A stretch of DNA of 55,415 nucleotides from Desulfobacterales bacterium (lineage in GTDB: Bacteria > Desulfobacterota > Desulfobacteria > Desulfobacterales > UBA2156), in NCBI GenBank assembly GCA_027025555.1, contig JALVQN010000226.1, positions 1-55,415 on the forward strand, given 5' to 3'. Within the stretch, counting starts at the first letter, position 1, and every line of letters starts with the position of its first letter. This document shows positions 1 through 55,415 of the stretch, one piece after another. The position numbers were made by a program, and so were the translations under genes. The notes under the pieces are model-generated. The model was not told the DNA's origin. It searched no databases and saw only the letters and a program-made list of their open reading frames with translations.

Positions 1-570
1 CCAGGGGGCCGGTGTCTTGTCACCTGTTTTGACATGCCCGAAAGCGGGGTGTTGGTCAAGCAGTGGAAGAGCACCAAGGTGCGGGCTTTGATCGCCGGAT
101 TCATCTCTCCCATGGCGGGTGAGGCGGCCTGCTATCACCTCCTTGCCTTTATCTCCTTAAAGATGGAATTGGCTTGGAGAGCAAACCCAATTGGAAAAGT
201 GCGCCCTAATTTGCCCATGTTTCAAAAATATGCTCAACAAAATTTCACACAAAAAAGTTGACAGTACCTGTAAAAGTGTTAATCCAGCCTGCGGGGGGTT
301 GCCCGCCGGATGGCCGGACCCCCCGGCGGGCATCTTTGTTTTGTCCTTTTTCCACATGTTCCAGAGCCCATAACCTTCCGGGGATGGCGCTTTTCGAAGG
401 GTGAGCACCGCGCCATGTTCGCCACGGTGATATGCTGGAGAAAGGCTATGGGGCACGCAGAAACGGAAGGAACGCATCGACCGGGGCATCAAAGCCAGAT
501 CCGAAGATCTCTTTGCGCTTAGCTCGCGTGAGATGACCTGCCTTGCCGGTCCCCCTTACCCATCGCCGCC
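1..570. other. left-edge region without a confident gene
   Basis: Short open frames exist on both strands but none resembles a family I recognise. On the minus strand a frame starting with ATG at 112 stays open to the window edge (37 codons). A strong Shine-Dalgarno-like AAGGAGGTGA lies at 144-135, but 22 bases from that ATG is too far for normal use. A plus-strand frame just upstream of the broken acyl-CoA dehydrogenase (about 470-540) reads as plausible protein, but I could not assign it. The region looks like decayed or rearranged DNA. Confidence 0.4.
301..350 (+). terminator. rho-independent terminator candidate
   Basis: A perfect 9-bp GC-rich stem (GCCCGCCGG at 301-309 with CCGGCGGGC at 323-331) and a 13-base loop are followed by a T-rich stretch (333-350). 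This is the classic layout on the plus strand. No intact gene ends just upstream, so it may belong to a gene that has decayed. Confidence 0.55.
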
Positions 571-919
571 GCAGTGGTGGGCGGCCCCGGCACCCTGGCC
601 CACCATATGCTGGTCTTTTGTCTCACCGATCCCGGAAAACCCCTCCCGCCACCGGCGGCACAGCTTCTTTTTGCTTTCCACCGATACGCCGGGTTTCAAG
701 GCCGTCAAGATCCATGGTAAAATGGGAATCCGGGCCTCGGATACGGCTGAAATCGTCTTGAAGGATGTCCGGGTTCCCGCCGAGAGCCTGGCGGGGAAGG
801 AAGGGGAGGACTTTTCCCAGCTCATGGCCTTTTTCAACCGGACCCGCCTCCACATCTGCGCCCAGGCCGTGGGGCTGGCCCGGGCGGCTTTGGAGGAGTC
901 GATTCGACGACAAAGGTAA
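571..919 (+). pseudogene. acyl-CoA dehydrogenase fragment, frameshifted and truncated
   Basis: The stretch from about 655 to 916 reads as the end of the middle domain and the start of the C-terminal domain of an acyl-CoA dehydrogenase: a segment like LLSTDTPGFKAVKI, then KMGIRASDTAEIVLKDVRVP, then a helical part around RLHICAQAVGLARAALEES. The part just before it (about 586-642, ending LVFCLTDPGKP) is in frame 1, whereas the rest is in frame 2, so one frameshift lies near 640-655. The N-terminal domain and the catalytic C-terminal half are missing. Intact relatives are FAD flavoproteins of about 380 residues acting in beta-oxidation or aromatic-acid breakdown. The remnant is surely non-functional; its original substrate cannot be told. 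Confidence 0.8.
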
Positions 920-1061
920 ACGGGTCTTGTCCCGGGCATTGCTTTTGCGCGGATGGATCAGGGGAAATGGCTGTTCCGCCTGTCTTGACAGGGACAAGAA
1001 AAAGCATATAGGATTTTCCAGGCAAGCGCTCTTGAAGCCGCCTATAAGGGCGGTCAGAGAC

Positions 1062-1084
1062 AACCCGCGGCCTTTGCGGGGTTT
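1062..1084 (+). terminator. hairpin, terminator-like
   Basis: AACCCGC (1062-1068) can pair with GCGGGGTT (1076-1083) around a short loop, followed by TTTCCCCC. It resembles common GC-rich terminators but has a poor T tract. It separates the dehydrogenase remnant from the next operon. Confidence 0.35.
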
Positions 1085-1125
1085 CCCCCGGCCCGGCCGG
1101 CACCCTTTCGATGTTGGATTGAAAC

Positions 1126-1350
1126 ATGACCGGCGATAAAGAAAAAGTCCAGCGCCTGGTGGCGCTCTTTCTTGCCGGAGGCGTTTTCTTCAGTTATCCG
1201 ATCATCTCCCTGTTCAATCTCCAGGTCTTTGTTTTCGGCATTCCGCTGCTGTATCTTTTCATCTTTGTCATATGGCTGGTCCTCATCCTTTTGATCGGAT
1301 TGGCGACCCGGTCCGGATCCCGGGGCGCCGGTAAGCGTTCGTTGGGCTGA
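1126..1350 (+). CDS. small two-helix membrane protein upstream of symporter-kinase
   Basis: A 74-residue protein with a charged N-terminus (residues 1-9), then two hydrophobic segments at about 10-35 and 37-60, and a basic tail (RSGSRGAGKR). Small membrane proteins of this kind commonly precede sodium:solute symporter family genes (for example the DUF485/DUF4212/DUF3311 types), and this one ends only 8 bases before the symporter-kinase start, so it is very likely co-transcribed and may be a subunit or stabiliser of it. I cannot name the exact family. No canonical Shine-Dalgarno is obvious upstream of its ATG. Confidence 0.7.
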   Translation: MTGDKEKVQRLVALFLAGGVFFSYPIISLFNLQVFVFGIPLLYLFIFVIWLVLILLIGLATRSGSRGAGKRSLG

Positions 1351-1358
1351 GGGCCGGC

Positions 1359-4085
1359 ATGCTCGTCACCGGGATCATCCTCCTTTTTGCTTTCGGGTAT
1401 GTGGGGCTTCTGTTCGCCATTGCCTTTTACGGCGACAAGCGGGCGGATATGGGCAAAAGCATCATCAGCAACCCCTACATTTACGCCCTTTCCTTGGCCG
1501 TGTATTGCACGGCGTGGACCTTTTATGGAAGCGTGGGCCGTGCCGCAAAGACCGGGGCCGGGTTTCTCCCCATCTACATCGGCCCCACCCTGACCGCGGC
1601 ATTGGGATGGCTCGTCTTAAGGAAGATCATCCGCATCAGCAAGGTCAACCGCATCACCTCCATCGCGGATTTTATTGCCTCCCGTTATGGAAAAAGCATG
1701 ACGCTGGGCGGCGTGGTCACCGTCATCGCCGTGCTGGGGATCATCCCCTATATTTCCCTCCAGCTGAAAGCCATTTCCACGAGTTACCTGTTGATTAAAC
1801 AATATCCCCGGGTCACCATGGACGTGAATTTCGGTCAGATCCCCTTCTTGAAGGACACGGCCTTTTATATTGCCCTGTTGCTCGCCCTTTTTGCCATACT
1901 CTTCGGCACACGCCACCTGGAGGCCACGGAAAAGCATGAAGGACTGGTGGCGGCCATTGCGTTTGAATCCGGGGTCAAGTTGGTCGCCTTCCTTGTTTTG
2001 GGCCTTTTTGTCACGTACGGAATTTACCATGGCTTGGGCGATATTTTCCAGAAGGCAGGCCGCCTGGAGACGTTGAAAAAACTTTTTGTGCTGGAAAACC
2101 GCATCGGCGCGTATGCCGACTGGAGCATGTATATCTTCCTGTCCATGCTGGCCGTCATGTTTTTGCCCCGGCAGTTTCAAATCACGGTGGTGGAAAATAT
2201 CAACGAGGAGCACCTCAAAAAGGCCATCTGGCTCTTCCCCTTATACCTTTTGGCCATCAACATCTTTGTGCTTCCGGTGGCCATCGGAGGGCTCATGCAC
2301 TTCGAGGGCGTTGCCGTGGACGCCGACACCTTTGTCCTGACCTTGCCCATGGCCGAGCACCGGCAATGGCTGGCCCTTTTTATATTCATCGGCGGCATGT
2401 CCGCGGCCACGGGGATGGTGATCGTCGAGAGCGTGGCCCTTTCCACCATGATCTGCAACGACCTGGTCATGCCGATCTTGTTGAGAAAATTCACACGGCA
2501 ACTGGCACAACGAAGCGATATCAGCAATATCCTCATCGTGGTCCGGCGCTTCAGCATTGTGTTGGTCCTGCTCATCTCTTATACCCACTTCCATTTGATC
2601 GGGGAATTCTATCCCCTGGTCTCCCTGGGACTCATCTCTTTTGCAGCGGTGGCGCAATTCGCCCCCGCCATTCTAGGGGGCATCTTCTGGAAGCGGGGGA
2701 CCCGTCTGGGCGCCCTCACCGGCCTGATCGCCGGATTCACCGTCTGGATCTATACCCTCGTGCTCCCTTCCCTGGTTCAGGCGGGCATCCTTTCTCCTTT
2801 CTTCGTGTCAGAGGGCCCTTTCGGGATCGCACTCTTGAAGCCGTTTCAGCTTTTCGGCCTTCAGGGATTCGATCACATCTCCCATGCCATCTTCTGGAGT
2901 CTGCTCTTTAATACCGGATGCTACATCGGGGTTTCTCTTTTTGATCGGCCCACGGCCCTGGAACATTCCCAGGCCGCCCTTTTTGTGGATATTTTCAGAT
3001 ATGCGGGAGAGATCGACAGGCCGGCCTTCTGGCGGGGAAAGGCCACCGTTCCGGATTTACGCTCGCTGCTGGAGGCGGTTTTAGGGAAAGAACGTGCCGA
3101 TGAAGCCATCGCCGCCTATGCCAAGGGGCAGGACCAGGACTGGGAGCGCACGGTGGAAGCAGAGGCCGGATTCGTCGGTTACGCGGAAAAGCTTCTCGCC
3201 GGCGCCATCGGCTCGTCATCGGCACGCGTGATGGTCTCTTCCGTGGTCAAGGAAGAGCCCCTCGGCATCGATGAGGTGATGGATATTTTGGATGAGACCC
3301 GCCAGGTGATCACCTACAGCCGCGAGTTGGAGAGGGCCACCCGGGAACTGAAGCGGGCCAACGAACGGTTGAAGGAGTTGGACCGACTCAAGGACGATTT
3401 CATCTCCACGGTCACCCACGAGTTGCGGACCCCCATCACCTCCATTCGTTCCCTTGCCGAGATTCTCTATGACAACCCGGAACTCGATATGCTCAAAAGG
3501 AAACATTTCACGGGAATCATCATCCACGAGAGCAAGCGCCTGACCCGACTGATCAGCCAGGTGCTCGATTTCCAGAAGATCGAATCCGGGAAGCTGGAAT
3601 GGAAAATCACCAGCGTGGACATGGCCAATGTCATCGACGAAGCCCTCATTGCAACGGATCAAATGATCAAGGACAAGCATTTGACCGTGAATGTTCAAGT
3701 TCCGGATCCGCTTCCCCTGGTGGAAGGAGATCCGGATCGTCTGGTCCAGGTCATGGTCAACCTCATTTCCAATGCAGTCAAATTCTGTGAAAAAGATACG
3801 GGGATCATCGACATCACCCTTTTTGTGGAAAAGGACCATATCCAGGTGGATGTGGCAGACAACGGAATCGGCATCAGTCCGGAGCACCAGGAGCTCATCT
3901 TCGAGACCTTCCAGCAGGTCCGGGACACCTCCAGGGGAAGACCTCCCGGAAGCGGCCTGGGCCTGGCCATTGCCAAACGCATCATCGATTTTCATCATGG
4001 ACGGATCTGGGTCAAAAGCGCACTCGGAAAAGGCGCCACCTTTTCCTTTACACTCCCCATTCGAAAAGAGAAATGGGCCCTTTAG
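1359..4085 (+). CDS. sodium:solute symporter-histidine kinase fusion (CbrA/CrbS-like sensor)
   Basis: A 908-residue hybrid protein. Residues 1 to about 510 form a multi-helix sodium:solute symporter (SSF) domain; about 640-680 is a coiled-coil linker; then comes a HisKA domain with phospho-acceptor His687 in THELRTP, and a HATPase domain with the N box (NLISNAVKF), G1 box (DNGIGI) and G2 box (GSGLGLAIAKR). The architecture is that of CbrA and CrbS, inner-membrane sensors that couple uptake or sensing of a small metabolite (amino acids, acetate) to a response regulator. There is no PAS or receiver domain. No intact cognate regulator lies next to it; the only other receiver genes in the window are broken (13686-13934, 20221-20628) or sit in the aromatic operon (52449-52973). 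Ligand unknown. Confidence 0.92.
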   Translation: MLVTGIILLFAFGYVGLLFAIAFYGDKRADMGKSIISNPYIYALSLAVYCTAWTFYGSVGRAAKTGAGFLPIYIGPTLTAALGWLVLRKIIRISKVNRITSIADFIASRYGKSMTLGGVVTVIAVLGIIPYISLQLKAISTSYLLIKQYPRVTMDVNFGQIPFLKDTAFYIALLLALFAILFGTRHLEATEKHEGLVAAIAFESGVKLVAFLVLGLFVTYGIYHGLGDIFQKAGRLETLKKLFVLENRIGAYADWSMYIFLSMLAVMFLPRQFQITVVENINEEHLKKAIWLFPLYLLAINIFVLPVAIGGLMHFEGVAVDADTFVLTLPMAEHRQWLALFIFIGGMSAATGMVIVESVALSTMICNDLVMPILLRKFTRQLAQRSDISNILIVVRRFSIVLVLLISYTHFHLIGEFYPLVSLGLISFAAVAQFAPAILGGIFWKRGTRLGALTGLIAGFTVWIYTLVLPSLVQAGILSPFFVSEGPFGIALLKPFQLFGLQGFDHISHAIFWSLLFNTGCYIGVSLFDRPTALEHSQAALFVDIFRYAGEIDRPAFWRGKATVPDLRSLLEAVLGKERADEAIAAYAKGQDQDWERTVEAEAGFVGYAEKLLAGAIGSSSARVMVSSVVKEEPLGIDEVMDILDETRQVITYSRELERATRELKRANERLKELDRLKDDFISTVTHELRTPITSIRSLAEILYDNPELDMLKRKHFTGIIIHESKRLTRLISQVLDFQKIESGKLEWKITSVDMANVIDEALIATDQMIKDKHLTVNVQVPDPLPLVEGDPDRLVQVMVNLISNAVKFCEKDTGIIDITLFVEKDHIQVDVADNGIGISPEHQELIFETFQQVRDTSRGRPPGSGLGLAIAKRIIDFHHGRIWVKSALGKGATFSFTLPIRKEKWAL

Positions 4086-4126
4086 CCCGGAAACACCCCT
4101 TCAGATGAGAAAGGGAAAGGGAAGCC

Positions 4127-5317
4127 ATGGCCATTGTCATCGTGGGCACATTCGATACCAAAAAGGAAGAACACCTCTTTCTCAAAGACAGAATCGAAGG
4201 GAGGGGATTCAAAACCCTCGCCCTTCACGTGGGGACCCGCACGCCCGCGCCCTTTCCCGCGGATCAGGATATGTACCGGGAAATCGAAAAAACGGACCCC
4301 GCCTGTCTGATGCGGCGGGATCGGGCCATCGAAGCGGTGCGGGTTTTGGCGCAAAAGACCGTGGCGGCCCTGCATCGACAAGGGTGTGTGGAGGGGGTGA
4401 TCTCCGCCGGAGGGGGGACCGGGACCTACCTGGGCACCAGCGTCATGAAGGTGCTGCCCCTTGGCGTGCCCAAGGTGATGGTTTCCACCGTGGCGGCCAA
4501 GGACATGGGGCCGGTGGTGGGTACCCGGGACATCACCATGATCCACAGCGTGGTGGACGTGTTGGGGGTCAACAGCATCTTGGGGGGGATTTTGGATCGT
4601 GCGGCCGGAGCGGTGTGCGGCATGGCCCAAAGCCGCTGGCAGCCCGGGGCAATGAAAAGGCGCATCGCCTTGACCTTCTTTGGCTTTGTCACCGAGGGGG
4701 CGGAGCGTATCCGGGAGCGGCTGGAGGCCATGGGCTATGAGGTCATTGCCTTTCATGCCAACGGTACCGGCGGCATGGCCATGGAGGAACTGGCCGGGGA
4801 GGGGTATTTCGACGGTATCCTGGATCTGGCCACCCACGAGTTTGCCGATGCCTTGAAAAACGGCTACTGTAAGGGCATCGGTCCGGAAAGGCTGACGCCT
4901 CCGAAAGGAAAGCCGCTTCCCCGGCTGGTGATTCCGGGGGGGCTCGATTGCGCCGTCCTGGAGTTTACCCGGGATGCGGTTCCGGAGGCCCATCGCAGGC
5001 GCAAGATTTTCTTTTATGACTTTCGGAGCGCCATTCGTCTCAGCCTGGAGGAGTCCCTTCACATCGCCGATCAGCTTTGTGAAAAGATGAACCTGAGTCC
5101 CCTGACGGTAAAATTTTTGGTTCCCCAAAAGGGGTGGTCGGAAGCGGACAAAAAAGGCGGAGTCCTTCATGACCCCGCAATCGCATCCGCCTTCGTCGGG
5201 CGGATCCGGGAAAGGCTGGATCCGCGTATTGAAATCCGCCAGGCGGCGGCGCATATCAATGATGCGGCGTTTGCGGACCTTGCGGCGCGACTCATGGATG
5301 CCATGGTGAAACGCTGA
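4127..5317 (+). CDS. Tm-1-like ATP-binding (UPF0261) family protein
   Basis: A 396-residue protein beginning MAIVIVGTFDTKKEEH, the signature start of the UPF0261/Tm-1-like ATP-binding family, with a glycine-rich segment (SAGGGTGTYLGT, about residues 104-115) and a second half typical of the family (GGLDCAVLEF). Length is normal for the family. Its biochemical role is not established; members occur in catabolic clusters in bacteria and as the antiviral Tm-1 N-terminal domain in tomato. It follows the symporter-kinase by 41 bases on the same strand and may be co-transcribed. A second, different member lies at the right end of the window (54687 onward), beside the aromatic operon. Confidence 0.88.
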   Translation: MAIVIVGTFDTKKEEHLFLKDRIEGRGFKTLALHVGTRTPAPFPADQDMYREIEKTDPACLMRRDRAIEAVRVLAQKTVAALHRQGCVEGVISAGGGTGTYLGTSVMKVLPLGVPKVMVSTVAAKDMGPVVGTRDITMIHSVVDVLGVNSILGGILDRAAGAVCGMAQSRWQPGAMKRRIALTFFGFVTEGAERIRERLEAMGYEVIAFHANGTGGMAMEELAGEGYFDGILDLATHEFADALKNGYCKGIGPERLTPPKGKPLPRLVIPGGLDCAVLEFTRDAVPEAHRRRKIFFYDFRSAIRLSLEESLHIADQLCEKMNLSPLTVKFLVPQKGWSEADKKGGVLHDPAIASAFVGRIRERLDPRIEIRQAAAHINDAAFADLAARLMDAMVKR

Positions 5318-5381
5318 GGGCGTTTCATGTTCCCGGGGCAATCAGCGGGCGGCTTTCCCCAAAGGGGATTTGAACGCGTCT

Positions 5382-7163
5382 TCACACTTCCCGGAATCCC
5401 CACAGCGGATATTCCAGCACATACTCGGCCACCTTTCCCGGGCTGTTCTCCCGGCTGGCCACCAGGAAGAGGGCGTTCTTCCTTTCTTTTTCGGAGATGG
5501 GATCCATGGGGTTCCAATCCGGCATCAAGATCATGGCGTTGTCGGCGCTGTACTCGATATCCCCGGACTCCTTGAAAGAGGCCATGTCCGGGGTTCGGTC
5601 GTATCGACCCTGGGGGCCCCTGGACAGTTCGGAGGTCACCAAGAATGTCACGTTCTGTTCATCCCGGATGGATTCCATGTGTCTGAGCCATTCATCGATT
5701 CCGGTGCGGCGCTCGGACAGATCCTTGAACGGGAGTTTGTGGAGGCTGTCGATCACCACGAGGGTGGCCTCGGTCCCGGTTTCGTGCTGTAAGAAGTCGA
5801 TTGTTCGCTTCATGAGTTCGGGGCTGAGTTTCCGGTCGGTGACGACACGGAAAAAGGGAAGGATTGCCGCCAGGGTGGCCTGGGCCTCTTTGAGGCGTGC
5901 TTCCTTTTCTTCGTCCATGGCATTGAGGCGGATCTCTTTTTCCGAAAGGCGGCTGAGCCGGCACAGGGTCCGGATATAGATTTTTTCACGGCCGTTTTCG
6001 AAGTCGTGATAGATGACGGGAATGCCCTGTTTGGCCATTTCCGTGGAGATTTGCATGAAAAAGCAGGATTTTCCCGCCTTGGGAGGCCCCCCAAGGATGT
6101 TGATGCCGCGCAGGCCGTTAAGGGCCCGGTCCAGCTTGGGAAAACCCGTGGGCATTCCCAAGAGCACTTTGCCTTTATCCCGCTTCATGGAGGCAAGGAT
6201 CTGTCGGTGTTCCCTTTCCGGCGACGGGAAAGGGGAAAAGGCCTTTGCCGACTGAAGCATGCGCGATACTTCGGGCCCCGGTGCCGCAGCCTTTTTTTCA
6301 GCCAGATGCTTGAGGTGAAATCCTCTTTTCAGGGTGGCGGGCCATTTCAGGAGCCTCGATTTGTATCCGAGTCGGGTGGCCAGGGAGCGCGCGGCCAGCT
6401 GGGCCTCCGGCGAGTGGTTGACAAGCAGAAAGACGTGCCGGATGCCCTCCAGCCGTTGCGGCGTCAATACGCCCAGGTCGCCGGCATGGGGGACGGCGAT
6501 GCCCGGATAGCCCAGCTGGATCAGGATCAGGAGGTTGATTTCACCGTCGGTGACAAAGAGGGCGCCGCCTTCACAGCGCTCGATTTCCCGGGCGTTGAAA
6601 ATTCTGAAGTCGCCCGTGGTGAAAGAGGGGTTCCCCTGCCAGAAGGTGTCTTCTTCCCGCTCCGGGTGGATGCAGCGGGCGGCATAGCAGTTGTTGTCTT
6701 CCATCACGTAGGGAAACACCAGGTACCTGCCGTTGTATCCGATTCCCAACTGCTTGATGACGGCCGTGGAGACGCCGAGGCGGTGGAAGAACGCAAACTG
6801 GTGCTCGTCCAGGAGGCTTTGGAACTTGGTGATTTCGTTGTTGAGGTTTTTCACGGGAAAAAGCGTGTCTCTCACGAAGGGTTCCCGATCCGGATCGAAT
6901 CCGGGAACGGAGGCGGGATCGATCCCGTGCATCCTGGCAAAGAAGATGGGAAATCCCCCCGGAGAACACCACCGGCTGCACCGGTAGTATCCCATGAACG
7001 CGCTTTCGGAATCCATGTTCACCCGGAGACGTCCCGCTCCCCCGGCGACCCCCGGAGCACAAAAGGGACAGGGCGCATCCAGGCAATCCTTTTCGATACG
7101 GCTTTCCGGGAGATGTTTCAGATAGAAGTCTCGGATCGCCTCATAGCGGGGTGTGACCGTCAT
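5382..7163 (-). CDS. primase-helicase-like protein (zinc finger, degenerate Toprim, RecA-like ATPase)
   Basis: A 593-residue protein with the layout of phage T7 gp4/Twinkle-type primase-helicases: an N-terminal zinc-binding region (C32, C35, C62, C66), a Toprim-like domain (about 195-275) and a DnaB-type RecA ATPase (about 330-590) with Walker A GGPPKAGKS at 358-366 and Walker B LVVIDS. In active Toprim primases a conserved Glu and a DxD motif bind metal. Here Glu208 (TDGEIN) is present but the DxD position reads VNHSPEA (about 248-254), so priming activity is doubtful. The start ATG overlaps the upstream dehydrogenase gene by 23 bases, implying translational coupling. It could act as a helicase or as a RecA-like ATPase in DNA repair; its target is unknown. 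Confidence 0.8.
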   Translation of the reverse strand: MTVTPRYEAIRDFYLKHLPESRIEKDCLDAPCPFCAPGVAGGAGRLRVNMDSESAFMGYYRCSRWCSPGGFPIFFARMHGIDPASVPGFDPDREPFVRDTLFPVKNLNNEITKFQSLLDEHQFAFFHRLGVSTAVIKQLGIGYNGRYLVFPYVMEDNNCYAARCIHPEREEDTFWQGNPSFTTGDFRIFNAREIERCEGGALFVTDGEINLLILIQLGYPGIAVPHAGDLGVLTPQRLEGIRHVFLLVNHSPEAQLAARSLATRLGYKSRLLKWPATLKRGFHLKHLAEKKAAAPGPEVSRMLQSAKAFSPFPSPEREHRQILASMKRDKGKVLLGMPTGFPKLDRALNGLRGINILGGPPKAGKSCFFMQISTEMAKQGIPVIYHDFENGREKIYIRTLCRLSRLSEKEIRLNAMDEEKEARLKEAQATLAAILPFFRVVTDRKLSPELMKRTIDFLQHETGTEATLVVIDSLHKLPFKDLSERRTGIDEWLRHMESIRDEQNVTFLVTSELSRGPQGRYDRTPDMASFKESGDIEYSADNAMILMPDWNPMDPISEKERKNALFLVASRENSPGKVAEYVLEYPLWGFREV

Positions 7164-8145
7164 GAGTGTTCTCCCAGACCGCGGCGTTCACCGTGTGGAC
7201 GGGTCGGGTCCCTTCGGCGTAGGCAAGGATTTGGTCGGCAATGCTCCGGCTCATGTTGTTCAGGGCATCCTTCGTAAATGCCGCCGTATGCGGGGTGAGC
7301 ACCACATTGTCCAGCGTCAGAAGGGGGCTGTCCACGGGGGGTTCCTGTTCAAAGACGTCGATGCCGGCGCCCGCAATGGTGCCGTCCTTTAAGGCCTGAT
7401 GGAGATCGGCTTCCTTGACGATTTCCCCCCGGGCCGTGTTGATGAGAAAGGCGCTGGATTTCATCAAAGACAGGGTCTTGGCGTTGATCATCCCTTTGTT
7501 TTCAGGGGTGAGGGGGGCGTGGATACTCACGATATCCGAGACCTTAAGGAGATCTTCCACTTCCATTCGTTCAATGGCGTATGCCTCGGCAAAAGCCCGG
7601 GGCCAGTAGGGATCGGAAGCAACGACCTTCATATCGAACCCTTTGGCCCTTTTGGCCACGCTTTGACCGATGGCGCCCAGGCCGATGAGACCGAGGGTTT
7701 TTTGCCAGATTTCAACCCCCATGATCTTGGTGTGCTCCCAGCGCTTCTCCCGGAGGGACCGGTCGCAAAAGAGGACCTTCCTGGCCAGGCTGAGGATGAG
7801 GGCAAAGGTATGATCCGCAACCGCCTGGGTGTTGGTCCCCGGCGTGTGAAAGACGAGCACCCCTTTTTGCGTGGCGGCCTCGATGTCCACCGTGTCCAGG
7901 CCCACCCCCAGTTTGGCCACGGCCTTCAGGCGGGGGCATTGATCCAAAAGGTCGGCATCCACCCTCAGGTCATTGCCGCAAAGCACCATGTCCGCGGCTT
8001 TGAGGGCGGCGGCAAAATCAGGATTCTCCATGCCGGATCCCCGCATGTCCGTGAGGTGCAAACCGGAAGCGGCGAGATCCTGCATGGGACTGTCATCAAA
8101 AACGCAAAAGGGTCTGGCTTCGATCAGGATGTTCAATGCAGGCAT
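7141..8145 (-). CDS. D-isomer-specific 2-hydroxyacid dehydrogenase (phosphoglycerate dehydrogenase-like)
   Basis: A 334-residue NAD-dependent dehydrogenase. The Rossmann motif GLGAIGQ, the substrate-binding Arg in NTARGEIV, the catalytic Glu in EQEPP and the catalytic His in LTPHTAAFT are all present, in the order typical of the SerA/GyaR/hydroxypyruvate reductase family. It lacks the C-terminal ACT regulatory domain of long SerA proteins. Substrate could be 3-phosphoglycerate or another 2-hydroxyacid. It is the first gene of a minus-strand pair with the primase-helicase-like gene; no functional link between the two is obvious. Confidence 0.88.
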   Translation of the reverse strand: MPALNILIEARPFCVFDDSPMQDLAASGLHLTDMRGSGMENPDFAAALKAADMVLCGNDLRVDADLLDQCPRLKAVAKLGVGLDTVDIEAATQKGVLVFHTPGTNTQAVADHTFALILSLARKVLFCDRSLREKRWEHTKIMGVEIWQKTLGLIGLGAIGQSVAKRAKGFDMKVVASDPYWPRAFAEAYAIERMEVEDLLKVSDIVSIHAPLTPENKGMINAKTLSLMKSSAFLINTARGEIVKEADLHQALKDGTIAGAGIDVFEQEPPVDSPLLTLDNVVLTPHTAAFTKDALNNMSRSIADQILAYAEGTRPVHTVNAAVWENTHDGHTPL

Positions 8146-8460
8146 GGCGGTCTATCTCTCCTTTTGTCTGTGAATTCCGGGTGCGGTTTCCAAAGTCCTG
8201 GGCCGTGCGCCTCCACGGCCGCAGTCCATGGCTTCCCGTGAAACACGATAGGGCAATTGGCCGGCAAAGTCAAAAAGATTCGATCTTGATGCATCAGTCA
8301 AGGGGCCAAACCCTCGATCGAGTCTTGAAAAAGAAGAAGGGATGCGTTAACATAAAGCTGTCATGTCGGCAAGACCTTTCCCCAGTGCTTGCTGTACGGT
8401 GAAGATCCCCTGTCGCGTGTGACCGGAAGCGCCGGTTTCCAGTTTCAACGAGGAGGAGGG
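8146..8460. other. divergent intergenic region
   Basis: This 315-base gap separates two divergent genes and so must hold both promoters. A perfect 7-bp hairpin (GGCCGTG at 8201-8207 with CACGGCC at 8214-8220) lies on the side of the dehydrogenase gene. I see no convincing -35/-10 pair, and no small gene. The reductase start is fixed by GAGGAGGAGGG right before the ATG at 8461. Confidence 0.4.
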
Positions 8461-10377
8461 ATGCAACGTCTATTTTCACCGTTTCGACTCAAAGGCCTTC
8501 ATTTCAAGAATCGGATCGTCATGCCTCCTTTGGCCTCTTTTCTCCTTGAAAAGGACGGCACCGTCACGGAAAAGGCGGTGGAACACTATCGGATGCGGGC
8601 GGCGGGCGGCCCGGCCATGGTCATCATGGAAGCCTGTGCCGTGTCCCGGGAGGGCATCGTCTCTTTTCACCAGGCACGCATCGATGACGATCGGTTCATC
8701 GAGGGGCTTTCCAGGGTCACCCGGGTGATCCGCTCCGAGGGGGCGATCCCGGCGGCCCAGCTCCACCACGGCGGCCGACAGACATCGTCCAAGATCATCG
8801 GCCGCAAACCCTTTGCCCCGTCCTCCTTGCCCTGTCCCGCCATCCAGGGGGAAGTGGAACCGCTCACGGTGGCCGGTATCCGGGAATTGGTGGAAAAGTT
8901 CGGAGATGCCGCAGTGCGGGCCCGGGAGGCGGGGTTTGAGATGCTGGAGATTCACGGGGCACACGGATATCTGATCAACCAATTTTTGTCCCCTTATTCC
9001 AACATTCGAAAAGACGCCTACGGGAGGGACCTTGAAGGCCGGGCGCGTTTTGCCAGGGAAATCATTCAGGAGGTCAGGAAACGCCTGGGATCCGCTTTTC
9101 CGCTGTCTTTTAAGATCAGCGCCCAGGAATTTGTCCCCGGAGGACTCACGGTTGAAGAGAGTATCGCCCTGTTAAAGATCCTCGTCCAAGCCGGTATCGA
9201 CATTGTTCAGGTGTCGGCGGGAAATGACGCCACCCCGGAGTGGATCTGCCAGCCCATGTTCATGGAGAAGGCCTGCCTGGCCGATTCCGCCAAAAAGATC
9301 CGGGATGCACTCCACATCCCCGTGATGAGCGTGGGGCGCATCAACGACCCGTTTGTTGCGGATCGCTTGTTGGTTGAAGGCAAAGCCGACCTCGTCTGCA
9401 TGGGTCGGGGACTTTTGGCCGATCCCGAGTTGCCAAAAAAAGCCCGGGAGGGGCGCTTCGAGGATATCCGGACCTGTATCGCCTGCAATACCTGCATGGC
9501 ATCCATTTTCAAAAAGGGAAGGGTGGAATGCCTGGTCAACCCCACGTTGGGCCGTGAGAAGGAGATGGCGATCGTCTCCGCAAAGCAGACCAAGAAGATC
9601 ATGGTGGTGGGGGGCGGGCCGGGCGGCATGGATGCGGCGTGGGTGGCTGCCAAGCGGGGACACCGGGTCGATCTTTTTGAAAAGCACGACCAACTGGGCG
9701 GGCTTTTGATTCCGGGGAGCGCCACCCCTTTTAAGAGGGAGCTGCTCAACCTGATCCGGTTCCAGAAGCGCCAAATGGCCAAATACGGTGTCCGCGTCCA
9801 TTTGAATCGAAAGATCGGGCCCGAAGAGGTGAGGCATGAAAATCCGCATGTGGTGGTTTTGGCCACCGGCGCCGAACCGGTCTATCCGGCGGTGGAAGGC
9901 ATTGAAAATGCCAACGTCCTTCCCTTTTCAGCGGTTTTAAATGGAGATCGTCCCCCGGTTCAAGAGACGGTGGTGATCGGCGGCGGCCCCACGGGGTGCG
10001 AGGTGGCATACCATCTTTCGGAGCAAGGATCCCCCGTCACCCTGGTGGAGGCCCTCCCGAGGGTGGGAAAGGGACTGGAGGCCATCACGAAGAAGGTGCT
10101 CCTTGAAAATCTCAAAGCCAACGGTGTGCGCATCTTCACCCGGTTTCAGCCGGTGCGCATCACCGCCGACGGTGTCACCGTGACGAGCGATACCGGGAAA
10201 GAACACTTTCTCAGGGCCGAGCGCGTGGTGGTGGCCACGGGGACACGCCCGGACACCGGCCTTTACGAGGCGGTCAAGGGCATGGGCTTTGAGGTTTACC
10301 GGATCGGGGATTGTGTGGAGCCGAGAAGCCTCAAGGAGGCCATTCTGGAAGGCGCCCGCCTTGGACGCATCCTTTAA
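8461..10377 (+). CDS. NADH:flavin oxidoreductase / 2,4-dienoyl-CoA reductase family (old yellow enzyme)
   Basis: A 638-residue three-cofactor flavoprotein. Residues 1 to about 335 are the FMN-binding old-yellow-enzyme barrel (start LFSPFRLKGLHFKNRIVMPP; HGAHGYLINQFLSP). A four-cysteine iron-sulfur motif follows (C339, C342, C345, C357). Then come an FAD-binding GGGPGGMDA and an NAD(P)-binding GGGPTGCE. This is the domain order of 2,4-dienoyl-CoA reductase, enoate reductases, trimethylamine dehydrogenase and 2-naphthoyl-CoA reductases. The third Cys is one residue closer to the second than in E. coli FadH (C-x2-C-x2-C instead of C-x2-C-x3-C). It reduces an activated double bond, probably of an enoyl-CoA; which one cannot be told. 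Monocistronic here. ATG chosen for its strong ribosome site; an upstream in-frame TTG at 8389 is less likely. Confidence 0.88.
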   Translation: MQRLFSPFRLKGLHFKNRIVMPPLASFLLEKDGTVTEKAVEHYRMRAAGGPAMVIMEACAVSREGIVSFHQARIDDDRFIEGLSRVTRVIRSEGAIPAAQLHHGGRQTSSKIIGRKPFAPSSLPCPAIQGEVEPLTVAGIRELVEKFGDAAVRAREAGFEMLEIHGAHGYLINQFLSPYSNIRKDAYGRDLEGRARFAREIIQEVRKRLGSAFPLSFKISAQEFVPGGLTVEESIALLKILVQAGIDIVQVSAGNDATPEWICQPMFMEKACLADSAKKIRDALHIPVMSVGRINDPFVADRLLVEGKADLVCMGRGLLADPELPKKAREGRFEDIRTCIACNTCMASIFKKGRVECLVNPTLGREKEMAIVSAKQTKKIMVVGGGPGGMDAAWVAAKRGHRVDLFEKHDQLGGLLIPGSATPFKRELLNLIRFQKRQMAKYGVRVHLNRKIGPEEVRHENPHVVVLATGAEPVYPAVEGIENANVLPFSAVLNGDRPPVQETVVIGGGPTGCEVAYHLSEQGSPVTLVEALPRVGKGLEAITKKVLLENLKANGVRIFTRFQPVRITADGVTVTSDTGKEHFLRAERVVVATGTRPDTGLYEAVKGMGFEVYRIGDCVEPRSLKEAILEGARLGRIL

Positions 10378-10512
10378 CGCGCCCGGACTTTGAAACACCC
10401 CCCCAACCCCGCACCGGGGAGATGCCTTTGTTGTCAAGAGGGCGGCTGCAGAGGCAGGCAAGAGAAGCCTTGGAGTTGCCCCCTCCGCGGGGGCCGGGGG
10501 CTCAGGAAAGGG

Positions 10513-10546
10513 GCGCTTCCCCTCGAAGAAAAAGAGGAAGCGCTTT
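10513..10546. terminator. hairpin between convergent genes
   Basis: GCGCTTCC-CCTC (10513-10524) pairs with GAGGAAGCGC (10534-10543) around an A-rich loop and is followed by TTTCTT on the plus strand. It lies between the ends of the reductase gene and cydB and could stop transcripts from the plus side. The T tract is short. Confidence 0.5.
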
Positions 10547-10552
10547 CTTGCC

Positions 10553-11569
10553 TCAATAGATCAGGTCTTGTTCGGTGACTTTCCCTTTGAAGAGATTGTA
10601 TGTCCATCCCTGATATGCCAATACGATGGGAACGAAAAGGATGACCACCACCAGCATGATCTTCAGCGTCAGGGGGCTGGATGCGCTGTTATGGGCCGTC
10701 AGGCTGTAAGCGGCGTCAATGTTGGAAGGGAACATGTTGGGGTAGAGCCCGAAGACCCCATAAAACGTGGCGCTGACGATGGTGAGGGCCGAAGCGAACC
10801 ATGCTTTGAAAAAGGACCCCCTCCCAAGGAATATCCGGATGCCCAGAAGGCCCAGCACCGCAGCAAGAAGGATCACGAAAAGGATTGGATGGGCGAGGTA
10901 GTTGTCGTAAAGCCGGGTGGCAAAGAAGCTCGATGCCAAAAAGGCCACCGCCGCCACGAAAAGGGCGATCCACAGCTTCCCGGCCAGGGAGACCGCCCGC
11001 ACGTGGAGGTCGCCTTGGGTCTTGGCCGACAGCCACAAGGCCCCGTGGGTCAAGAAAAGGAAAAGGAAAAGGACACCGCCCAAAAGGCCGTAAGGGTTGA
11101 GAAGGGTGAAAAGGGTGCCTTTGTAGAGGCCGTTTTGATCAATGGGGATCCCTCGAAAGATATTGGCAAAGGCCACCCCGAACAGGATTGCCGGAGCCAC
11201 ACTTCCGATAAAAAGGCAAGTGTCCCAAAGCCTTCGCCAGGACGGTGCGTCCACCTTGCCCCTGAATTCGAAAGAAACACCCCGGATGATCAGGGCGAAG
11301 AGGATCAGCATCAGTGCCGAATACATGGATGAAAACATGACGGCATAGACCTGTGGAAAGGCCGCAAAGGTCACCCCGCCGGCGGTCAACAACCAGACCT
11401 CATTTCCGTCCCAAAGCGGCCCCATGGCGGCCAGCATGACCCTTTTGTCTGCTTCGGTCTTTCCGAGGAATGGATAAAGCGTCCCGATCCCCAAATCGAA
11501 GCCGTCGGTCATGAAGTAGACGGCCCACAACAGCCCCCACAGGAAAAACCAGATGGTTTCCAGTATCAT
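10553..11569 (-). CDS. cydB: cytochrome bd quinol oxidase subunit II
   Basis: A 338-residue, multi-helix membrane protein matching CydB: N-terminal FFLWGLLWAVYFMTDGFDLG, then MGPLWDGNEVWLL, and a C-terminal helix ending before a short hydrophilic tail. It pairs with CydA to form the cytochrome bd complex, which oxidises quinol and reduces oxygen to water in the cytoplasmic membrane without pumping protons. Length is that of the shorter CydB type, below the 379 residues of E. coli. It follows cydA by 34 bases and has a strong AGGAGG site. No CydX-like small gene is seen downstream. In a strict anaerobe it most likely serves oxygen removal. Confidence 0.96.
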   Translation of the reverse strand: MILETIWFFLWGLLWAVYFMTDGFDLGIGTLYPFLGKTEADKRVMLAAMGPLWDGNEVWLLTAGGVTFAAFPQVYAVMFSSMYSALMLILFALIIRGVSFEFRGKVDAPSWRRLWDTCLFIGSVAPAILFGVAFANIFRGIPIDQNGLYKGTLFTLLNPYGLLGGVLFLFLFLTHGALWLSAKTQGDLHVRAVSLAGKLWIALFVAAVAFLASSFFATRLYDNYLAHPILFVILLAAVLGLLGIRIFLGRGSFFKAWFASALTIVSATFYGVFGLYPNMFPSNIDAAYSLTAHNSASSPLTLKIMLVVVILFVPIVLAYQGWTYNLFKGKVTEQDLIY

Positions 11570-11603
11570 TTTATCCTCCTATATATGCTTGTTAAATTGT
11601 TCA

Positions 11604-12920
11604 TCATGCCGTTTCAGGAAGCGCTTCCGGTCCCTTTTTGGCATTTGTGATGATCAAATAGAACCCGAGAATGCCGAGAAGCCCATAGACCAGGACAAAA
11701 GCAAGCAAAGAGATCCCCACCTGGGATACGGCAATGGGGGAGGCCGCCTCCGAGGTTTTCATCAACCCGTAAACGATCCAGGGCTGGCGCCCCACTTCGG
11801 CCACCACCCATCCCGCTTCGATGGCGATGTAGGGCAGGGGAATGGAATAGAGCATGAGCTTGAGATACCGCGGGCTTTCCATGAGCTTCTTTTTCAAGAT
11901 CACTCCAAGGATTGTGGCAAAGACGAAATAGACGCCCAGAGCCACCATGAGTCGAAAGGAAAGAAAGGTGAGAAGTACAGGCGGCCGTTCTTCTTTGGGG
12001 AAATCTTTCAGGCCTTGAATGGTGGCGTTGAAGTCGTGATGTCCCAAAAAGCTCAAGATTCCCGGTATCGATCCGATCTGCACCGCATTTTTCTCGTTTT
12101 CCTCATCCGGGACGGCGAAAAGGTGAATGGGGGCGTTGGCCGTGGTTTCCCAGTGAGATTCCATGGCCGCCAGCTTGGCCGGCTGGACCTGGGTGACATG
12201 GCGGGCATGCAGATCCCCTTCAATCAGGAGGACCAGAGAGGCGACGAGCCCGAAGGCCAGGCCGATGTTGAAGGACTTCAAGGCAAATTTAACATGTTGC
12301 TTTTTCAGGAGGTGGTAGGCACTGATGCCCATCACGAAAAAGGCGCCCAGGACAATCCCGGCCGGGACCGTGTGGCAAATTTCGAGAATCCCGAATTTGT
12401 TGAAGACCACGGCGGCAAAGTCGGTCAGCTCGGCCCGACCGTTTCGAATGGTGTAGCCCACCGGATTCTGCATCCAGCCGTTTGCCGTTAAAATCCAGAT
12501 GGCGGACAGATTCCCGGCCCCGGCCACCAGCCACATGACAGCGGCATGGGCCTTTTTTGAAAGTTTTTTCCATCCGAAGATCCATACGCCGATAAGCGTG
12601 GATTCCAGGAAAAACGCCGCGGTGGCTTCAATGGCCAACAGGGACCCGAAGACATCCCCCACATAGGCGGAGTAAAGCGACCAGTTGGTGCCGAACTGGA
12701 ATTCAAGGGTGATCCCCGTGACGATTCCCAATGCAAAATTGATCAAAAAAAGCTTTCCCCAGAATCGCGTCATCTCCAGATAGACGGGATCTTCGGTTTG
12801 GGCGTAGCGGGTTTCCATGACGGCCACGAGGACGCTGAGCCCCAACGTCAACGGGACAAAGAGAAAATGAAACATGGTGGCTGCAGCAAACTGCAACCTG
12901 GAAAGAAAAACGACATCCAT
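11604..12920 (-). CDS. cydA: cytochrome bd quinol oxidase subunit I
   Basis: A 438-residue membrane protein starting MDVVFLSRLQFAAATMFHFLFVPLTLG; His18 in FHFLFVP is the expected haem ligand. The other axial ligands lie in EICHTVPAG and SFRLMVALG, and GRQPWIVYG is the conserved quinol-loop motif. The protein is short, with the short Q-loop seen in many non-enteric CydA proteins. It carries the haems b558, b595 and d and the quinol site. It sits between the Rrf2 regulator gene (106 bases upstream) and cydB, and has its own AAAGGAGG ribosome site. Confidence 0.96.
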   Translation of the reverse strand: MDVVFLSRLQFAAATMFHFLFVPLTLGLSVLVAVMETRYAQTEDPVYLEMTRFWGKLFLINFALGIVTGITLEFQFGTNWSLYSAYVGDVFGSLLAIEATAAFFLESTLIGVWIFGWKKLSKKAHAAVMWLVAGAGNLSAIWILTANGWMQNPVGYTIRNGRAELTDFAAVVFNKFGILEICHTVPAGIVLGAFFVMGISAYHLLKKQHVKFALKSFNIGLAFGLVASLVLLIEGDLHARHVTQVQPAKLAAMESHWETTANAPIHLFAVPDEENEKNAVQIGSIPGILSFLGHHDFNATIQGLKDFPKEERPPVLLTFLSFRLMVALGVYFVFATILGVILKKKLMESPRYLKLMLYSIPLPYIAIEAGWVVAEVGRQPWIVYGLMKTSEAASPIAVSQVGISLLAFVLVYGLLGILGFYLIITNAKKGPEALPETA

Positions 12921-13026
12921 AGATCCTCCTTTCTTTAGTCATCAACCATTACAATTTCGGGCAAAAGACTTCAAGGCGTGATGCTTTTTGTGCCGGAATT
13001 GAAGCATTTTAAAAAATTTAAAAAAA

Positions 13027-13482
13027 TCAGGGAACGCTTTTTTCGTCCAAACAGTTTTGTGACACCGGGGACAAGCAGCTTTCCTCGTTTACCAGGTCTG
13101 CAAAGGTCGTCTCCTGTAACGTCTTTCGAAGCTGATCCCGTGCCTTTTCCCATACCCGGTTGACGGCACAGGTGCTGCTGCGGTGACAGGCGTTGGGCCG
13201 GATCACGCAATCGTTTAAAAAGATTTCACCGATAACGGATTCCACCACCTCCAGCAGGGTCAGTTTTTCCGGGGGCACTTGAAGTCGAAAGCCCCCTTTG
13301 GATCCCCGCACAATCTCGATGATGCCTGTAAATGCCAGTTGTTGGGCGATTTTTCCCAAAAAGGGTTCGGGAATATCCATTGACCGGGCGATTTGCTTCC
13401 GATTGCCAATGATGCCCGGTTCCTGAAAGGCAAGATACAGGACACACCGCACGGCGTATTCACCGGCTCTGGTCAGGCGCAT
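13027..13482 (-). CDS. Rrf2-family transcriptional regulator, probable Fe-S sensor of cydAB
   Basis: A 151-residue protein with an N-terminal winged helix (about 1-70; RGSKGGFRL is the wing typical of the family) and three cysteines C92, C99 and C105 (C-x6-C-x5-C) that match the iron-sulfur ligands of IscR, NsrR and RsrR-type proteins. Such regulators sense oxygen, nitric oxide or iron-sulfur status. The gene is directly upstream of cydAB on the same strand, so it most probably controls its own operon and the oxidase. The C-terminus holds two further cysteines (SCLSPVSQNC) whose role is unclear. Which signal it senses is not visible. Confidence 0.9.
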   Translation of the reverse strand: MRLTRAGEYAVRCVLYLAFQEPGIIGNRKQIARSMDIPEPFLGKIAQQLAFTGIIEIVRGSKGGFRLQVPPEKLTLLEVVESVIGEIFLNDCVIRPNACHRSSTCAVNRVWEKARDQLRKTLQETTFADLVNEESCLSPVSQNCLDEKSVP

Positions 13483-13496
13483 GGGGCTTCCTCGGT

Positions 13497-13555
13497 TAGA
13501 TATAAGATATATTAGATATTAATTATCCTATATATTGCGAAAAAGGGCTTGTCAA
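13497..13555 (-). promoter_or_regulatory. rrf2-cydAB promoter with AT-rich operator candidate
   Basis: On the minus strand TTGACA (13555-13550) is followed after 17 bases by TATAGG (13532-13527). Right downstream lie a near-palindrome GATAATTAATATC (about 13528-13516) and three copies of ATATCT in direct repeat (about 13518-13497). The region is far more AT-rich than its surroundings. Position between the -10 element and the start codon fits a repressor site for the Rrf2 protein. The promoter is sequence-supported; the operator role is inferred. Confidence 0.55.
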
Positions 13556-13685
13556 GGGAAAAAGCCTCCTTCAAAAAAGAGGCCGCCGTTTCCTGGGACT
13601 CGGCTTCAAATCCGCACCCGGCTCCGGCAGCCGTACGTGAATAGCGACCGCTGTACCGGCTCCGGCATCTGATGGAATGAATGGG

Positions 13686-13934
13686 CTATTTGATCCCGAA
13701 GATGTGATGGAGGGTTTTTTCCAGGGTCTTCAAGTCAAAGGGTTTTACAAGGACCGCTACTATGGGATAGCCTTTCAACTTTTGAAAGTTGTCTTTTGTT
13801 CCCTATCCGGTGATAATGACGGTTCGACGTGCAGGGGGGTTTTCTTTAATCCTTTCGGCGCGATTAAAGCCGTTGAGGCCCGGCATGTTCAGGTCCAAAA
13901 GGACGAGATCCGGCTTGGTGCTGCCGGTATAATG
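13686..13934 (-). pseudogene. response-regulator receiver domain, decayed
   Basis: Read on the minus strand this gives KPDLVLLDLNMPGLNGF, the phospho-acceptor Asp segment, then RRTVIITG, then a TAG stop at 13805-13803, then after the stop, in the same frame, VKPFDLKTLEKTLHHIFG and a final TAG at 13688-13686. KPF is the conserved receiver Lys motif. The N-terminal acidic pocket (usually VDDE) is missing. So this is a receiver domain that has lost its start and gained an internal stop. Nothing suggests it is expressed. The rest of the 13556-14131 gap shows no other gene. Confidence 0.85.
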
Positions 13935-14131
13935 TGTTATTGATATAAACTTCTTTCTATCACAGGATTCATTTTAAATGATAATATTTTTCTTGTGAGA
14001 AACGGTGACAGCATTTTCCCGCGCATGACATGAAAGATATTCCTTAAAAAAGAGTCCTTGCTCCTGATTTGTGACTACAGCAGCGATGCAGTAAGAAGCT
14101 TTTCTTCGTAACGGGGGGGATATCTTCTTTT

Positions 14132-14147
14132 TTCATTTGAAAATGAA
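14132..14147. promoter_or_regulatory. inverted repeat upstream of galE
   Basis: TTCATTT-GA-AAATGAA is a perfect 7-bp inverted repeat with a 2-base spacer, ending 18 bases before the galE start and just upstream of its GGAAGGAAAGG ribosome site. It could be a regulator site in the leader; too AT-rich to be a good terminator. The role is not known. Confidence 0.35.
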
Positions 14148-14165
14148 TCCTGGAAGGAAAGGCGG

Positions 14166-15170
14166 ATGGGTGTGAAAATCCTTGTTGTGGGGGGTGCCGG
14201 GTACATCGGAAGCATTGTGACCCGGTTGCTCGATGAAAAAGGCTACGAAGTTGTGGTGTTGGATAACCTCTTGTTGGGGCATCGGAAGGCGGTTAAGGCG
14301 TCCATTCCCCTTGTTGAAGGGGATATGGCCGATACAAGGGTCCTGTCGGATGTCTTTTCCGCACAACGCTTTGATGCCGTCATGCACTTTGCCGCCTTTG
14401 CCCTCGTGGGCGAATCCACAAAAGCCCCTTATAAATATTATCACAATAACGTTTCAAACACCCTGAACCTGCTTCAAAGCATGAAAACATGGCAGGTGAA
14501 ACATTTTATCTTCTCATCGAGTGCGGCGGTCTATGGAAAGCCCCAGAGGATTCCCATCGAAGAGGACCATCCCCAAAAGCCCATCAATCCGTATGGATGG
14601 AGCAAAAGCATGGTCGAACAGATTCTCAAAGACGGATCTGCCGTGGATCATGTGCGCTTTGTCTCCCTTCGATATTTCAACGCCGCCGGCGCCCATCCAG
14701 ACGGCACCATGGGCGAAGATCACGCCGATGAAACCCACCTTATTCCGTTGACATTAAAGGCAATTCTGGGTCAAAATGCCGGAACAACGCCTTTGACCGT
14801 TTTCGGTACAGACTATGATACCCCGGACGGAACCTGCATTCGGGATTATATCCATGTATTGGACTTGGCGGAGGCCCATATCCTGGCGTTGAATTACCTT
14901 TTGGATGGCGGGGAAAGCAATTTTTTTAACCTGGGAAATGGAACGGGCTTTTCGGTCAACGACATCATTCGTGTTGCTGAAAGGATCACCGGGGAGAAAG
15001 TCCCTGTCGTCTATGGGGACAGAAGGCTCGGGGATCCTCCTGTCCTTGTGGCAGGATCCAGGAAAATCAAGGACATGCTGGGATGGAAACCGAAGTTTGA
15101 CGACATCGAAAGGATCGTCGAGACCGCTTGGAAATGGCATGCGTCTCACCCGATGGGGTATGAACAATGA
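14166..15170 (+). CDS. galE: UDP-glucose 4-epimerase
   Basis: A 334-residue short-chain dehydrogenase/reductase-fold epimerase. The NAD motif GGAGYIGS is at the N-terminus, the catalytic Ser region SSSAAVYGKP and the YGWSK motif (YxxxK) are present, and RDYIHVLDLAEAH is typical of GalE. It interconverts UDP-glucose and UDP-galactose (or the N-acetyl forms) for surface polysaccharides. It lies 25 bases upstream of the dTDP-glucose dehydratase gene, so the pair probably supplies activated sugars for an O-antigen or exopolysaccharide whose assembly genes are not in this window. Confidence 0.93.
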   Translation: MGVKILVVGGAGYIGSIVTRLLDEKGYEVVVLDNLLLGHRKAVKASIPLVEGDMADTRVLSDVFSAQRFDAVMHFAAFALVGESTKAPYKYYHNNVSNTLNLLQSMKTWQVKHFIFSSSAAVYGKPQRIPIEEDHPQKPINPYGWSKSMVEQILKDGSAVDHVRFVSLRYFNAAGAHPDGTMGEDHADETHLIPLTLKAILGQNAGTTPLTVFGTDYDTPDGTCIRDYIHVLDLAEAHILALNYLLDGGESNFFNLGNGTGFSVNDIIRVAERITGEKVPVVYGDRRLGDPPVLVAGSRKIKDMLGWKPKFDDIERIVETAWKWHASHPMGYEQ

Positions 15171-15195
15171 AAGACCCGAAGAATAGGAAGATGGA

Positions 15196-16245
15196 ATGAA
15201 ACAGATGCTGGTGACCGGAGGATGCGGTTTTATCGGGACCAACTTCATCCGATATCTCTTGGAAGACTCGGATTTCCAGGGTCGTATTATAAACGTCGAT
15301 TCCCTCACGTATGCCGGGAATCCTGAAAACCTGGCGGACATCCAAGAACGGTTTCCCGAACGCTACTGTTTTGTGAAAGCGGATATATGCGATCTGGAGG
15401 CCCTGGAAACCGTTTTTGAAAGACACGCCATTGATACCGTTTGCCATTTTGCCGCAGAATCCCATGTGGACAGATCCATTGTGAGGCCAGACGCTTTTAT
15501 TCGGACCAATATCGTGGGAACCTTCAATCTTTTGCAGATGGCGAAAAAGCATAAAGATCGGATCCTCTTGTTCCACCATATCAGCACGGATGAAGTGTTT
15601 GGCAGCCTGGGAAAGAATGGCGTTTTCACCGAAGAAACGCCTTACCGTCCCAACAGCCCCTATTCGGCCTCCAAGGCCGCTTCTGATCATCTGGTCCGGG
15701 CGTATCATAAAACCTATGGATTGCCGATCACCGTGTCCAATTGCTCCAACAACTACGGACCCTATCAATTTCCTGAAAAGTTGGTTCCCCTGATGATCCT
15801 TAACGCCCTTGAAGGAAAGCCCCTTCCGGTATATGGGGACGGGAAAAATGTTAGGGATTGGCTCTACGTCAAAGATCACTGCCGTGCCATCTGGCTCATC
15901 ATGAAGAAAGGAAAAAGAGGCGAGACGTACAACATCGGCGGCAACAGCGAGGTGGAAAATATCCGCATGGTGGAAATGATTTGCGATCTTGTGGATGAAC
16001 GGGTGGGGAAGCCCGAGACCGGGTCAAGACGGGCGCTCATTACTTTTGTAAAAGACCGACCCGGGCATGACCGTCGCTATGCGATTGATTTCACCAAACT
16101 CAAGGAAACGTTGCACTGGTACCCTGAAGAATCCCTTTCAACGGGCATCCGAAAAACGCTCCAATGGTATTTGGAACACAGGGAATGGGTGAATCGCGTC
16201 AGGAGTGGAGAATACCAGGCGTGGATTCGAGAACATTACGGTTGA
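15196..16245 (+). CDS. rfbB: dTDP-glucose 4,6-dehydratase
   Basis: A 349-residue SDR-fold enzyme. GGCGFIGTNF binds NAD, STDEVFGSLG contains the catalytic Asp-Glu pair expected of RmlB, and YSASKAASDH is the YxxxK motif. It converts dTDP-glucose to dTDP-4-keto-6-deoxyglucose, the branch point to rhamnose and other deoxysugars. The partners rfbA, rfbC and rfbD are not next to it, so the rest of the pathway must be elsewhere or the product goes to another sugar. It is co-directional with galE and its stop is 31 bases from the convergent methyltransferase gene. Confidence 0.93.
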   Translation: MKQMLVTGGCGFIGTNFIRYLLEDSDFQGRIINVDSLTYAGNPENLADIQERFPERYCFVKADICDLEALETVFERHAIDTVCHFAAESHVDRSIVRPDAFIRTNIVGTFNLLQMAKKHKDRILLFHHISTDEVFGSLGKNGVFTEETPYRPNSPYSASKAASDHLVRAYHKTYGLPITVSNCSNNYGPYQFPEKLVPLMILNALEGKPLPVYGDGKNVRDWLYVKDHCRAIWLIMKKGKRGETYNIGGNSEVENIRMVEMICDLVDERVGKPETGSRRALITFVKDRPGHDRRYAIDFTKLKETLHWYPEESLSTGIRKTLQWYLEHREWVNRVRSGEYQAWIREHYG

Positions 16246-16276
16246 AGTGCCCCAAGACTCTTTGAAGCCTCCTTTT

Positions 16277-17239
16277 TCAGCTTCCCGAAGAGAAGATTTT
16301 TTTGAGGTTCCTTTTCCATCCATCGGGAAGCAATTTCCCCATCCTGGAAAGCAGCCGTCCCTTTGAGGCACTTGGATTGACGGGAATTTCAGGAAAGCTT
16401 TCGGGAATTTCCCGGGCATCCCCTTCCTCCAATTGAGGGCAGATGACAGGCCGGAGGCGATCCCCTTTCACCGCCAGCAACGTGAGGCGGTCTTCGGGTT
16501 TTCCCGGCTCTTCGGGAACGTGGCATTCATAGACCGATGAAAAGCCGGTATCCGAAAGGAGCCTGAGCAAAGAGGATCGGGTCAAGTACACGCTTTGAGG
16601 ATTATCCAGGGAGGACCATAGGCGGTTTTTTATCTCCTGCGCACTTGAGCCCGGCGGATGCTCCATCACCGACTTGCCCCAGTATTCCCGCTTGTTATGG
16701 GGAAAAGGGGTTTCCGGATGCAAGCTGATGTGGGTATCGATGACGACGAAATGTTCGCATAAGGCATAGACTTGTTCTATGAAATTGAAAAGGTCGGGCG
16801 CGTCGAGGTGGTAAAGGATCCCCAAGCATAAGATGACATCGAAGGTCCCGTATTTTGTTGTGCTGAGGTTTCGCACATCGTCTTTATGGAAATCGATTTG
16901 CGGAATCAGATTGAGGGCCTGGGCCGCAAACCTGGCCTTTTCAAGATTGGCATCACGGCCCTCTATGGCGCAAAGCCGGCTGCCCCGCCGCGCCAGTTCG
17001 ATGCTGTACATGCCTTCCAAACAGGCCAAATCCAGGATCCGAAGCTCGGATAAAGGGCGGGAGGCCACGTCCGCGATGATTTGAAGAATGCGGCGCAGCT
17101 TGATCTCGTCCCCCAGGACCGCCTCTTTCATGGTGAAAAGACCGTTTTTCAGGTGGAAGTTGTGGGCTGTCCAGGGGCCGTGTTCTTTTTCGATCGCGCT
17201 TTTTTTAGCCTCCAGGGATTTGGTCAGCCATTCCGCCAT
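16277..17239 (-). CDS. class I SAM-dependent methyltransferase
   Basis: A 320-residue protein with a Rossmann-fold methyltransferase core: motif I ILDLACLEGMYSIELA (about 68-83), an acidic residue at the end of beta-2 (CAIEGRD), a motif around HKDDVRNL and motif IV FDVILCLGILYHL. This is closest in feel to the DUF1698/CmoB-like group. About 90 C-terminal residues beyond the core (after LLSDTGFSSVYEC) are basic and show no domain I know. Substrate unknown. Upstream on the same strand is the glycerophosphodiesterase gene (67 bases away). Confidence 0.8.
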   Translation of the reverse strand: MAEWLTKSLEAKKSAIEKEHGPWTAHNFHLKNGLFTMKEAVLGDEIKLRRILQIIADVASRPLSELRILDLACLEGMYSIELARRGSRLCAIEGRDANLEKARFAAQALNLIPQIDFHKDDVRNLSTTKYGTFDVILCLGILYHLDAPDLFNFIEQVYALCEHFVVIDTHISLHPETPFPHNKREYWGKSVMEHPPGSSAQEIKNRLWSSLDNPQSVYLTRSSLLRLLSDTGFSSVYECHVPEEPGKPEDRLTLLAVKGDRLRPVICPQLEEGDAREIPESFPEIPVNPSASKGRLLSRMGKLLPDGWKRNLKKIFSSGS

Positions 17240-17306
17240 GGTTCATCCTTTGTCTTTTGGAATCCGCCTTCAGCATGGGGGGCTATACCCGGTGCTTTCC
17301 CTCGCA

Positions 17307-18197
17307 TCAACGAATCGGTTTTAAGGAGCGGAAGATGTCCGGCCGGTTGGTGATGATGCCGTCGGCACCCATCTGAATGAGACGCTCCATGTCCTTTTTG
17401 GTGTCCGGCGTCCAGGTAAAGGCTTTGATCCCCAGCTTGTGGGCTTCTTCGAGGGCTTCGGCCGTCAGCCATTGGAATTGGGGCCCCCAAAATTTCCCGC
17501 CCAGATGGTGGATGGCACGGAAAACAGAGCCTGAAAAGGCTTTCGGGTCAAGGCCTGCGGTCCAGGGAGAAGGCCCGGGACGGCTGGACTGCCTCTCCTC
17601 CAGGGCGGGCCCGGTATGAGAGAGGAAGACCACCGGTACGTGGGGGTGGTGCTTGAGGCAGTAGACCAAGGGGCGCCAGTCAAAGGAAAGGAATCGGGAG
17701 CGGTCTAAAAAGCCTTCCCGGGTTAATACCGCCACCACTTTTTCCACAATCTCGGTGTAAGGGGGGGTGTGTTCCGGCTTTTCAGGCGACGTCTTGATTT
17801 CGATCCAAAGGCCCGTATGCGTGTCCTTTCTCTTTTTTAAAAGGGAAATGACCTCCCGCAGGGTGGGTATCCGCTGGCCGTCCACGGCTTTTTGCTCCGG
17901 GAAGCGTTCGGCATACGCTGTGGAGACATTCAGGCGTCCCACGTCATACGTTTTCAGTTCGGCCAGGGTCAACGCCCGGATCGGTTTTCGGTTTTCTTCA
18001 AGAAGCCACTTCCCGTCCGGCGTCCGGGTGATTTCGGGCTTCAAGGTGAAATCGTGGTGGATAACCACTTCGCCGTCCGCGGAAACAAGAACATCCATCT
18101 CCAGGCCGTCCACCCGAAATTCCAGGGCTTTTTCAAAAGCCGCCAGGGTGTTTTCAGGTAAAAGACCGGCAGCCCCCCGGTGACCGACGAGAATCAT
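17307..18197 (-). CDS. glycerophosphodiester phosphodiesterase family protein
   Basis: A 296-residue TIM-barrel GDPD protein. The catalytic motifs are visible: HRG at the start (GHRGAAGLLPENT), LEMDV for the metal-binding Glu and Asp, and HHDFTL for the second His. The C-terminal part (TWTPDTKKDMERLIQMGADGIITNRPD) is typical of the family. It hydrolyses glycerophosphodiesters to glycerol-3-phosphate and an alcohol. No signal peptide is seen, so a cytoplasmic, UgpQ-like enzyme is likely. Transcribed with the methyltransferase gene. Confidence 0.9.
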   Translation of the reverse strand: MILVGHRGAAGLLPENTLAAFEKALEFRVDGLEMDVLVSADGEVVIHHDFTLKPEITRTPDGKWLLEENRKPIRALTLAELKTYDVGRLNVSTAYAERFPEQKAVDGQRIPTLREVISLLKKRKDTHTGLWIEIKTSPEKPEHTPPYTEIVEKVVAVLTREGFLDRSRFLSFDWRPLVYCLKHHPHVPVVFLSHTGPALEERQSSRPGPSPWTAGLDPKAFSGSVFRAIHHLGGKFWGPQFQWLTAEALEEAHKLGIKAFTWTPDTKKDMERLIQMGADGIITNRPDIFRSLKPIR

Positions 18198-18651
18198 GTG
18201 GCGTCTCCCTTTTTAATCGTTTTTCCAGGGCGGTTTCCCCCTTTCAAAGATCGCGAAGCGGCGCATAAAGGCCCAAACGCTCCGGCCCGGCTTGTTTTCC
18301 TGATATTGTCGAAAGGGATTCGCCCGTGCCCGAAACGCTCTTAGTGCAACAGGGGGAGTGGATGGAATCCTGTCTGAATTCAATTGGAGCCCGGCACCGT
18401 TTTCCCGGGCAACCTGACCCTTACCGGGAAAAGCGTGGCAGATTGGTTCGGCGTCCCGAATTTTTCCGGAAAATGGCGCCTGGATGTTCCCGAGGCAGTG
18501 CCTCCGGATGCCGCCCTGTATCTGTCCTATACACTGGATAACCGGTGCTGCTATCGAATACTACCTTTCACAAACACCATAACCGCCTTGACAGCGGGAC
18601 CCTCCTCTGACAGGGTTCGGCCCTATGGATTCAAAGAAAAGGACGCTTAAA
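18198..18651. other. intergenic region with a coding-like stretch
   Basis: Between the divergent glycerophosphodiesterase and lipoprotein genes. A plus-strand stretch at about 18414-18545 reads as LTLTGKSVADWFGVPNFSGKW and onward with codon use like the neighbours, but without a credible start, and it dissolves into stops or low-complexity reading after about 18550. It may be a gene remnant or chance; I do not recognise it. No clear promoter for the lipoprotein gene was found. Confidence 0.3.
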
Positions 18652-20019
18652 ATGATTCGATCGCTTCTCATTAAGGCAATGATCGTGATGACGCTTTTTT
18701 CTTTTTTGGGATGTATTGAGTTGGAATCGGACCCGCCGGGAGGGGACTGGTCGCCCCCGCCTCTGACGCGCGGCCTCAGATGGGTGCGGAACAATCCCAT
18801 GTTCCTCAGCGCCCTGACCGTGTCCATGGGACCACCTCCGGCGCGTTATGTCAACGATTATTTCGACGGGTTCCATGCCAGTGCCGTCCACTTGTGGGAA
18901 GATGGACTGCCGGCCGAAATGGACGGGTGGGCCGCCGCCGGGAATCCGGGCTTTCGTTTTGTCTCCTGGGTGCAACCGGACGGCACCAGCCGGGCCAACG
19001 GACGGCTGCTGGGGGGATATCCGGCCGAAGCCGCCGGCCGCATCGGCTATCAGATCGGGGATGAACCCATGACCTGGGCCGAGTTCCTGCAATATGAGGC
19101 CGGGTTCAATGTGGTGCGCGCGTATGACCCCGATGCCCTCTTGATCCTGAATTTTTCTTTTCAGGCTCCGGAGGTGGATCAAATGCTGGACCATTATGGC
19201 CGGAACATGGACGGCGACGTCATCAGCCATGACGTTTACACGTGGACCAGCAGTGTCTATCAGCATCTGGCAAAATTCCGCAGAGCCGGTTTGAGATACA
19301 ATAAACCCTACTGGCGCTATCTCTTTTCCCATTACTCGGACCCAAACGAGGCGATCTCGGAATCGGACCTTCGATGGGAGGCTTTCATGGGGCTTGTTTA
19401 CGGGTATACCGGACATACCTGGTTTATCTATCAGATCGCAGAAAACGATGTGCTCTACCCGGTGTTTTTCGACCGGCAGGCCGATTTCAATGCCGCCAAG
19501 ACCCCCTTGTGGTATGTGGTCTCCCAGATTAACCTGGAGATGAAAAATCTCGGAAGATCCATCACCCAGATGACCAGCACGGATGTTCGATACGTGCCTT
19601 CCACAAACTATTACATTCCTCCGGGGGCCGTGCCTTGGTGCAGGGGTGCCGGAAATGACCCTTATATCACCGATATCGCCCCGGCACCCGGGCAAGAATA
19701 TCTCGAAATCCTGGCGGGCTTTTTCAGGGATGATGCCGGTGAATTTTACACCATGGTTCAAAATGTCCGTCATACCCACGGGGATATCCCCATCAACAGG
19801 GCGGATCCCGGCATTGTGCGCATCACCTTCGATTTCTCCAGGGCGCCTTCCGGATTCGATCAGACGAAAGTATTGACGTTAAACAAACGCAGCGGGAATG
19901 TGGAGGCCGTGCCCCTCACCGCAACAGGGGGAAATACCGCCTACGTCGATATCGCTCTGGGTGCCGGGGACCCTTTTCTTTTTAAGTATGCCACGGGCGC
20001 CCCATTTGCAATGCGATAA
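18652..20019 (+). CDS. large lipoprotein, glycosidase-like
   Basis: A 455-residue protein with a lipoprotein signal: hydrophobic stretch MIRSLLIKAMIVMTLFSF then LGC at about residue 21. The mature part contains YQIGDEPMTWAEFL and a later tryptophan-rich barrel-like sequence, then a beta-rich C-terminal domain (about 370-455). GDEP-type motifs with an acidic residue after a beta strand are seen in TIM-barrel glycoside hydrolases, so a sugar-acting enzyme is possible, but no catalytic pair is proven. The second in-frame ATG (18652) was chosen because AAGGA lies 8 bases upstream; the first (18625) has no good ribosome site. Neighbouring galE and rfbB support a polysaccharide-related setting. Confidence 0.7.
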   Translation: MIRSLLIKAMIVMTLFSFLGCIELESDPPGGDWSPPPLTRGLRWVRNNPMFLSALTVSMGPPPARYVNDYFDGFHASAVHLWEDGLPAEMDGWAAAGNPGFRFVSWVQPDGTSRANGRLLGGYPAEAAGRIGYQIGDEPMTWAEFLQYEAGFNVVRAYDPDALLILNFSFQAPEVDQMLDHYGRNMDGDVISHDVYTWTSSVYQHLAKFRRAGLRYNKPYWRYLFSHYSDPNEAISESDLRWEAFMGLVYGYTGHTWFIYQIAENDVLYPVFFDRQADFNAAKTPLWYVVSQINLEMKNLGRSITQMTSTDVRYVPSTNYYIPPGAVPWCRGAGNDPYITDIAPAPGQEYLEILAGFFRDDAGEFYTMVQNVRHTHGDIPINRADPGIVRITFDFSRAPSGFDQTKVLTLNKRSGNVEAVPLTATGGNTAYVDIALGAGDPFLFKYATGAPFAMR

Positions 20020-20140
20020 TATGAAGGTTTCATATATAGGATAAACTTCTCCGGTCCTTAAAGAATCCGGATAAGATTGCCGTGATTTTCATTTTTATAC
20101 ATCATATAGGTGTCTGTTTTTAAAAAAATACAATATCTTG

Positions 20141-20169
20141 TTGACAAGGCTCTGGAGAAGGATTAGGCT
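20141..20169 (+). promoter_or_regulatory. promoter candidate for the receiver/M20 unit
   Basis: TTGACA at 20141-20146, a 17-base spacer and TAGGCT at 20164-20169. The -35 box is perfect and the -10 is weak. It sits 51 bases before the receiver start, after an AT-rich stretch. Confidence 0.4.
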
Positions 20170-20220
20170 GCCCTTCAAAAGTGTAGCGCCGCCGAGCACC
20201 GCCATAACAGAGAGGCAGCC

Positions 20221-20628
20221 ATGGCCACCATCTTGGTGATTGATGATGAGGGGATGACCCTGAAAATGCTCCAGATGGCCCTGGAGGCTTATGGCCACCG
20301 GGTGGAGGTTGCCACAAGCGGCGAAGAGGGCCTCAGGAAATTCAACCAGGCCCATTTCGACGTGGTCATCACCGATATGATGATGCCCGGGGTGAGTGGA
20401 AAAGAGGTGGTCCGCTCCATCCGGAGATCCAACCGCTTCTGCACGCCGGTCCTCGGAATCTCGGGAACCCCTTGGCTCAAGCATTTCCGGAGATTCTTCG
20501 ATGGAAGAAATTGTGGCATTGACCAAAAGACTGATCCGATTCCGCACCACCCCTTCACATCCCGGGGAAATGCAACGTTGCCTGGCCTTTGTAGAGGATT
20601 GGTTCAAGGCGTACGAACTTGTTTATGA
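20221..20628 (+). pseudogene. response-regulator receiver domain truncated at its 3' end
   Basis: The frame begins MATILVIDDEGMTLKMLQMALEAYG (the acidic pocket) and reaches TDMMMPGVSGKEV (phospho-acceptor Asp) and PVLGISGTPWL (the Ser/Thr switch position). After about residue 90 it stops resembling a receiver: the conserved Lys and the last helix are missing, and the remaining residues are the M20 peptidase gene read in another frame. The reading overlaps that gene by 128 bases. The simplest view is that a deletion joined the first two-thirds of a receiver gene to the M20 gene. The start has a promoter and may still be translated, but phospho-signalling is unlikely. Confidence 0.75.
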
Positions 20629-21610
20629 ACGCATGGAACATGAGGGGGTGCCTTCTGTCTGGGTGATGCCCAAAAGCGGACGCGTCCCGATTTTGCTGAT
20701 GAGTCACCTGGATGTTGTGGAGGGGCCGGACGAGGTTTTTGAACCCCGGGTGCGCAACGGAAGACTCTTCGGACGCGGGAGCATCGACGATAAATATGCA
20801 GTGGCCTTGTCCATGGTGTTGATGCGGGATCACATGGCCCGGTTGAAAAAGGCGGGTTTGGATGGCAGGCATGCCGCCCTGGGCATCCTCATCACAGGGG
20901 ACGAAGAAGTCGGAGGACACAATGGCGCCAAAAAGGCCCTGGAAAAGATCAAGGCAAGCTTTTGCGTGGCCCTGGACGGCGGGAGCGTGGGGGAGATCGT
21001 CGTCAAGGAGAAAGGGCTGTTGACGCTCAAACTTGTCACCCGGGGTAAGGCGGCCCACGGATCGCGTCCTTGGGTCGGAAAAAACGCCATCGAGGTCCTC
21101 ATGGAAGACGCCAAGAGGCTCCAATCCTTCTTTCCGCCTTTTTCAAAGGATCGGTGGCATCGGACCGTGAGTTTCAACATGGTCCGCGCCGGAGAGGCCT
21201 TCAATCAGGTCCCGGAAAGGGCCGAGGGTGTATTCGATATCCGATACACCGAAAACGATGATATGGAAGGCCTTTATGAGAAGATGCGGGAAGCGACGGC
21301 CGGGGATCTTCTCGTGGTCCGGAAGGAGCCGGTCTTTTTCAGCAGGACCTCCCCGATGATCGATCTTTTGTTGGAGGTTTCCCCGGAAAGCCAAACCACC
21401 TTCGAACACGGCGCCAGTGACGCCCGTTTCCTTTCCGCCTTTGGTATCCCCGGGGTGGTGTGGGGCGCCGACGGTGAAGAGAGCGCCCACAGTAGAGACG
21501 AACATGTCGTGATCTCCAGCATCCAGGCCTTGTACCGCAGGTTGGAGACGTTTGTGGAACGGGTGCGCCGGGTGAAACGGGGAAAGAGGGAGGCCCCTCC
21601 TTCTTCTTGA
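20501..21610 (+). CDS. M20-family metallopeptidase
   Basis: A 369-residue zinc-dependent hydrolase. LLMSHLDVVEGP gives the first metal His and Asp, GRGSIDDKYAV the bridging Asp, TGDEEVGG the catalytic base Glu and adjacent metal Glu, and FEHGASDARF the last His. The order and spacing match the dipeptidase/deacylase (M20/M25/M40) family, and all key residues are intact. The ATG at 20501 has GGAG 8 bases upstream. Its upstream DNA is occupied by the truncated receiver gene, so it probably uses that gene's promoter. Natural substrate cannot be told; candidates are small peptides or N-acyl amino acids. Confidence 0.9.
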   Translation: MEEIVALTKRLIRFRTTPSHPGEMQRCLAFVEDWFKAYELVYERMEHEGVPSVWVMPKSGRVPILLMSHLDVVEGPDEVFEPRVRNGRLFGRGSIDDKYAVALSMVLMRDHMARLKKAGLDGRHAALGILITGDEEVGGHNGAKKALEKIKASFCVALDGGSVGEIVVKEKGLLTLKLVTRGKAAHGSRPWVGKNAIEVLMEDAKRLQSFFPPFSKDRWHRTVSFNMVRAGEAFNQVPERAEGVFDIRYTENDDMEGLYEKMREATAGDLLVVRKEPVFFSRTSPMIDLLLEVSPESQTTFEHGASDARFLSAFGIPGVVWGADGEESAHSRDEHVVISSIQALYRRLETFVERVRRVKRGKREAPPSS

Positions 21611-21686
21611 GGAACCGGCGTTGCACCACCGGGGCGTTTCCGTCTTAAATCAGAAATTCTTCGCAACGACCCGCCGAAGGGTCGCC

Positions 21687-22961
21687 TCAGCACAGGCATT
21701 CCTTGATGAACCCGCTGAGCATTTCTTCCAGGACCGCATAAGAGTAGTGGCGCCGGGCGATGGCGTAGTTGTGCTCCACCATCTCTTTTCGATATTGAGG
21801 ATCGGCGAGCACCCGTCGCACCTCTTGGAGGGTGGTTTCAGAGACGTAGCCGTCCATCTCGATGGCACGGAATCCTTTGGGCTTGATGTCCATCACATAG
21901 ATGGAATAGGCATTGACCACGATGGGCTTTTTAAAGTAGATGGCTTCCAAAAAGGCGTTTCCAAACCCTTCGTAAGTGGAGGGATACGTGACCAGGTCGG
22001 CGTGGGGATAGACGTCGGACAACGCGTAGATCTTTTTCCCGTTTGGAGCGATTCCCCGTTTTTCGTTGATCAACCCTGCACAGAAGATCGTTTCCACAGA
22101 AAGCATCCGGGAGTATTCTTTCAGCCGCTGTTCGTAATCGTACCCTTCATCCCCTGAAGCGTGGGAAATCACCAGTTTCGCCTTGGCAGAAAGACGATGG
22201 ACAAGCTCAATGGCAAGTTCGATCCGCTTGCGTTTCACGATACGCGTGGGCTGGAGAATAAAAAGCTCGTCGTCGCCCACGCCCAGGGTTTTCCGAACAT
22301 CTGCCGCATAGGCGTCCGGAGGGGGGGGTGGATTTTCAAAATCCATGACGTTGGGGATGACCTTGGAAGAAATTCCGGTTCTCAGCGCCAACTGGTGGCC
22401 CGCCGATGAGTTGATGACGACATGCCTGATAGAGGGGAGGTTGGGAGGATAGGCCATGTTGAGGTAGTCCCACACTGCATTGGTTTTGAACCGTTGCCTT
22501 TCCCAGAAAAAATCATGGTGATGGGCAATCGCGTTGATGCCGGTTTCGGCGATCAGCTCGGTGATCGCCATGCCCAGCGGGATATTGACGGGGAGACTGA
22601 CGGCATTTTCGATGACGAGAAACTTGACGGCGAATTGTTCGATGAACCGGTAGAGATGCATCTTGATACGGCGGGTGAGGGCATGGATCTTTTCCGTAAT
22701 GGATCTGCCCCGCGTGGCCTTTCCAAAGACTTGGGCGTTGATTTCCAGGATGGCCGGATGGTTGAAATGGGCTTCTTCGATGAGGTAGGAACGCTCGGGA
22801 GGCCAATCGAGTTCCCCGGCGCAGAAAAAACATTGAAACGCCTCCTTTTCAAAAATCTTCGCCCATTTCTCCGTCTCCAGGGAAACACCGTCGGTGCCTG
22901 CGAGCCGACTGGATATGAATCCCACGTTCCGTTGTTGTTCTGAACGGCCCTTTGAAACCAA
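21687..22961 (-). CDS. GT4-family glycosyltransferase
   Basis: A 424-residue GT-B-fold enzyme. The N-terminal half contains AIAHHHDFFWERQRF and the C-terminal half the sugar-nucleotide part with QPTRIVKRKRIELAIEL and the Glu-x7-Glu motif EGFGNAFLE. The start is probably TTG at 22961, placed 4-5 bases after AAGGAGG; no better ATG is close. It lies downstream of pgi on the same strand, after a gap of 65 bases, which puts it near sugar-phosphate metabolism. Acceptor and donor unknown; GT4 members make trehalose, sucrose, lipopolysaccharide and glycosylglycerate-type products. Confidence 0.8.
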   Translation of the reverse strand: MVSKGRSEQQRNVGFISSRLAGTDGVSLETEKWAKIFEKEAFQCFFCAGELDWPPERSYLIEEAHFNHPAILEINAQVFGKATRGRSITEKIHALTRRIKMHLYRFIEQFAVKFLVIENAVSLPVNIPLGMAITELIAETGINAIAHHHDFFWERQRFKTNAVWDYLNMAYPPNLPSIRHVVINSSAGHQLALRTGISSKVIPNVMDFENPPPPPDAYAADVRKTLGVGDDELFILQPTRIVKRKRIELAIELVHRLSAKAKLVISHASGDEGYDYEQRLKEYSRMLSVETIFCAGLINEKRGIAPNGKKIYALSDVYPHADLVTYPSTYEGFGNAFLEAIYFKKPIVVNAYSIYVMDIKPKGFRAIEMDGYVSETTLQEVRRVLADPQYRKEMVEHNYAIARRHYSYAVLEEMLSGFIKECLC

Positions 22962-23026
22962 TGCGCCTCCTTCTGATTTTGAGAAAATCTATTGTTTTTC
23001 TATCCAACGGTCGGATTTGATGGAAT

Positions 23027-24727
23027 TTAGATCAATCCGATCAATTGTTCAAGACACTCCCCAACATTGCCTTTCAGATGAAAACGGATGACCGTTCGTC
23101 CGGCCTCCAGAAGGGCTTGCCGATCCCCCAGGGCTTGGGCCAGTTTGAGTACGCCAAACGTCAGTTTCCCGGAGAAAGCGCCCACTTCATCCGGGATGGT
23201 CACATCCGTTTTCGAATCGGCGGTGAGTTGAACAAACAGGCCCAGGCCTGCATCCCCTTTATGCAACTGCCCGGTGGAATGGAGAAACCTCGGGCCGTAT
23301 CCCACGGTCACCGCGAGCCGATAACGGTCCCGAATCCGGCAGCGAAGCATTTGGAGGCGTCGGTCCGTTTCCGCATCCGGCTTGAGATAGGCCTGGAGGG
23401 CCACATAGCCGGTGGCGGCGTCTGTCTTTGGAATGCCGCTGAATAAGCGCTCCAGGACTTCTTGGAGGGGGTGCGCCTTGGATGGCAGATAGACCTGAAT
23501 CCCTTTTTCCTCGAAATCCGGTGCCGCTTCCGGAAGCTTCCCGGTATGAAGAAAGACGGAAACCAGTTTGCGCGCCCGGGTCTTGGCGGCTTCCACGTTG
23601 GGTTGATCAAAGGGATGGATTCCCATGTGCGCCCCGGCCACGGCGGTGGCCATCATCCATCGGAAGAATTCCCCGGAAAGCGCGTCGAGGGATTCCAAAT
23701 CCAGGGTGACCACCGGATGGCCGGCTTTCATCAAGGCGGCGAGGGGTTCCTCAAAGGGGTCCTCCCCATCCGGTTTTATCCGGACAAAGAGCCTGTCGTT
23801 TCGGTATTTCTCCGGAGGTGCCAGGGGTTCGCCAATGACGGGAAGGATGCCTTTTCCTTCCTTGCCCAGGCTTTCGGCAATCAATTGTTCCAGCCAGGCG
23901 CCGAAGGGTTCGATGGCCGGAGGCAGGACCAGTGTCAGCTTGTCCTTGCCCCGGAGGGATAGCTCGCCCATTAAGATCCCCAAATAGGCGGCGGTTCGAT
24001 CCCGGGGAGTGGCTATGGCAGCGGCGTGGGCAAGGATCGATTCCATGTCCAGGCCGATGAGGGCGGCGGGCACCAGGCCGAAGCAGGAAAGGGCGGAATA
24101 GCGTCCCCCGATATGGGGATCGTTCAAAAAGACCTTCATAAAGTGCAGTTCCGCCGCACGCCTTTCCAGCCTGCTCCCGGGATCGGTGACCGCAACGAAA
24201 TGGTCCCCGGCGTGCCGCCTCCCCACCTTTTCAAGGACAAGGGTGTAAAAGTATTTCATGAAAGAAAGGGTTTCTACGGTGGTTCCAGACTTGGTGGAGA
24301 CGATGAAAAGCGTCCTTGGAAAGACAAGGCCCTTTGTCAGGGCGGCCACGGCATCCGGATCCGTGCTGTCCAGGACCATGAGGTCGGGATGCCCCGCTTT
24401 GACCCCGTAGATCAGGCGGAACACTTCGGCTGCCAGGCTGGACCCCCCCATTCCAAGTAAGACCGCGGTATCGTACCCCTTTGTTTGCACGGCATGGACA
24501 AAGCGCTTGATTTCAGGAATACGGGATTTCATCTTTTGGGGGCTTTGAAGCCATCCCAATCGGTTGACGATTTCTCGAGGATCCTCCTTCCATACCCGGT
24601 GGTCCAAATTCCAGATGCGTTCAAGGATTCCCCGGCGTTCAAAGCGATCAAAAGCCGCATCGACGCTGTCTTGTAAAGGTCCCAGAGAACCCTTTAGGGC
24701 CCCTTTGTCAAAGGTGATGGCTGTCAT
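23027..24727 (-). CDS. pgi: glucose-6-phosphate isomerase
   Basis: A 566-residue phosphosugar isomerase. The glycine-rich sugar-phosphate site VLLGMGGSSLAAEV and the STKSGTTVET motif are those of glucose-6-phosphate isomerases. The pattern is that of the Pgi half of transaldolase-Pgi fusion proteins rather than of classical E. coli Pgi. It interconverts glucose-6-phosphate and fructose-6-phosphate. It starts 15 bases after the pgl stop codon with a GAAGGAAGGA ribosome site, so zwf, pgl and pgi form one operon. Confidence 0.9.
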   Translation of the reverse strand: MTAITFDKGALKGSLGPLQDSVDAAFDRFERRGILERIWNLDHRVWKEDPREIVNRLGWLQSPQKMKSRIPEIKRFVHAVQTKGYDTAVLLGMGGSSLAAEVFRLIYGVKAGHPDLMVLDSTDPDAVAALTKGLVFPRTLFIVSTKSGTTVETLSFMKYFYTLVLEKVGRRHAGDHFVAVTDPGSRLERRAAELHFMKVFLNDPHIGGRYSALSCFGLVPAALIGLDMESILAHAAAIATPRDRTAAYLGILMGELSLRGKDKLTLVLPPAIEPFGAWLEQLIAESLGKEGKGILPVIGEPLAPPEKYRNDRLFVRIKPDGEDPFEEPLAALMKAGHPVVTLDLESLDALSGEFFRWMMATAVAGAHMGIHPFDQPNVEAAKTRARKLVSVFLHTGKLPEAAPDFEEKGIQVYLPSKAHPLQEVLERLFSGIPKTDAATGYVALQAYLKPDAETDRRLQMLRCRIRDRYRLAVTVGYGPRFLHSTGQLHKGDAGLGLFVQLTADSKTDVTIPDEVGAFSGKLTFGVLKLAQALGDRQALLEAGRTVIRFHLKGNVGECLEQLIGLI

Positions 24728-24742
24728 GGCAAGATCCTTCCT

Positions 24743-25543
24743 TCAGGGCTTGAGTGGGTTTGTCGTTGAAGAGCGCATTGAATCATAAAGTGCCTGAGGG
24801 AGCAACGCCGCAGCCTCCATGTCCAACAGGAAGACCGTCTCACCGCCTGCTGGATGCACCTGTTGCGCCGGAAGGTCGTGATCCCGATGCACAAGCACCC
24901 GGGCGACGACGGAGGCTTTCCGGCGGCCGGAAATCAGAAAACACAGGCATCGTGTGGCATTGATGGCCTCAAGGGTCAGGGTGAGGCGCCAGAGATCGGG
25001 ATTTCCCCCCCGCACCAGGGTGGTCCGGCGTTGCCGTTTCGAAAGGGCGGGTGTTCCCGGAAACAGGGAGGCAATGTGTCCGTCAGGGCCCAGGCCCGCA
25101 AATACCAGATCAAAAAGGGCCCCTTTTTGATCCCCTTGCCTGGAAAAGCGGCCAAGTTCGGACTCGTATTGATCCGCCCTGGCTTCCATGGGTCCGGACA
25201 GGGGCATGGGATGAAGATGGTCTTCTGGAATGGGGATGTGCTGAATCAGGTCTTCCATGGCCCGGCCGAAATTGCTCGCTGGATGTGAATGGGCCACCAT
25301 CCGTTCGTCGACCCAGAAGAGATGGGTGCGCTCCCACGGGATCAAAGCGCGGTAGGGCGCCTCCGCCAGCCTGCGGTGGACAGGCCGAGGCGTGCTGCCG
25401 CCCGAAAGCGCCGCAAGGAATATGCCCTTTTCATGGACGCTGCGCACGGCATTTTCCATGAAAAGCCGCGCGCCTTTTTCCGAAAACTCGGATGCGTTTG
25501 CCGCCACCAGGATTCTGCGACGCATCCGTTTCAAGGGGGCCAC
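24743..25543 (-). CDS. pgl: 6-phosphogluconolactonase
   Basis: A 266-residue protein of the DevB/Pgl type: LSGGSTPR near residue 48, the VDERMV motif, and LGPDGHIASLFPG. It hydrolyses 6-phosphogluconolactone to 6-phosphogluconate, the second step of the oxidative pentose-phosphate pathway. The start is a GTG whose ribosome site AAGGA overlaps the zwf stop codon (13-base gap). It is sandwiched between zwf and pgi in the same operon. Confidence 0.92.
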   Translation of the reverse strand: MAPLKRMRRRILVAANASEFSEKGARLFMENAVRSVHEKGIFLAALSGGSTPRPVHRRLAEAPYRALIPWERTHLFWVDERMVAHSHPASNFGRAMEDLIQHIPIPEDHLHPMPLSGPMEARADQYESELGRFSRQGDQKGALFDLVFAGLGPDGHIASLFPGTPALSKRQRRTTLVRGGNPDLWRLTLTLEAINATRCLCFLISGRRKASVVARVLVHRDHDLPAQQVHPAGGETVFLLDMEAAALLPQALYDSMRSSTTNPLKP

Positions 25544-25556
25544 CGCCGGAGTCCTT

Positions 25557-27053
25557 TCAGCTTCCCAAAAGTATTCGGGCCGCGTGGAGCCGAGGCCCGC
25601 CGGCGGGGTAGAGATGCAGCATGGCCTCCCGGAAGGCGCAGGTCTCGCAGGCGTTTAAAATGGGTGTTAAGAAGGACCAGCATGCCTTTACGCCGTCTTG
25701 GCGCCAGAAAAGCATCTGATCTCCTGTCATGCAATCGATGAGGACCTTTTCATAGGCCTCAAGGACCGGCGCCGCACTTTCCTGATGGTATTTGAAATCC
25801 AAAACAGCGCTCTTGAGGCACATCTTTACACCGGGGCTTTTGGTCTGGAAGGTCAACTGGATGTGTTCTTCAGGATAGATGCCCAGAACCAGACGATTGG
25901 GGGAAATGGCCTCGTCAAAGGTTTTTTGGAACATGAGATGGGGCACGTCTTTGAAGGTAATGAGAATTTCGGTGCGCTTTTTCTTGAGCCGTTTTCCGGA
26001 TTCCAAGAAGATGGGAACCCCCTGCCAGCGCCAGTTGTCGATAAAAACCTTCATCAGGGCATACGTGGGGGTGAGGGATCCGGGCCTGACCCCGGGTTCC
26101 TCCCGGTAGGCGGGAAGGGGTGTTTGACCTGAAAATCCGCGTGTGTACTGGCCGAGGACGAGAAGCGCTTTCAGGGCATCCACCGGAAAGGGGCGAAGGG
26201 AACGAAATACCTTGATTTTTTCGTCCCGTACGGCGTCGGATTCGAATTGGGGCGGCGGCTCCATGGTGACCATGGCCAAAAGTTGCATCATGTGGTTTTG
26301 GAACATGTCCCGGATGACCCCGGCCTGGTCGTAGTATCCGGCCCGATGCTCCACGCCGAGGCGTTCCACTGCCATGATGTGAATGGAATCAATGTACCTG
26401 CGGTTCCATATGGGCTCGAACACGGCATTTGCAAAACGAAACGTCAGGATGTTTTGAACCGTTTCCTTGGCAAGATAGTGGTCGATCCTGAAGACCTGGT
26501 GTTCCTCAAAGTGGCCCCGGATTTCGCGGTCGAGTCTTAAGGCGCTTTCCAGGTCGTATCCGAAGGGCTTTTCCACCACCAGCCTGGACCATCCCCAGCC
26601 TTCCTTTTTCTCGAGGCCCAGCCCCGCCTTTCCGAGGATACCGGCCACGGGCCCGTAGAGGGCGGGGGGCAGCGCCAGGTAAAAGATGCGGTTTCCCCGG
26701 GTTTTTTCCTTTCGATCAAGGGATTTCAGGTACCGGGCAAGGGCTTTTCCGGATTGGGCATCATGGTAGGAAAGTTGCTTGTAGAAAAGGGAGTTTGAGA
26801 AAACCCCCCATTTGCCCGGATCCAAAATCCCGGCCCTTTCCAACGAAGCCCGGGTACGCTCCTGAAAGGCTTTTCGGGGGATCCGGGTCCGGCCGCACCC
26901 GATGATGAGAAAGGGTTCCGGTAACGCCTTGTTTTTAAAAAGATTGAAAAGCGCCGGAAGAAGCTTTCGATTGGCCAGATCCCCGGTGGCACCCGGAATG
27001 ACAAACACACACGGTTCCAGCGGGATGTTTCCCAGGCATTCGATAGATTCCAT
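25557..27053 (-). CDS. zwf: glucose-6-phosphate dehydrogenase
   Basis: A 498-residue enzyme with the nucleotide motif GATGDLANRKLLPAL (about residues 22-36) and the active-site motif RIDHYLAKETVQN. It oxidises glucose-6-phosphate to 6-phosphogluconolactone, giving NADPH. The ATG at 27053 is preferred over an in-frame TTG at 27059 because GGAG lies 8 bases before the ATG. First gene of zwf-pgl-pgi. No 6-phosphogluconate dehydrogenase or Entner-Doudoroff gene is seen in this window, so the fate of 6-phosphogluconate is not shown here. Confidence 0.94.
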   Translation of the reverse strand: MESIECLGNIPLEPCVFVIPGATGDLANRKLLPALFNLFKNKALPEPFLIIGCGRTRIPRKAFQERTRASLERAGILDPGKWGVFSNSLFYKQLSYHDAQSGKALARYLKSLDRKEKTRGNRIFYLALPPALYGPVAGILGKAGLGLEKKEGWGWSRLVVEKPFGYDLESALRLDREIRGHFEEHQVFRIDHYLAKETVQNILTFRFANAVFEPIWNRRYIDSIHIMAVERLGVEHRAGYYDQAGVIRDMFQNHMMQLLAMVTMEPPPQFESDAVRDEKIKVFRSLRPFPVDALKALLVLGQYTRGFSGQTPLPAYREEPGVRPGSLTPTYALMKVFIDNWRWQGVPIFLESGKRLKKKRTEILITFKDVPHLMFQKTFDEAISPNRLVLGIYPEEHIQLTFQTKSPGVKMCLKSAVLDFKYHQESAAPVLEAYEKVLIDCMTGDQMLFWRQDGVKACWSFLTPILNACETCAFREAMLHLYPAGGPRLHAARILLGS

Positions 27054-27210
27054 GCCCAAGTCTCCATGGGGGGCATTGACCTGATTTTTTTTATTTGGCG
27101 CAGACGTTGAATGGCACCAAACGCATTGTCTTTTCCCTTGAATCCCGCTGCTTTCCTCCGTAAAAGGGATCCCATCAAGAAAGCAGTTCTCTTTAAAGTA
27201 CTTATTTTCG

Positions 27211-27239
27211 TTGACAAAAATGGAAATGTCAAATAAATA
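27211..27239 (+). promoter_or_regulatory. promoter with overlapping inverted repeat
   Basis: TTGACA (27211-27216), a 17-base spacer and TAAATA (27234-27239) make a good housekeeping promoter for the PilZ-like gene. TGTCAA at 27227-27232 mirrors the -35 box as an inverted repeat with a 10-base spacer, so a dimeric regulator could bind across the promoter. The whole gap 27054-27376 holds no gene. Confidence 0.6.
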
Positions 27240-27376
27240 CCCACAATCATCGAAAAATATGCTCTAAAGGGCTTTGCCTGGAAAACCCTCCGACCTGTGC
27301 AAGACGCAGGTATCAAGAGAATCCAGGAACAAGGGCAGGGCATTCCAAAGGCCCTTTCATCCCGGAGGATGTTTCA

Positions 27377-27823
27377 GTGGCGGATAATAAAGAGAAAAAA
27401 GAACGAAAACCCGGCGACACAGACTCCGGTTTTGCAAAAAGCCCGGAGAAGAAAAACAAGGAAAACGGGCTGGAGTTTTTGATCGTCACACGGGAAACCT
27501 ATCGGACACCGGAGGATCTTTCCCGGCCGGTCCGGGTCCGGATCAAAAACCAACGCTTCCCTGTCCTCAATATGAGCCGTCGGGGAATCGGTTTTCTTGT
27601 TCCCGAACCCGGTATCTTCGAGCCCGGGGAGATTCTCGATCCTGTCACCGTGGTTTGTGGGAAAGAGCGCATCGTGCTGAAGGCGCGTGTCGTTCATATT
27701 ACCCCGTGTGAGGCGGAAGCGTATTTATGCGGCATCGAAGTTCTCCAGTCCAACAGGCGATCCCTCGATCGGATTGAAGCCTATCTCGAATCCAACCGCC
27801 GCACCTTGTTTTCCAAACAATGA
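27377..27823 (+). CDS. PilZ-like domain protein
   Basis: A 148-residue protein. The first 30 residues are lysine-rich and probably unstructured. Residues about 50-130 look like a PilZ beta-barrel: PVRVRIKNQ, the NMSRRGIGF motif (PilZ consensus D/N-x-S-x-x-G) and a C-terminal YLCGIEVL strand. PilZ domains bind cyclic di-GMP, but the usual RxxxR is only approximated, so binding is uncertain. It starts at GTG with GGAGG 8 bases upstream. The ParA-like gene follows after 145 bases and may be in the same unit. Confidence 0.7.
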   Translation: MADNKEKKERKPGDTDSGFAKSPEKKNKENGLEFLIVTRETYRTPEDLSRPVRVRIKNQRFPVLNMSRRGIGFLVPEPGIFEPGEILDPVTVVCGKERIVLKARVVHITPCEAEAYLCGIEVLQSNRRSLDRIEAYLESNRRTLFSKQ

Positions 27824-27856
27824 AAACGCCTGGGACCCTTTCGGGGATCGTCAACC

Positions 27857-27875
27857 AGGACCCGGTCCGGGTCCT
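27857..27875 (+). terminator. hairpin after the PilZ-like gene
   Basis: AGGACCC (27857-27863) and GGGTCCT (27869-27875) form a perfect 7-bp stem with a 5-base loop. There is no T tract after it, so it is more likely an mRNA processing or attenuating hairpin than a terminator. Confidence 0.35.
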
Positions 27876-27968
27876 GAAAGAATTCGAGCAAAACAAATCA
27901 GCAAGGCGAGTGGTTGAAAAGATTTTAAGACAGAACCTGGGCGGCGGACGACGAAAAGGAGACGGCGT

Positions 27969-28919
27969 ATGATCGTGATTTGCCCGGCCTGCCGGAAAGC
28001 GCATCATATTGCCGAGGGCCGGATTCCCCCGAATGTGAAAGTCGCCAGGTGCCGGGCTTGCGGCACCCGTTTCCCGTTCTCGGTAAAGGCATCACCGTCC
28101 CCAAACCAGGGGAAGGCGCAAAGAGAAGGCAAAAGACCCCGGACCCTCGCCATCGCCCTGAGCAAAGGTGGGGTCGGCAAGACGACCACGGCGGTCAATC
28201 TGGCTGCAGGCCTGGCCCTTGGAGGGTATAAGGTCCTCCTCGTGGATACGGACACCCAGGGCCAGGACGCGTATATGCTGGGAGTAAAGCCCAGGGCCGG
28301 ACTGACCGAGCTGGTCACCGGCGAGCTTTCCGCCGGGGAAGCGCTTTATGAGGCACGCAGGGATCTGTGGCTTCTGTGCGGGGGGAAGTCTTTGGCGGGT
28401 GTGAAACGGCTCATCAGCCGCAAGGATTTCGGCGGGGAAATGACCCTCACCGAGGCCCTCAAACCCATAGAGTCGGCCTATGATTTCGTTATCGTGGACA
28501 CATCCCCGGGTTGGGATCCCCTCACCATTACCACCCTCTTTTATGTTACAGAGATTTTAACGCCGGTCTCCCTGGAAGTCATGACGCTTCACGGCCTGCT
28601 TGAATTTTTTAAAAGTGTCGCCTCCATCCAAAAATATCGCAATATTCTGACGTTGAAGTATATCCTCCCCACTTTTCTCGATTTTCGGGTCAGCCAATCC
28701 CGGAAAATCCTGGAGAAGCTGGAGTCCCTCTACGGAGAGTTGGTGTGCAGGCCGATTCGCTATAATATCGTCTTGTCGGAAGCGCCTGCGTTCGGAAAAT
28801 CGGTCTTTGAGTTCGCCCCCGGATCCCACGGGGCCCAAGATTATCGGGACCTGGTCCGCCGGGTGAGCGGAAGGGAAGATCTCTTTGCGGTCGGGGATAG
28901 GGGGGTCGGTAACGATTGA
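27969..28919 (+). CDS. zinc-ribbon-ParA/MinD-like ATPase fusion
   Basis: A 316-residue protein. Residues 1-38 are a zinc ribbon of the MJ0042 type (C5PAC8 and C28RAC31) and residues about 57-300 a deviant-Walker ParA ATPase: SKGGVGKTTTAVNLA, DTDTQGQD and a later VIVDTSP. This family segregates DNA or positions large cell structures such as flagella, chemoreceptors or carboxysomes. No ParB gene or parS-like site is beside it, so an orphan positioning ATPase is more likely than a chromosome partner. AAAAGGAG lies just before the ATG. Confidence 0.85.
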   Translation: MIVICPACRKAHHIAEGRIPPNVKVARCRACGTRFPFSVKASPSPNQGKAQREGKRPRTLAIALSKGGVGKTTTAVNLAAGLALGGYKVLLVDTDTQGQDAYMLGVKPRAGLTELVTGELSAGEALYEARRDLWLLCGGKSLAGVKRLISRKDFGGEMTLTEALKPIESAYDFVIVDTSPGWDPLTITTLFYVTEILTPVSLEVMTLHGLLEFFKSVASIQKYRNILTLKYILPTFLDFRVSQSRKILEKLESLYGELVCRPIRYNIVLSEAPAFGKSVFEFAPGSHGAQDYRDLVRRVSGREDLFAVGDRGVGND

Positions 28920-28975
28920 GGGATCGGCCGGAAGAACATCCCCAGTGGGCTGTCGGGGAGGACAAGGAGGTGAAA

Positions 28976-29209
28976 ATGAAGAAAAAACGAAGCGGTTTTT
29001 TGATATGCACAACGGGGATCGTTCTATTTTTCCAGGCGGATCGCTCTTACGCCTATTTGGATCCGGGGACCTGAAGCATGTTGGTTCAGGGGTTGCTGGC
29101 GGCCGTCGCTGCAGCCGGGATCTCCCTGGGCGTTTTTTGGAAGCGGATCAAGACCTTGTTCGGGAAGGCCCCCCGTCCCGCCCGGGAAAACGAAGGAGAT
29201 CGTGGCTGA
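28976..29209 (+). pseudogene. small conserved membrane protein of the 'YLDPGT' type, in-frame TGA
   Basis: After a very strong AAGGAGGTG site the frame reads an N-terminal signal-like helix and then YAYLDPGT, followed by TGA at 29072-29074 and then, in the same frame, SMLVQGLLAAVAAAGISLGVFW and a basic tail up to TGA at 29207. Proteins of this family normally run YLDPGTGS without a break, so TGA stands where a glycine codon (GGA) is expected: one base change explains it. The gene is either broken, mis-sequenced or read through. It lies 8 bases inside the next gene's start. Confidence 0.7.
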
Positions 29210-30646
29210 CCTTGGGTCATTCAGGGATCCCGCCGGCCGCGTCTTTGATTCCGGCACAACGATCTTCCGGAGTGTCATGCCGGACGGTATGGAAGACTTT
29301 GAAGCGGCCCGGAGTGCGGGAGTCTTTAAATCCCTCATTGGTGAAGGGCTCCTCATCCACTATGAAGAGGTGGAGGCGCCGTCAGGTGCTCCGGACGGCA
29401 CCGTATACTGTCTCAGGCATCCGAGACTGCCCTTCGTCAGCTATCCCTGGGAGTGGTCCTTTTCCATGCTCAAGGATGCTGCGCGCCTTCATCTTGACAT
29501 CATGGAGCGACTGCTCCCAAAAGGATTTTGGCTGCGGGATGCCAGTGCCTTCAATGCCCAATACGATGGATCCGGCTTAAAGCTCATCGATATCCTTTCC
29601 ATCGGGAAACGGATCCCGGAAAGCCCCTGGGTGGCATACGGACAATTCTGTTCCCACTTTTTGGCGCCTCCGGCCATGGCCGCCCATGGCGATATTCGCC
29701 TCACGGGCCTGTGGCGGCATTTCATCGACGGTTTCCCGTTGGATTTGGCCCAATCCGTTCTTCCACTGAGAAAGCGGCTCCGCCCCGGTCTGTTCATGCA
29801 TCTCGTCCTCCATGCACGGTTTCAAAAAAACGCCCAGCGCCGGGAGAAGATGGAACGCCCCCCTTCCGGGAAAAACCCCCAAGACAAGCGATGCCGGGCT
29901 CCTGGGCCTCATCCGGTCCCTCAGGCGGACCGTTTCCCATCTCTCATGGGAAAACGGATCCGGCTTGTGGAAAGAATATGAAAAATTCCGTACCTACGAT
30001 TCCCAGGCGCTTCAGGAAAAATCGGAATTTAAAGGGGGTCCTGGGAAAGGTACGGCCTGAAACGGTGTGGGATTTGGGGGCCAACACAGGAGAGTTTTCG
30101 AAAATGGCCGCCTCTCATGGCGCCTTTGTCGTCAGCCTCGAACAAGATCCCGCATGCACAGAACAGATTTACAGAACCAGCCGGCAGCGCGGCTTGAAAG
30201 CGCGGATCCTCCCTTTGACCGTGGATCTTGCCAATCCGTCTCCGGGTTTGGGATGGGGCTCTCGCGAGCGCATGAGCCTTCAGGAGCGGGGCCCTGGGGA
30301 CTTGGTTCTGGCGTTGGCCCTGGTCCATCATTTGGTCCTGTCCTCCTATATCCCCATGGAGCATGTTGCCTGTTGGTTTTCGGAAATATCGAAAAACCTG
30401 ATTGTCGAGTTTGTCCCTGCCGAGGATCCGATGGTGACCCGGTTGCTATCCAACAGGCCCACGGGCCATCTTCCTTATGACTTGGCGTCTTTTCAGGAAT
30501 GCTTCAGGGTCTTTTTTGCAACCGTGGATCAAAGGCGGCTTTCAAAAACGAAAGCCGTAAACGGGGGTAAAGGACAAACCATGAAAGCTCCCCGAAAGGA
30601 TGAGCACCCATGTCATGAATGTCCAGGGCCTCTTTTTCCCAGTTGA
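29202..30646 (+). pseudogene. class I methyltransferase with N-terminal kinase-like part, two frameshifts
   Basis: The family is about 450 residues: an N-terminal kinase-like domain and a C-terminal SAM methyltransferase. Here the first part (FRDPAGRVFDSG to FMHLVLHARFQ, frame 3) runs from GTG at 29202 to about 29870; a middle segment (GLIRSLRRTVSHLSWENG to LQEKSEF) is in frame 1; the last part, with VWDLGANTGEFSKM (motif I) and LVLALALVHHLV, is in frame 2 from about 30030. So two frameshifts are needed, both at homopolymers (CCCCCC near 29855-29885 and GGGGG near 30031-30036). Real decay or two assembly errors are both possible. The final stop is at 30644-30646. Confidence 0.75.
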
Positions 30647-30802
30647 CACATCCATTCCCGAGTTTCCTCCCATATTCGAAAATAGGTCTTTTTCCGCCCT
30701 CCGTAAAGCCTGAAAAAAATTTATCCTTTGAAACAAAGTTGTAGACCTATCGCATTCCTTACACGTCCATAAGGACAAACGGGTCAGAAAAGGAGGTCTT
30801 CC

Positions 30803-31195
30803 ATGAAAAAGAAACCATCATTGCTGGCCGTTGCAAGCCTTGTGGTATGCGTGGCCCTCTTCACCGCTTCCAGCGCCCATGCCAAAAGCCCCCAGCGGTA
30901 TCGTTGGGAAGGGGTGGCCATCGGACTCGGCGCGGCACTGCTGGGCAGTGCGTTGTTGCATCCCCCCTATTGCTACAGGCCTGCACCGCCGCCCTTTTAC
31001 CGTTTTCCGCCGTCCCCCCCGGCGCCTGAGTGCGATCAATGGGAAGTGCGGCGCGTGTGGATCCCTCCCCGGTACGACTGGGTGTGGGTTCCCGGCTACT
31101 GGCGGCGTGGGTGCTGGGTTCCGGGGCGATGGGAAAAACGGCTGGTTTCTCCCGGACACTGGGAAGAAAGGCGCTATTGCTTCCGGGGAAGATGA
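30803..31195 (+). CDS. periplasmic proline/tryptophan-rich protein
   Basis: A 130-residue protein with an N-terminal signal peptide (MKKKPSLLAVASLVVCVALF, cleavage after AHA at about residue 27). After a hydrophobic glycine/alanine-rich stretch come PAPPPFYRFPPSPP and several W-x-P repeats: WIPPRYDW, WVPGYW, WVPGRW, SPGHW. Such YXWXPG-type repeat proteins are small exported proteins of unknown function. It has AGGAGG just before the ATG. A perfect terminator lies downstream, so this is a single-gene unit. Confidence 0.75.
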   Translation: MKKKPSLLAVASLVVCVALFTASSAHAKSPQRYRWEGVAIGLGAALLGSALLHPPYCYRPAPPPFYRFPPSPPAPECDQWEVRRVWIPPRYDWVWVPGYWRRGCWVPGRWEKRLVSPGHWEERRYCFRGR

Positions 31196-31279
31196 AGTCT
31201 TGATAGGACAGCGATAAAGAACATGTTGTGAAAAGCACACGGCGTCCGATGCCACGTTGAAACACCCTCCTTTTTACAC

Positions 31280-31327
31280 GGCGCGTTTTGTCCTCCGAGG
31301 CCAAGACAAAACGCGCCTCTTTTTTGT
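31280..31327 (+). terminator. strong rho-independent terminator
   Basis: GGCGCGTTTTGTC (31280-31292) and GACAAAACGCGCC (31305-31317) form a perfect 13-bp stem, followed by TCTTTTTTGT. It ends the unit of the small periplasmic protein. The next gene, a penicillin-binding protein, starts 207 bases further on. Confidence 0.9.
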
Positions 31328-31534
31328 CCTTAAAAAATCGGGCGCGCATCAGGGTTGCGGGAAGCCATTGATGGTGTATAAAAGATCGGTTACAATGGAA
31401 AAAGGGCTCAGGGACGGCCCAATTGGGATATAAGCGGCCCCGGCTTTTCCGGAAAAGCCCTTGAACGTTCCTTTGCAATCAACAGGAAAAAGACAAGTGC
31501 CGTGTTTTATTTCCATTTATAAAGGGCGCCCAAG

Positions 31535-33868
31535 ATGACGGGCAGAAAAGGACAACGATGGAAAAAGGCGGGGCTTTTCCTCCTGTTTGCGCTTCTGGTT
31601 GGGGGCATCACCACGGTCCTTTACTGTTTTTATCTGTCATTTGAAATCGAAAAACGATTTTCAGGCCGTCGCTGGCAGATTCCTTCCCGGGTGTACTCGG
31701 ATGTCACCCTCCTGTACCCGGGGCAGCGCCTCAATAAAGGCCTATTTTTCCAAAAGCTGAGGGATCTGGGCTATCGAGAAGTCCCCCGGAATCCGGAGAT
31801 GCCAGGGGAGATGCGGATCCTTCCGGAAAGCCTTGCGCTTTTCTTGAAGGACATTAAGATGACCGGAAAAAAACGGAAGGGCTTTCCGCTTCTCATCCGT
31901 TTCGAGGCGGATCAAATCGAGTCCCTTGAGCGCAGGGATACCGGGCAGGTCCTTCCCCTTATGGAGATGGAGCCGGAGGCGCTGATGCTTTTTTTCGGCC
32001 CGGAAAGGGAGCAACGCCGTCTGGTCTCCATAGATCAGCTTCCCCGGCATCTGATCCATGCCGTCCTTGCCATCGAAGACAGCCGTTTTTTTCATCATCC
32101 GGGGATCGATCCCATCGGCATGGCGCGGGCCCTGGTCACCAATTTGCTCTCAGGGGGGATCCGGCAAGGGGGATCCACCCTGACCCAGCAGCTTGCCAAG
32201 AATTATTTCCTCACGCCGAAAAGGACTTTTTCAAGGAAATTCAAGGAAATGCTGATTGCCCTGACCATGGAGGCCCTGTATGACAAGAAGACGATTCTGG
32301 AGATCTATCTCAATGAGATCTATTTCGGTCAGAAAGGGTCGGTGTCGATCAACGGCATCGGGGAAGCGGCCCAATTTTATTTCGGCAAACCGGCCCAGGA
32401 TCTTTCTCTTGATGAATCCGCCCTGTTGGCCGGACTCATCAAGGCGCCGAACCGGTACTCCCCCCATCGCCACCCGCAGGCGGCCCTCAAACGACGGAAC
32501 CGGGTACTGCGTGCCATGTTCAAAGAAGGATGGATTTCCGGCAAACAGCTGAAGAAGGCGCAATCCCTGCCCGTAAGGACGGTGGGCGTGAAACGCTATG
32601 GGAAAAGGGCGCCGTACTTCATGGATTATGTTTCCAGACAGCTGTCCCGCCTTTACCCCAGGGAAGTCTTGTCGGGCATGGGGCTGACCATCTACACGAC
32701 TTTGGACACGCAGGTTCAACGTGCCGCGGAAAAGGCCCTTGCCCACGGCCTGGCGCGTTTGGAAAGACGTCATCCCGAGCTGAAACGGTTAAACCCCTCA
32801 GAGCGGCTCCAAGGCGCAATCCTCGTGATGCATCCCAAAACCGGCGCCATCCTCGCCATGGTGGGGGGGCGGGACTACAGTGCCAGCCAATTCAACCGGA
32901 TTACCCAGGCCAGGCGACAGCCCGGGAGCACCATCAAACCCTTTGTTTATTTGAGCGCCCTGGACACCTTCACCCCTGCCTCTTTGCTTTCCAATGAACC
33001 CAGGACATACACGGTGGACGGCCATTTTTGGCAGCCTAAAAACTATAAGCCGGTTTTTCGAAAACACCTCCGGCTCAAAGAGGCCCTGGCGCAATCGGTG
33101 AATCTGGCCACGGTGGATTTGGCCATGAGAATCGGCCTGAAAAAGGTGGTGGAGACGATTCACAAATTTGGGTTTTCAACCCCCCTGCGCCCGTATCCGG
33201 CCGTCTCCCTGGGGGCTTTCGAAGTGATTCCTCTGGAGCTTGCCACCGCCTACTGCGCCTTTGCCGCCGACGGCGTCGAGCCTTTTCCCCTCTCCCTCAA
33301 GGAAGTCTATGATGAAAACGGGAAGCTGGTGAAACGAAAATATATGACGTTGTCTTCGGTGATTCCGCCCTCCAAGGCCTACCTCATGACGTCCATGCTG
33401 CAGTATGCCGTCACGCACGGGACCGGCCGCTCCCTGTCCCGGCGCGGCATCACCTTTCCCGTGGCCGGAAAAACCGGGACCACCAACAACTATCGCGATG
33501 CGTGGTTCGTGGGTTACACCCCCGAGGTTTTGGCGCTCATTTGGGTGGGATTTGACGACAATCGATCCACGGGGCTCACCGGCGCCTCCGCAGCGCTGCC
33601 CATCTGGGCGGAGTTGATGACGGCCATCAAGCATCGCATTTCAAGGAATGTCTTCAAGGTCCCCGAGGGGATTGTGAAGAAACGGATATGCGTGGAAAGC
33701 GGCCAATTGGCGTGGCCGGATATTTGCCCTGTCACCGAAGAAGAAGTCTTCCTTTCGGAAAACGTCCCCAAGAGACGCTGTACCCTCCATGGACCGAACT
33801 ATGGACTCCGTATCATGAGAAAAAGATGGGAAAAATGGGTTCCGGAAACCGAAGAGGGAGGTCCCTAG
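31535..33868 (+). CDS. mrcB: class A penicillin-binding protein (PBP1B-type)
   Basis: A 777-residue bifunctional peptidoglycan synthase. One membrane helix lies at about 11-30; a UB2H-like domain with QIPSRVYSDV and GQRLNKG follows (about 50-150). The glycosyltransferase domain (GT51) has AIEDSRFFHHPGIDP, QGGSTLTQQLAKNYFL and LNEIYFGQ. The transpeptidase domain has the active-site STIK (QPGSTIKPF), the SVN motif and KTGTT. Together they polymerise and cross-link glycan strands at the inner membrane. It is directly followed (1 base) by a TPR lipoprotein gene, a partner like LpoP. Confidence 0.94.
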   Translation: MTGRKGQRWKKAGLFLLFALLVGGITTVLYCFYLSFEIEKRFSGRRWQIPSRVYSDVTLLYPGQRLNKGLFFQKLRDLGYREVPRNPEMPGEMRILPESLALFLKDIKMTGKKRKGFPLLIRFEADQIESLERRDTGQVLPLMEMEPEALMLFFGPEREQRRLVSIDQLPRHLIHAVLAIEDSRFFHHPGIDPIGMARALVTNLLSGGIRQGGSTLTQQLAKNYFLTPKRTFSRKFKEMLIALTMEALYDKKTILEIYLNEIYFGQKGSVSINGIGEAAQFYFGKPAQDLSLDESALLAGLIKAPNRYSPHRHPQAALKRRNRVLRAMFKEGWISGKQLKKAQSLPVRTVGVKRYGKRAPYFMDYVSRQLSRLYPREVLSGMGLTIYTTLDTQVQRAAEKALAHGLARLERRHPELKRLNPSERLQGAILVMHPKTGAILAMVGGRDYSASQFNRITQARRQPGSTIKPFVYLSALDTFTPASLLSNEPRTYTVDGHFWQPKNYKPVFRKHLRLKEALAQSVNLATVDLAMRIGLKKVVETIHKFGFSTPLRPYPAVSLGAFEVIPLELATAYCAFAADGVEPFPLSLKEVYDENGKLVKRKYMTLSSVIPPSKAYLMTSMLQYAVTHGTGRSLSRRGITFPVAGKTGTTNNYRDAWFVGYTPEVLALIWVGFDDNRSTGLTGASAALPIWAELMTAIKHRISRNVFKVPEGIVKKRICVESGQLAWPDICPVTEEEVFLSENVPKRRCTLHGPNYGLRIMRKRWEKWVPETEEGGP

Positions 33869-33869
33869 G

Positions 33870-34325
33870 ATGCCAAAAAACCGGATGTGCCTGGTTTTGG
33901 GCCTCTTTTTACTGTTTTTGACGGCCTGTGTCAGACAGGTGGCCCTTCGTGTGCCGGTGGGGCATGTGTCCAGGGATCACCCTGCCGAGACATGGAAGGA
34001 AACGGGAGAAGGTGCTCAACAGGCGGAAAAAGCGGTTCCGTCCAAAAGCCCCGGGGAGGTGGCTTCCGTCTCCCTAATGGAACAGGCCCGGCGATACCTG
34101 GATGCCGGGGACGCGGAGTCGGCCATCCGGATCCTGGAGCAATCCATTGCATTGAACCCATACAACGGCAGGGGATATTACCTCCTTGCCGAGGCGTGGA
34201 TCCTGAAAAAAGATCCCAAAAGGGCGCTGTCGTTCAACCGCATGGCCCGCTCCTATCTCAAGGGAGATGCCGCCTGGGAAAAGCGGATCCGTGAGCAATA
34301 CCGAAAAATAAAGCTCATTCAATAA
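33870..34325 (+). CDS. TPR lipoprotein, candidate activator of PBP1B (LpoP-like)
   Basis: A 151-residue lipoprotein: signal peptide with hydrophobic VLGLFLLFL and lipobox LTAC at about residues 17-20, a short linker, then two TPR-like helix pairs (about 70-140: LMEQARRYLDAGDAESAIRILEQ, then LNPYNGRGYYLLAEAWILKKD). It begins 1 base after the mrcB stop, so translation is coupled. In Pseudomonas and related species the lipoprotein LpoP, with TPR repeats and encoded beside mrcB, activates PBP1B; this is the same arrangement. Assignment rests on architecture and position, not on sequence identity. Confidence 0.7.
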   Translation: MPKNRMCLVLGLFLLFLTACVRQVALRVPVGHVSRDHPAETWKETGEGAQQAEKAVPSKSPGEVASVSLMEQARRYLDAGDAESAIRILEQSIALNPYNGRGYYLLAEAWILKKDPKRALSFNRMARSYLKGDAAWEKRIREQYRKIKLIQ

Positions 34326-34337
34326 AGACGTTATGGG

Positions 34338-36185
34338 TCACTCTTTTGGGGAGGCCCCGGAAAAGGGCAGGGGCCGGGGCCCTTTTGTTGCGGTTTCATG
34401 GGGGATCCCGGAGGGATCGGTCAGGGACAGGACGGCGGTGATCTGGTCGACGAGGGGGCTTTCTTGAAGGCGTCCTTCCGCGGCGGCCATCCGGCGGGCC
34501 GTCTCAAGGGCGCGGGCCTCCAGGCGGTGTTTTGTTGCGGCAAACCGGACCAGGGCCTGGTAGGCAAAGAAACTCAACAAAAGGATAACCCCCACGGCAA
34601 AAAGGGCATGCAGGAAAAAATCAAAGGGAAGGATCCTTCCCCGGATGAAATCGTTTACGGTCACCCATGCGGCGTACCCCAGTATGCCCAGCCCGGGGAG
34701 GTTGAAGAGCAGTTGAAGGAAAACGCCGCTGAGCCTGTTGCAGGTGCGCTGAATTTCCGTTTCAAGGGCGCTGTCCCATAAGAATGAAAAATAATCTTCC
34801 AATGCCGCCCTTTGTTGAAGGAGGGTATCGACCTTCCACACCCAGGGGTCAAAGCGCCCCTTGACCAGTGCCGCCGCCATGTCTCCCCAATGCCGTACAA
34901 GCTCAAACCGATAGGCGAAAAGCGCGGCGGCCCCCGGTCCCTTGCCGGTCATGGCGGCCCCGGGGCCGGTTGGGTTTGACGGATGAAAAGCCCTTGCCCG
35001 CTCTTTAAGGTGCCGGACGGACCCGGGCAGGCGAAACAGATTCCGGATTCCGCTTCCAACCATAAGGAAACGGGCCCATACGGCGATGAGCCAGCCCACG
35101 GGCCCGGTCCAGCGCTGGGCCAGTTCCTGGTAGATGCGGGCGGGAACGGAAAAAGGAAGGCGGGTCCTGTCGGATTGGAGGGTGGTCACCGCCTTCTCGG
35201 CGGCCCTTTTTTCGAGGTTTTGGATCTGATCCAGGGCCTGAATCAAGGGTTTTCGATCTTTTAAGGCTTCCCTTCGGGCCCGGCTGGAGACGGCTTCCCA
35301 AAGCGCGCGGGCGTTTTTCAACCGCCGGTCAAAGCGGGCCCCCGCCTTTGCAAACGCCTGCTGTAGGGTTTTTTTGAGGCCGTCAAACTGATCAAAACCG
35401 TGCCGGGGAAGGGCCGTGGCATCCCACCGGGGATCTTTCAGGTGGTTGCGCGCCGATATGCAAAAGAGGGCTTCGGCCGGTTTTCCCCAACACGCCTCAA
35501 GATACCCCGTAAACTCCGGTACAATGGTGTTTCCGAGTTCTTCTTCGTCCAGGCGGTCGCATTTGTTCAGGACCACGATGAGGGATGCGCCCTCGAAACG
35601 GCGGACATGGGGGCTGAGAAAATCGACATGATCTCTTCTTTTCGGATTCTGCGCGTCGAAAAGGCAGATGAGCACGTCGGAAAGGGCAAGGACCTGATGG
35701 AGGCATCGGCGGTGATTCACGAGATGGGTGCTGTCCGTGTCAGGCGTGTCGATGAGCACCATGTGTCTTAAAAGATCGCATTCCGGGCGGTGGTGGATTT
35801 CTGCGGGCGCGGTTTCCAGGGTGCCGAGGATGTCTGTTATGTCGGAGTCCTTTTGGGATAAAAGGACGATTTTTTCGGTTGTGGGGCGCTTGGAGCCCGT
35901 TTTCGAAAGATCGTCCACGCCCGCAAGGGCGTTAAAAAGGGTGGATTTCCCGGAGCCGGAAGGACCGATGAGCGTCACCACGAGCTTTTGTTCGAAACGC
36001 GCTTTCAAGCCGGCAATCAGGCGGGAGGCTTCACGGCATTCCCGGATCAAGGCCGTGCCCGGCCTCCAGAGGGGTGCTTGTTTCAAGCGCTTTTCAAGGC
36101 GGTTCAAATCCTTTAAAACCCCTTGGATCTCCCCCAGGGCCTGAATCCGTGAAAGGCCTCTTTCCACCGGTTCACTTTTTTTCAT
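34338..36185 (-). CDS. dynamin-like membrane GTPase, partner B (canonical G motifs)
   Basis: A 615-residue protein with a GTPase domain near the N-terminus: G1 GPSGSGKS (74-81), G3 DTPDTD (146-151), G4 NKCD (207-210) and G5-like SAR. A long helical region (about 230-500) follows, then two membrane helices at about 500-560 (LLFNLPGLGILGYAAW and FFLHALFAVGVILLL) and a basic tail. This is the plan of bacterial dynamin-like proteins, which remodel or protect membranes. Its start overlaps the stop of the upstream GTPase gene by 4 bases (ATGA), so both are made together in fixed ratio. Substrate membrane and partners unknown; assignment to the dynamin superfamily is inferred from architecture. Confidence 0.75.
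   Translation of the reverse strand: MKKSEPVERGLSRIQALGEIQGVLKDLNRLEKRLKQAPLWRPGTALIRECREASRLIAGLKARFEQKLVVTLIGPSGSGKSTLFNALAGVDDLSKTGSKRPTTEKIVLLSQKDSDITDILGTLETAPAEIHHRPECDLLRHMVLIDTPDTDSTHLVNHRRCLHQVLALSDVLICLFDAQNPKRRDHVDFLSPHVRRFEGASLIVVLNKCDRLDEEELGNTIVPEFTGYLEACWGKPAEALFCISARNHLKDPRWDATALPRHGFDQFDGLKKTLQQAFAKAGARFDRRLKNARALWEAVSSRARREALKDRKPLIQALDQIQNLEKRAAEKAVTTLQSDRTRLPFSVPARIYQELAQRWTGPVGWLIAVWARFLMVGSGIRNLFRLPGSVRHLKERARAFHPSNPTGPGAAMTGKGPGAAALFAYRFELVRHWGDMAAALVKGRFDPWVWKVDTLLQQRAALEDYFSFLWDSALETEIQRTCNRLSGVFLQLLFNLPGLGILGYAAWVTVNDFIRGRILPFDFFLHALFAVGVILLLSFFAYQALVRFAATKHRLEARALETARRMAAAEGRLQESPLVDQITAVLSLTDPSGIPHETATKGPRPLPFSGASPKE
34361..34389 (+). terminator. terminator after mrcB and TPR lipoprotein
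   Basis: AAAAGGGC (34361-34368) pairs with GCCCTTTT (34379-34386) around a 10-base loop; the right arm and following TTTTGTT supply the T tract. It overlaps the last codons of the convergent GTPase gene. Confidence 0.55.
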
Positions 36186-38053
36186 GGTTTATTCCGGGCT
36201 TGTTCAAGGAGATGCCCTTCAAGGGCCCCGAGATCCTTCTCAATGCCGGCAATGAGAGACGCGGAGCGGGAAAGGGCGTCACGGGCACACGCCAAGATCT
36301 CGCCGGTGATATGGTCTTCAAAGATCCTTTCAACTTCCCTGCGTTTTTCTTTGAACCAGGTCTGCACCAGGGGACGGAGCAGTTCCCGGAGTTGTTTCAT
36401 GTCCGCCGCCTTGAACCCGGCCGTGGCGGGGATGGCCAGCAGGGCGTACAGGTCTTTGCTCCTGAGAAGATGGGCCAGCTTCACCTTGATGCCCACGGCA
36501 CCCGCGGGATTTCCGGTATGCAGGATATAGGTGACGGCAAGGGTTGCCGGAAGGATATTCAAGGCCGCCGAAAGGTATTGCCGGATACGGTCGGCCGATC
36601 CCATTTGCTTCCTGAAATCGTCGGCGATTTCAGCCAGTCGGTCGTCCAATTGGTTTGAAAGGGTAAAAAGAGTCTCCTTTCGGGCCAAAAGGGCATCCCG
36701 GGTGCGTTTCCATCCGGCGGCGGAAAGCGCCTTTTGCGCGGCAAGGACCGCCGGAGGCGCCGGAATCCCGGGGTCTCGGTTTTCCCCCGGAACATGGAGG
36801 TATTCGGAAAGGGCGCTTGAAAAGAGGTCGTGGGCGGCAAAGAGAAGATCCGATGTGACCTGGGATTCGAAGTCCAACGGCCCCGGGGCGCGGGGTCTTT
36901 GACTGTTGGAAGGCCGCATCCGGGCGGTGACCTTTGCAAGCCATTGGAAAGGACTTTCCAAAAGGTGCCCCGTCTTTCGGAGGGTGCGGATCAAGGGCGG
37001 ATCCGAGGCGGTCCAGATCCGGAGGAAGCGTTTCATCAACCGATCCGCCGGAAAATGCCGGAGGCTTTGCCGGATCTGGGTCTCCTGGACGTCTTTGAGG
37101 CTGCGGGTGTATCGGGAGAGCGCCTCCCGGGCGCCTTCGAGCGCTTCGAGCAGGGACCGGGCCTTCCGGAGGGCATCGGTTAAAATGGAGGTCAATGTAC
37201 TTTCCCGGAGCCCGAGCGGATCGACGGCCTCGAGGGCCTGGTGGAAGGGCGGATACCGGGTATGGGCCGGCCTGAGGGAAGGAAAGGCCTTCCCCTCGGC
37301 CACGGCGTTGTTTTCATCGGCCCGGTAGATTCCCAGGATCTGGGACTCCGCATCTTCCCCGTAGATGTTTCGGGCCACGGTCATGGCGTGTTCACAGACT
37401 TCGGCGTCGGTGAAGCCGGGATAGACCCGGTACACCAAAAAGGCCTTGCGCATGCCGATGCCGGTGAGCATCCGGGAGATAAAGTCGGTATTGTCGCGAT
37501 TGTTGTAAGTGGCGTTGGTGAAGATGTAGATGAAAAGGTCGGCGGCCTCCAGGGCCTTTCGGGCCTCCTGCCGGTTCATGTAAGTGCCCTGGGCGCCGGT
37601 GTCGAAATCGGGTGTGTCGAAAAGGATCAGGTTCCTGGGAACCCCCTTGTCCGCCATGTAAAGGGGCGGCCCCGGCGCTTTCAGGGCATCCGGTTCGGTC
37701 AACGGCTCGGGAGCGGCGTCGAAAGGCGCATAAAGAGAAAGGAGAAACGCCCTTCTCAAGGCCGTCTCTTCGTGCAGGGCCATGAGAATCCGCCGGTTCA
37801 TGCCGGCCCGGCCCCCGGTGGGAGAGATCCCGGCGCGGACCAGGGTGTTGAACAGGGTGGACTTCCCCGAAGAGCCGCCGCCGCAGATGGCGGCAATGAG
37901 GGGGAAATCCGGATCCAGGCGGGGGAGCAGCTTCACGTCCAGGACGCGGGTCCATGCCGCAAGGGAAGGCGCTTCCACTTTCAGGGTACGGGCCAGTGCC
38001 TCCATGTCCCGGCGCAGGTGCTCCAGGAGAGCCCGGGTCCGGTCATCCGCCAT
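36182..38053 (-). CDS. dynamin-like GTPase, partner A (degenerate G4)
   Basis: A 623-residue protein of similar layout: G1 GGGSSGKS (58-65), G3 DTPDFD (146-151), but the place of the guanine-specificity motif NKxD reads VYRVYPG (about 207-213), so nucleotide specificity is altered or binding weakened. The remaining part is mostly helical with a short hydrophobic patch (ALNILPATLAVTYIL, about 497-515). Two tandem GTPases, one canonical and one lacking G4, resemble the heterotypic bacterial dynamin pairs known from Campylobacter and others. The upstream gene is htpX, 56 bases away on the same strand. Confidence 0.72.
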   Translation of the reverse strand: MADDRTRALLEHLRRDMEALARTLKVEAPSLAAWTRVLDVKLLPRLDPDFPLIAAICGGGSSGKSTLFNTLVRAGISPTGGRAGMNRRILMALHEETALRRAFLLSLYAPFDAAPEPLTEPDALKAPGPPLYMADKGVPRNLILFDTPDFDTGAQGTYMNRQEARKALEAADLFIYIFTNATYNNRDNTDFISRMLTGIGMRKAFLVYRVYPGFTDAEVCEHAMTVARNIYGEDAESQILGIYRADENNAVAEGKAFPSLRPAHTRYPPFHQALEAVDPLGLRESTLTSILTDALRKARSLLEALEGAREALSRYTRSLKDVQETQIRQSLRHFPADRLMKRFLRIWTASDPPLIRTLRKTGHLLESPFQWLAKVTARMRPSNSQRPRAPGPLDFESQVTSDLLFAAHDLFSSALSEYLHVPGENRDPGIPAPPAVLAAQKALSAAGWKRTRDALLARKETLFTLSNQLDDRLAEIADDFRKQMGSADRIRQYLSAALNILPATLAVTYILHTGNPAGAVGIKVKLAHLLRSKDLYALLAIPATAGFKAADMKQLRELLRPLVQTWFKEKRREVERIFEDHITGEILACARDALSRSASLIAGIEKDLGALEGHLLEQARNKP

Positions 38054-38109
38054 GGCGTTTCAAGGAAAAGGCAAGCAGTTTTTGGTTCAAAGGCGGCCTC
38101 TTTGGGTGC

Positions 38110-39036
38110 TTATGGGGAGAGCCGGTCCCAGAAGGCCCGTCCCTGGTTGGTGATTCCGTCCCGGGAATCTTTTCTAGGTCTGCCGGAAGGGGGGATCCGA
38201 CCGCCCCGGAGCCGGGCGATGCGCTCTTCCACGGGCGGGTGGGTGGAAAAAAGGGCCATGAAGCTTTTCCCGGATAAGGGATTCACGATGAACATGTGGG
38301 CCGTGGACGGGTTGGCCTCCATGGGGATGCGCCGCGAGTAGGCCTGGAGTTTTTCAAGGGCCCGGGCCAGGCCTTCCGGATTTTGCGCAAAACGGGCGCC
38401 TGTGGCGTCCGCCAGATATTCCCGGGACCGGGAGACGGCCATCTGGATGATGACGGCGGCCAGCGGCGCGATGATGGACAGGGCGATCATCCCCAATGCG
38501 CCCATGCCGTTGTTTTCATCGTCCCTTCCCCCGCCGAAGAAGGCCGCCCACCGGGCCATGTTGGCCAGGATCATGATGGCGCCGGCCATGGTGGCGGCCA
38601 CGGAACCGATGAGGATGTCCCGGTTGTGGACATGGGCCAATTCATGGGCCAAAACCCCCATGACTTCCTCCCGGTTCATGATCTTCAGCAACCCTCGGGT
38701 CACCGCCACGGCGGCGTGCTCCGGGTTCCTTCCGGTGGCAAAGGCGTTGGGCGATTCCTTGGGGATGACATAGAGCCGGGGCATGGGAAGTTTCGCCCTT
38801 TGGGCCAGGGTGGAGACGATGTCGTAAAGTTCGGGGGCCCGGTGCCGGTCCACTTCTTGCGCCCCGTACATTTTCAAGACGATCTTGTCCGAGTACCAAT
38901 AGCTGAAAAAGTTCATCCCCGCCGCCAGGACCAATGCGATGACCATCCCCTGGCGTCCTCCCAGAAGCTTTCCGACAAAAACGATCAAAACGGTCATGGC
39001 GGCAAGAAGGAGTGTGGTTCGGATCTGATTTCCCAT
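38110..39036 (-). CDS. htpX: HtpX-type membrane zinc metalloprotease
   Basis: A 308-residue inner-membrane protease. Two N-terminal helices ([33 protein letters not shown]), the zinc motif HELAH (HEXXH, followed by VHNRD) and a later EYLADA that provides the third zinc ligand. It degrades misfolded or abnormal membrane proteins under stress. The start at 39036 (MGNQIRTT) aligns with the usual HtpX N-terminus; an upstream ATG at 39078 would add 14 residues and lacks support. AGGAGG lies 12 bases before the chosen ATG, a slightly long spacing. Confidence 0.92.
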
Positions 39037-39134
39037 AGGGCCCGGTTTCCTCCTCATGTATCCTGCGAAATTGTTCAAAGGGCGTTTTAAGCCTCTTTTT
39101 CCCCTTTATTTGGATCATAATAAGACCGATGCCT

Positions 39135-42100
39135 TCAATTTGCAACCGGATCCGGCACTGAAACAGGGATACGCTTGCCCGGTTGAGGGGATGCAGGCCA
39201 GCTCTTGCAAAGGGCCGACACCCCATGGACCGTGAGGGTGACGGCCTGGAATTCTTCTTCCACTTTTCCGGAAAGGATAAAGGGCCTGGAGTTGTCCACC
39301 CCGGCACGGAAGCGGCGATAGGTTTCAGGAAAAAAGGTGGTCTCCAAAAGGCCGGTCTCGTCTTCAAAGGTGAGAAACGCCATGGGATCCCCGTGCCGGG
39401 TATGGACCCGTTTTCCGGTGATCAGAAGCCCGGCCACCTTCACGGTTTTTCCCACAAAGCGATGCAGGTCCCTGGCCTTGACGATTCCCCTGTTTCGAAG
39501 CTGTTGGGCAAAAAGGGTCATGGGGTGTCGATCGCAGAGGAATCCGAGTACCGCGAACATGTTTTTCAGGCGCTGCCTTTCGTCGTCGGGCGGAAGATGC
39601 GGCTTCGGGGGTGGGGGGGCGCTTGCAAAGAGATCCGTTTCTGGAAGGCGACCGCGTTGCCATGCAGCCAGGGCCCAGAGCAGATCGGCACGGCTTTCCC
39701 CGGGATGGAGGGCGTCGAAGGCGCCGGCGTGGATGAGGCGCCGGGCCTCGGAGGCATCGGGCCGGACCCGGTCCAGGAAATCGAGAAGGCTCCGGTAGGG
39801 ACCGGCGTTTCGCCGGGCAACGATCTTTTCCCGGGTGGCACGGCCGAGCCCTGAAATGGAGCGCAGACCCACCCGGAGGGTCTTGCCCTTGCCCTTCCAC
39901 CGGATTTCGCTCCCATTGACATCCGGCGAAAGGACCGTGAGGCCCATGCGGCGGGCTTCTGACACATAGGCAAAAGGGCTGTAGTAGCCCCCCTGGTTGC
40001 TGAGGACGGCGGCCATGAACTCGGCCGGAAAGTGGGTCTTCAAAAAGGCGGCCTGGAAGGAGACCCGGGCGTAGCTGGCACTGTGGGGCTTGCAGAAAGA
40101 GTAGCCCTCGAAGCTCATTATCATGTCCCAGACGGCATCGATGCACGCCCTGGGAATTTTCCGGCCCAGGGCGCCCGCCGCAAAGCGCCTCCGGTAGTCT
40201 TTGAGCCGCTTTTCCCTGTCCTTCTTGGACAGGATTTTCCGGAGCCCGTCGGCTTCCACATGGGAAAAGCCGGCCAGGGCCACCGCCGCCTTGGAGACGT
40301 CCTCCTGGTACACCAGGATGCCGAGGGTCTCGTCGAGGACGTCTTTCAGGAGGGGATGGAGGGGCTTCCAGGGCCTGCCGTGGAGGCGGCGGAGATACTC
40401 GCGGATGTACCGGTTGGCCGCCGGCCGGATGATGCTGCTGTGGATGACCAGATGCTCGAAGTCGCCTGTTCCGGCCTTTTTCTGGAGCAGACGCATGGCC
40501 GGGCTTTCGATGTAAAAACACCCCATGGTCCTTCCTTCGGCCACGCAGCGCCGGGTGGCCGGATCCGCTTCCGGCTCCCAGCGGGTTTCGTCGAAACGAA
40601 TGCCGTTTTCCTTCACGTTGGCGACGGCGTCCCGGATCACCCCCAGGCTCCGGTTGCCCAAAAGGTCGATCTTGACCATGCCGCCCGCCTCGGTGCCGTC
40701 CTTTTCCCACTGGATGACGGGCACGCCCTTGGGCGTCGCTTGCACGGGCACGTAGTCGCGGACGGGCCCGGGCGTGATCACCACTCCCCCGGCATGGACC
40801 GAAAGATGGCGGGGAATGCCGATGAGCCTCCGGGCCAGCTTGAAGATTGCCGGCCACGGGTCCGGGAAGTCCAGGCCTTGCAGTTCGGGCATTTTCCGGA
40901 CCCGGGCCGGGATGTCTTCTCCCTGGTTTTCCATGCGCCAGAACCCGGGGAGGCGCTTGGAGATCCGGCCGATCTCGGCCTCTGTGAGCCCGAAGGTCCT
41001 GGCGGTTTCCCGGAGGGCCGCTTTCGGTTGGAAGGTCACGTGATTGCACACCATGGCACTGTGTCCGGCATACTGCTTCAGGACCTTTTCAAGGACGCGA
41101 TCCCGTTCGTCCCAGGCAAAGTCCACGTCCATGTCCGGCGGGTCGTTTCGCCCCGGGTTCAAGAATCGCTCGAAGTAGAGGTGATGGGTGATGGGGCAGA
41201 CGTGGGTGATTCCCAGGGCATAGGCCACCAGGGAAGCGGCGGCGCTTCCCCGGCCGCAGGTCCGGGGGCTGTTTTTTACGATGTCCCGGACCACCAGAAA
41301 ATAGGCGGAAAACCCCATCTTTTCGATGACGGCCAGTTCCTGTTCCATGCGCTCCACCACGGTCTCCGGGAGATCTTCGCCGTAGCGCTTTCGGGCCCCT
41401 TCATAGGCCTGCTGGCGCAGCACCCGGGAGGCCGTCCGGCCGTGCGGGTCGGTCCAGGGCGGCAGCACCACGCCGAACCGGGGGGCCGTGAAGGTGAGGC
41501 GTTCGGCCAGGGCATGGGAGGCCCCCAGGGCTTCGGGAAAAAGGTGAAAGCGCTGCCTGTAGACGGAGGGCGGCGCCAAAAAGGCCTCCGGGGGGGCCGT
41601 GTCGCCGGGCGCCAGCCGGGAAAGCAGGGTCCTTTTGGCGATGGCCCGGAGGAGGCGGTGGACGGTGAAATCCTCGGGCGCGCCGAAGAGGATTTCCGGG
41701 GCGGCCACAAAGGGGATGCCGAGGCGGCGGGACAGGGCCTCCAGGACCCGGCCATGGGCGTCTCTGCCCCTGGAAAGGGCGGCGGCCACGCACACCCCGG
41801 CCTCATGCCAGAAGGCGATCCATGCCGGCACCGCGGCCAGGACGACGAGGCCTTTGGCGAAGCGGGGAAGGGCGGTCTTCAAGTCAAAGGGCTCCCTGCC
41901 GTGGCGACGGGTGATGAGGCGGCAGAGGTTGCGATACCCGGTCTCGTCTTCCACCAGGCATACGGCCCGGTTTCCTGACGCCGGGTCCGTCAAGGTGGCG
42001 CCGACCATGGGCCGGATCCCTGCCTCGGCGCATCCTTTGAGGAAGCTCCAGAGGCCGTAGAGGCCGTCCGTGTCCACAAGGGCCATCCGGCCGTATCCCA

Positions 42101-42185
42101 GACGCCTTGCCCTTTGACAGAGCCGTTTCGGCGCCTCGGTTCCCTGCATCAGGGAGTAGTGGGAATGAACGGCCAGGGGAATCAT
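39135..42185 (-). CDS. dnaE2: error-prone DNA polymerase III alpha-like subunit (DnaE2/ImuC)
   Basis: A 1016-residue C-family polymerase. The N-terminal PHP domain starts with HSHYSLMQG; the palm carries PDMDVDFAWDERD with the catalytic Asp pair and the third Asp in VKIDLLGN; the C-terminal part has a helix-hairpin-helix and an OB fold. The length, shorter than replicative DnaE (about 1160), and its operon partners mark it as DnaE2, the polymerase of the damage-induced mutasome. Starts 3 bases after the Y-family gene's stop, so they are translated together. It synthesises across lesions and causes mutation when LexA is cleaved. Confidence 0.92.
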   Translation of the reverse strand: MIPLAVHSHYSLMQGTEAPKRLCQRARRLGYGRMALVDTDGLYGLWSFLKGCAEAGIRPMVGATLTDPASGNRAVCLVEDETGYRNLCRLITRRHGREPFDLKTALPRFAKGLVVLAAVPAWIAFWHEAGVCVAAALSRGRDAHGRVLEALSRRLGIPFVAAPEILFGAPEDFTVHRLLRAIAKRTLLSRLAPGDTAPPEAFLAPPSVYRQRFHLFPEALGASHALAERLTFTAPRFGVVLPPWTDPHGRTASRVLRQQAYEGARKRYGEDLPETVVERMEQELAVIEKMGFSAYFLVVRDIVKNSPRTCGRGSAAASLVAYALGITHVCPITHHLYFERFLNPGRNDPPDMDVDFAWDERDRVLEKVLKQYAGHSAMVCNHVTFQPKAALRETARTFGLTEAEIGRISKRLPGFWRMENQGEDIPARVRKMPELQGLDFPDPWPAIFKLARRLIGIPRHLSVHAGGVVITPGPVRDYVPVQATPKGVPVIQWEKDGTEAGGMVKIDLLGNRSLGVIRDAVANVKENGIRFDETRWEPEADPATRRCVAEGRTMGCFYIESPAMRLLQKKAGTGDFEHLVIHSSIIRPAANRYIREYLRRLHGRPWKPLHPLLKDVLDETLGILVYQEDVSKAAVALAGFSHVEADGLRKILSKKDREKRLKDYRRRFAAGALGRKIPRACIDAVWDMIMSFEGYSFCKPHSASYARVSFQAAFLKTHFPAEFMAAVLSNQGGYYSPFAYVSEARRMGLTVLSPDVNGSEIRWKGKGKTLRVGLRSISGLGRATREKIVARRNAGPYRSLLDFLDRVRPDASEARRLIHAGAFDALHPGESRADLLWALAAWQRGRLPETDLFASAPPPPKPHLPPDDERQRLKNMFAVLGFLCDRHPMTLFAQQLRNRGIVKARDLHRFVGKTVKVAGLLITGKRVHTRHGDPMAFLTFEDETGLLETTFFPETYRRFRAGVDNSRPFILSGKVEEEFQAVTLTVHGVSALCKSWPASPQPGKRIPVSVPDPVAN

Positions 42186-42188
42186 GGG

Positions 42189-43367
42189 TCAGGCGGCAAG
42201 CATCCGCCCGGTCCGCACGGCGGCCTCTCCGAAGCGGCTCCGGACGGCGTCCAGGGCGCGGATCAGGCGCTCTTTTGGGTGCTTTTCCCCGGCGGTTTCG
42301 AGGAAAAGGTCCTGCTGGACCGGCGGCGGGTAGGTGAGCCGACGGCAGGTCAGACTCAGACGGCGGATCCGGACGCGACGTTTCCAGGTGTCTTTCAAAA
42401 GGGCCGCGGCAAGCGGAAAGAGGGCAAAATCGTTGGCCGACGGCGGGACGATCCGGATCTTCCGGCTGATTCGGATGCCGTCGGAATAGTCCATGGAAAG
42501 CCGCATGCGGCGGGCGGCCAGCCGTTTTCGGCGCAAGGCGGCGCCGGCCTGTTCCACGAGGCTGAAGAGGGCCCTTTCGAGCGCCGTCAGGGTGTGGGCG
42601 TCTTCGCCGAAGAGATGCGTCACGGTCACCACGGGGGGCGCGTGGGACAAAGGGAAGAGGGGCGACGGATCGATGCCGTGGACCGCTTCGTGGAGCATCC
42701 TTCCCCGCCGGCCGAAAAGGAGGGTGAGCTGGTCTTCGGAGAGGCGGGCCACCTCTCCCGCCCGGGTCAGATTGAGCTCCAAAAGCCGCCGGACCTCCTC
42801 GGCCTCCACACCGGGGATCAGGTGGACGGGGACGGGATCCAGGAAGGCCCTTTCTTCTCCGGCGCCCACGATGTACTCGCCGGAGGGTTTCACCACGCGG
42901 GTGGCCACTTTGGCCACCAGCTTGTTGGGGCCCACGGACCAGATGGGATCCAGTCCCATGGCGGCGCGCACCCTTTTCCGGATGCGCCAGGCCAGAGCCG
43001 GCGGGGGGCCGAAGAGCCTCCCGGTCCCGGTGACGTCGAGGAAAAGATGCCCCCGGGAGTCCGGGACCTCCACCAGGGGCGTATAGGGAAGGGCCTGTTT
43101 CACGAGCATCCGCACGGCCTTTTCGTAGCAGTGGGGCTGGGGCGGGAGAACGTGGGCACCGGGACAGCGCCGCAGGGCCTTTCGCAGGGCCATCCCCTTG
43201 CGCACCCCGCTTTGGTATGCCTCCTCGCTCATGTCGTATATGACGGCCCGGGGGGTGCCCCGGGGCGCGATGAGGAGGGGGCGCCGGCGGAGCCGGGGAT
43301 CGAGGCGCCGCTCCAGCGTTGCCGCGAAGTCGGCCACGTTGATGTGGATGATGAACCGCTCCCGCAT
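42189..43367 (-). CDS. imuB: ImuB-like Y-family protein lacking catalytic carboxylates
   Basis: A 392-residue Y-family polymerase homologue. The N-terminal metal site, usually IHxDMDxFF, reads IIHINVADF (Asn10 in the Asp place), and the SIDEA site reads SRGHLFLD (Gly106 and His107 where Asp and Glu stand). All three catalytic carboxylates are thus missing, as in ImuB, which serves as a hub rather than as a polymerase. The sequence QQDLF at 351-355 fits a beta-clamp-binding motif. Translationally coupled with DUF72 (1-base gap) and dnaE2 (3-base gap). Named ImuB by architecture; sequence is otherwise close to DinB. Confidence 0.85.
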   Translation of the reverse strand: MRERFIIHINVADFAATLERRLDPRLRRRPLLIAPRGTPRAVIYDMSEEAYQSGVRKGMALRKALRRCPGAHVLPPQPHCYEKAVRMLVKQALPYTPLVEVPDSRGHLFLDVTGTGRLFGPPPALAWRIRKRVRAAMGLDPIWSVGPNKLVAKVATRVVKPSGEYIVGAGEERAFLDPVPVHLIPGVEAEEVRRLLELNLTRAGEVARLSEDQLTLLFGRRGRMLHEAVHGIDPSPLFPLSHAPPVVTVTHLFGEDAHTLTALERALFSLVEQAGAALRRKRLAARRMRLSMDYSDGIRISRKIRIVPPSANDFALFPLAAALLKDTWKRRVRIRRLSLTCRRLTYPPPVQQDLFLETAGEKHPKERLIRALDAVRSRFGEAAVRTGRMLAA

Positions 43368-43368
43368 G

Positions 43369-44181
43369 TCATGCCGGTGTGAGTCCCCGGGCCTTGAGGA
43401 GGCGTATGAGCCGCAGGGCGTTTTCCGGGGCCTGGGCCCGCACGTGGTTGTTGAAAAAGAGGACGCCCCGACGGGCCCGTTGGGCCATGGGGGCGATCCG
43501 TTTTTCGATGCACTCCATCAGTTCCGCGTCGCTGTAATTGTAATCGAACTGGAGATGCATCTTCCCGGATCGCCACCCCCGGGCGTTTCGGCCGTGGAAC
43601 CGGACATAAAAAAGATCGGGATGGGAGACCTCCACCATGGGGGGGAAGCGCCCCGGAAGATTCGGTGCATCCACACTCACCAGCGTGACCCGGCGCCGGG
43701 ACAACTGGGAAAAGACACGCGCGGCGGCCCAGGATCTGTGCCGGAACTCCACGGCCAGGGGAAGCCCCTCCAGCGCGTCGATGAGGGCGGCCAGGTACTT
43801 TCGGTTGTCGGGAGTGCGGGCGAAGGAGGGGGGCATCTGGAGCAACACCGCCACCAGCTGGCCGGTTTGAAGGAGGGGGGCGATGCCCTCCCGGTAGGCG
43901 GCGGCCTCCTTTTTCCAGCCATGCGCATCCACTTCGTGGGTGAGGGTGCGCGTGAGCTTGGCGGCGAACAAGAAATCGTCCGGCACCTGGGATCGCTGGC
44001 GTTCCACGGCTTCGGGGCGGGGCATCTGATACCAGGTGTAGTTGAGCTCGGTGACGGGAAACTTTTGGGCGTAAAAGGAAAGCATCCGGCCGGAAGGGGT
44101 CCCTTCCGGATAGAACCCGGCCTTCACCCACTCGGTGTAGGAGTAGCCGCTGGTGCCGACAAAGAGGGGGCAACCGGCCAT
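43369..44181 (-). CDS. DUF72 (YecE-like) family protein
   Basis: A 270-residue TIM-barrel-type protein of DUF72: start VGTSGYSYTEWVKAGFYPEG, central ELNYTWYQMP, VEFRHRSW and a C-terminal FFNNHVRAQAPENA. Its function is not established. It sits between lexA (9-base gap) and imuB (1-base gap), the place usually taken by imuA in mutasome operons. That makes a role in DNA-damage tolerance likely. No RecA-like motif (Walker A) is visible, so it is not a hidden ImuA. Confidence 0.9.
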   Translation of the reverse strand: MAGCPLFVGTSGYSYTEWVKAGFYPEGTPSGRMLSFYAQKFPVTELNYTWYQMPRPEAVERQRSQVPDDFLFAAKLTRTLTHEVDAHGWKKEAAAYREGIAPLLQTGQLVAVLLQMPPSFARTPDNRKYLAALIDALEGLPLAVEFRHRSWAAARVFSQLSRRRVTLVSVDAPNLPGRFPPMVEVSHPDLFYVRFHGRNARGWRSGKMHLQFDYNYSDAELMECIEKRIAPMAQRARRGVLFFNNHVRAQAPENALRLIRLLKARGLTPA

Positions 44182-44190
44182 CTCGAATCC

Positions 44191-44829
44191 TTACAGCCTT
44201 TCCATGACGTCGGGTCCCCGGTGAATACCGATGACCTTGCCCTGGATCAGGACTTCGTCGAAGCCGTAGATTCCGGGACGGTGGGCGGGATTTTCGGGGC
44301 GCAGCTCGATGTGTGTCTTTTCAAGGAAAAAGCGTTTCACCGTGGCCTCTTCCTGGCGGATCAAGACCGCCACGATTTCTCCGTTTTCAGCAAACTGGCG
44401 GGGCTTGCAGATGGCCAGATCCCCGGACAGGATCCCGGCGTCTCTCATGGAATCGCCCTGGATTCTGAGGGCGAAAAGGACACTTTCTTGGTAGAGGGTT
44501 GCATCCACCACCAGGCTTCCTTCCCAGGCCTGCCGGGCGTACAGGGGCAACCCGGCGGCGATGCGTCCCACGATGGGCACTTCCCGGCCGCGGGAAAGCC
44601 CCGCCGGCGCCCCGGTGCGGGAAAGGATGTGGACGGTTCGGCCGTAGCGTCCCGCCCGGCGGAGCACCCCCTTTTTTTCGAGAATCCGGATCATCTGGGA
44701 GACGGCGGCATGGCTGACCCCCATGTGGGCGGCCGCCCGGCGCAGGCTGGGCGTCCGGCCGGTTTCCGACGTTTCCCTTGTCAGATACGCCAAAAGGCGC
44801 TGTTGTTTTGCTGTGAGTCCTGCCGGCAT
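44191..44829 (-). CDS. lexA: LexA-type SOS repressor
   Basis: A 212-residue protein. The N-terminal winged helix (about 1-65, SLRRAAAHMGVSHAAVSQMI) is followed by a self-cleavage site Ala92-Gly93 (IAAGLP), then the catalytic Ser127 (QGDSMRDAG) and Lys165 (ATVKRFF). RecA-stimulated cleavage releases the DNA and induces the operon. The start ATG at 44829 has GGAGG 9 bases upstream; the frame continues upstream without a good site. The protein most likely represses its own operon through the direct repeats over its promoter. Confidence 0.92.
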   Translation of the reverse strand: MPAGLTAKQQRLLAYLTRETSETGRTPSLRRAAAHMGVSHAAVSQMIRILEKKGVLRRAGRYGRTVHILSRTGAPAGLSRGREVPIVGRIAAGLPLYARQAWEGSLVVDATLYQESVLFALRIQGDSMRDAGILSGDLAICKPRQFAENGEIVAVLIRQEEATVKRFFLEKTHIELRPENPAHRPGIYGFDEVLIQGKVIGIHRGPDVMERL

Positions 44830-44866
44830 GAATGGCCGCCTCCGTTGGAAAATCCCATGGATACCC

Positions 44867-44895
44867 GTTCTACCCTCCTGAAATGTAAATGTCAA
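44867..44895 (-). promoter_or_regulatory. lexA-operon promoter
   Basis: On the minus strand TTGACA (44895-44890), then 17 bases, then TAGAAC (44872-44867). The -35 lies between the first and second of three ATGTAAA repeats. The +1 region should be just before the GGAGG ribosome site of lexA. Confidence 0.6.
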
Positions 44896-44914
44896 TGTAA
44901 ATATGAATGTAAAC
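44883..44914. repeat. three 12-bp-spaced direct repeats, candidate LexA operator
   Basis: ATGTAAA occurs at 44883-44889, 44895-44901 and 44907-44913, with exact 12-base spacing (minus strand TTTACAT). They surround and overlap the -35 box. This is unlike the E. coli CTG-N10-CAG or Gram-positive GAAC-N4-GTTC operators. It is the best candidate for LexA binding, or for a second regulator of the divergent isomerase gene. Confidence 0.55.
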
Positions 44915-45004
44915 AAAAAATCCTTCCCGGTCAGATGCCGGGCTTTTATTTCGACCGGGCAGGTGGTAAAAGCGGAAACGTCCGGCGTGCGAAAAGGAGA
45001 ACCC

Positions 45005-45802
45005 ATGCAATACGGTGCCATGAACCATCCGATTTTGCCTGTTCTCGATGAGATTGAGGCCGTGGCGGCGATGGGGTTTGACTACCTGGAGCTGGCCATG
45101 GATGCGCCCCAAGCGCACCATGCAAAGATCCGCAGTCAAGAAAGGCGGATTCTGCAGGCCCTTGCCGCCTCCGGCCTGGACCTGGTCTGCCACCTGCCCA
45201 CCTTTCTCCATCTGGCCGATTTGACCCCGCGCATCCGGGAGGCGTCCCTGTTGGAGATGAAGGCGGCGCTGCATGCCGCCGCGGCCTTGGCCCCCCGGAA
45301 GGTGGTCCTTCATCCGCCCTATATCGGCGGACTGGGGCCCTTGGTGATGGAACACTCCATGGCCTTGGCCCTGGAGAGCCTGGAGATCCTTTTTGCCGAG
45401 GCGGCCCGTTTGGGCTTGACCGTGTGCCTGGAAAACATGTTCCCGAAATACCCCGGATGGATCGACCCCGGGGACTTTGTCCCGCTTTTTGAACGATTTC
45501 CCGCACTGGAACTGACCCTGGACGTGGGCCACGCCCATATCGGAAGCAAGCGGGACGATCGCATTCTGTCTTTCATCCACACCTTCGGCCGGCGCATCGG
45601 CCATGTCCATGTGAGCGACAACCGGGGAAAGGCGGACGAGCACCTTCCGGTGGGAGACGGGACCATTGATTTTGAAAAGATCCTCAAGGCCCTCAAACGG
45701 GCGGGATACGAGGGCGCCTTGACCTTGGAGATCTTTTCATCGAACCGGCATGATGTGAAAAGAAGCAGGAATCGCATCGAGGGGCTTTTGCTTGAAACGT
45801 GA
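45005..45802 (+). CDS. sugar-phosphate isomerase/epimerase family TIM barrel (xylose isomerase-like)
   Basis: A 265-residue TIM-barrel protein of the AP-endonuclease-2/xylose-isomerase-like superfamily. Metal-binding segments are visible: MGFDYLELAMD (Glu), VLHPPYIGG (His), CLENMF (Glu), TLDVGHAHI (Asp and His), GHVHVSDN (His and Asp) and TLEIF (Glu). The ATG at 45005 has AAAGGAG 6 bases upstream, whereas a longer frame to 44903 lacks a ribosome site. It is transcribed away from lexA. Such proteins isomerise sugars or cleave abasic DNA (endonuclease IV); which applies here cannot be told, but being next to the SOS operon, a DNA-repair role deserves checking. Confidence 0.85.
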   Translation: MQYGAMNHPILPVLDEIEAVAAMGFDYLELAMDAPQAHHAKIRSQERRILQALAASGLDLVCHLPTFLHLADLTPRIREASLLEMKAALHAAAALAPRKVVLHPPYIGGLGPLVMEHSMALALESLEILFAEAARLGLTVCLENMFPKYPGWIDPGDFVPLFERFPALELTLDVGHAHIGSKRDDRILSFIHTFGRRIGHVHVSDNRGKADEHLPVGDGTIDFEKILKALKRAGYEGALTLEIFSSNRHDVKRSRNRIEGLLLET

Positions 45803-45892
45803 TGCAAGGGCGTTGGGCACACCGGTTCGGGGTCTCACCGGGTGAGAAAAAGGGCCTTAAACGGGACCGGGCCGGATTGATGCGTGGAGGGA

Positions 45893-46411
45893 TCAATCGA
45901 TGCGTCTGATTCCGGCATGGATCCTGGAAAGCTCCGCGTAATCCCGGAGCGGTTTTTTGAGACGCTCCAGTTCCGCTTCTGAAAGGGTGCGCTTGACACG
46001 AGCCGGCGTGCCCGCCAGGAGCTGGCGGGGGCCCGCCACCTGGTTTTCCAAGACGAGGCTCCCGGCCGCCACCACTGTTTGGGGTTTGACCACGGCGCCG
46101 TTCAGCACCACGGCCCCGATGCCGATGAGGCTTTCACCTTCGATCCGGCATCCATGGACCACCGCATGGTGGCCCAGGGTCACGCCGTCTCCGATCACGG
46201 CCGGCTTGCCGTAATCGGTGTGCACGGTGCAATTGTCCTGGATGTTCGTGCCCTTGCCCACCACGATGGGATCCATGTCGCCGCGGATCACCGTGCCGTA
46301 CCAGACGCTGGCGCCGTCTTTGAGTTCCACGTTTCCGATGATCACCGCCGTGGGCGCGATGAAGACATCCTTGCCGATTCTGGGGCGCTTCCCGTTGACT
46401 TCATAGATCAT
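45893..46411 (-). CDS. gamma-carbonic anhydrase family protein
   Basis: A 172-residue left-handed beta-helix protein with hexapeptide repeats and three candidate zinc His residues: NCTVHTD and GHHAVVHG. It probably forms trimers. Family members hydrate CO2 or have acyltransferase-like folds without known activity (YrdA/PaaY type). Its start overlaps the LysR gene's stop by 11 bases, so the two are co-transcribed. In a cluster for carboxylation of aromatic compounds, supplying bicarbonate or CO2 would make sense, but that is inference. Confidence 0.88.
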   Translation of the reverse strand: MIYEVNGKRPRIGKDVFIAPTAVIIGNVELKDGASVWYGTVIRGDMDPIVVGKGTNIQDNCTVHTDYGKPAVIGDGVTLGHHAVVHGCRIEGESLIGIGAVVLNGAVVKPQTVVAAGSLVLENQVAGPRQLLAGTPARVKRTLSEAELERLKKPLRDYAELSRIHAGIRRID

Positions 46412-47414
46412 GTCGGGCCTTTCCTTTGGGGAGGTTCGTGGATTGCTTCGTTCCGGAGACAGGGCGTTTATTCCGGTTGGAAAGCATCTTTGCCATCAAG
46501 GAGCCGATCCCCTTGAGGGTCAGATTTCCGGGTGCGATCTGCTCTAAAATGTGGACAAAAGCCTTGGCGGGCGGGGATAGGTGCTGATGTTTCAGATAGG
46601 CCACACTCACGTCGAGAAAGAGTTTTTTTCCCCGCAGGGGCAGGACGGCCAGTTTTCGGTCCTGAACCTCCGCCCATACGGCTTCTTTGACCAGAAAAGA
46701 GATGCCGTCTCCGCGCTGCACCAGTTGTTTGATGAATTCCGTGTTGCCGGTTTCCATGAGGACATCCGGCGTCCGGCCTGCCTCGGTGAACAGATTCGTC
46801 ACCAGTTTTCGGGTCCCGGAGCCGAGTTCTTTCATGATGATGGGCTCCCGGATCAGCGCCTTTGTGGAGACGCTCTTTTTTTTCGTCAGCGGATGTCCGA
46901 CCGGCGCGATGGCCACCACCTCTTCCCGGCTGAAGGGGATGAACCGAACGTCCGGGTGGTCTTCGACCTTGGCGATGACGGCCACTTCGTTCTTGAATTC
47001 CAGGAGGCTGTAAGTCATTTCCAGGGAACTGCCCTCATTGAGCTGGATCTTGATGTTGGGGTGGTTTTCGTGGAAGGTGCTGATCATCAGCGGCATGAAA
47101 TACCGGGCATAGGTCTTGGTGGTGCCCAGACGAAGGACACCCATTTTCAGTTGTTGCATGTCCTTGATGAGGTTTTCGATATCCTGCTCGTATTCGAAGA
47201 TCCGGCGCGCGTAGTCAAAGAGAATCTTTCCTTCTTCGGTCAGGTAAACCTTCCGGCCCCTTTTCTTGAAAAAGATCAAATCCCACGTCTTTTCAAGGGC
47301 TTTGATCTGGGCGGAGACCGCAGGCTGGGTGATGAAAAGGGATTTGGCCGCCTGGGTGAAGTTCTGGCTTTTTGCCGCGTGAAAAAAGACCCGTAGATGG
47401 TTGAAGTTGATCAT
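46401..47414 (-). CDS. LysR-family transcriptional regulator
   Basis: A 337-residue regulator. The N-terminal helix-turn-helix is FTQAAKSLFITQPAVSAQIKALEK (about 19-42); the effector domain of periplasmic-binding-protein fold covers about 90-300 (LRLGTTKTYARYFMP, GDGISFLVKEAV). It is transcribed divergently from the phosphotransfer/carboxylase operon at 47753, the typical arrangement for LysR control. The last 35 residues are basic and unstructured. Its effector may be the aromatic substrate or its CoA ester. Confidence 0.92.
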   Translation of the reverse strand: MINFNHLRVFFHAAKSQNFTQAAKSLFITQPAVSAQIKALEKTWDLIFFKKRGRKVYLTEEGKILFDYARRIFEYEQDIENLIKDMQQLKMGVLRLGTTKTYARYFMPLMISTFHENHPNIKIQLNEGSSLEMTYSLLEFKNEVAVIAKVEDHPDVRFIPFSREEVVAIAPVGHPLTKKKSVSTKALIREPIIMKELGSGTRKLVTNLFTEAGRTPDVLMETGNTEFIKQLVQRGDGISFLVKEAVWAEVQDRKLAVLPLRGKKLFLDVSVAYLKHQHLSPPAKAFVHILEQIAPGNLTLKGIGSLMAKMLSNRNKRPVSGTKQSTNLPKGKARHDL

Positions 47415-47510
47415 GCCGCTTCTTTGAGGTGTTGAAGGCGCGTGTTGCAGGCCGCCTGACGGCCTTTAAGAGGGTTCTTACGCGATTTTGCAAAGATCGT
47501 AAAGAGATTT

Positions 47511-47530
47511 TATGATAACGCCGTATCATA
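47511..47530. promoter_or_regulatory. LysR-box candidate in divergent promoter region
   Basis: TATGATA (47511-47517) and TATCATA (47524-47530) form a perfect 7-bp inverted repeat around ACGCCG. It lies in the AT-rich 338-base gap between the LysR gene and the aromatic operon and fits the usual T-N11-A layout of LysR operators. No other dyad of this quality is in the gap, and no small gene. Confidence 0.6.
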
Positions 47531-47752
47531 TAAATGAAAATTATATTTAGTATAAAAATTATCAAATTGACTTTTCCAGGCAAAGGGCTCAGAAACAACA
47601 TCAAGGATCCGGTTTCCGGTGAGAATCCTTTGATTTTCAAAAAACCGACGGCGGATTTCTGTTTTTGATCCACGCCCATTGTTTCCCGCGCGGAAAAAGC
47701 AACGGCCGCGCCGTGCATATGCCCATGAACGCTTAAGAGAAGGAGAGGAAAA

Positions 47753-49612
47753 ATGGCTCAGGAAAAAACAGGAAGATTCCCGGATCCCCACGAGTTTCAA
47801 GTGCCCCCGGAACTTGAAGGCTGGGAGGAGATGTACCCGTCCCATCATCTTTTTTCCAAAGACCGGGCCCAGTGGGAAAAAGAGCAGTTCTGGTACCAGG
47901 ACAAGATTCATGCACCGGATCCCCTGCCGCCTTTGGACCTGATTTTCCAGGAGGCCTGGCAGATCGCCCTTTCCCAGTACACCACGCGCGTGTTTTGCAT
48001 TCCCCCGGCCCAGGGAATCGCCCAGCGGCTCATGGGCTGTTACCTTTACATCTGTGCCATCGCCCCTCCCGCTCCGGAGATCATCCAGGAAAAAGCGGGC
48101 CATTTCGAAAAACGCGTCTTTTACGTCTTTGAACATTACGATGAGCTGTGGGACAAGTGGCTTTCCAAGTTCAAAACACTCGGCAAGGAAATGGAAGCCG
48201 TCCGGATTCCGGAAGAACTCCCCAAGTTCGTTCCGGACGATGAGGTCCTTCCCGCCCCCACCGGCTGCTACGTGTCCTATGACCTCATCGCCGCCTTCGA
48301 CACCCTGGTGAACCAGATGTTCAAGGGGTGGCAGTACCACTTTGAAATGCTCAACCTCACCTATTTGGCCTATCTCATGTTTGCAGACGTGGCGCGGAAA
48401 CTCTTTCCCGGTATCAGCGAAAGCGCCATCGGGAAGATGGTGGCCGGCGCCTATGTCTCCATGTTCCGTCCGGAAGAAGAGCTTTGCCGCCTGGCCCGGC
48501 TGGCCACCTCCCTGAGGGGTGTGGCGGAGGTGCTCAAGGGAGACGGCACCGTGCAGGAAAAGACGGCGGCACTCGAGAAAACCCCCGACGGCAGGCAATG
48601 GCTTGAAGAGTACGAAAAAGCCAAGGATCCGTGGTTTTATGTTTCCTGCGGCAGCGGGTGGTTTCATTATGAAGGAAGCTGGTTGACGGAGCCGGAAATT
48701 CCGTACGGATACATCAAGGGATACGTGGAGCGTCTGGAAAAAGGGGAAACCATCGAGCGCTCTTTGGACGACATCGAAAAACAAAGGGACGCCATCGTTT
48801 CCGAGTACCGCGGCCTCATCAAGACCGACGAGGACCGGAAGGCCTTCGACGATGCCTTCAACACCATCCGGACCATCTACCGCTATGCCGAAGACCACCT
48901 CTTCTGGGTGGAGCACTGGTTCCACACCATCTGGTTTGAGAAGATACGGCAGCTCGGAAGCCTCTTGGTGAAATACGATATGCTGGAAGCGGTGGATGAC
49001 ATCTACATGTTTAACCGGTATGAGATTCCGGAGCTTCTGACGGAACTGGCCACCTGGTGGGCCCTGGGTGAAAACATTCCCCATCGGGGGACGTATTACA
49101 AAGACAAGGTCAAAAAACGCAAAAAGATTCTTGAAGCGGCCCGGCAATGGAATCCCACCCCGGCCCTCGGGGTGCCTCCGGAAGAGGTGGCCGAGCCCTT
49201 TACCATCATGCTCTGGGGCATCACCACCGATAAGGTGAAAGAGTGGCTCAAGGGAGTGGACACCACTGCCGCAGGCGACATGAATGAAATCAAGGGATTT
49301 GCCTCTTCCGCAGGCGTGGCCGAAGGCCCGGCGCGGGTGCTCAAGCTCCTCAAAGACATCGGGGACCTCAAGCCCGGCGAAGTTCTGGTGTGTCCCTCCA
49401 CGAATCCCTCCTGGGCGCCGGTCTTCACCCAGATTAAGGCGGCGGTGACCGACATCGGAGGCCTCACCAGCCATGCAGCCATCGTCTGCCGGGAATACGG
49501 GGTTCCGTCGGTCACCGGGACCGGGGTCTCCACCTCCATCATCAAGACCGGAGACATCATCCGCGTGGATGGCGATACGGGCGTCGTCACCATCGTGAAA
49601 AGGGCTTCGTGA
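47753..49612 (+). CDS. ppsA: phenylphosphate synthase large subunit-like (PpsA-type, phosphohistidine domain)
   Basis: A 619-residue protein. The C-terminal part (about 500-619) is a PEP-utilising swivelling phosphohistidine domain with the phospho-acceptor His574 in GGLTSHAAIVCREYG and a final strand VDGDTGVVT. The larger N-terminal part is unlike PEP synthase and resembles the phenol-binding half of the Thauera PpsA (about 70 kDa, active His near 570). With PpsB it would phosphorylate a phenolic substrate from ATP. It is first in a plus-strand operon and has AGGAG just before the ATG. Substrate not certain; phenol, catechol and aniline-type compounds all use related chemistry. Confidence 0.8.
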   Translation: MAQEKTGRFPDPHEFQVPPELEGWEEMYPSHHLFSKDRAQWEKEQFWYQDKIHAPDPLPPLDLIFQEAWQIALSQYTTRVFCIPPAQGIAQRLMGCYLYICAIAPPAPEIIQEKAGHFEKRVFYVFEHYDELWDKWLSKFKTLGKEMEAVRIPEELPKFVPDDEVLPAPTGCYVSYDLIAAFDTLVNQMFKGWQYHFEMLNLTYLAYLMFADVARKLFPGISESAIGKMVAGAYVSMFRPEEELCRLARLATSLRGVAEVLKGDGTVQEKTAALEKTPDGRQWLEEYEKAKDPWFYVSCGSGWFHYEGSWLTEPEIPYGYIKGYVERLEKGETIERSLDDIEKQRDAIVSEYRGLIKTDEDRKAFDDAFNTIRTIYRYAEDHLFWVEHWFHTIWFEKIRQLGSLLVKYDMLEAVDDIYMFNRYEIPELLTELATWWALGENIPHRGTYYKDKVKKRKKILEAARQWNPTPALGVPPEEVAEPFTIMLWGITTDKVKEWLKGVDTTAAGDMNEIKGFASSAGVAEGPARVLKLLKDIGDLKPGEVLVCPSTNPSWAPVFTQIKAAVTDIGGLTSHAAIVCREYGVPSVTGTGVSTSIIKTGDIIRVDGDTGVVTIVKRAS

Positions 49613-49685
49613 ACAGGCGCCCTGGACCCTTGAGTCCCCATGGGGCTTTATGGGTCCTTGACTTTTAAAATTAAAAAAGGAAACG

Positions 49686-49725
49686 GGTCCCCTCCTCTTT
49701 TCCGAAAAACGAAAAGGGGAGGGGG
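49686..49725 (+). other. hairpin between ppsA-like and ppsB-like genes
   Basis: CCCCTCCTCTTTTCCG and CGAAAAGGGGAGGGGG flank AAAAA; they form an imperfect stem. It lies in the 133-base gap and could be an mRNA-stabilising or attenuating element. No T tract follows, so a terminator is unlikely. Confidence 0.35.
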
Positions 49726-49745
49726 CTTCAGGAAGGGAGAACGGA

Positions 49746-50813
49746 ATGCAATACGTCCGGGACTTGAAAGCGCTGGATCGCCGTTCCCTCCCCCTTGTGG
49801 GAGGAAAGAACGCGAGTTTGGGGGAGATGATCAAGGCCGGCATCCGCGTGCCTCCGGGCTTTGCCGTGACCACCGACGCCTATGTGCAGTTCATCAGCCA
49901 GACGGGAATCCGGGAGACCCTCTCCAAAGTCCTTGGCGACGTGAATGTGGAGGACGTCTCTTCCCTGGATGCCGCCAGCCGAAGCCTTCAGGATCTGATT
50001 CAACAGACCCCCTGGATCCCGGATGTCCGGGAGGCCATTCAAGAAGGCTACGACCGTCTGTGCCGCGAGTGCGGCGTGGACGCCGTGCCCGTGGCGGTGC
50101 GTTCGAGCGCCACGGCTGAAGATTTGCCCACGGCCAGCTTTGCCGGGCAGCAGGATACCTACCTTTGGGTGCAAGGGGGCGGGCAGGTGGCCCATCATGT
50201 CCGGAGATGCTGGGCCAGTCTTTTTACCTCCCGGGCCATCGCCTACCGGGTCCGAAACCGCTTCCCCCACGAAAAGGTCTTCATCAGCGTGGGGGTCCAA
50301 AAAATGGTCAATTCCAAGGCCGCCGGCGTGATGTTTACCTTAAACCCCACCGACGGGGATCCCTCCAAGGTGGTCATCGAAGGGAGCTGGGGACTCGGCG
50401 AAACCGTGGTTTCCGGATCGGTGAACCCGGACCGCTTCGTGGTGGATAAGGTCATCCTGGAGGCGGGCGTCAAGGATATCTCCGCCAAGCACATCGAGTG
50501 CGTCTTCGATCCAAAGCAGGGCCGGGTGGTCAACGCGGACGTGGAACCGGAAAGACAATGCCGCTGCTGCCTGGAAGATCGGGAGATCAAGGAGCTGGTG
50601 AAGATCGCCAAGTACATCGAAAGACATTACGGAAAGCCCATGGACATCGAGTGGGCCATCGATAAGGACATGGCCTTTCCGGAAAATGTCTTCATCGTCC
50701 AGGCGAGACCGGAAACCGTGTGGAGCCGGAAGCAGGCCAAGTCCGTCATCGGGGCCAAAAGCGGCTACCAGCTCTTGATGGAACAGGCCATGAAACGGAT
50801 CAAAATCCCCTGA
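49746..50813 (+). CDS. ppsB: phenylphosphate synthase ATP-binding subunit-like (PpsB-type)
   Basis: A 355-residue protein corresponding to the N-terminal ATP-binding (PPDK/PEP synthase) domain alone: LVGGKNASLGEMIKAGI, VPPGFAVTT, VRSSATAEDLPTASFAGQ, GSWGLGETVVSG and IVQARPETVW at the end. In phenylphosphate synthase this subunit transfers the beta-phosphate of ATP to the His of PpsA. The split into two polypeptides (619 + 355) matches the Thauera PpsA/PpsB arrangement. A third regulatory subunit (PpsC with CBS domains) is not found here. Preceded by a GGAAGG ribosome site. Confidence 0.82.
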   Translation: MQYVRDLKALDRRSLPLVGGKNASLGEMIKAGIRVPPGFAVTTDAYVQFISQTGIRETLSKVLGDVNVEDVSSLDAASRSLQDLIQQTPWIPDVREAIQEGYDRLCRECGVDAVPVAVRSSATAEDLPTASFAGQQDTYLWVQGGGQVAHHVRRCWASLFTSRAIAYRVRNRFPHEKVFISVGVQKMVNSKAAGVMFTLNPTDGDPSKVVIEGSWGLGETVVSGSVNPDRFVVDKVILEAGVKDISAKHIECVFDPKQGRVVNADVEPERQCRCCLEDREIKELVKIAKYIERHYGKPMDIEWAIDKDMAFPENVFIVQARPETVWSRKQAKSVIGAKSGYQLLMEQAMKRIKIP

Positions 50814-50921
50814 TTTTTCATGGAATTTTTTGCGGCAAAAGAGGGGGGCATAGCGTGTAAAAGAAAGGGTTTCAAAAAATAATTTTTTAATTAAAGTGAG
50901 ATGGAAGGAGGATTTTTCTTA

Positions 50922-52328
50922 ATGAAAAGCATGAGGGATTTTATCGCGAAGGCGGAGTCCGAGCAGTTGTTGAAACGGATCACGGCGGAGGTGGACTGGA
51001 ACCTGGAGCTTTCCCATATCGCCAAGCTCAATGAAGAGCAAAGCGGCCCCGCCCTTCTTTTTGAAAATGTCAAAGGGTATGAGACGCCGGTCATCACCAG
51101 CGTGTGCACCACGGTCCAGAGGCTTGCCCTGATCATGGGACAGCCCCTCGATTCCACGCTGGTGGACCTTTACAAGGAGTGGGCCAAGCTCGGCGAGAAC
51201 CTGCTTCCTCCAAAGGAGGTGGATAAGTCCCAGGCGCCCTGCAAGGAAAACATCGTGATGGGCGATGATATCGACCTTTTTCAGTTTCCGGTGCCCAAGT
51301 TCTATCCCCTGGACGGGGGACGTTTCTACGGGACAGCCCATTTTATCATCAGCAAGGATCCTGAGACCGGGTGGGTCAACCTGGGGACCTATCGCAGTCA
51401 GCTTCTGGGAAAAGACAAGATCGGAACCCAGTTCATCAAGGGAAAGCATGCCGATATCATGTTGAAAAAATATCAAGCCATGGGGAAACCCATGCCGGTG
51501 GCCTCGGTGGTGGGGTGCGATCCCCTTCTTTTCATATTGGGGGCGGCACGGATTTCGGCCTTTGTTTCCGAGTACGATGTCTGCGGGGCCCTCCGGGGCG
51601 CGCCCGTGGAAGTGGTCAAGGGGGAGACCGTTGACCTGCCCATCCCCGCTCATGCCGAGATCGTCGTGGAAGGGGAGGTGGATGCGGAGAAATTCATGGA
51701 TGAGGGCCCCTTCGGGGAGTATACGGGATATTATTCGGGTGTAGGGACCGATCCCAGAAATTTTATCGATGTCAAATGTGTCACCTTCCGGAACAACCCC
51801 ATCTTCTGGGGCACCACGGTGGGTCGGGCGGTCACCGATACCCACATGACCATGGCCCTGTCCTATGGTGCGGCCTTGTGGCAGCAGCTTTTGGCCATGA
51901 AGATCCCGGGATTGAAGGCGGTGTACTGCCCGCCAGAAGGCTCCGGCCGGTTCATGGCCATCATCTCCATCAAGCAGATGTATCCAGGCCACGCGGATCA
52001 GGTCCTCACCGCGGCCATTTCCACCGAGATGGGTGCATACGGCCTGAAAACAGTCATCGTTGTGGACGAGGACATCGATCCCTGGGACATTCCCCGGGTC
52101 ATGTACGCCGTGAGTTTCCGCTTCCAGCCCAACCGGTGCCAGATCATCAAACGGGGCCGCTCCACGCCGCTGGATCCTTCCCTTCCCATCAACGCCCGGG
52201 ACATCACCGGGAGGCTCCTCATGGATGCCACCATTCCCTATGATTGGAAGGAAAAACCCATTCCCATTGAGTTGGATCCGGAGATGGTGAAACGGGTCCA
52301 GTCCCGATGGTCTGAATTGGGCCTGTAG
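50922..52328 (+). CDS. UbiD-family decarboxylase/carboxylase
   Basis: A 468-residue UbiD-like protein. LGTYRSQLLG carries the prenylated-FMN-binding Arg, EGPFGEYTGYYS the two conserved Glu, and YDWKEKPIP the C-terminal family motif. These are the E-R-E residues for reversible (de)carboxylation with prenylated FMN. Next to PpsA/B-like genes, the expected role is carboxylation of a phosphorylated phenol, as in phenylphosphate carboxylase. Only one UbiD-like subunit is present, whereas the Thauera enzyme has two UbiD-like subunits plus small ones. No ubiX gene is in the window. The ATG at 50922 has AAGGAGG 10 bases upstream; an earlier in-frame ATG (50901) is less likely. Confidence 0.85.
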   Translation: MKSMRDFIAKAESEQLLKRITAEVDWNLELSHIAKLNEEQSGPALLFENVKGYETPVITSVCTTVQRLALIMGQPLDSTLVDLYKEWAKLGENLLPPKEVDKSQAPCKENIVMGDDIDLFQFPVPKFYPLDGGRFYGTAHFIISKDPETGWVNLGTYRSQLLGKDKIGTQFIKGKHADIMLKKYQAMGKPMPVASVVGCDPLLFILGAARISAFVSEYDVCGALRGAPVEVVKGETVDLPIPAHAEIVVEGEVDAEKFMDEGPFGEYTGYYSGVGTDPRNFIDVKCVTFRNNPIFWGTTVGRAVTDTHMTMALSYGAALWQQLLAMKIPGLKAVYCPPEGSGRFMAIISIKQMYPGHADQVLTAAISTEMGAYGLKTVIVVDEDIDPWDIPRVMYAVSFRFQPNRCQIIKRGRSTPLDPSLPINARDITGRLLMDATIPYDWKEKPIPIELDPEMVKRVQSRWSELGL

Positions 52329-52448
52329 GCGCATCGGTGGTGCCGCACCGTTCTTCCCGGCGCCACCGATCCACTTGAATGAACGGTTCTTGGGAATACA
52401 GGGGCGCCCCTTGTCTTTTCCATGGACCGCTTCAAAGGAGTATGCACC

Positions 52449-52973
52449 ATGTCGAACAACGTTTTAGACGGAAAGCGGATTCTCGCCGTTGACGACGAGC
52501 CGGACATCCTGGAGACCCTGGAAGACCTGCTTCCCATGTGCGAACTGGTCAAGGCGGTCTCCTTCGAGCAGGCCAAGCGGCTCCTGGAAACCCGGGATTT
52601 CGATGTTGCCATCCTGGACATCATGGGGGTGGGGGGGTACGGACTGCTCGAGATCGCCAAAAAACGGGGTATCCCCGCCGTGATGCTGACCGCCCACGCC
52701 CTGACGCCGGGCAGCATTGTAAAATCCATCAAAGAGGGCGCCGCTTCCTATGTTCCCAAGGAGGAACTCCACAACATCGACTCCTTTTTGACGGATGTAC
52801 TCGAGGCCCGAAAGGAAGGTGTGAACCCTTGGAAAAGTTGGGAAGAACGGCTTCCGGCGTCTTATTTCGAAAGGCGCTTCGGTGCGGCCTGGAAAGACAA
52901 GGACCGGGATTTCTGGCAAACTTTCAAGGCCGGCATCCGGGCCCGAAAAAGCAAAGAGTCCTCTGAAAAATAG
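52449..52973 (+). CDS. orphan receiver-domain protein in the aromatic operon
   Basis: A 174-residue protein: a complete receiver domain with acidic pocket VDDEPDI, phospho-acceptor Asp in VAILDIMG, Thr in VMLTAHA and Lys in YVPKEEL. The usual proline after the active-site loop (DxxMP) is replaced by GVGGYG. Residues about 120-174 are a charged tail with WKSWEERLP and no DNA-binding or enzymatic domain. There is no histidine kinase next to it. It could act as a phospho-switch on an operon enzyme. The ATG at 52449 is preferred to an upstream one because AAAGGAG lies just before it. Confidence 0.8.
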   Translation: MSNNVLDGKRILAVDDEPDILETLEDLLPMCELVKAVSFEQAKRLLETRDFDVAILDIMGVGGYGLLEIAKKRGIPAVMLTAHALTPGSIVKSIKEGAASYVPKEELHNIDSFLTDVLEARKEGVNPWKSWEERLPASYFERRFGAAWKDKDRDFWQTFKAGIRARKSKESSEK

Positions 52974-53040
52974 GAAGGCGTTTCCCACCGGGACGGCCGA
53001 AATTTCTTAGGGTGATTTTTCCATATACAGGAGGCATGTT

Positions 53041-54690
53041 TTGAGACCGATTCGATATACCGAAAAGATGGTGGATGAATTCGTCAAAGACGGATACTGG
53101 ACCCAGGAGACCTTCTTCGATTTTTACGAGAAAAATGCGCGCAAACGGGGAGACCGGGAGGCCCTGGTGGATTCCAGGTATCGGCTGACCTGGGCCGAGG
53201 CCAAAACCCTGGTGGATGCCATCGCCGTTTCCTGGGTGGAGATGGGCATCGAAAAATTTTCCCGGGTCATCATCCAGTCCCCCAACAGCGTTTTCGGGTT
53301 TTTATCCCGCATTGCCTGTGAACGGGCGGGCCTGATCTCCTTGACCGTCTATCCGTATTTGCGCCAGCGGGAGTTGCGATACATGGTGGAGCGAACCGAA
53401 GCCGCCGCCGTGGTCATCCCCCATGTTTATAACAAGTTCGATTACCTTAAAATGTACCAAGACCTGCAAAAAGAATTTCCCCACTTGAAAAAGATCTTCC
53501 TTTTCGACGACCAGGTGCCTTCCGGTGCGCCCGAAGGGGTCTACTCCTTGACCCGGATGGCCTTTGAACGGGCCAAACGGCCGGTGGAGGCGTCGCTCCT
53601 TGAAGCGCGCCGGCTGGATCCCATCTGGAACGTGGCCCTTCTCACCACCACCTCCGGCACCACGGGGATTCCGAAGCTGGTGGAATGGCCCACCGCGCCC
53701 CGGGTCTGCACCTCCAAGGGCCGCATCGGGCTGTGGGATTTGACCCAAGACGACATCACCATGGCCATCGCCCCCCACGCCGGGGGGGCTGCCGGGACGC
53801 TCACCTATTTTGCCGCGCCCCTGGTGGGGGCCAAGACCGTCATGTTGGAGGAATTTACCCCGGCGGGCGCCCTGGCCCTCATCGAAAAGGAACGGGCCAC
53901 GGCCATCGGTGTGGTTCCCACCCACCTGGTCCGGATGCTGGAGGCCGATCCTTCCAAGTACGATTTGAGCTCCCTGCGTTTCATTCGATCGGCCGGCGGG
54001 TATCTTTCCCCGCAGATCGCCGAGGAGGCCGAGCAGGCCTTCGGCGCCGTGATCACCAGCGATCTGGGGACCCAGGACATGGGATCCGTCTCCGGTTGCC
54101 GGATCGACGATTCCAAAGAGCTGCGCCGGAGAAGTGTGGGACGCATGCTGCCCGGCAACAAGGTACGGCTCTTGGATCAAGACGGCAAAGAAGTGCCCCC
54201 GGGGGAGCCGGGTATCCTCTATTTCAGGGGACCCCATGCCCCTGCCGGGTATTACCGCGACGAAGCCCTGACGGCCACGGTATTCGATCCGGACGGGTGG
54301 ACCACCACCGGTGACATCGTGAAGATCGAACAGGGCTGCCTCTGGATCCTGGGTCGCGCCAAGGACATGATCATCCGGGGCGGGCAGAATATCTACCCTG
54401 CGGAGATCGAGGGCCTCTTGAATGAACACCCCAAAGTGGCCTCGGTGGCCATCGTGGGATATCCGGACCGGGAGATGGGGGAGCGGGCCTGCGCCTACGT
54501 GATCCCCAAGCAGGGACAGACCTTCACGTTCCAGGAGATGGTGGATTTTTTAAAAGCCCAGAAACTGGCCATGTTCAAGCTCCCGGAACGCCTCGAAATC
54601 GTGGACGCCTTTCCCACGGTGGGGGATTCGGGAAAGGTCAATAAAGAGGCCCTGAAAAAGGATATCGCCGAGAAAGTAAAACAAGGATGA
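53041..54690 (+). CDS. AMP-dependent acyl/aryl-CoA ligase
   Basis: A 549-residue ANL-superfamily enzyme: TTTSGTTGIPKLVEW is the P-loop-like adenylate motif, followed by SDLGTQDMGS, then WTTTGDIVKI and GRAKDMIIRGGQNIYPAEIE, and a C-terminal Lys region (GDSGKVNKEAL). It adenylates a carboxylic acid and forms its CoA thioester; the N-terminal part (YTEKMVDEFVKDGYW) resembles 2,3-dihydroxybenzoyl-adenylate and benzoate-CoA ligases. In this operon the likely substrate is the aromatic acid made by the UbiD-like protein. It starts with TTG 7 bases after GGAGG and ends with a 4-base ATGA overlap with the next gene. Confidence 0.88.
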   Translation: MRPIRYTEKMVDEFVKDGYWTQETFFDFYEKNARKRGDREALVDSRYRLTWAEAKTLVDAIAVSWVEMGIEKFSRVIIQSPNSVFGFLSRIACERAGLISLTVYPYLRQRELRYMVERTEAAAVVIPHVYNKFDYLKMYQDLQKEFPHLKKIFLFDDQVPSGAPEGVYSLTRMAFERAKRPVEASLLEARRLDPIWNVALLTTTSGTTGIPKLVEWPTAPRVCTSKGRIGLWDLTQDDITMAIAPHAGGAAGTLTYFAAPLVGAKTVMLEEFTPAGALALIEKERATAIGVVPTHLVRMLEADPSKYDLSSLRFIRSAGGYLSPQIAEEAEQAFGAVITSDLGTQDMGSVSGCRIDDSKELRRRSVGRMLPGNKVRLLDQDGKEVPPGEPGILYFRGPHAPAGYYRDEALTATVFDPDGWTTTGDIVKIEQGCLWILGRAKDMIIRGGQNIYPAEIEGLLNEHPKVASVAIVGYPDREMGERACAYVIPKQGQTFTFQEMVDFLKAQKLAMFKLPERLEIVDAFPTVGDSGKVNKEALKKDIAEKVKQG

Positions 54691-55415
54691 GCGGGCAAAA
54701 GGCAATCCTCATCCTTTCCACCCTGGACACCAAGGGGGAAGAGACCGGCTACTTGAAAGAAAGACTCGCCGGCTTGGGCCTGGCGCCGCGCGTCATGGAT
54801 ATCTCCATGGGCGGCAAGAGCGCTTTTTCCGCCGACATTCCCGCTGAAGCCGTGGCCCGGGCAGGCGGGGGCGACATTGAAGCCATCCGGAAATCCCGGG
54901 ACCGCGCGCGCATCACGGCGATCGTCACGGCAGGGGCTTCCAGGATCGCCGGGGAGCTGCTGGCGAAAAAAGCCGTGGCCGGCGCTGTGGGCATCGGCGG
55001 GTCCACGGGATCCCTGATGGCCTGTGAGGTCATGCGGTCCCTGCCTTTTGGCCTTCCCAAGCTGATGGTCAGCTCCACGGCGGCCCTTCCCGGGCTGTCC
55101 ACCCGTTATATCGGCACCGGGGATATCCTTTTGTTCCACTCGGTCATCGAAATCGCCGGGATAACCGATTTGTTGAAAAACGTCCTCGACCGGGCCGCCT
55201 ATGCCATGGCCGGGATGGTGGACGAGGCGGTTTTTCCGGTGCATGCCGGGCAGGGAAAGAGGATCGCCATGACCATGCTGGGCCCCTGCGAAAAGTGCGC
55301 CAGCGCCGTTCGGCGGGGGTTGGAAGCGGCCGGGTTTCAGGTCATCGGATTTTCCGCCGCAGGCATCGGGGACCGGGCCATGGAAAAGATGATTCAAGAC
55401 GGCGTCTTCCAAGGG
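54687..55415 (+). CDS. Tm-1-like ATP-binding (UPF0261) protein, cut by window end
   Basis: The first 243 residues run to the window edge without a stop. It begins MSGQKAILILSTLDTKGEET, the family start, with a later GIGGSTGSLMA motif and a second domain beginning at about 190 (RIAMTMLGPCEKCASAVRR). Full members are about 400 residues, so about 150 remain off the window. The ATG overlaps the ligase stop (ATGA), so it belongs to the aromatic operon. It is clearly different from the copy at 4127-5317. Function unknown. Confidence 0.88.
   Translation, partial: MSGQKAILILSTLDTKGEETGYLKERLAGLGLAPRVMDISMGGKSAFSADIPAEAVARAGGGDIEAIRKSRDRARITAIVTAGASRIAGELLAKKAVAGAVGIGGSTGSLMACEVMRSLPFGLPKLMVSSTAALPGLSTRYIGTGDILLFHSVIEIAGITDLLKNVLDRAAYAMAGMVDEAVFPVHAGQGKRIAMTMLGPCEKCASAVRRGLEAAGFQVIGFSAAGIGDRAMEKMIQDGVFQG

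Follow-up and report, generated by a model that had tools for sequence, protein, structure and literature searches.

A window of 55,415 nucleotides, which is the whole stretch of Desulfobacterales DNA that we analysed, contains two tandem genes, here called A and B, that probably encode a heterotypic dynamin pair made up of one active, membrane-anchored GTPase (A) and one pseudo-GTPase partner (B). We also consider it an evenly balanced proposition that Desulfobacterota possess an ancient, strictly paired dynamin system with one constitutive pseudo-GTPase subunit, which would be the first such pair described within the range of our searches. Outside Desulfobacterales the first gene of this system would be without the G4 Asp, inside the order it would be without the whole G4 motif and the switch-I Thr, and in both cases the partner would be intact, giving a natural one-active-site heterodimer. 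According to a commentary, most bacterial dynamins occur as gene pairs and the need for two is an open question (PMC6162298). A pair in which one site is evolutionarily dispensable would separate the partner's structural job from GTP turnover.

The tandem locus and its predicted folds

Both genes, and every feature given below, lie on the minus strand. B (623 aa, 36182–38053) is the upstream gene and A (615 aa, 34338–36185) is the downstream gene, and the TGA stop of B and the ATG start of A share the four bases ATGA (36182–36185) at a junction that reads ...CCATGAAA..., in agreement with the first-pass annotation, which had described two open reading frames of about 620 residues with a 4-base overlap. 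We rejected the idea that these are chance open reading frames because both proteins are conserved through the order at about 34–64% identity and because, in comparison with the nearest relative, dN/dS by NG86 is about 0.21 for A and about 0.22 for B (rough values, since dS is above 1), and both genes look to be under purifying selection. That B might be a pseudogene was likewise rejected, given this dN/dS and a mean column identity of 45% in 73 rows of the B family.

The Pfam Dynamin_N profile matches A at 35.2 bits (1.6e-8) relative to a cut-off of 27 bits, and it matches B at 25.5 bits (1.5e-5), which is under that cut-off; across the B family it matches 73/73 rows at E 0.01 or better, with a best value of 7.2e-11. 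Single-chain models were predicted with a pLDDT of 87.5 for A and 83.3 for B and a pTM of 0.77 for both, and the 50 Foldseek matches listed for each protein are all dynamin-superfamily or EHD chains. The global TM-scores of these matches are low (0.2–0.56), which is expected because the proteins are hinged, and the scores are not proof by themselves. With VIA, B aligned to Fzo1 at Z 22.6 (4.2 Å over 321 residues) and to MFN1 at Z 21.8, EHD chains were also among its matches, and the first match listed outside the dynamin and EHD families was Era at Z 13.2; A aligned to MFN1 at Z 20.1 (4.6 Å over 324 residues). The alignments of both models to Fzo1/MFN1 extend over at least 300 residues and reach both termini, so that they take in a predicted helical neck/trunk bundle, and a search of the PDB with the A profile gave Cj-DLP1 as best match (E 7.9e-10). 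The fold predicted for A and for B is thus that of the dynamin family, with BDLP, mitofusin/Fzo1 and Cj-DLP1 as the closest members. Profiles and predicted folds agree in this with the annotation's description of a dynamin-like pair, and the lack of a dynamin-type helical bundle, which it had named as the result that would overturn its reading, is not what the models predict. A plain Era-type or ABC-type GTPase was rejected, as the Pfam, NCBIfam and PDB matches of that kind are mostly short and lie around the P-loop, and the whole-model matches are dynamins. That a family does not appear in the structural matches listed was not counted as ruling it out. A phage origin was also rejected, since PHROGs gave no match for B and only short matches in the P-loop region for A.

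Nucleotide-site motifs and membrane segments

By sequence and family alignment, A has a P-loop GPSGSGKST (residues 74–82, 35940–35966), a switch I RPTT (residues 100–103, 35877–35888), DTPD at residues 146–149 and a G4 motif NKCD (residues 207–210, 35556–35567). This completes the G1–G4 set, and with the Ser-Ala/Gly-Arg that is conserved in the A family at G5 the motifs are complete from G1 to G5. The G4 Asp is kept in 74/74 A rows that cover the site (2 of the 76 rows do not cover it).

In B, the P-loop GGGSSGKST (residues 58–66, 37856–37882) and DTPD (again residues 146–149) remain, with Lys64, Ser65 and DTPD kept in all or nearly all B rows, although this conservation is inflated across the 80 loci that we named because DTPDFDTG and [IV]CGGGSSGK served as the search seeds. 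With these residues kept, B may have retained nucleotide binding and even turnover. Where A has RPTT, B has the segment GGRAGMNRR (residues 80–88, 37790–37816), which reads GxAGxNRR across the family, and the switch-I Thr is missing; at the G5 place the family has GIYRxDE in place of the G5 motif. At the G4 place B reads VYRV (residues 207–210, 37424–37435), as had been annotated opposite the NKCD of A, and its residues 207–212, V-Y-R-V-Y-P, are aligned opposite the NKxD of A; the profile alignment sets NKCD against RVYP, at most two residues off VYRV. No G4 motif is found at the aligned place in any of 81 B rows. A pattern [NT][KQR]xD does occur 60–260 residues past the P-loop in 11/81 rows, and the ten of these that are listed sit at offsets 62, 77, 175 or 217, none of them at the G4 place. 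Tyr208 (81/81 rows), Arg209 (79/81) and Arg244 (81/81) are conserved, and these residues played no part in finding the loci. On its motifs, B is filed as a degenerate dynamin relative and not as a canonical GTPase.

The annotation had called both proteins membrane GTPases, which fits A better than B. A has a C-terminal hydrophobic, hairpin-like region (residues 484–552, 34530–34736) with a peak Kyte-Doolittle value of 2.47, and a strong segment of at least 1.9 is present in 64/66 A-family rows. The corresponding search by hydropathy found no strong transmembrane segment in B, where a weakly hydrophobic tip region that is modelled at low confidence (residues about 493–547, 36413–36577) peaks at 1.55 and where only 1/79 family rows reaches 1.9. 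Of the two, only A looks, from its sequence, like an integral membrane protein.

Linkage in relatives and a second branch of pairs

The search for the pair in related genomes that the annotation had recommended found A directly after B in 74/80 named loci; the set includes complete genomes of the cultured hosts Desulfosarcina widdelii, D. alkanivorans and Desulfonema magnum. Five of the remaining six run into a contig edge, and the sixth, L159, has B with 2385 bp downstream and no A. Among 58 relatives, 20 have both genes, which are adjacent in 19 and split in G029, and 36 have neither gene intact; G032 has a fragment of A, located where a contig ends. G001, which belongs to the window's genus, has only reduced remnants of both A and B, beside which it retains htpX, the TPR gene, PBP1b and dnaE2. 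As read from the motifs, the same unequal division between A and B persists throughout a large group of sulfate-reducer relatives.

We also compared by motif 20 regions with tandem dynamin-like proteins (DLPs), hand-picked mostly from among the Dynamin_N matches listed, and this motif reading points to a second branch of pairs. The related pair, gene 1 and gene 2, occurs in other Desulfobacterota, where 23 of 297 genomes have gene 1 and these same 23 have gene 2; the two share one contig in 20 of these, with gene 1 first every time. Gene 1 is missing the G4 Asp in 21/23 cases, the exceptions (G062 and G134) reading NKSD, and NKxD is present in all 23 gene-2 proteins. The B profile scores gene 1 above gene 2 (160.7 versus 108.7), and the A profile scores gene 2 above gene 1 (241.2 versus 194.2). 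This unequal related pair is new here, and at the level of motifs the inequality proves systematic within Desulfobacterota, with B losing more than G4.

The tree that we built combines 15 rows each of A and B, sampled in even steps through the loci, with all 23 gene-1 rows and 22 of the 23 gene-2 rows (one was too short). The four families group together relative to nine other DLPs with support of 100/99. In the free tree A is weakly supported (90/68) as the outermost of the families, and the branch that leads to B is very long. Constraining B and gene 1 as a clade gave a log-likelihood 6.0 above the free tree (AU p 0.74), and a clade of A and gene 2 was not rejected (p 0.29); as regards a single or a double origin of the inequality, the free and constrained trees are about 6 log units apart either way.

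Proposed mechanism, comparisons and competing readings

In the reading that we favour, A would be the working, membrane-anchored GTPase of one heterotypic dynamin-like machine, and B would be its obligatory same-fold partner, in which the P-loop and DTPD remain and guanine reading and the usual catalysis would be lost. B would pair with A through the G domains and/or the stalk bundles and might serve as an unchanging template, either activating A or determining which nucleotide state A is in, by analogy with non-hydrolysing septins beside hydrolysing ones, and the GTP cycle of A would drive inner-membrane bending, tethering or fusion. We infer a physical A–B complex, an absence of GTP hydrolysis in B and a membrane action of the pair; a cellular role in membrane repair or maintenance is our guess. 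The septins, which are without the dynamin stalk, serve as a working analogy only. Hydrolysing and non-hydrolysing paralogues share one complex, and the latter, the SEPT6 group, are without the switch-I Thr, with little or no hydrolysis of GTP; unlike B, septins belong to another family and have the G4 motif (PMC8640212).

Among known systems, Cj-DLP1/Cj-DLP2 of Campylobacter jejuni (PDB 5OWV) resembles the pair as a tandem operon of unlike DLPs (PMC6104087), and the predicted folds match, as does the best PDB hit of A. The difference is that mutating either P-loop abolishes turnover there (PMC6104087), whereas B is without the switch-I Thr, G4 and G5. The commentary likewise says that DynA and Cj-DLP1/2 require two active sites (PMC6162298). 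The annotation's statement that unequal pairs are typical of heterotypic bacterial dynamins is not borne out by these papers, yet inequality is systematic within Desulfobacterota. The need of the best-studied pairs for both sites counts against a one-active-site reading, as do the near-invariant P-loop and DTPD of B, the NKSD of the two gene-1 exceptions, the B of L159 that has no A, the low global TM-scores, and the outlying A and long-branched B of the free tree. LeoA/LeoB/LeoC of enterotoxigenic E. coli are also adjacent bacterial dynamins, and the LeoA crystal structure is among the Foldseek matches of A; there the second DLP is split into LeoC, with the P-loop and switch 1, and LeoB, with switch 2, whereas both genes are whole here (PMC4159319). 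Both models have mitofusin/Fzo1 among their best VIA matches, over the GTPase and first helical bundle, and A has a putative membrane hairpin-like region, but sequence identity is 13–16%, one partner here is degenerate, and A and B are known from sequence and predicted models. A dynamin pair with a pseudo-GTPase subunit was not found in the literature searched, a scope outside which most subscription papers and bioRxiv fall.

Three other readings compete with an active A and a pseudo-GTPase B. The one that we take most seriously, while thinking it unlikely, is that both partners are active and that B prefers another base, such as ATP, which the EHD ATPases of the dynamin superfamily use, or reads the base through Tyr208-Arg209 and Arg244-Asp-Glu. 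The nearly invariant P-loop and DTPD, the conservation of Tyr208, Arg209 and Arg244, which were not seeds, the EHD chains among the structural matches of B and the two required sites of Cj-DLP1/2 (PMC6104087) all fit it, but in B the switch-I Thr is also missing, as is the G5 motif, and the seed motifs inflate the first of these arguments.

We consider it improbable that the pair is an anti-phage defence of the LeoA/LeoBC kind, named Eleos. A has a weak match to the PADLOC LeoA profile (31.9 bits, 1.9e-8, best stretch residues 24–105) and one gene-1 protein matches LeoBC at 26.1 bits, but such matches are at the level of the G domain and not over most of the model length, B hardly matches (E 0.033), and no recognised defence gene was found among the recurrent neighbours scanned (aminotransferase, transporters, HtpX, EcsC, histidine kinase) or among those in the window (PBP1b, TPR protein, HtpX, DnaE2-like polymerase). 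Already disfavoured, and in our judgement very improbable, is a decaying B that hitch-hikes ahead of A. The three GTPase motifs lost in B and the remnants in G001, where the neighbouring genes persist, are what a relic would leave, but the dN/dS and column identity of B speak against it, the replaced motif is itself conserved, and B is almost never found without A nearby.

The annotation had drawn a membrane-stress role from htpX, and the gene for this zinc metalloprotease does lie 56 bp upstream of B on the same strand (38110–39078). As a fixed partner htpX was rejected, because it adjoins the pair on the same strand in only 10/80 named loci, or 10/63 when the count is confined to those in which 1.5 kb or more is present upstream of B. 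The membrane-stress argument is therefore weak, as elsewhere the gene upstream of B encodes an MFS transporter (10 loci) or is an EcsC gene (7 loci).

Sequence motifs and predicted fold of A and B

B (36182-38053, minus strand, 623 aa) lies upstream of A (34338-36185, minus strand, 615 aa), and the two genes meet in the window at a shared ATGA. Among the best 80 of 115 loci (the named loci of relatives, nearly all from Desulfobacterales or Deltaproteobacteria MAGs plus a few isolates), 46 of the 74 in which A follows B spell B's stop in the same way. All the GTPase motifs are present in A, with RPTT found in 74/74 covered rows and G5 S-A/G-R conserved. B has G1 and G3, its G4 position reads V-Y-R-V-Y-P, and N/T-K-x-D was found at that place in none of the 81 B rows (80 named loci plus the window). 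Across these rows Tyr208 is invariant, Arg209 is kept in 79 and Arg244 in 81. At the RPTT position, B carries G-x-A-G-x-N-R-R (A83, G84 and R87 each 81/81), and its G5 counterpart is GIYRxDE. The B P-loop and DTPDFDTG served as search seeds, so their conservation comes partly from locus selection. The lopsided tandem pair, with full motifs in A and no G4 in B, is real and conserved; its key feature was caught by the first-pass annotation.

A strong hydrophobic segment near the A C-terminus reaches a Kyte-Doolittle value of at least 1.9 in 64/66 rows; B has no such segment, with 1/79 rows reaching that threshold. Judged from the sequences, with dN 0.27 and dS 1.22 for B and dN 0.31 and dS 1.47 for A, constraint acts on the evolution of both genes.

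AlphaFold models built from the window and the named loci alone had a mean pLDDT of 83.3 for B and 87.5 for A, with pTM 0.77 each. All 50 Foldseek matches listed per model are dynamin-superfamily or EHD proteins, with Nostoc BDLP on top. By VIA, the B model best matches Fzo1 (Z 22.6, 321 residues) and mitofusin 1 (Z 21.8, 315 residues), with small GTPases far lower (Era, Z 13.2 over 164 residues), and the A model matches MFN1 (Z 20.1, 324 residues), its G domain being matched over 203 residues by EHD4 (Z 20.0) and over 165 by Era (Z 17.9). The dynamin-type fold that had been set as a test is therefore borne out in the predicted models over more than 300 residues. Sequence profiles agree: the A profile finds Cj-DLP1 (E 7.9e-10), the B profile finds small GTPases and SynDLP (E about 2e-4 to 6e-4), and Dynamin_N matches 73/73 B-family rows.

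Linkage and genomic surroundings

Full A and full B occur in the identical 20 genomes among 58 relatives, and A adjoins B in 19 of these; in the exception, G029, they lie on separate contigs, with more than 6 kb past B lacking A. G001, from the window's genus, holds remnants alone of A and B, flanked by intact htpX and TPR genes, and all that G032 shows is a fragment of A bordering the edge of a contig. The G001 remnants lie at L062 (contig C45, about 10705-11522), where the htpX, TPR and PBP1b flanks persist. A follows B in 74/80 named loci (best 80 of 115); in five of the remaining loci the contig stops 0-225 bp past B, and the sixth, L159, has 2385 bp downstream with A absent there. At L119, A is broken into three frames. 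MAGs carrying the labels Planctomycetota and Verrucomicrobia (L163 and L157) contain the pair as well, by either transfer or mis-binning.

In the window, a minus-strand run (34338-45021) begins with lexA (44191-45021) and continues through DUF72, a Y-family polymerase, a dnaE2-like polymerase, htpX, B and A, with successive gaps of 9, 1, 3, 56, 56 and -4 bp. Because this same-strand run is so tight, the pair may belong to a DNA-damage regulon and be damage-inducible in this genus. L085, the nearest relative, shows the dnaE2-htpX-B-A order again, and G001 retains dnaE2 and htpX. Of the same 80 named loci (best 80 of 115), 10 carry a same-strand htpX upstream of B. The gene immediately upstream of B, again on its strand, is of the EcsC family in 7 (L155, L151 and others) and an MFS transporter in 10.

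Proposed division of labor

We propose that the GTP cycle and the membrane anchor would both reside on A, with B a same-fold partner in which guanine reading, and probably hydrolysis, has ceased. Dynamin catalysis arises from G-domain dimers. Cj-DLP1/2 is active in the mixed complex alone (PMC6104087). A partner-subunit role for B fits the co-occurrence of A and B and their joint loss in G001. Locked in one state, B could serve as a permanent activator of A or, alternatively, as a clamp setting spacing; SEPT6-group septins (PMC8640212) offer a model by analogy for either job. We guess, taking DynA and IniA as analogues, that the pair serves inner-membrane maintenance.

A second, related pair

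Weak B-profile matches and hand-picked Dynamin_N matches led to gene 1 (GGTGTGKST / ERPKT / D[TSN]PDxDS / NKxx) and gene 2 (GGTGVGKS / RPxT / DxPDxDS / NKxD), a tandem dynamin-like pair of other Desulfobacterota. In a search of the phylum, both were confined to the same 23/297 genomes (E 8.5e-127 or better for gene 1, 6.4e-87 or better for gene 2). They share a contig in 20/23, gene 1 leading every time, with a spacing of about 2.2 kb in G162; in G158, G217 and G328 they are split between contigs. No co-occurrence of the two kinds of pair was found in the genomes searched; in the window's genome and G161, full-strength matches to the B kind go with weak matches alone to the other.

The G4 Asp is missing from gene 1 in 21/23 genomes, the exceptions (G062 and G134) having NKSD, and gene 2 keeps NKxD in 23/23. 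Unequal sites had been called typical of bacterial dynamins, for which the literature examined, including the Cj-DLP1/2 account, gave no support; they are the rule within this group of pairs. Gene-1 proteins with NKSD (L193 of G062; G134) or NKSE (L183 of G099) may be intermediates in G4 loss.

Profile scores link gene 1 to B and gene 2 to A, the strongest resemblance being between gene 1 and gene 2 (301.0). A tree unites all four against nine other dynamin-like proteins (support 100/99) and does not fix their branching order; an imposed B+gene 1 clade is favored by 6.0 log units, and an A+gene 2 grouping is not rejected in the constrained-tree test.

The window's genome (about 2.68 Mb, 226 contigs, 96.8% complete) encodes two more Dynamin_N proteins, in frames of 498 aa (L195, C129:9407-9913) and 754 aa (L196, C174:64245-64928). 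The latter, like a similar 786-aa protein of L184, has NCDLNEH near the G4 place.

Follow-up and report, generated by a model that had tools for sequence, protein, structure and literature searches.

A lexA-led operon in the 55,415-nucleotide stretch of Desulfobacterales DNA analyzed here (the window) is best read, with moderate confidence, as a DnaE2B-iPolY-RecA-type lesion bypass system under SOS control that has acquired a DUF72 enzyme as a dispensable accessory. At the level of sequence, the operon combines, behind one operator, a dead Y-family protein carrying clamp-type and RecA-docking motifs with a catalytically intact DnaE2.

Layout of the operon

The operon was found in a 2.68-Mb assembly (completeness, 96.8%) and comprises the following features.

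44882-44913, minus strand: putative LexA operator, three TTTACATT direct repeats over the -35 box
44890-44895, minus strand: -35 box TTGACA, overlapped by the TTTACATT repeats
44867-44872, minus strand: -10-like box TAGAAC, 17-bp spacer from the -35 box
44191-44829, minus strand: lexA (TIGR00498, 158 bits)
43369-44181, minus strand: DUF72 gene (PF01904, 198 bits against a curated cutoff of 25.3)
42189-43367, minus strand: iPolY gene, Y-family (IMS and IMS_C)
39135-42185, minus strand: DnaE2 gene (Pfam domains PHP, Pol III alpha, finger, HHH, and OB)

The initial annotation had described lexA, a DUF72 gene, a gene for an ImuB-like protein, and dnaE2 as stitched together, and the gaps between these four same-strand genes are exactly 9, 1, and 3 bases. 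Because the arrangement is kept in dozens of species, it is not due to chance. The HtpX, GTPase, and AP_endonuc_2 genes of the window are not kept beside other cassettes, save for the AP_endonuc_2 gene in close relatives.

Conservation of the cassette in Desulfobacterales

The best 80 relatives of the DUF72 protein came from Desulfobacterota-type records, mostly Desulfobacterales. At loci picked by DUF72 similarity, with ratios calculated only where the contig was long enough, lexA lay upstream of DUF72 in 69 of 73 cases, and iPolY and dnaE2 lay downstream in 64 of 69 and 48 of 54 cases, respectively. The full four-gene order was present at 41 of 48 resolvable loci, so the association of DUF72 with dnaE2 is not limited to a single genome, a concern raised with the first description of the locus. 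Three cassettes lacked dnaE2 (L020, L028, and L066), and four otherwise intact lexA-iPolY-dnaE2 cassettes lacked DUF72 (L113, L159, L160, and L161). In one split cassette (L156), DUF72 remained with lexA, apart from iPolY.

Since these loci had been selected by DUF72 similarity, we added a sampling by genome, covering 98 Desulfobacterales genomes. Cassette-type iPolY was encoded in 42 of them, and in 33 of the 42 DUF72 lay directly upstream of it on the same strand. Among the remaining 9, cassette-type DUF72 was lacking in 5, and the cassette was interrupted by a contig end in G191; in G195, lexA-DUF72 lay at one contig end and iPolY-dnaE2 at another, and the two could join (L157 and L158), and G178 and G202 had the cassette genes on separate contigs. 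DUF72 and iPolY co-occurred strongly across the 98 genomes (both, iPolY only, DUF72 only, and neither, 36/6/1/55; Fisher P of about 2e-19, phylogeny ignored). Of the 37 cases of cassette-type DUF72 in Desulfobacterales, all but 1 were in iPolY genomes; one genome carried it alone (G217, L166). The DUF72-iPolY junction is the tightest of the operon, with a median spacing of 8 bp and frequent overlap. The four-gene order is also carried by the Desulfosarcina ovata plasmid Do28_1, where iPolY is annotated as "hypothetical protein"; viral contigs encoded no relative of DUF72 or iPolY. DUF72, which had been proposed from its coupling to be a working part of the translesion machinery, is a conserved, tightly coupled, and co-regulated member of the translesion cassette across Desulfobacterales.

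A putative direct-repeat operator upstream of lexA

The lexA gene of the window is the single one found in the assembly, and its product retains the Ala-Gly cleavage site (IAAG), the Ser in GDSM, and the Lys in VKR. Upstream of it lies TTTACATTCATATTTACATTGACATTTACATT, a direct repeat with three copies of TTTACATT at 12-bp intervals. Of 84 regions upstream of cassette lexA genes, 68 contain the core, TTTACATTGACATTTACAT, at 3 mismatches or fewer, whereas shuffled sequences came no closer than 6. Exact copies in the 98 genomes numbered 18, every one at a cassette (the copy in G192 lies at a contig end beside lexA); with at most 1 mismatch allowed, 29 of 33 copies lay at cassettes, one decayed cassette counted. 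The genome of the window has TTTACATTGACATTTACAT only at the cassette, plus one 3-mismatch match at control level, and G202 has the operator on both halves of its split cassette. A search for gapped palindromes found no classical LexA box; the conserved signal is the direct repeat. We infer that LexA binds this putative operator, which, judged by sequence, makes lexA autoregulated. With the cleavage site and catalytic dyad of its LexA and a conserved operator at its promoter, the operon has the features of a LexA-controlled SOS operon.

A dead Y-family protein and an intact DnaE2

The nearest structures to iPolY in sequence are those of Pol IV, and its catalytic residues are gone (Pol IV D8 is N10, and D103/E104 are G/H), as they are in the cassette relatives examined. 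Searches with phmmer found no ImuB-C domain, either within iPolY or encoded by a gene of its own at the cassette loci. Because it is without ImuB-C, the Y-family protein is an iPolY rather than a true ImuB; the earlier label "ImuB-like" is apt for a catalytically dead Y-family protein and fails insofar as it implies ImuB proper. iPolY carries a clamp-type motif, QQDLF, in which Q351 and L354 are invariant. Its C-terminal end resembles the N-terminal motif of RecA (RecA-NT), with ERLIRALDAVRSRFGEAAV in the window against ERIKAVESAISQIERQFGKGAI in the RecA of the same genome, and follows the conserved pattern L..A.D.IR.RFG..A. Compared with the RecA of the window's genome, 61 of 92 iPolY rows had their best ungapped match in the same register (mean z, 3.7); for the iPolY of the window itself the similarity is modest, with a z of about 2 against that family mean.

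DnaE2 (39135-42185) has the domain order PHP-pol-finger-HHH-OB, and no tau-binding C-terminal domain was matched in the profile search. The polymerase aspartate motifs PDxDxD and KxDxL are intact in all cassette DnaE2s (68 of 68). In a quick tree, rooted with the genome's own DnaE1 as joined from two contig ends, the cassette polymerases formed one fully supported clade, separated by a deep split from this phylum's ImuA/ImuB-type DnaE2s (L127 to L131) and lying apart also from the DnaE2X type with a separate ImuB-C (L132). The basal cassette members (L115, L120, L121, L125, and L126) consist of iPolY-dnaE2, most with lexA, and contain no ImuA and no DUF72. Because these earliest-branching cassettes have neither gene, DUF72 looks to have entered the cassette, between lexA and iPolY, on one sub-lineage and to have been lost several times afterward, on a parsimony reading of the DnaE2 tree.

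The DUF72 protein

DUF72 is a family with solved structures and no assigned function, and it was present in 9 of 14 well-known control genomes. The cassette protein (270 amino acids) was modeled with AF2 as a TIM barrel (pLDDT, 94.9). In the DUF72 tree, the cassette proteins form one starred clade (support, 100) on a long stem, apart from other DUF72s. The model matched the DUF72 structures 1vpq, 1vpy, and 1ztv with TM scores of 0.81 to 0.87, 1vpq being nearest at 0.87. Other structure matches were weak TIM barrels, among them DNA-bound Endonuclease IV and UV-damage endonuclease (UVDE) at TM scores of about 0.5, and sugar epimerases are resembled equally well. PF01904 was the sole sequence match, and identity in the structural alignments with Endonuclease IV and UVDE was 8 to 14%; in the model, the likeness to these enzymes is one of fold only.

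TM1631 (1vpq) has been modeled as an Endonuclease IV-like DNA binder (PMC3828134), and its fold and most of its proposed DNA-contact residues are kept in cassette DUF72s. The modeled lesion-probing Tyr47 of TM1631 is replaced by Trp50 in every cassette DUF72, and H246 and Q250 are particular to the cassette proteins. The conserved pocket comprises N47, W50/Y51, K75, H82, Q115, E145, R147, R194, R198, and N245, and its intactness favors a role as enzyme or DNA binder over that of a mere scaffold.

DUF72 adjoins damage-tolerance genes in other settings. Two genomes carry lexA-dnaE2-DUF72 with a different DUF72 clade and a different DnaE2 clade (L167 and L168), and a third has lexA, then an isolated OB domain, and then DUF72 (L182). 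Enrichment of DUF72 near polB2 mutasome genes has been reported (PMC11791011). The strongest case for a real role of DUF72 in damage-tolerance operons is that they have recruited it independently. Other DUF72 genes lie beside recD2 or near dprA-topA-like genes (L146 and L173), and those on proteobacterial plasmids (L186 to L188) have no TLS neighbors. The lexA-polY loci of family f10 (L133 to L135) were dropped, as DUF72 there adjoins his genes, outside the lexA-polY operon.

Comparison with known mutasomes

Classical mutasomes have the gene order lexA-imuA-imuB-dnaE2. The cassette shares with them an SOS-controlled operon, a dead Y-family protein, and a non-essential DnaE polymerase. It differs in having no ImuA and no ImuB-C, in a DnaE2 from another deep clade (ImuA/B-clade and cassette DnaE2s form separate starred clades), and in a second position held by DUF72 and not by a RecA homologue.

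A closer counterpart is the putative DnaE2B-iPolY-RecA mutasome, with its gbDinB2 or scDinB2 groups, described by Timinskas and Venclovas (PMC6511836 and PMC12926913). The likeness is one of features: an active DnaE2 outside the ImuA clade and without the C-terminal domain, an operon-linked inactive Y-family partner with a RecA-NT-like motif, no ImuB-C, a genome without ImuA, and, often, lexA. The cassette differs in the DUF72 gene inserted between lexA and iPolY, and DUF72 is absent from the text of both papers.

The PolB2-iRadA-PPB2 mutasome, with DUF72 and SRAP neighbors (PMC11791011), resembles the cassette in the enrichment of DUF72 near lexA and the gene for an error-prone polymerase; with its B-family polymerase and RadA-like subunit, it is an unrelated polymerase system. 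No description of the DUF72 cassette was found in the main texts of the literature searched, and a listing in supplementary material is possible. Literature matches pairing DUF72 with ImuB or DnaE2 (PMC5720831) apparently concern DUF721, because that paper drops out when DUF72 is required as a whole word.

DUF72 as a probable accessory of the bypass machinery

After damage, RecA filaments would trigger LexA cleavage and the operon would be expressed. iPolY would link DnaE2 with both the beta clamp and RecA, the latter standing in ImuA's classical slot, and DnaE2 would copy across the lesion. Less surely, DUF72 could be an accessory enzyme, a TIM barrel of the Endonuclease IV/UVDE-like superfamily acting on damaged DNA, which it might bind or process before or after bypass. 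That DUF72 is an SOS-induced accessory enzyme is supported by the second lexA-dnaE2-DUF72 arrangement and by the published link to PolB2. Against it count the absence of DUF72 from several intact cassettes and of dnaE2 from others, the weak likeness to Endonuclease IV and UVDE, and the modest RecA-NT similarity of the window's iPolY. The dispensability of DUF72 and its staying with lexA when the cassette splits speak against a tight complex; an obligate complex suits the split cassette less well than co-regulation does.

These two observations would also suit an SOS repair enzyme acting on its own, perhaps by incising or processing lesions, that is co-expressed with the bypass machinery and has no functional contact with it. 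Repeated loss of DUF72 while iPolY-dnaE2 was kept, the solitary cassette-type DUF72 of G217, and the recD2 and dprA-topA-like neighbors of other DUF72s are in its favor. We consider it rather unlikely: cassette-type DUF72 almost never occurs outside iPolY genomes, its junction with iPolY is the closest in the operon, and the association with lexA and dnaE2 arose anew with another DUF72 clade.

The slot of ImuA

The initial annotation had reported that ImuA was absent from the window and that DUF72 stood in its place. The absence extends to the assembly, in which the ImuA model NF033429 and a genuine Desulfobacterota ImuA matched RecA alone; a separate imuA elsewhere in the genome, named in the initial annotation as a finding that would refute it, did not turn up. 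None of the 98 Desulfobacterales genomes contained a convincing imuA; judged by their lengths and scores, the matches appear to be RecA or other RecA/KaiC-like ATPases. A genome without cassette iPolY (G180) gave one weak match (E value, 6e-4). The model's own cutoff was reached by no genome, true ImuA bearers included, and NF033429 was therefore dropped as a detector in favor of weaker E values and of recognizing true ImuA by adjacency to a divergent Y-family gene, as in G129, G018, and G052.

The second part of the claim is not supported. If DUF72 had taken over ImuA's part as mutasome hub, in structure and in function, this would account for the missing imuA and for the location of DUF72 between lexA and the Y-family gene, imuA's position in classical cassettes, yet such a takeover is very improbable. 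The fold is a different one, a TIM barrel, and DUF72 is probably not a RecA-like hub; the cassette DnaE2 lineage is never found with ImuA, and DUF72 is lacking from its basal members as well; DUF72 looks to have been gained on a sub-branch and repeatedly lost with the rest of the cassette intact; and the RecA-NT-like motif of iPolY is kept with or without DUF72. RecA-NT-like motifs have been proposed to bind RecA where ImuA is absent (PMC6511836 and PMC12926913). Because iPolY retains its C-terminal RecA-like docking motif, RecA probably occupies the ImuA slot, and RecA accounts for the lack of ImuA more readily than DUF72 does. Least probable of all is that DUF72 is a mere passenger, caught between lexA and iPolY and without a part in damage tolerance; DUF72 can be lost and belongs to a common family with other neighbors elsewhere, but it has been retained at close spacing across a deep clade with its pocket fully conserved and has been recruited repeatedly beside dnaE2/lexA and polB2 (PMC11791011).

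Implications

The operator-marked pairing of DUF72 with an error-prone polymerase gives the family a concrete, testable role in damage tolerance, and an ImuA-less DnaE2 cassette with its own putative direct-repeat operator is common in Desulfobacterales. As a tentative extension, DUF72 might be a damage-specific DNA-binding or nucleolytic subunit of a mutasome made up of RecA, iPolY, and DnaE2; it would then have joined at least three error-prone polymerase systems on separate occasions, the candidates being DnaE2B-iPolY, another DnaE2 clade, and PolB2. If so, this would be the first function for a widespread family of unknown function, and translesion synthesis would gain a step in which lesions are recognized or processed.

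The operator and its divergent neighbor

Window 44882-44913, putative LexA operator, direct repeats of TTTACATT
Window 44903-45802, plus strand, AP_endonuc_2 gene (xylose isomerase-like TIM barrel), divergent and adjoining the lexA operator

Across 98 genomes of the order, the TTTACATT direct repeats were nearly confined to the cassette, and a single LexA was counted in the window's genome. If this motif is taken as the marker, a single operon makes up the whole of the SOS regulon that can be seen. The AP_endonuc_2 gene was kept beside the operator in close relatives only; its listed start falls within the operator, and the true start probably lies further downstream.

Alternative and degraded arrangements

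L167 1-4919 and L168 398-4745, lexA-dnaE2-DUF72 (second arrangement)
L182 7152-9265, lexA, stand-alone OB-fold protein, DUF72
L227 4647-5710 (genome and contig G208:C102) and L169 7361-8952 (G206:C179), decaying cassettes
L146 5363-8514 and L173 2-6083, near-identical DUF72 genes in one genome

At both loci with the second arrangement, no Y-family gene was found next to the operon, and DnaE2 and DUF72 both belong to clades other than those of the cassette. The OB-fold protein of L182 resembles the DnaE2 C terminus; this locus is possibly a decayed lexA-dnaE2-DUF72 operon that retained the OB domain.

The decaying cassettes have both lexA and the operator intact. In L227, DUF72 carries an internal deletion and iPolY was not found; in L169, DUF72 and iPolY are each split over several reading frames. 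Three further loci (L020, L028, and L066) contain lexA-DUF72-iPolY with dnaE2 absent from the following several kilobases: a dead polymerase without an obvious active partner nearby. Of the near-identical DUF72 genes, one adjoins a RecD2 helicase gene and the other is near dprA-topA-like genes.

A plasmid-borne cassette

L185 7304-13079, complete lexA-DUF72-iPolY-dnaE2 cassette, plasmid Do28_1 of Desulfosarcina ovata

Do28_1 is mobilizable, with traA ~3 kb and an IS200/IS605 transposase ~2 kb from the cassette. This location suggests that the cassette spreads horizontally.
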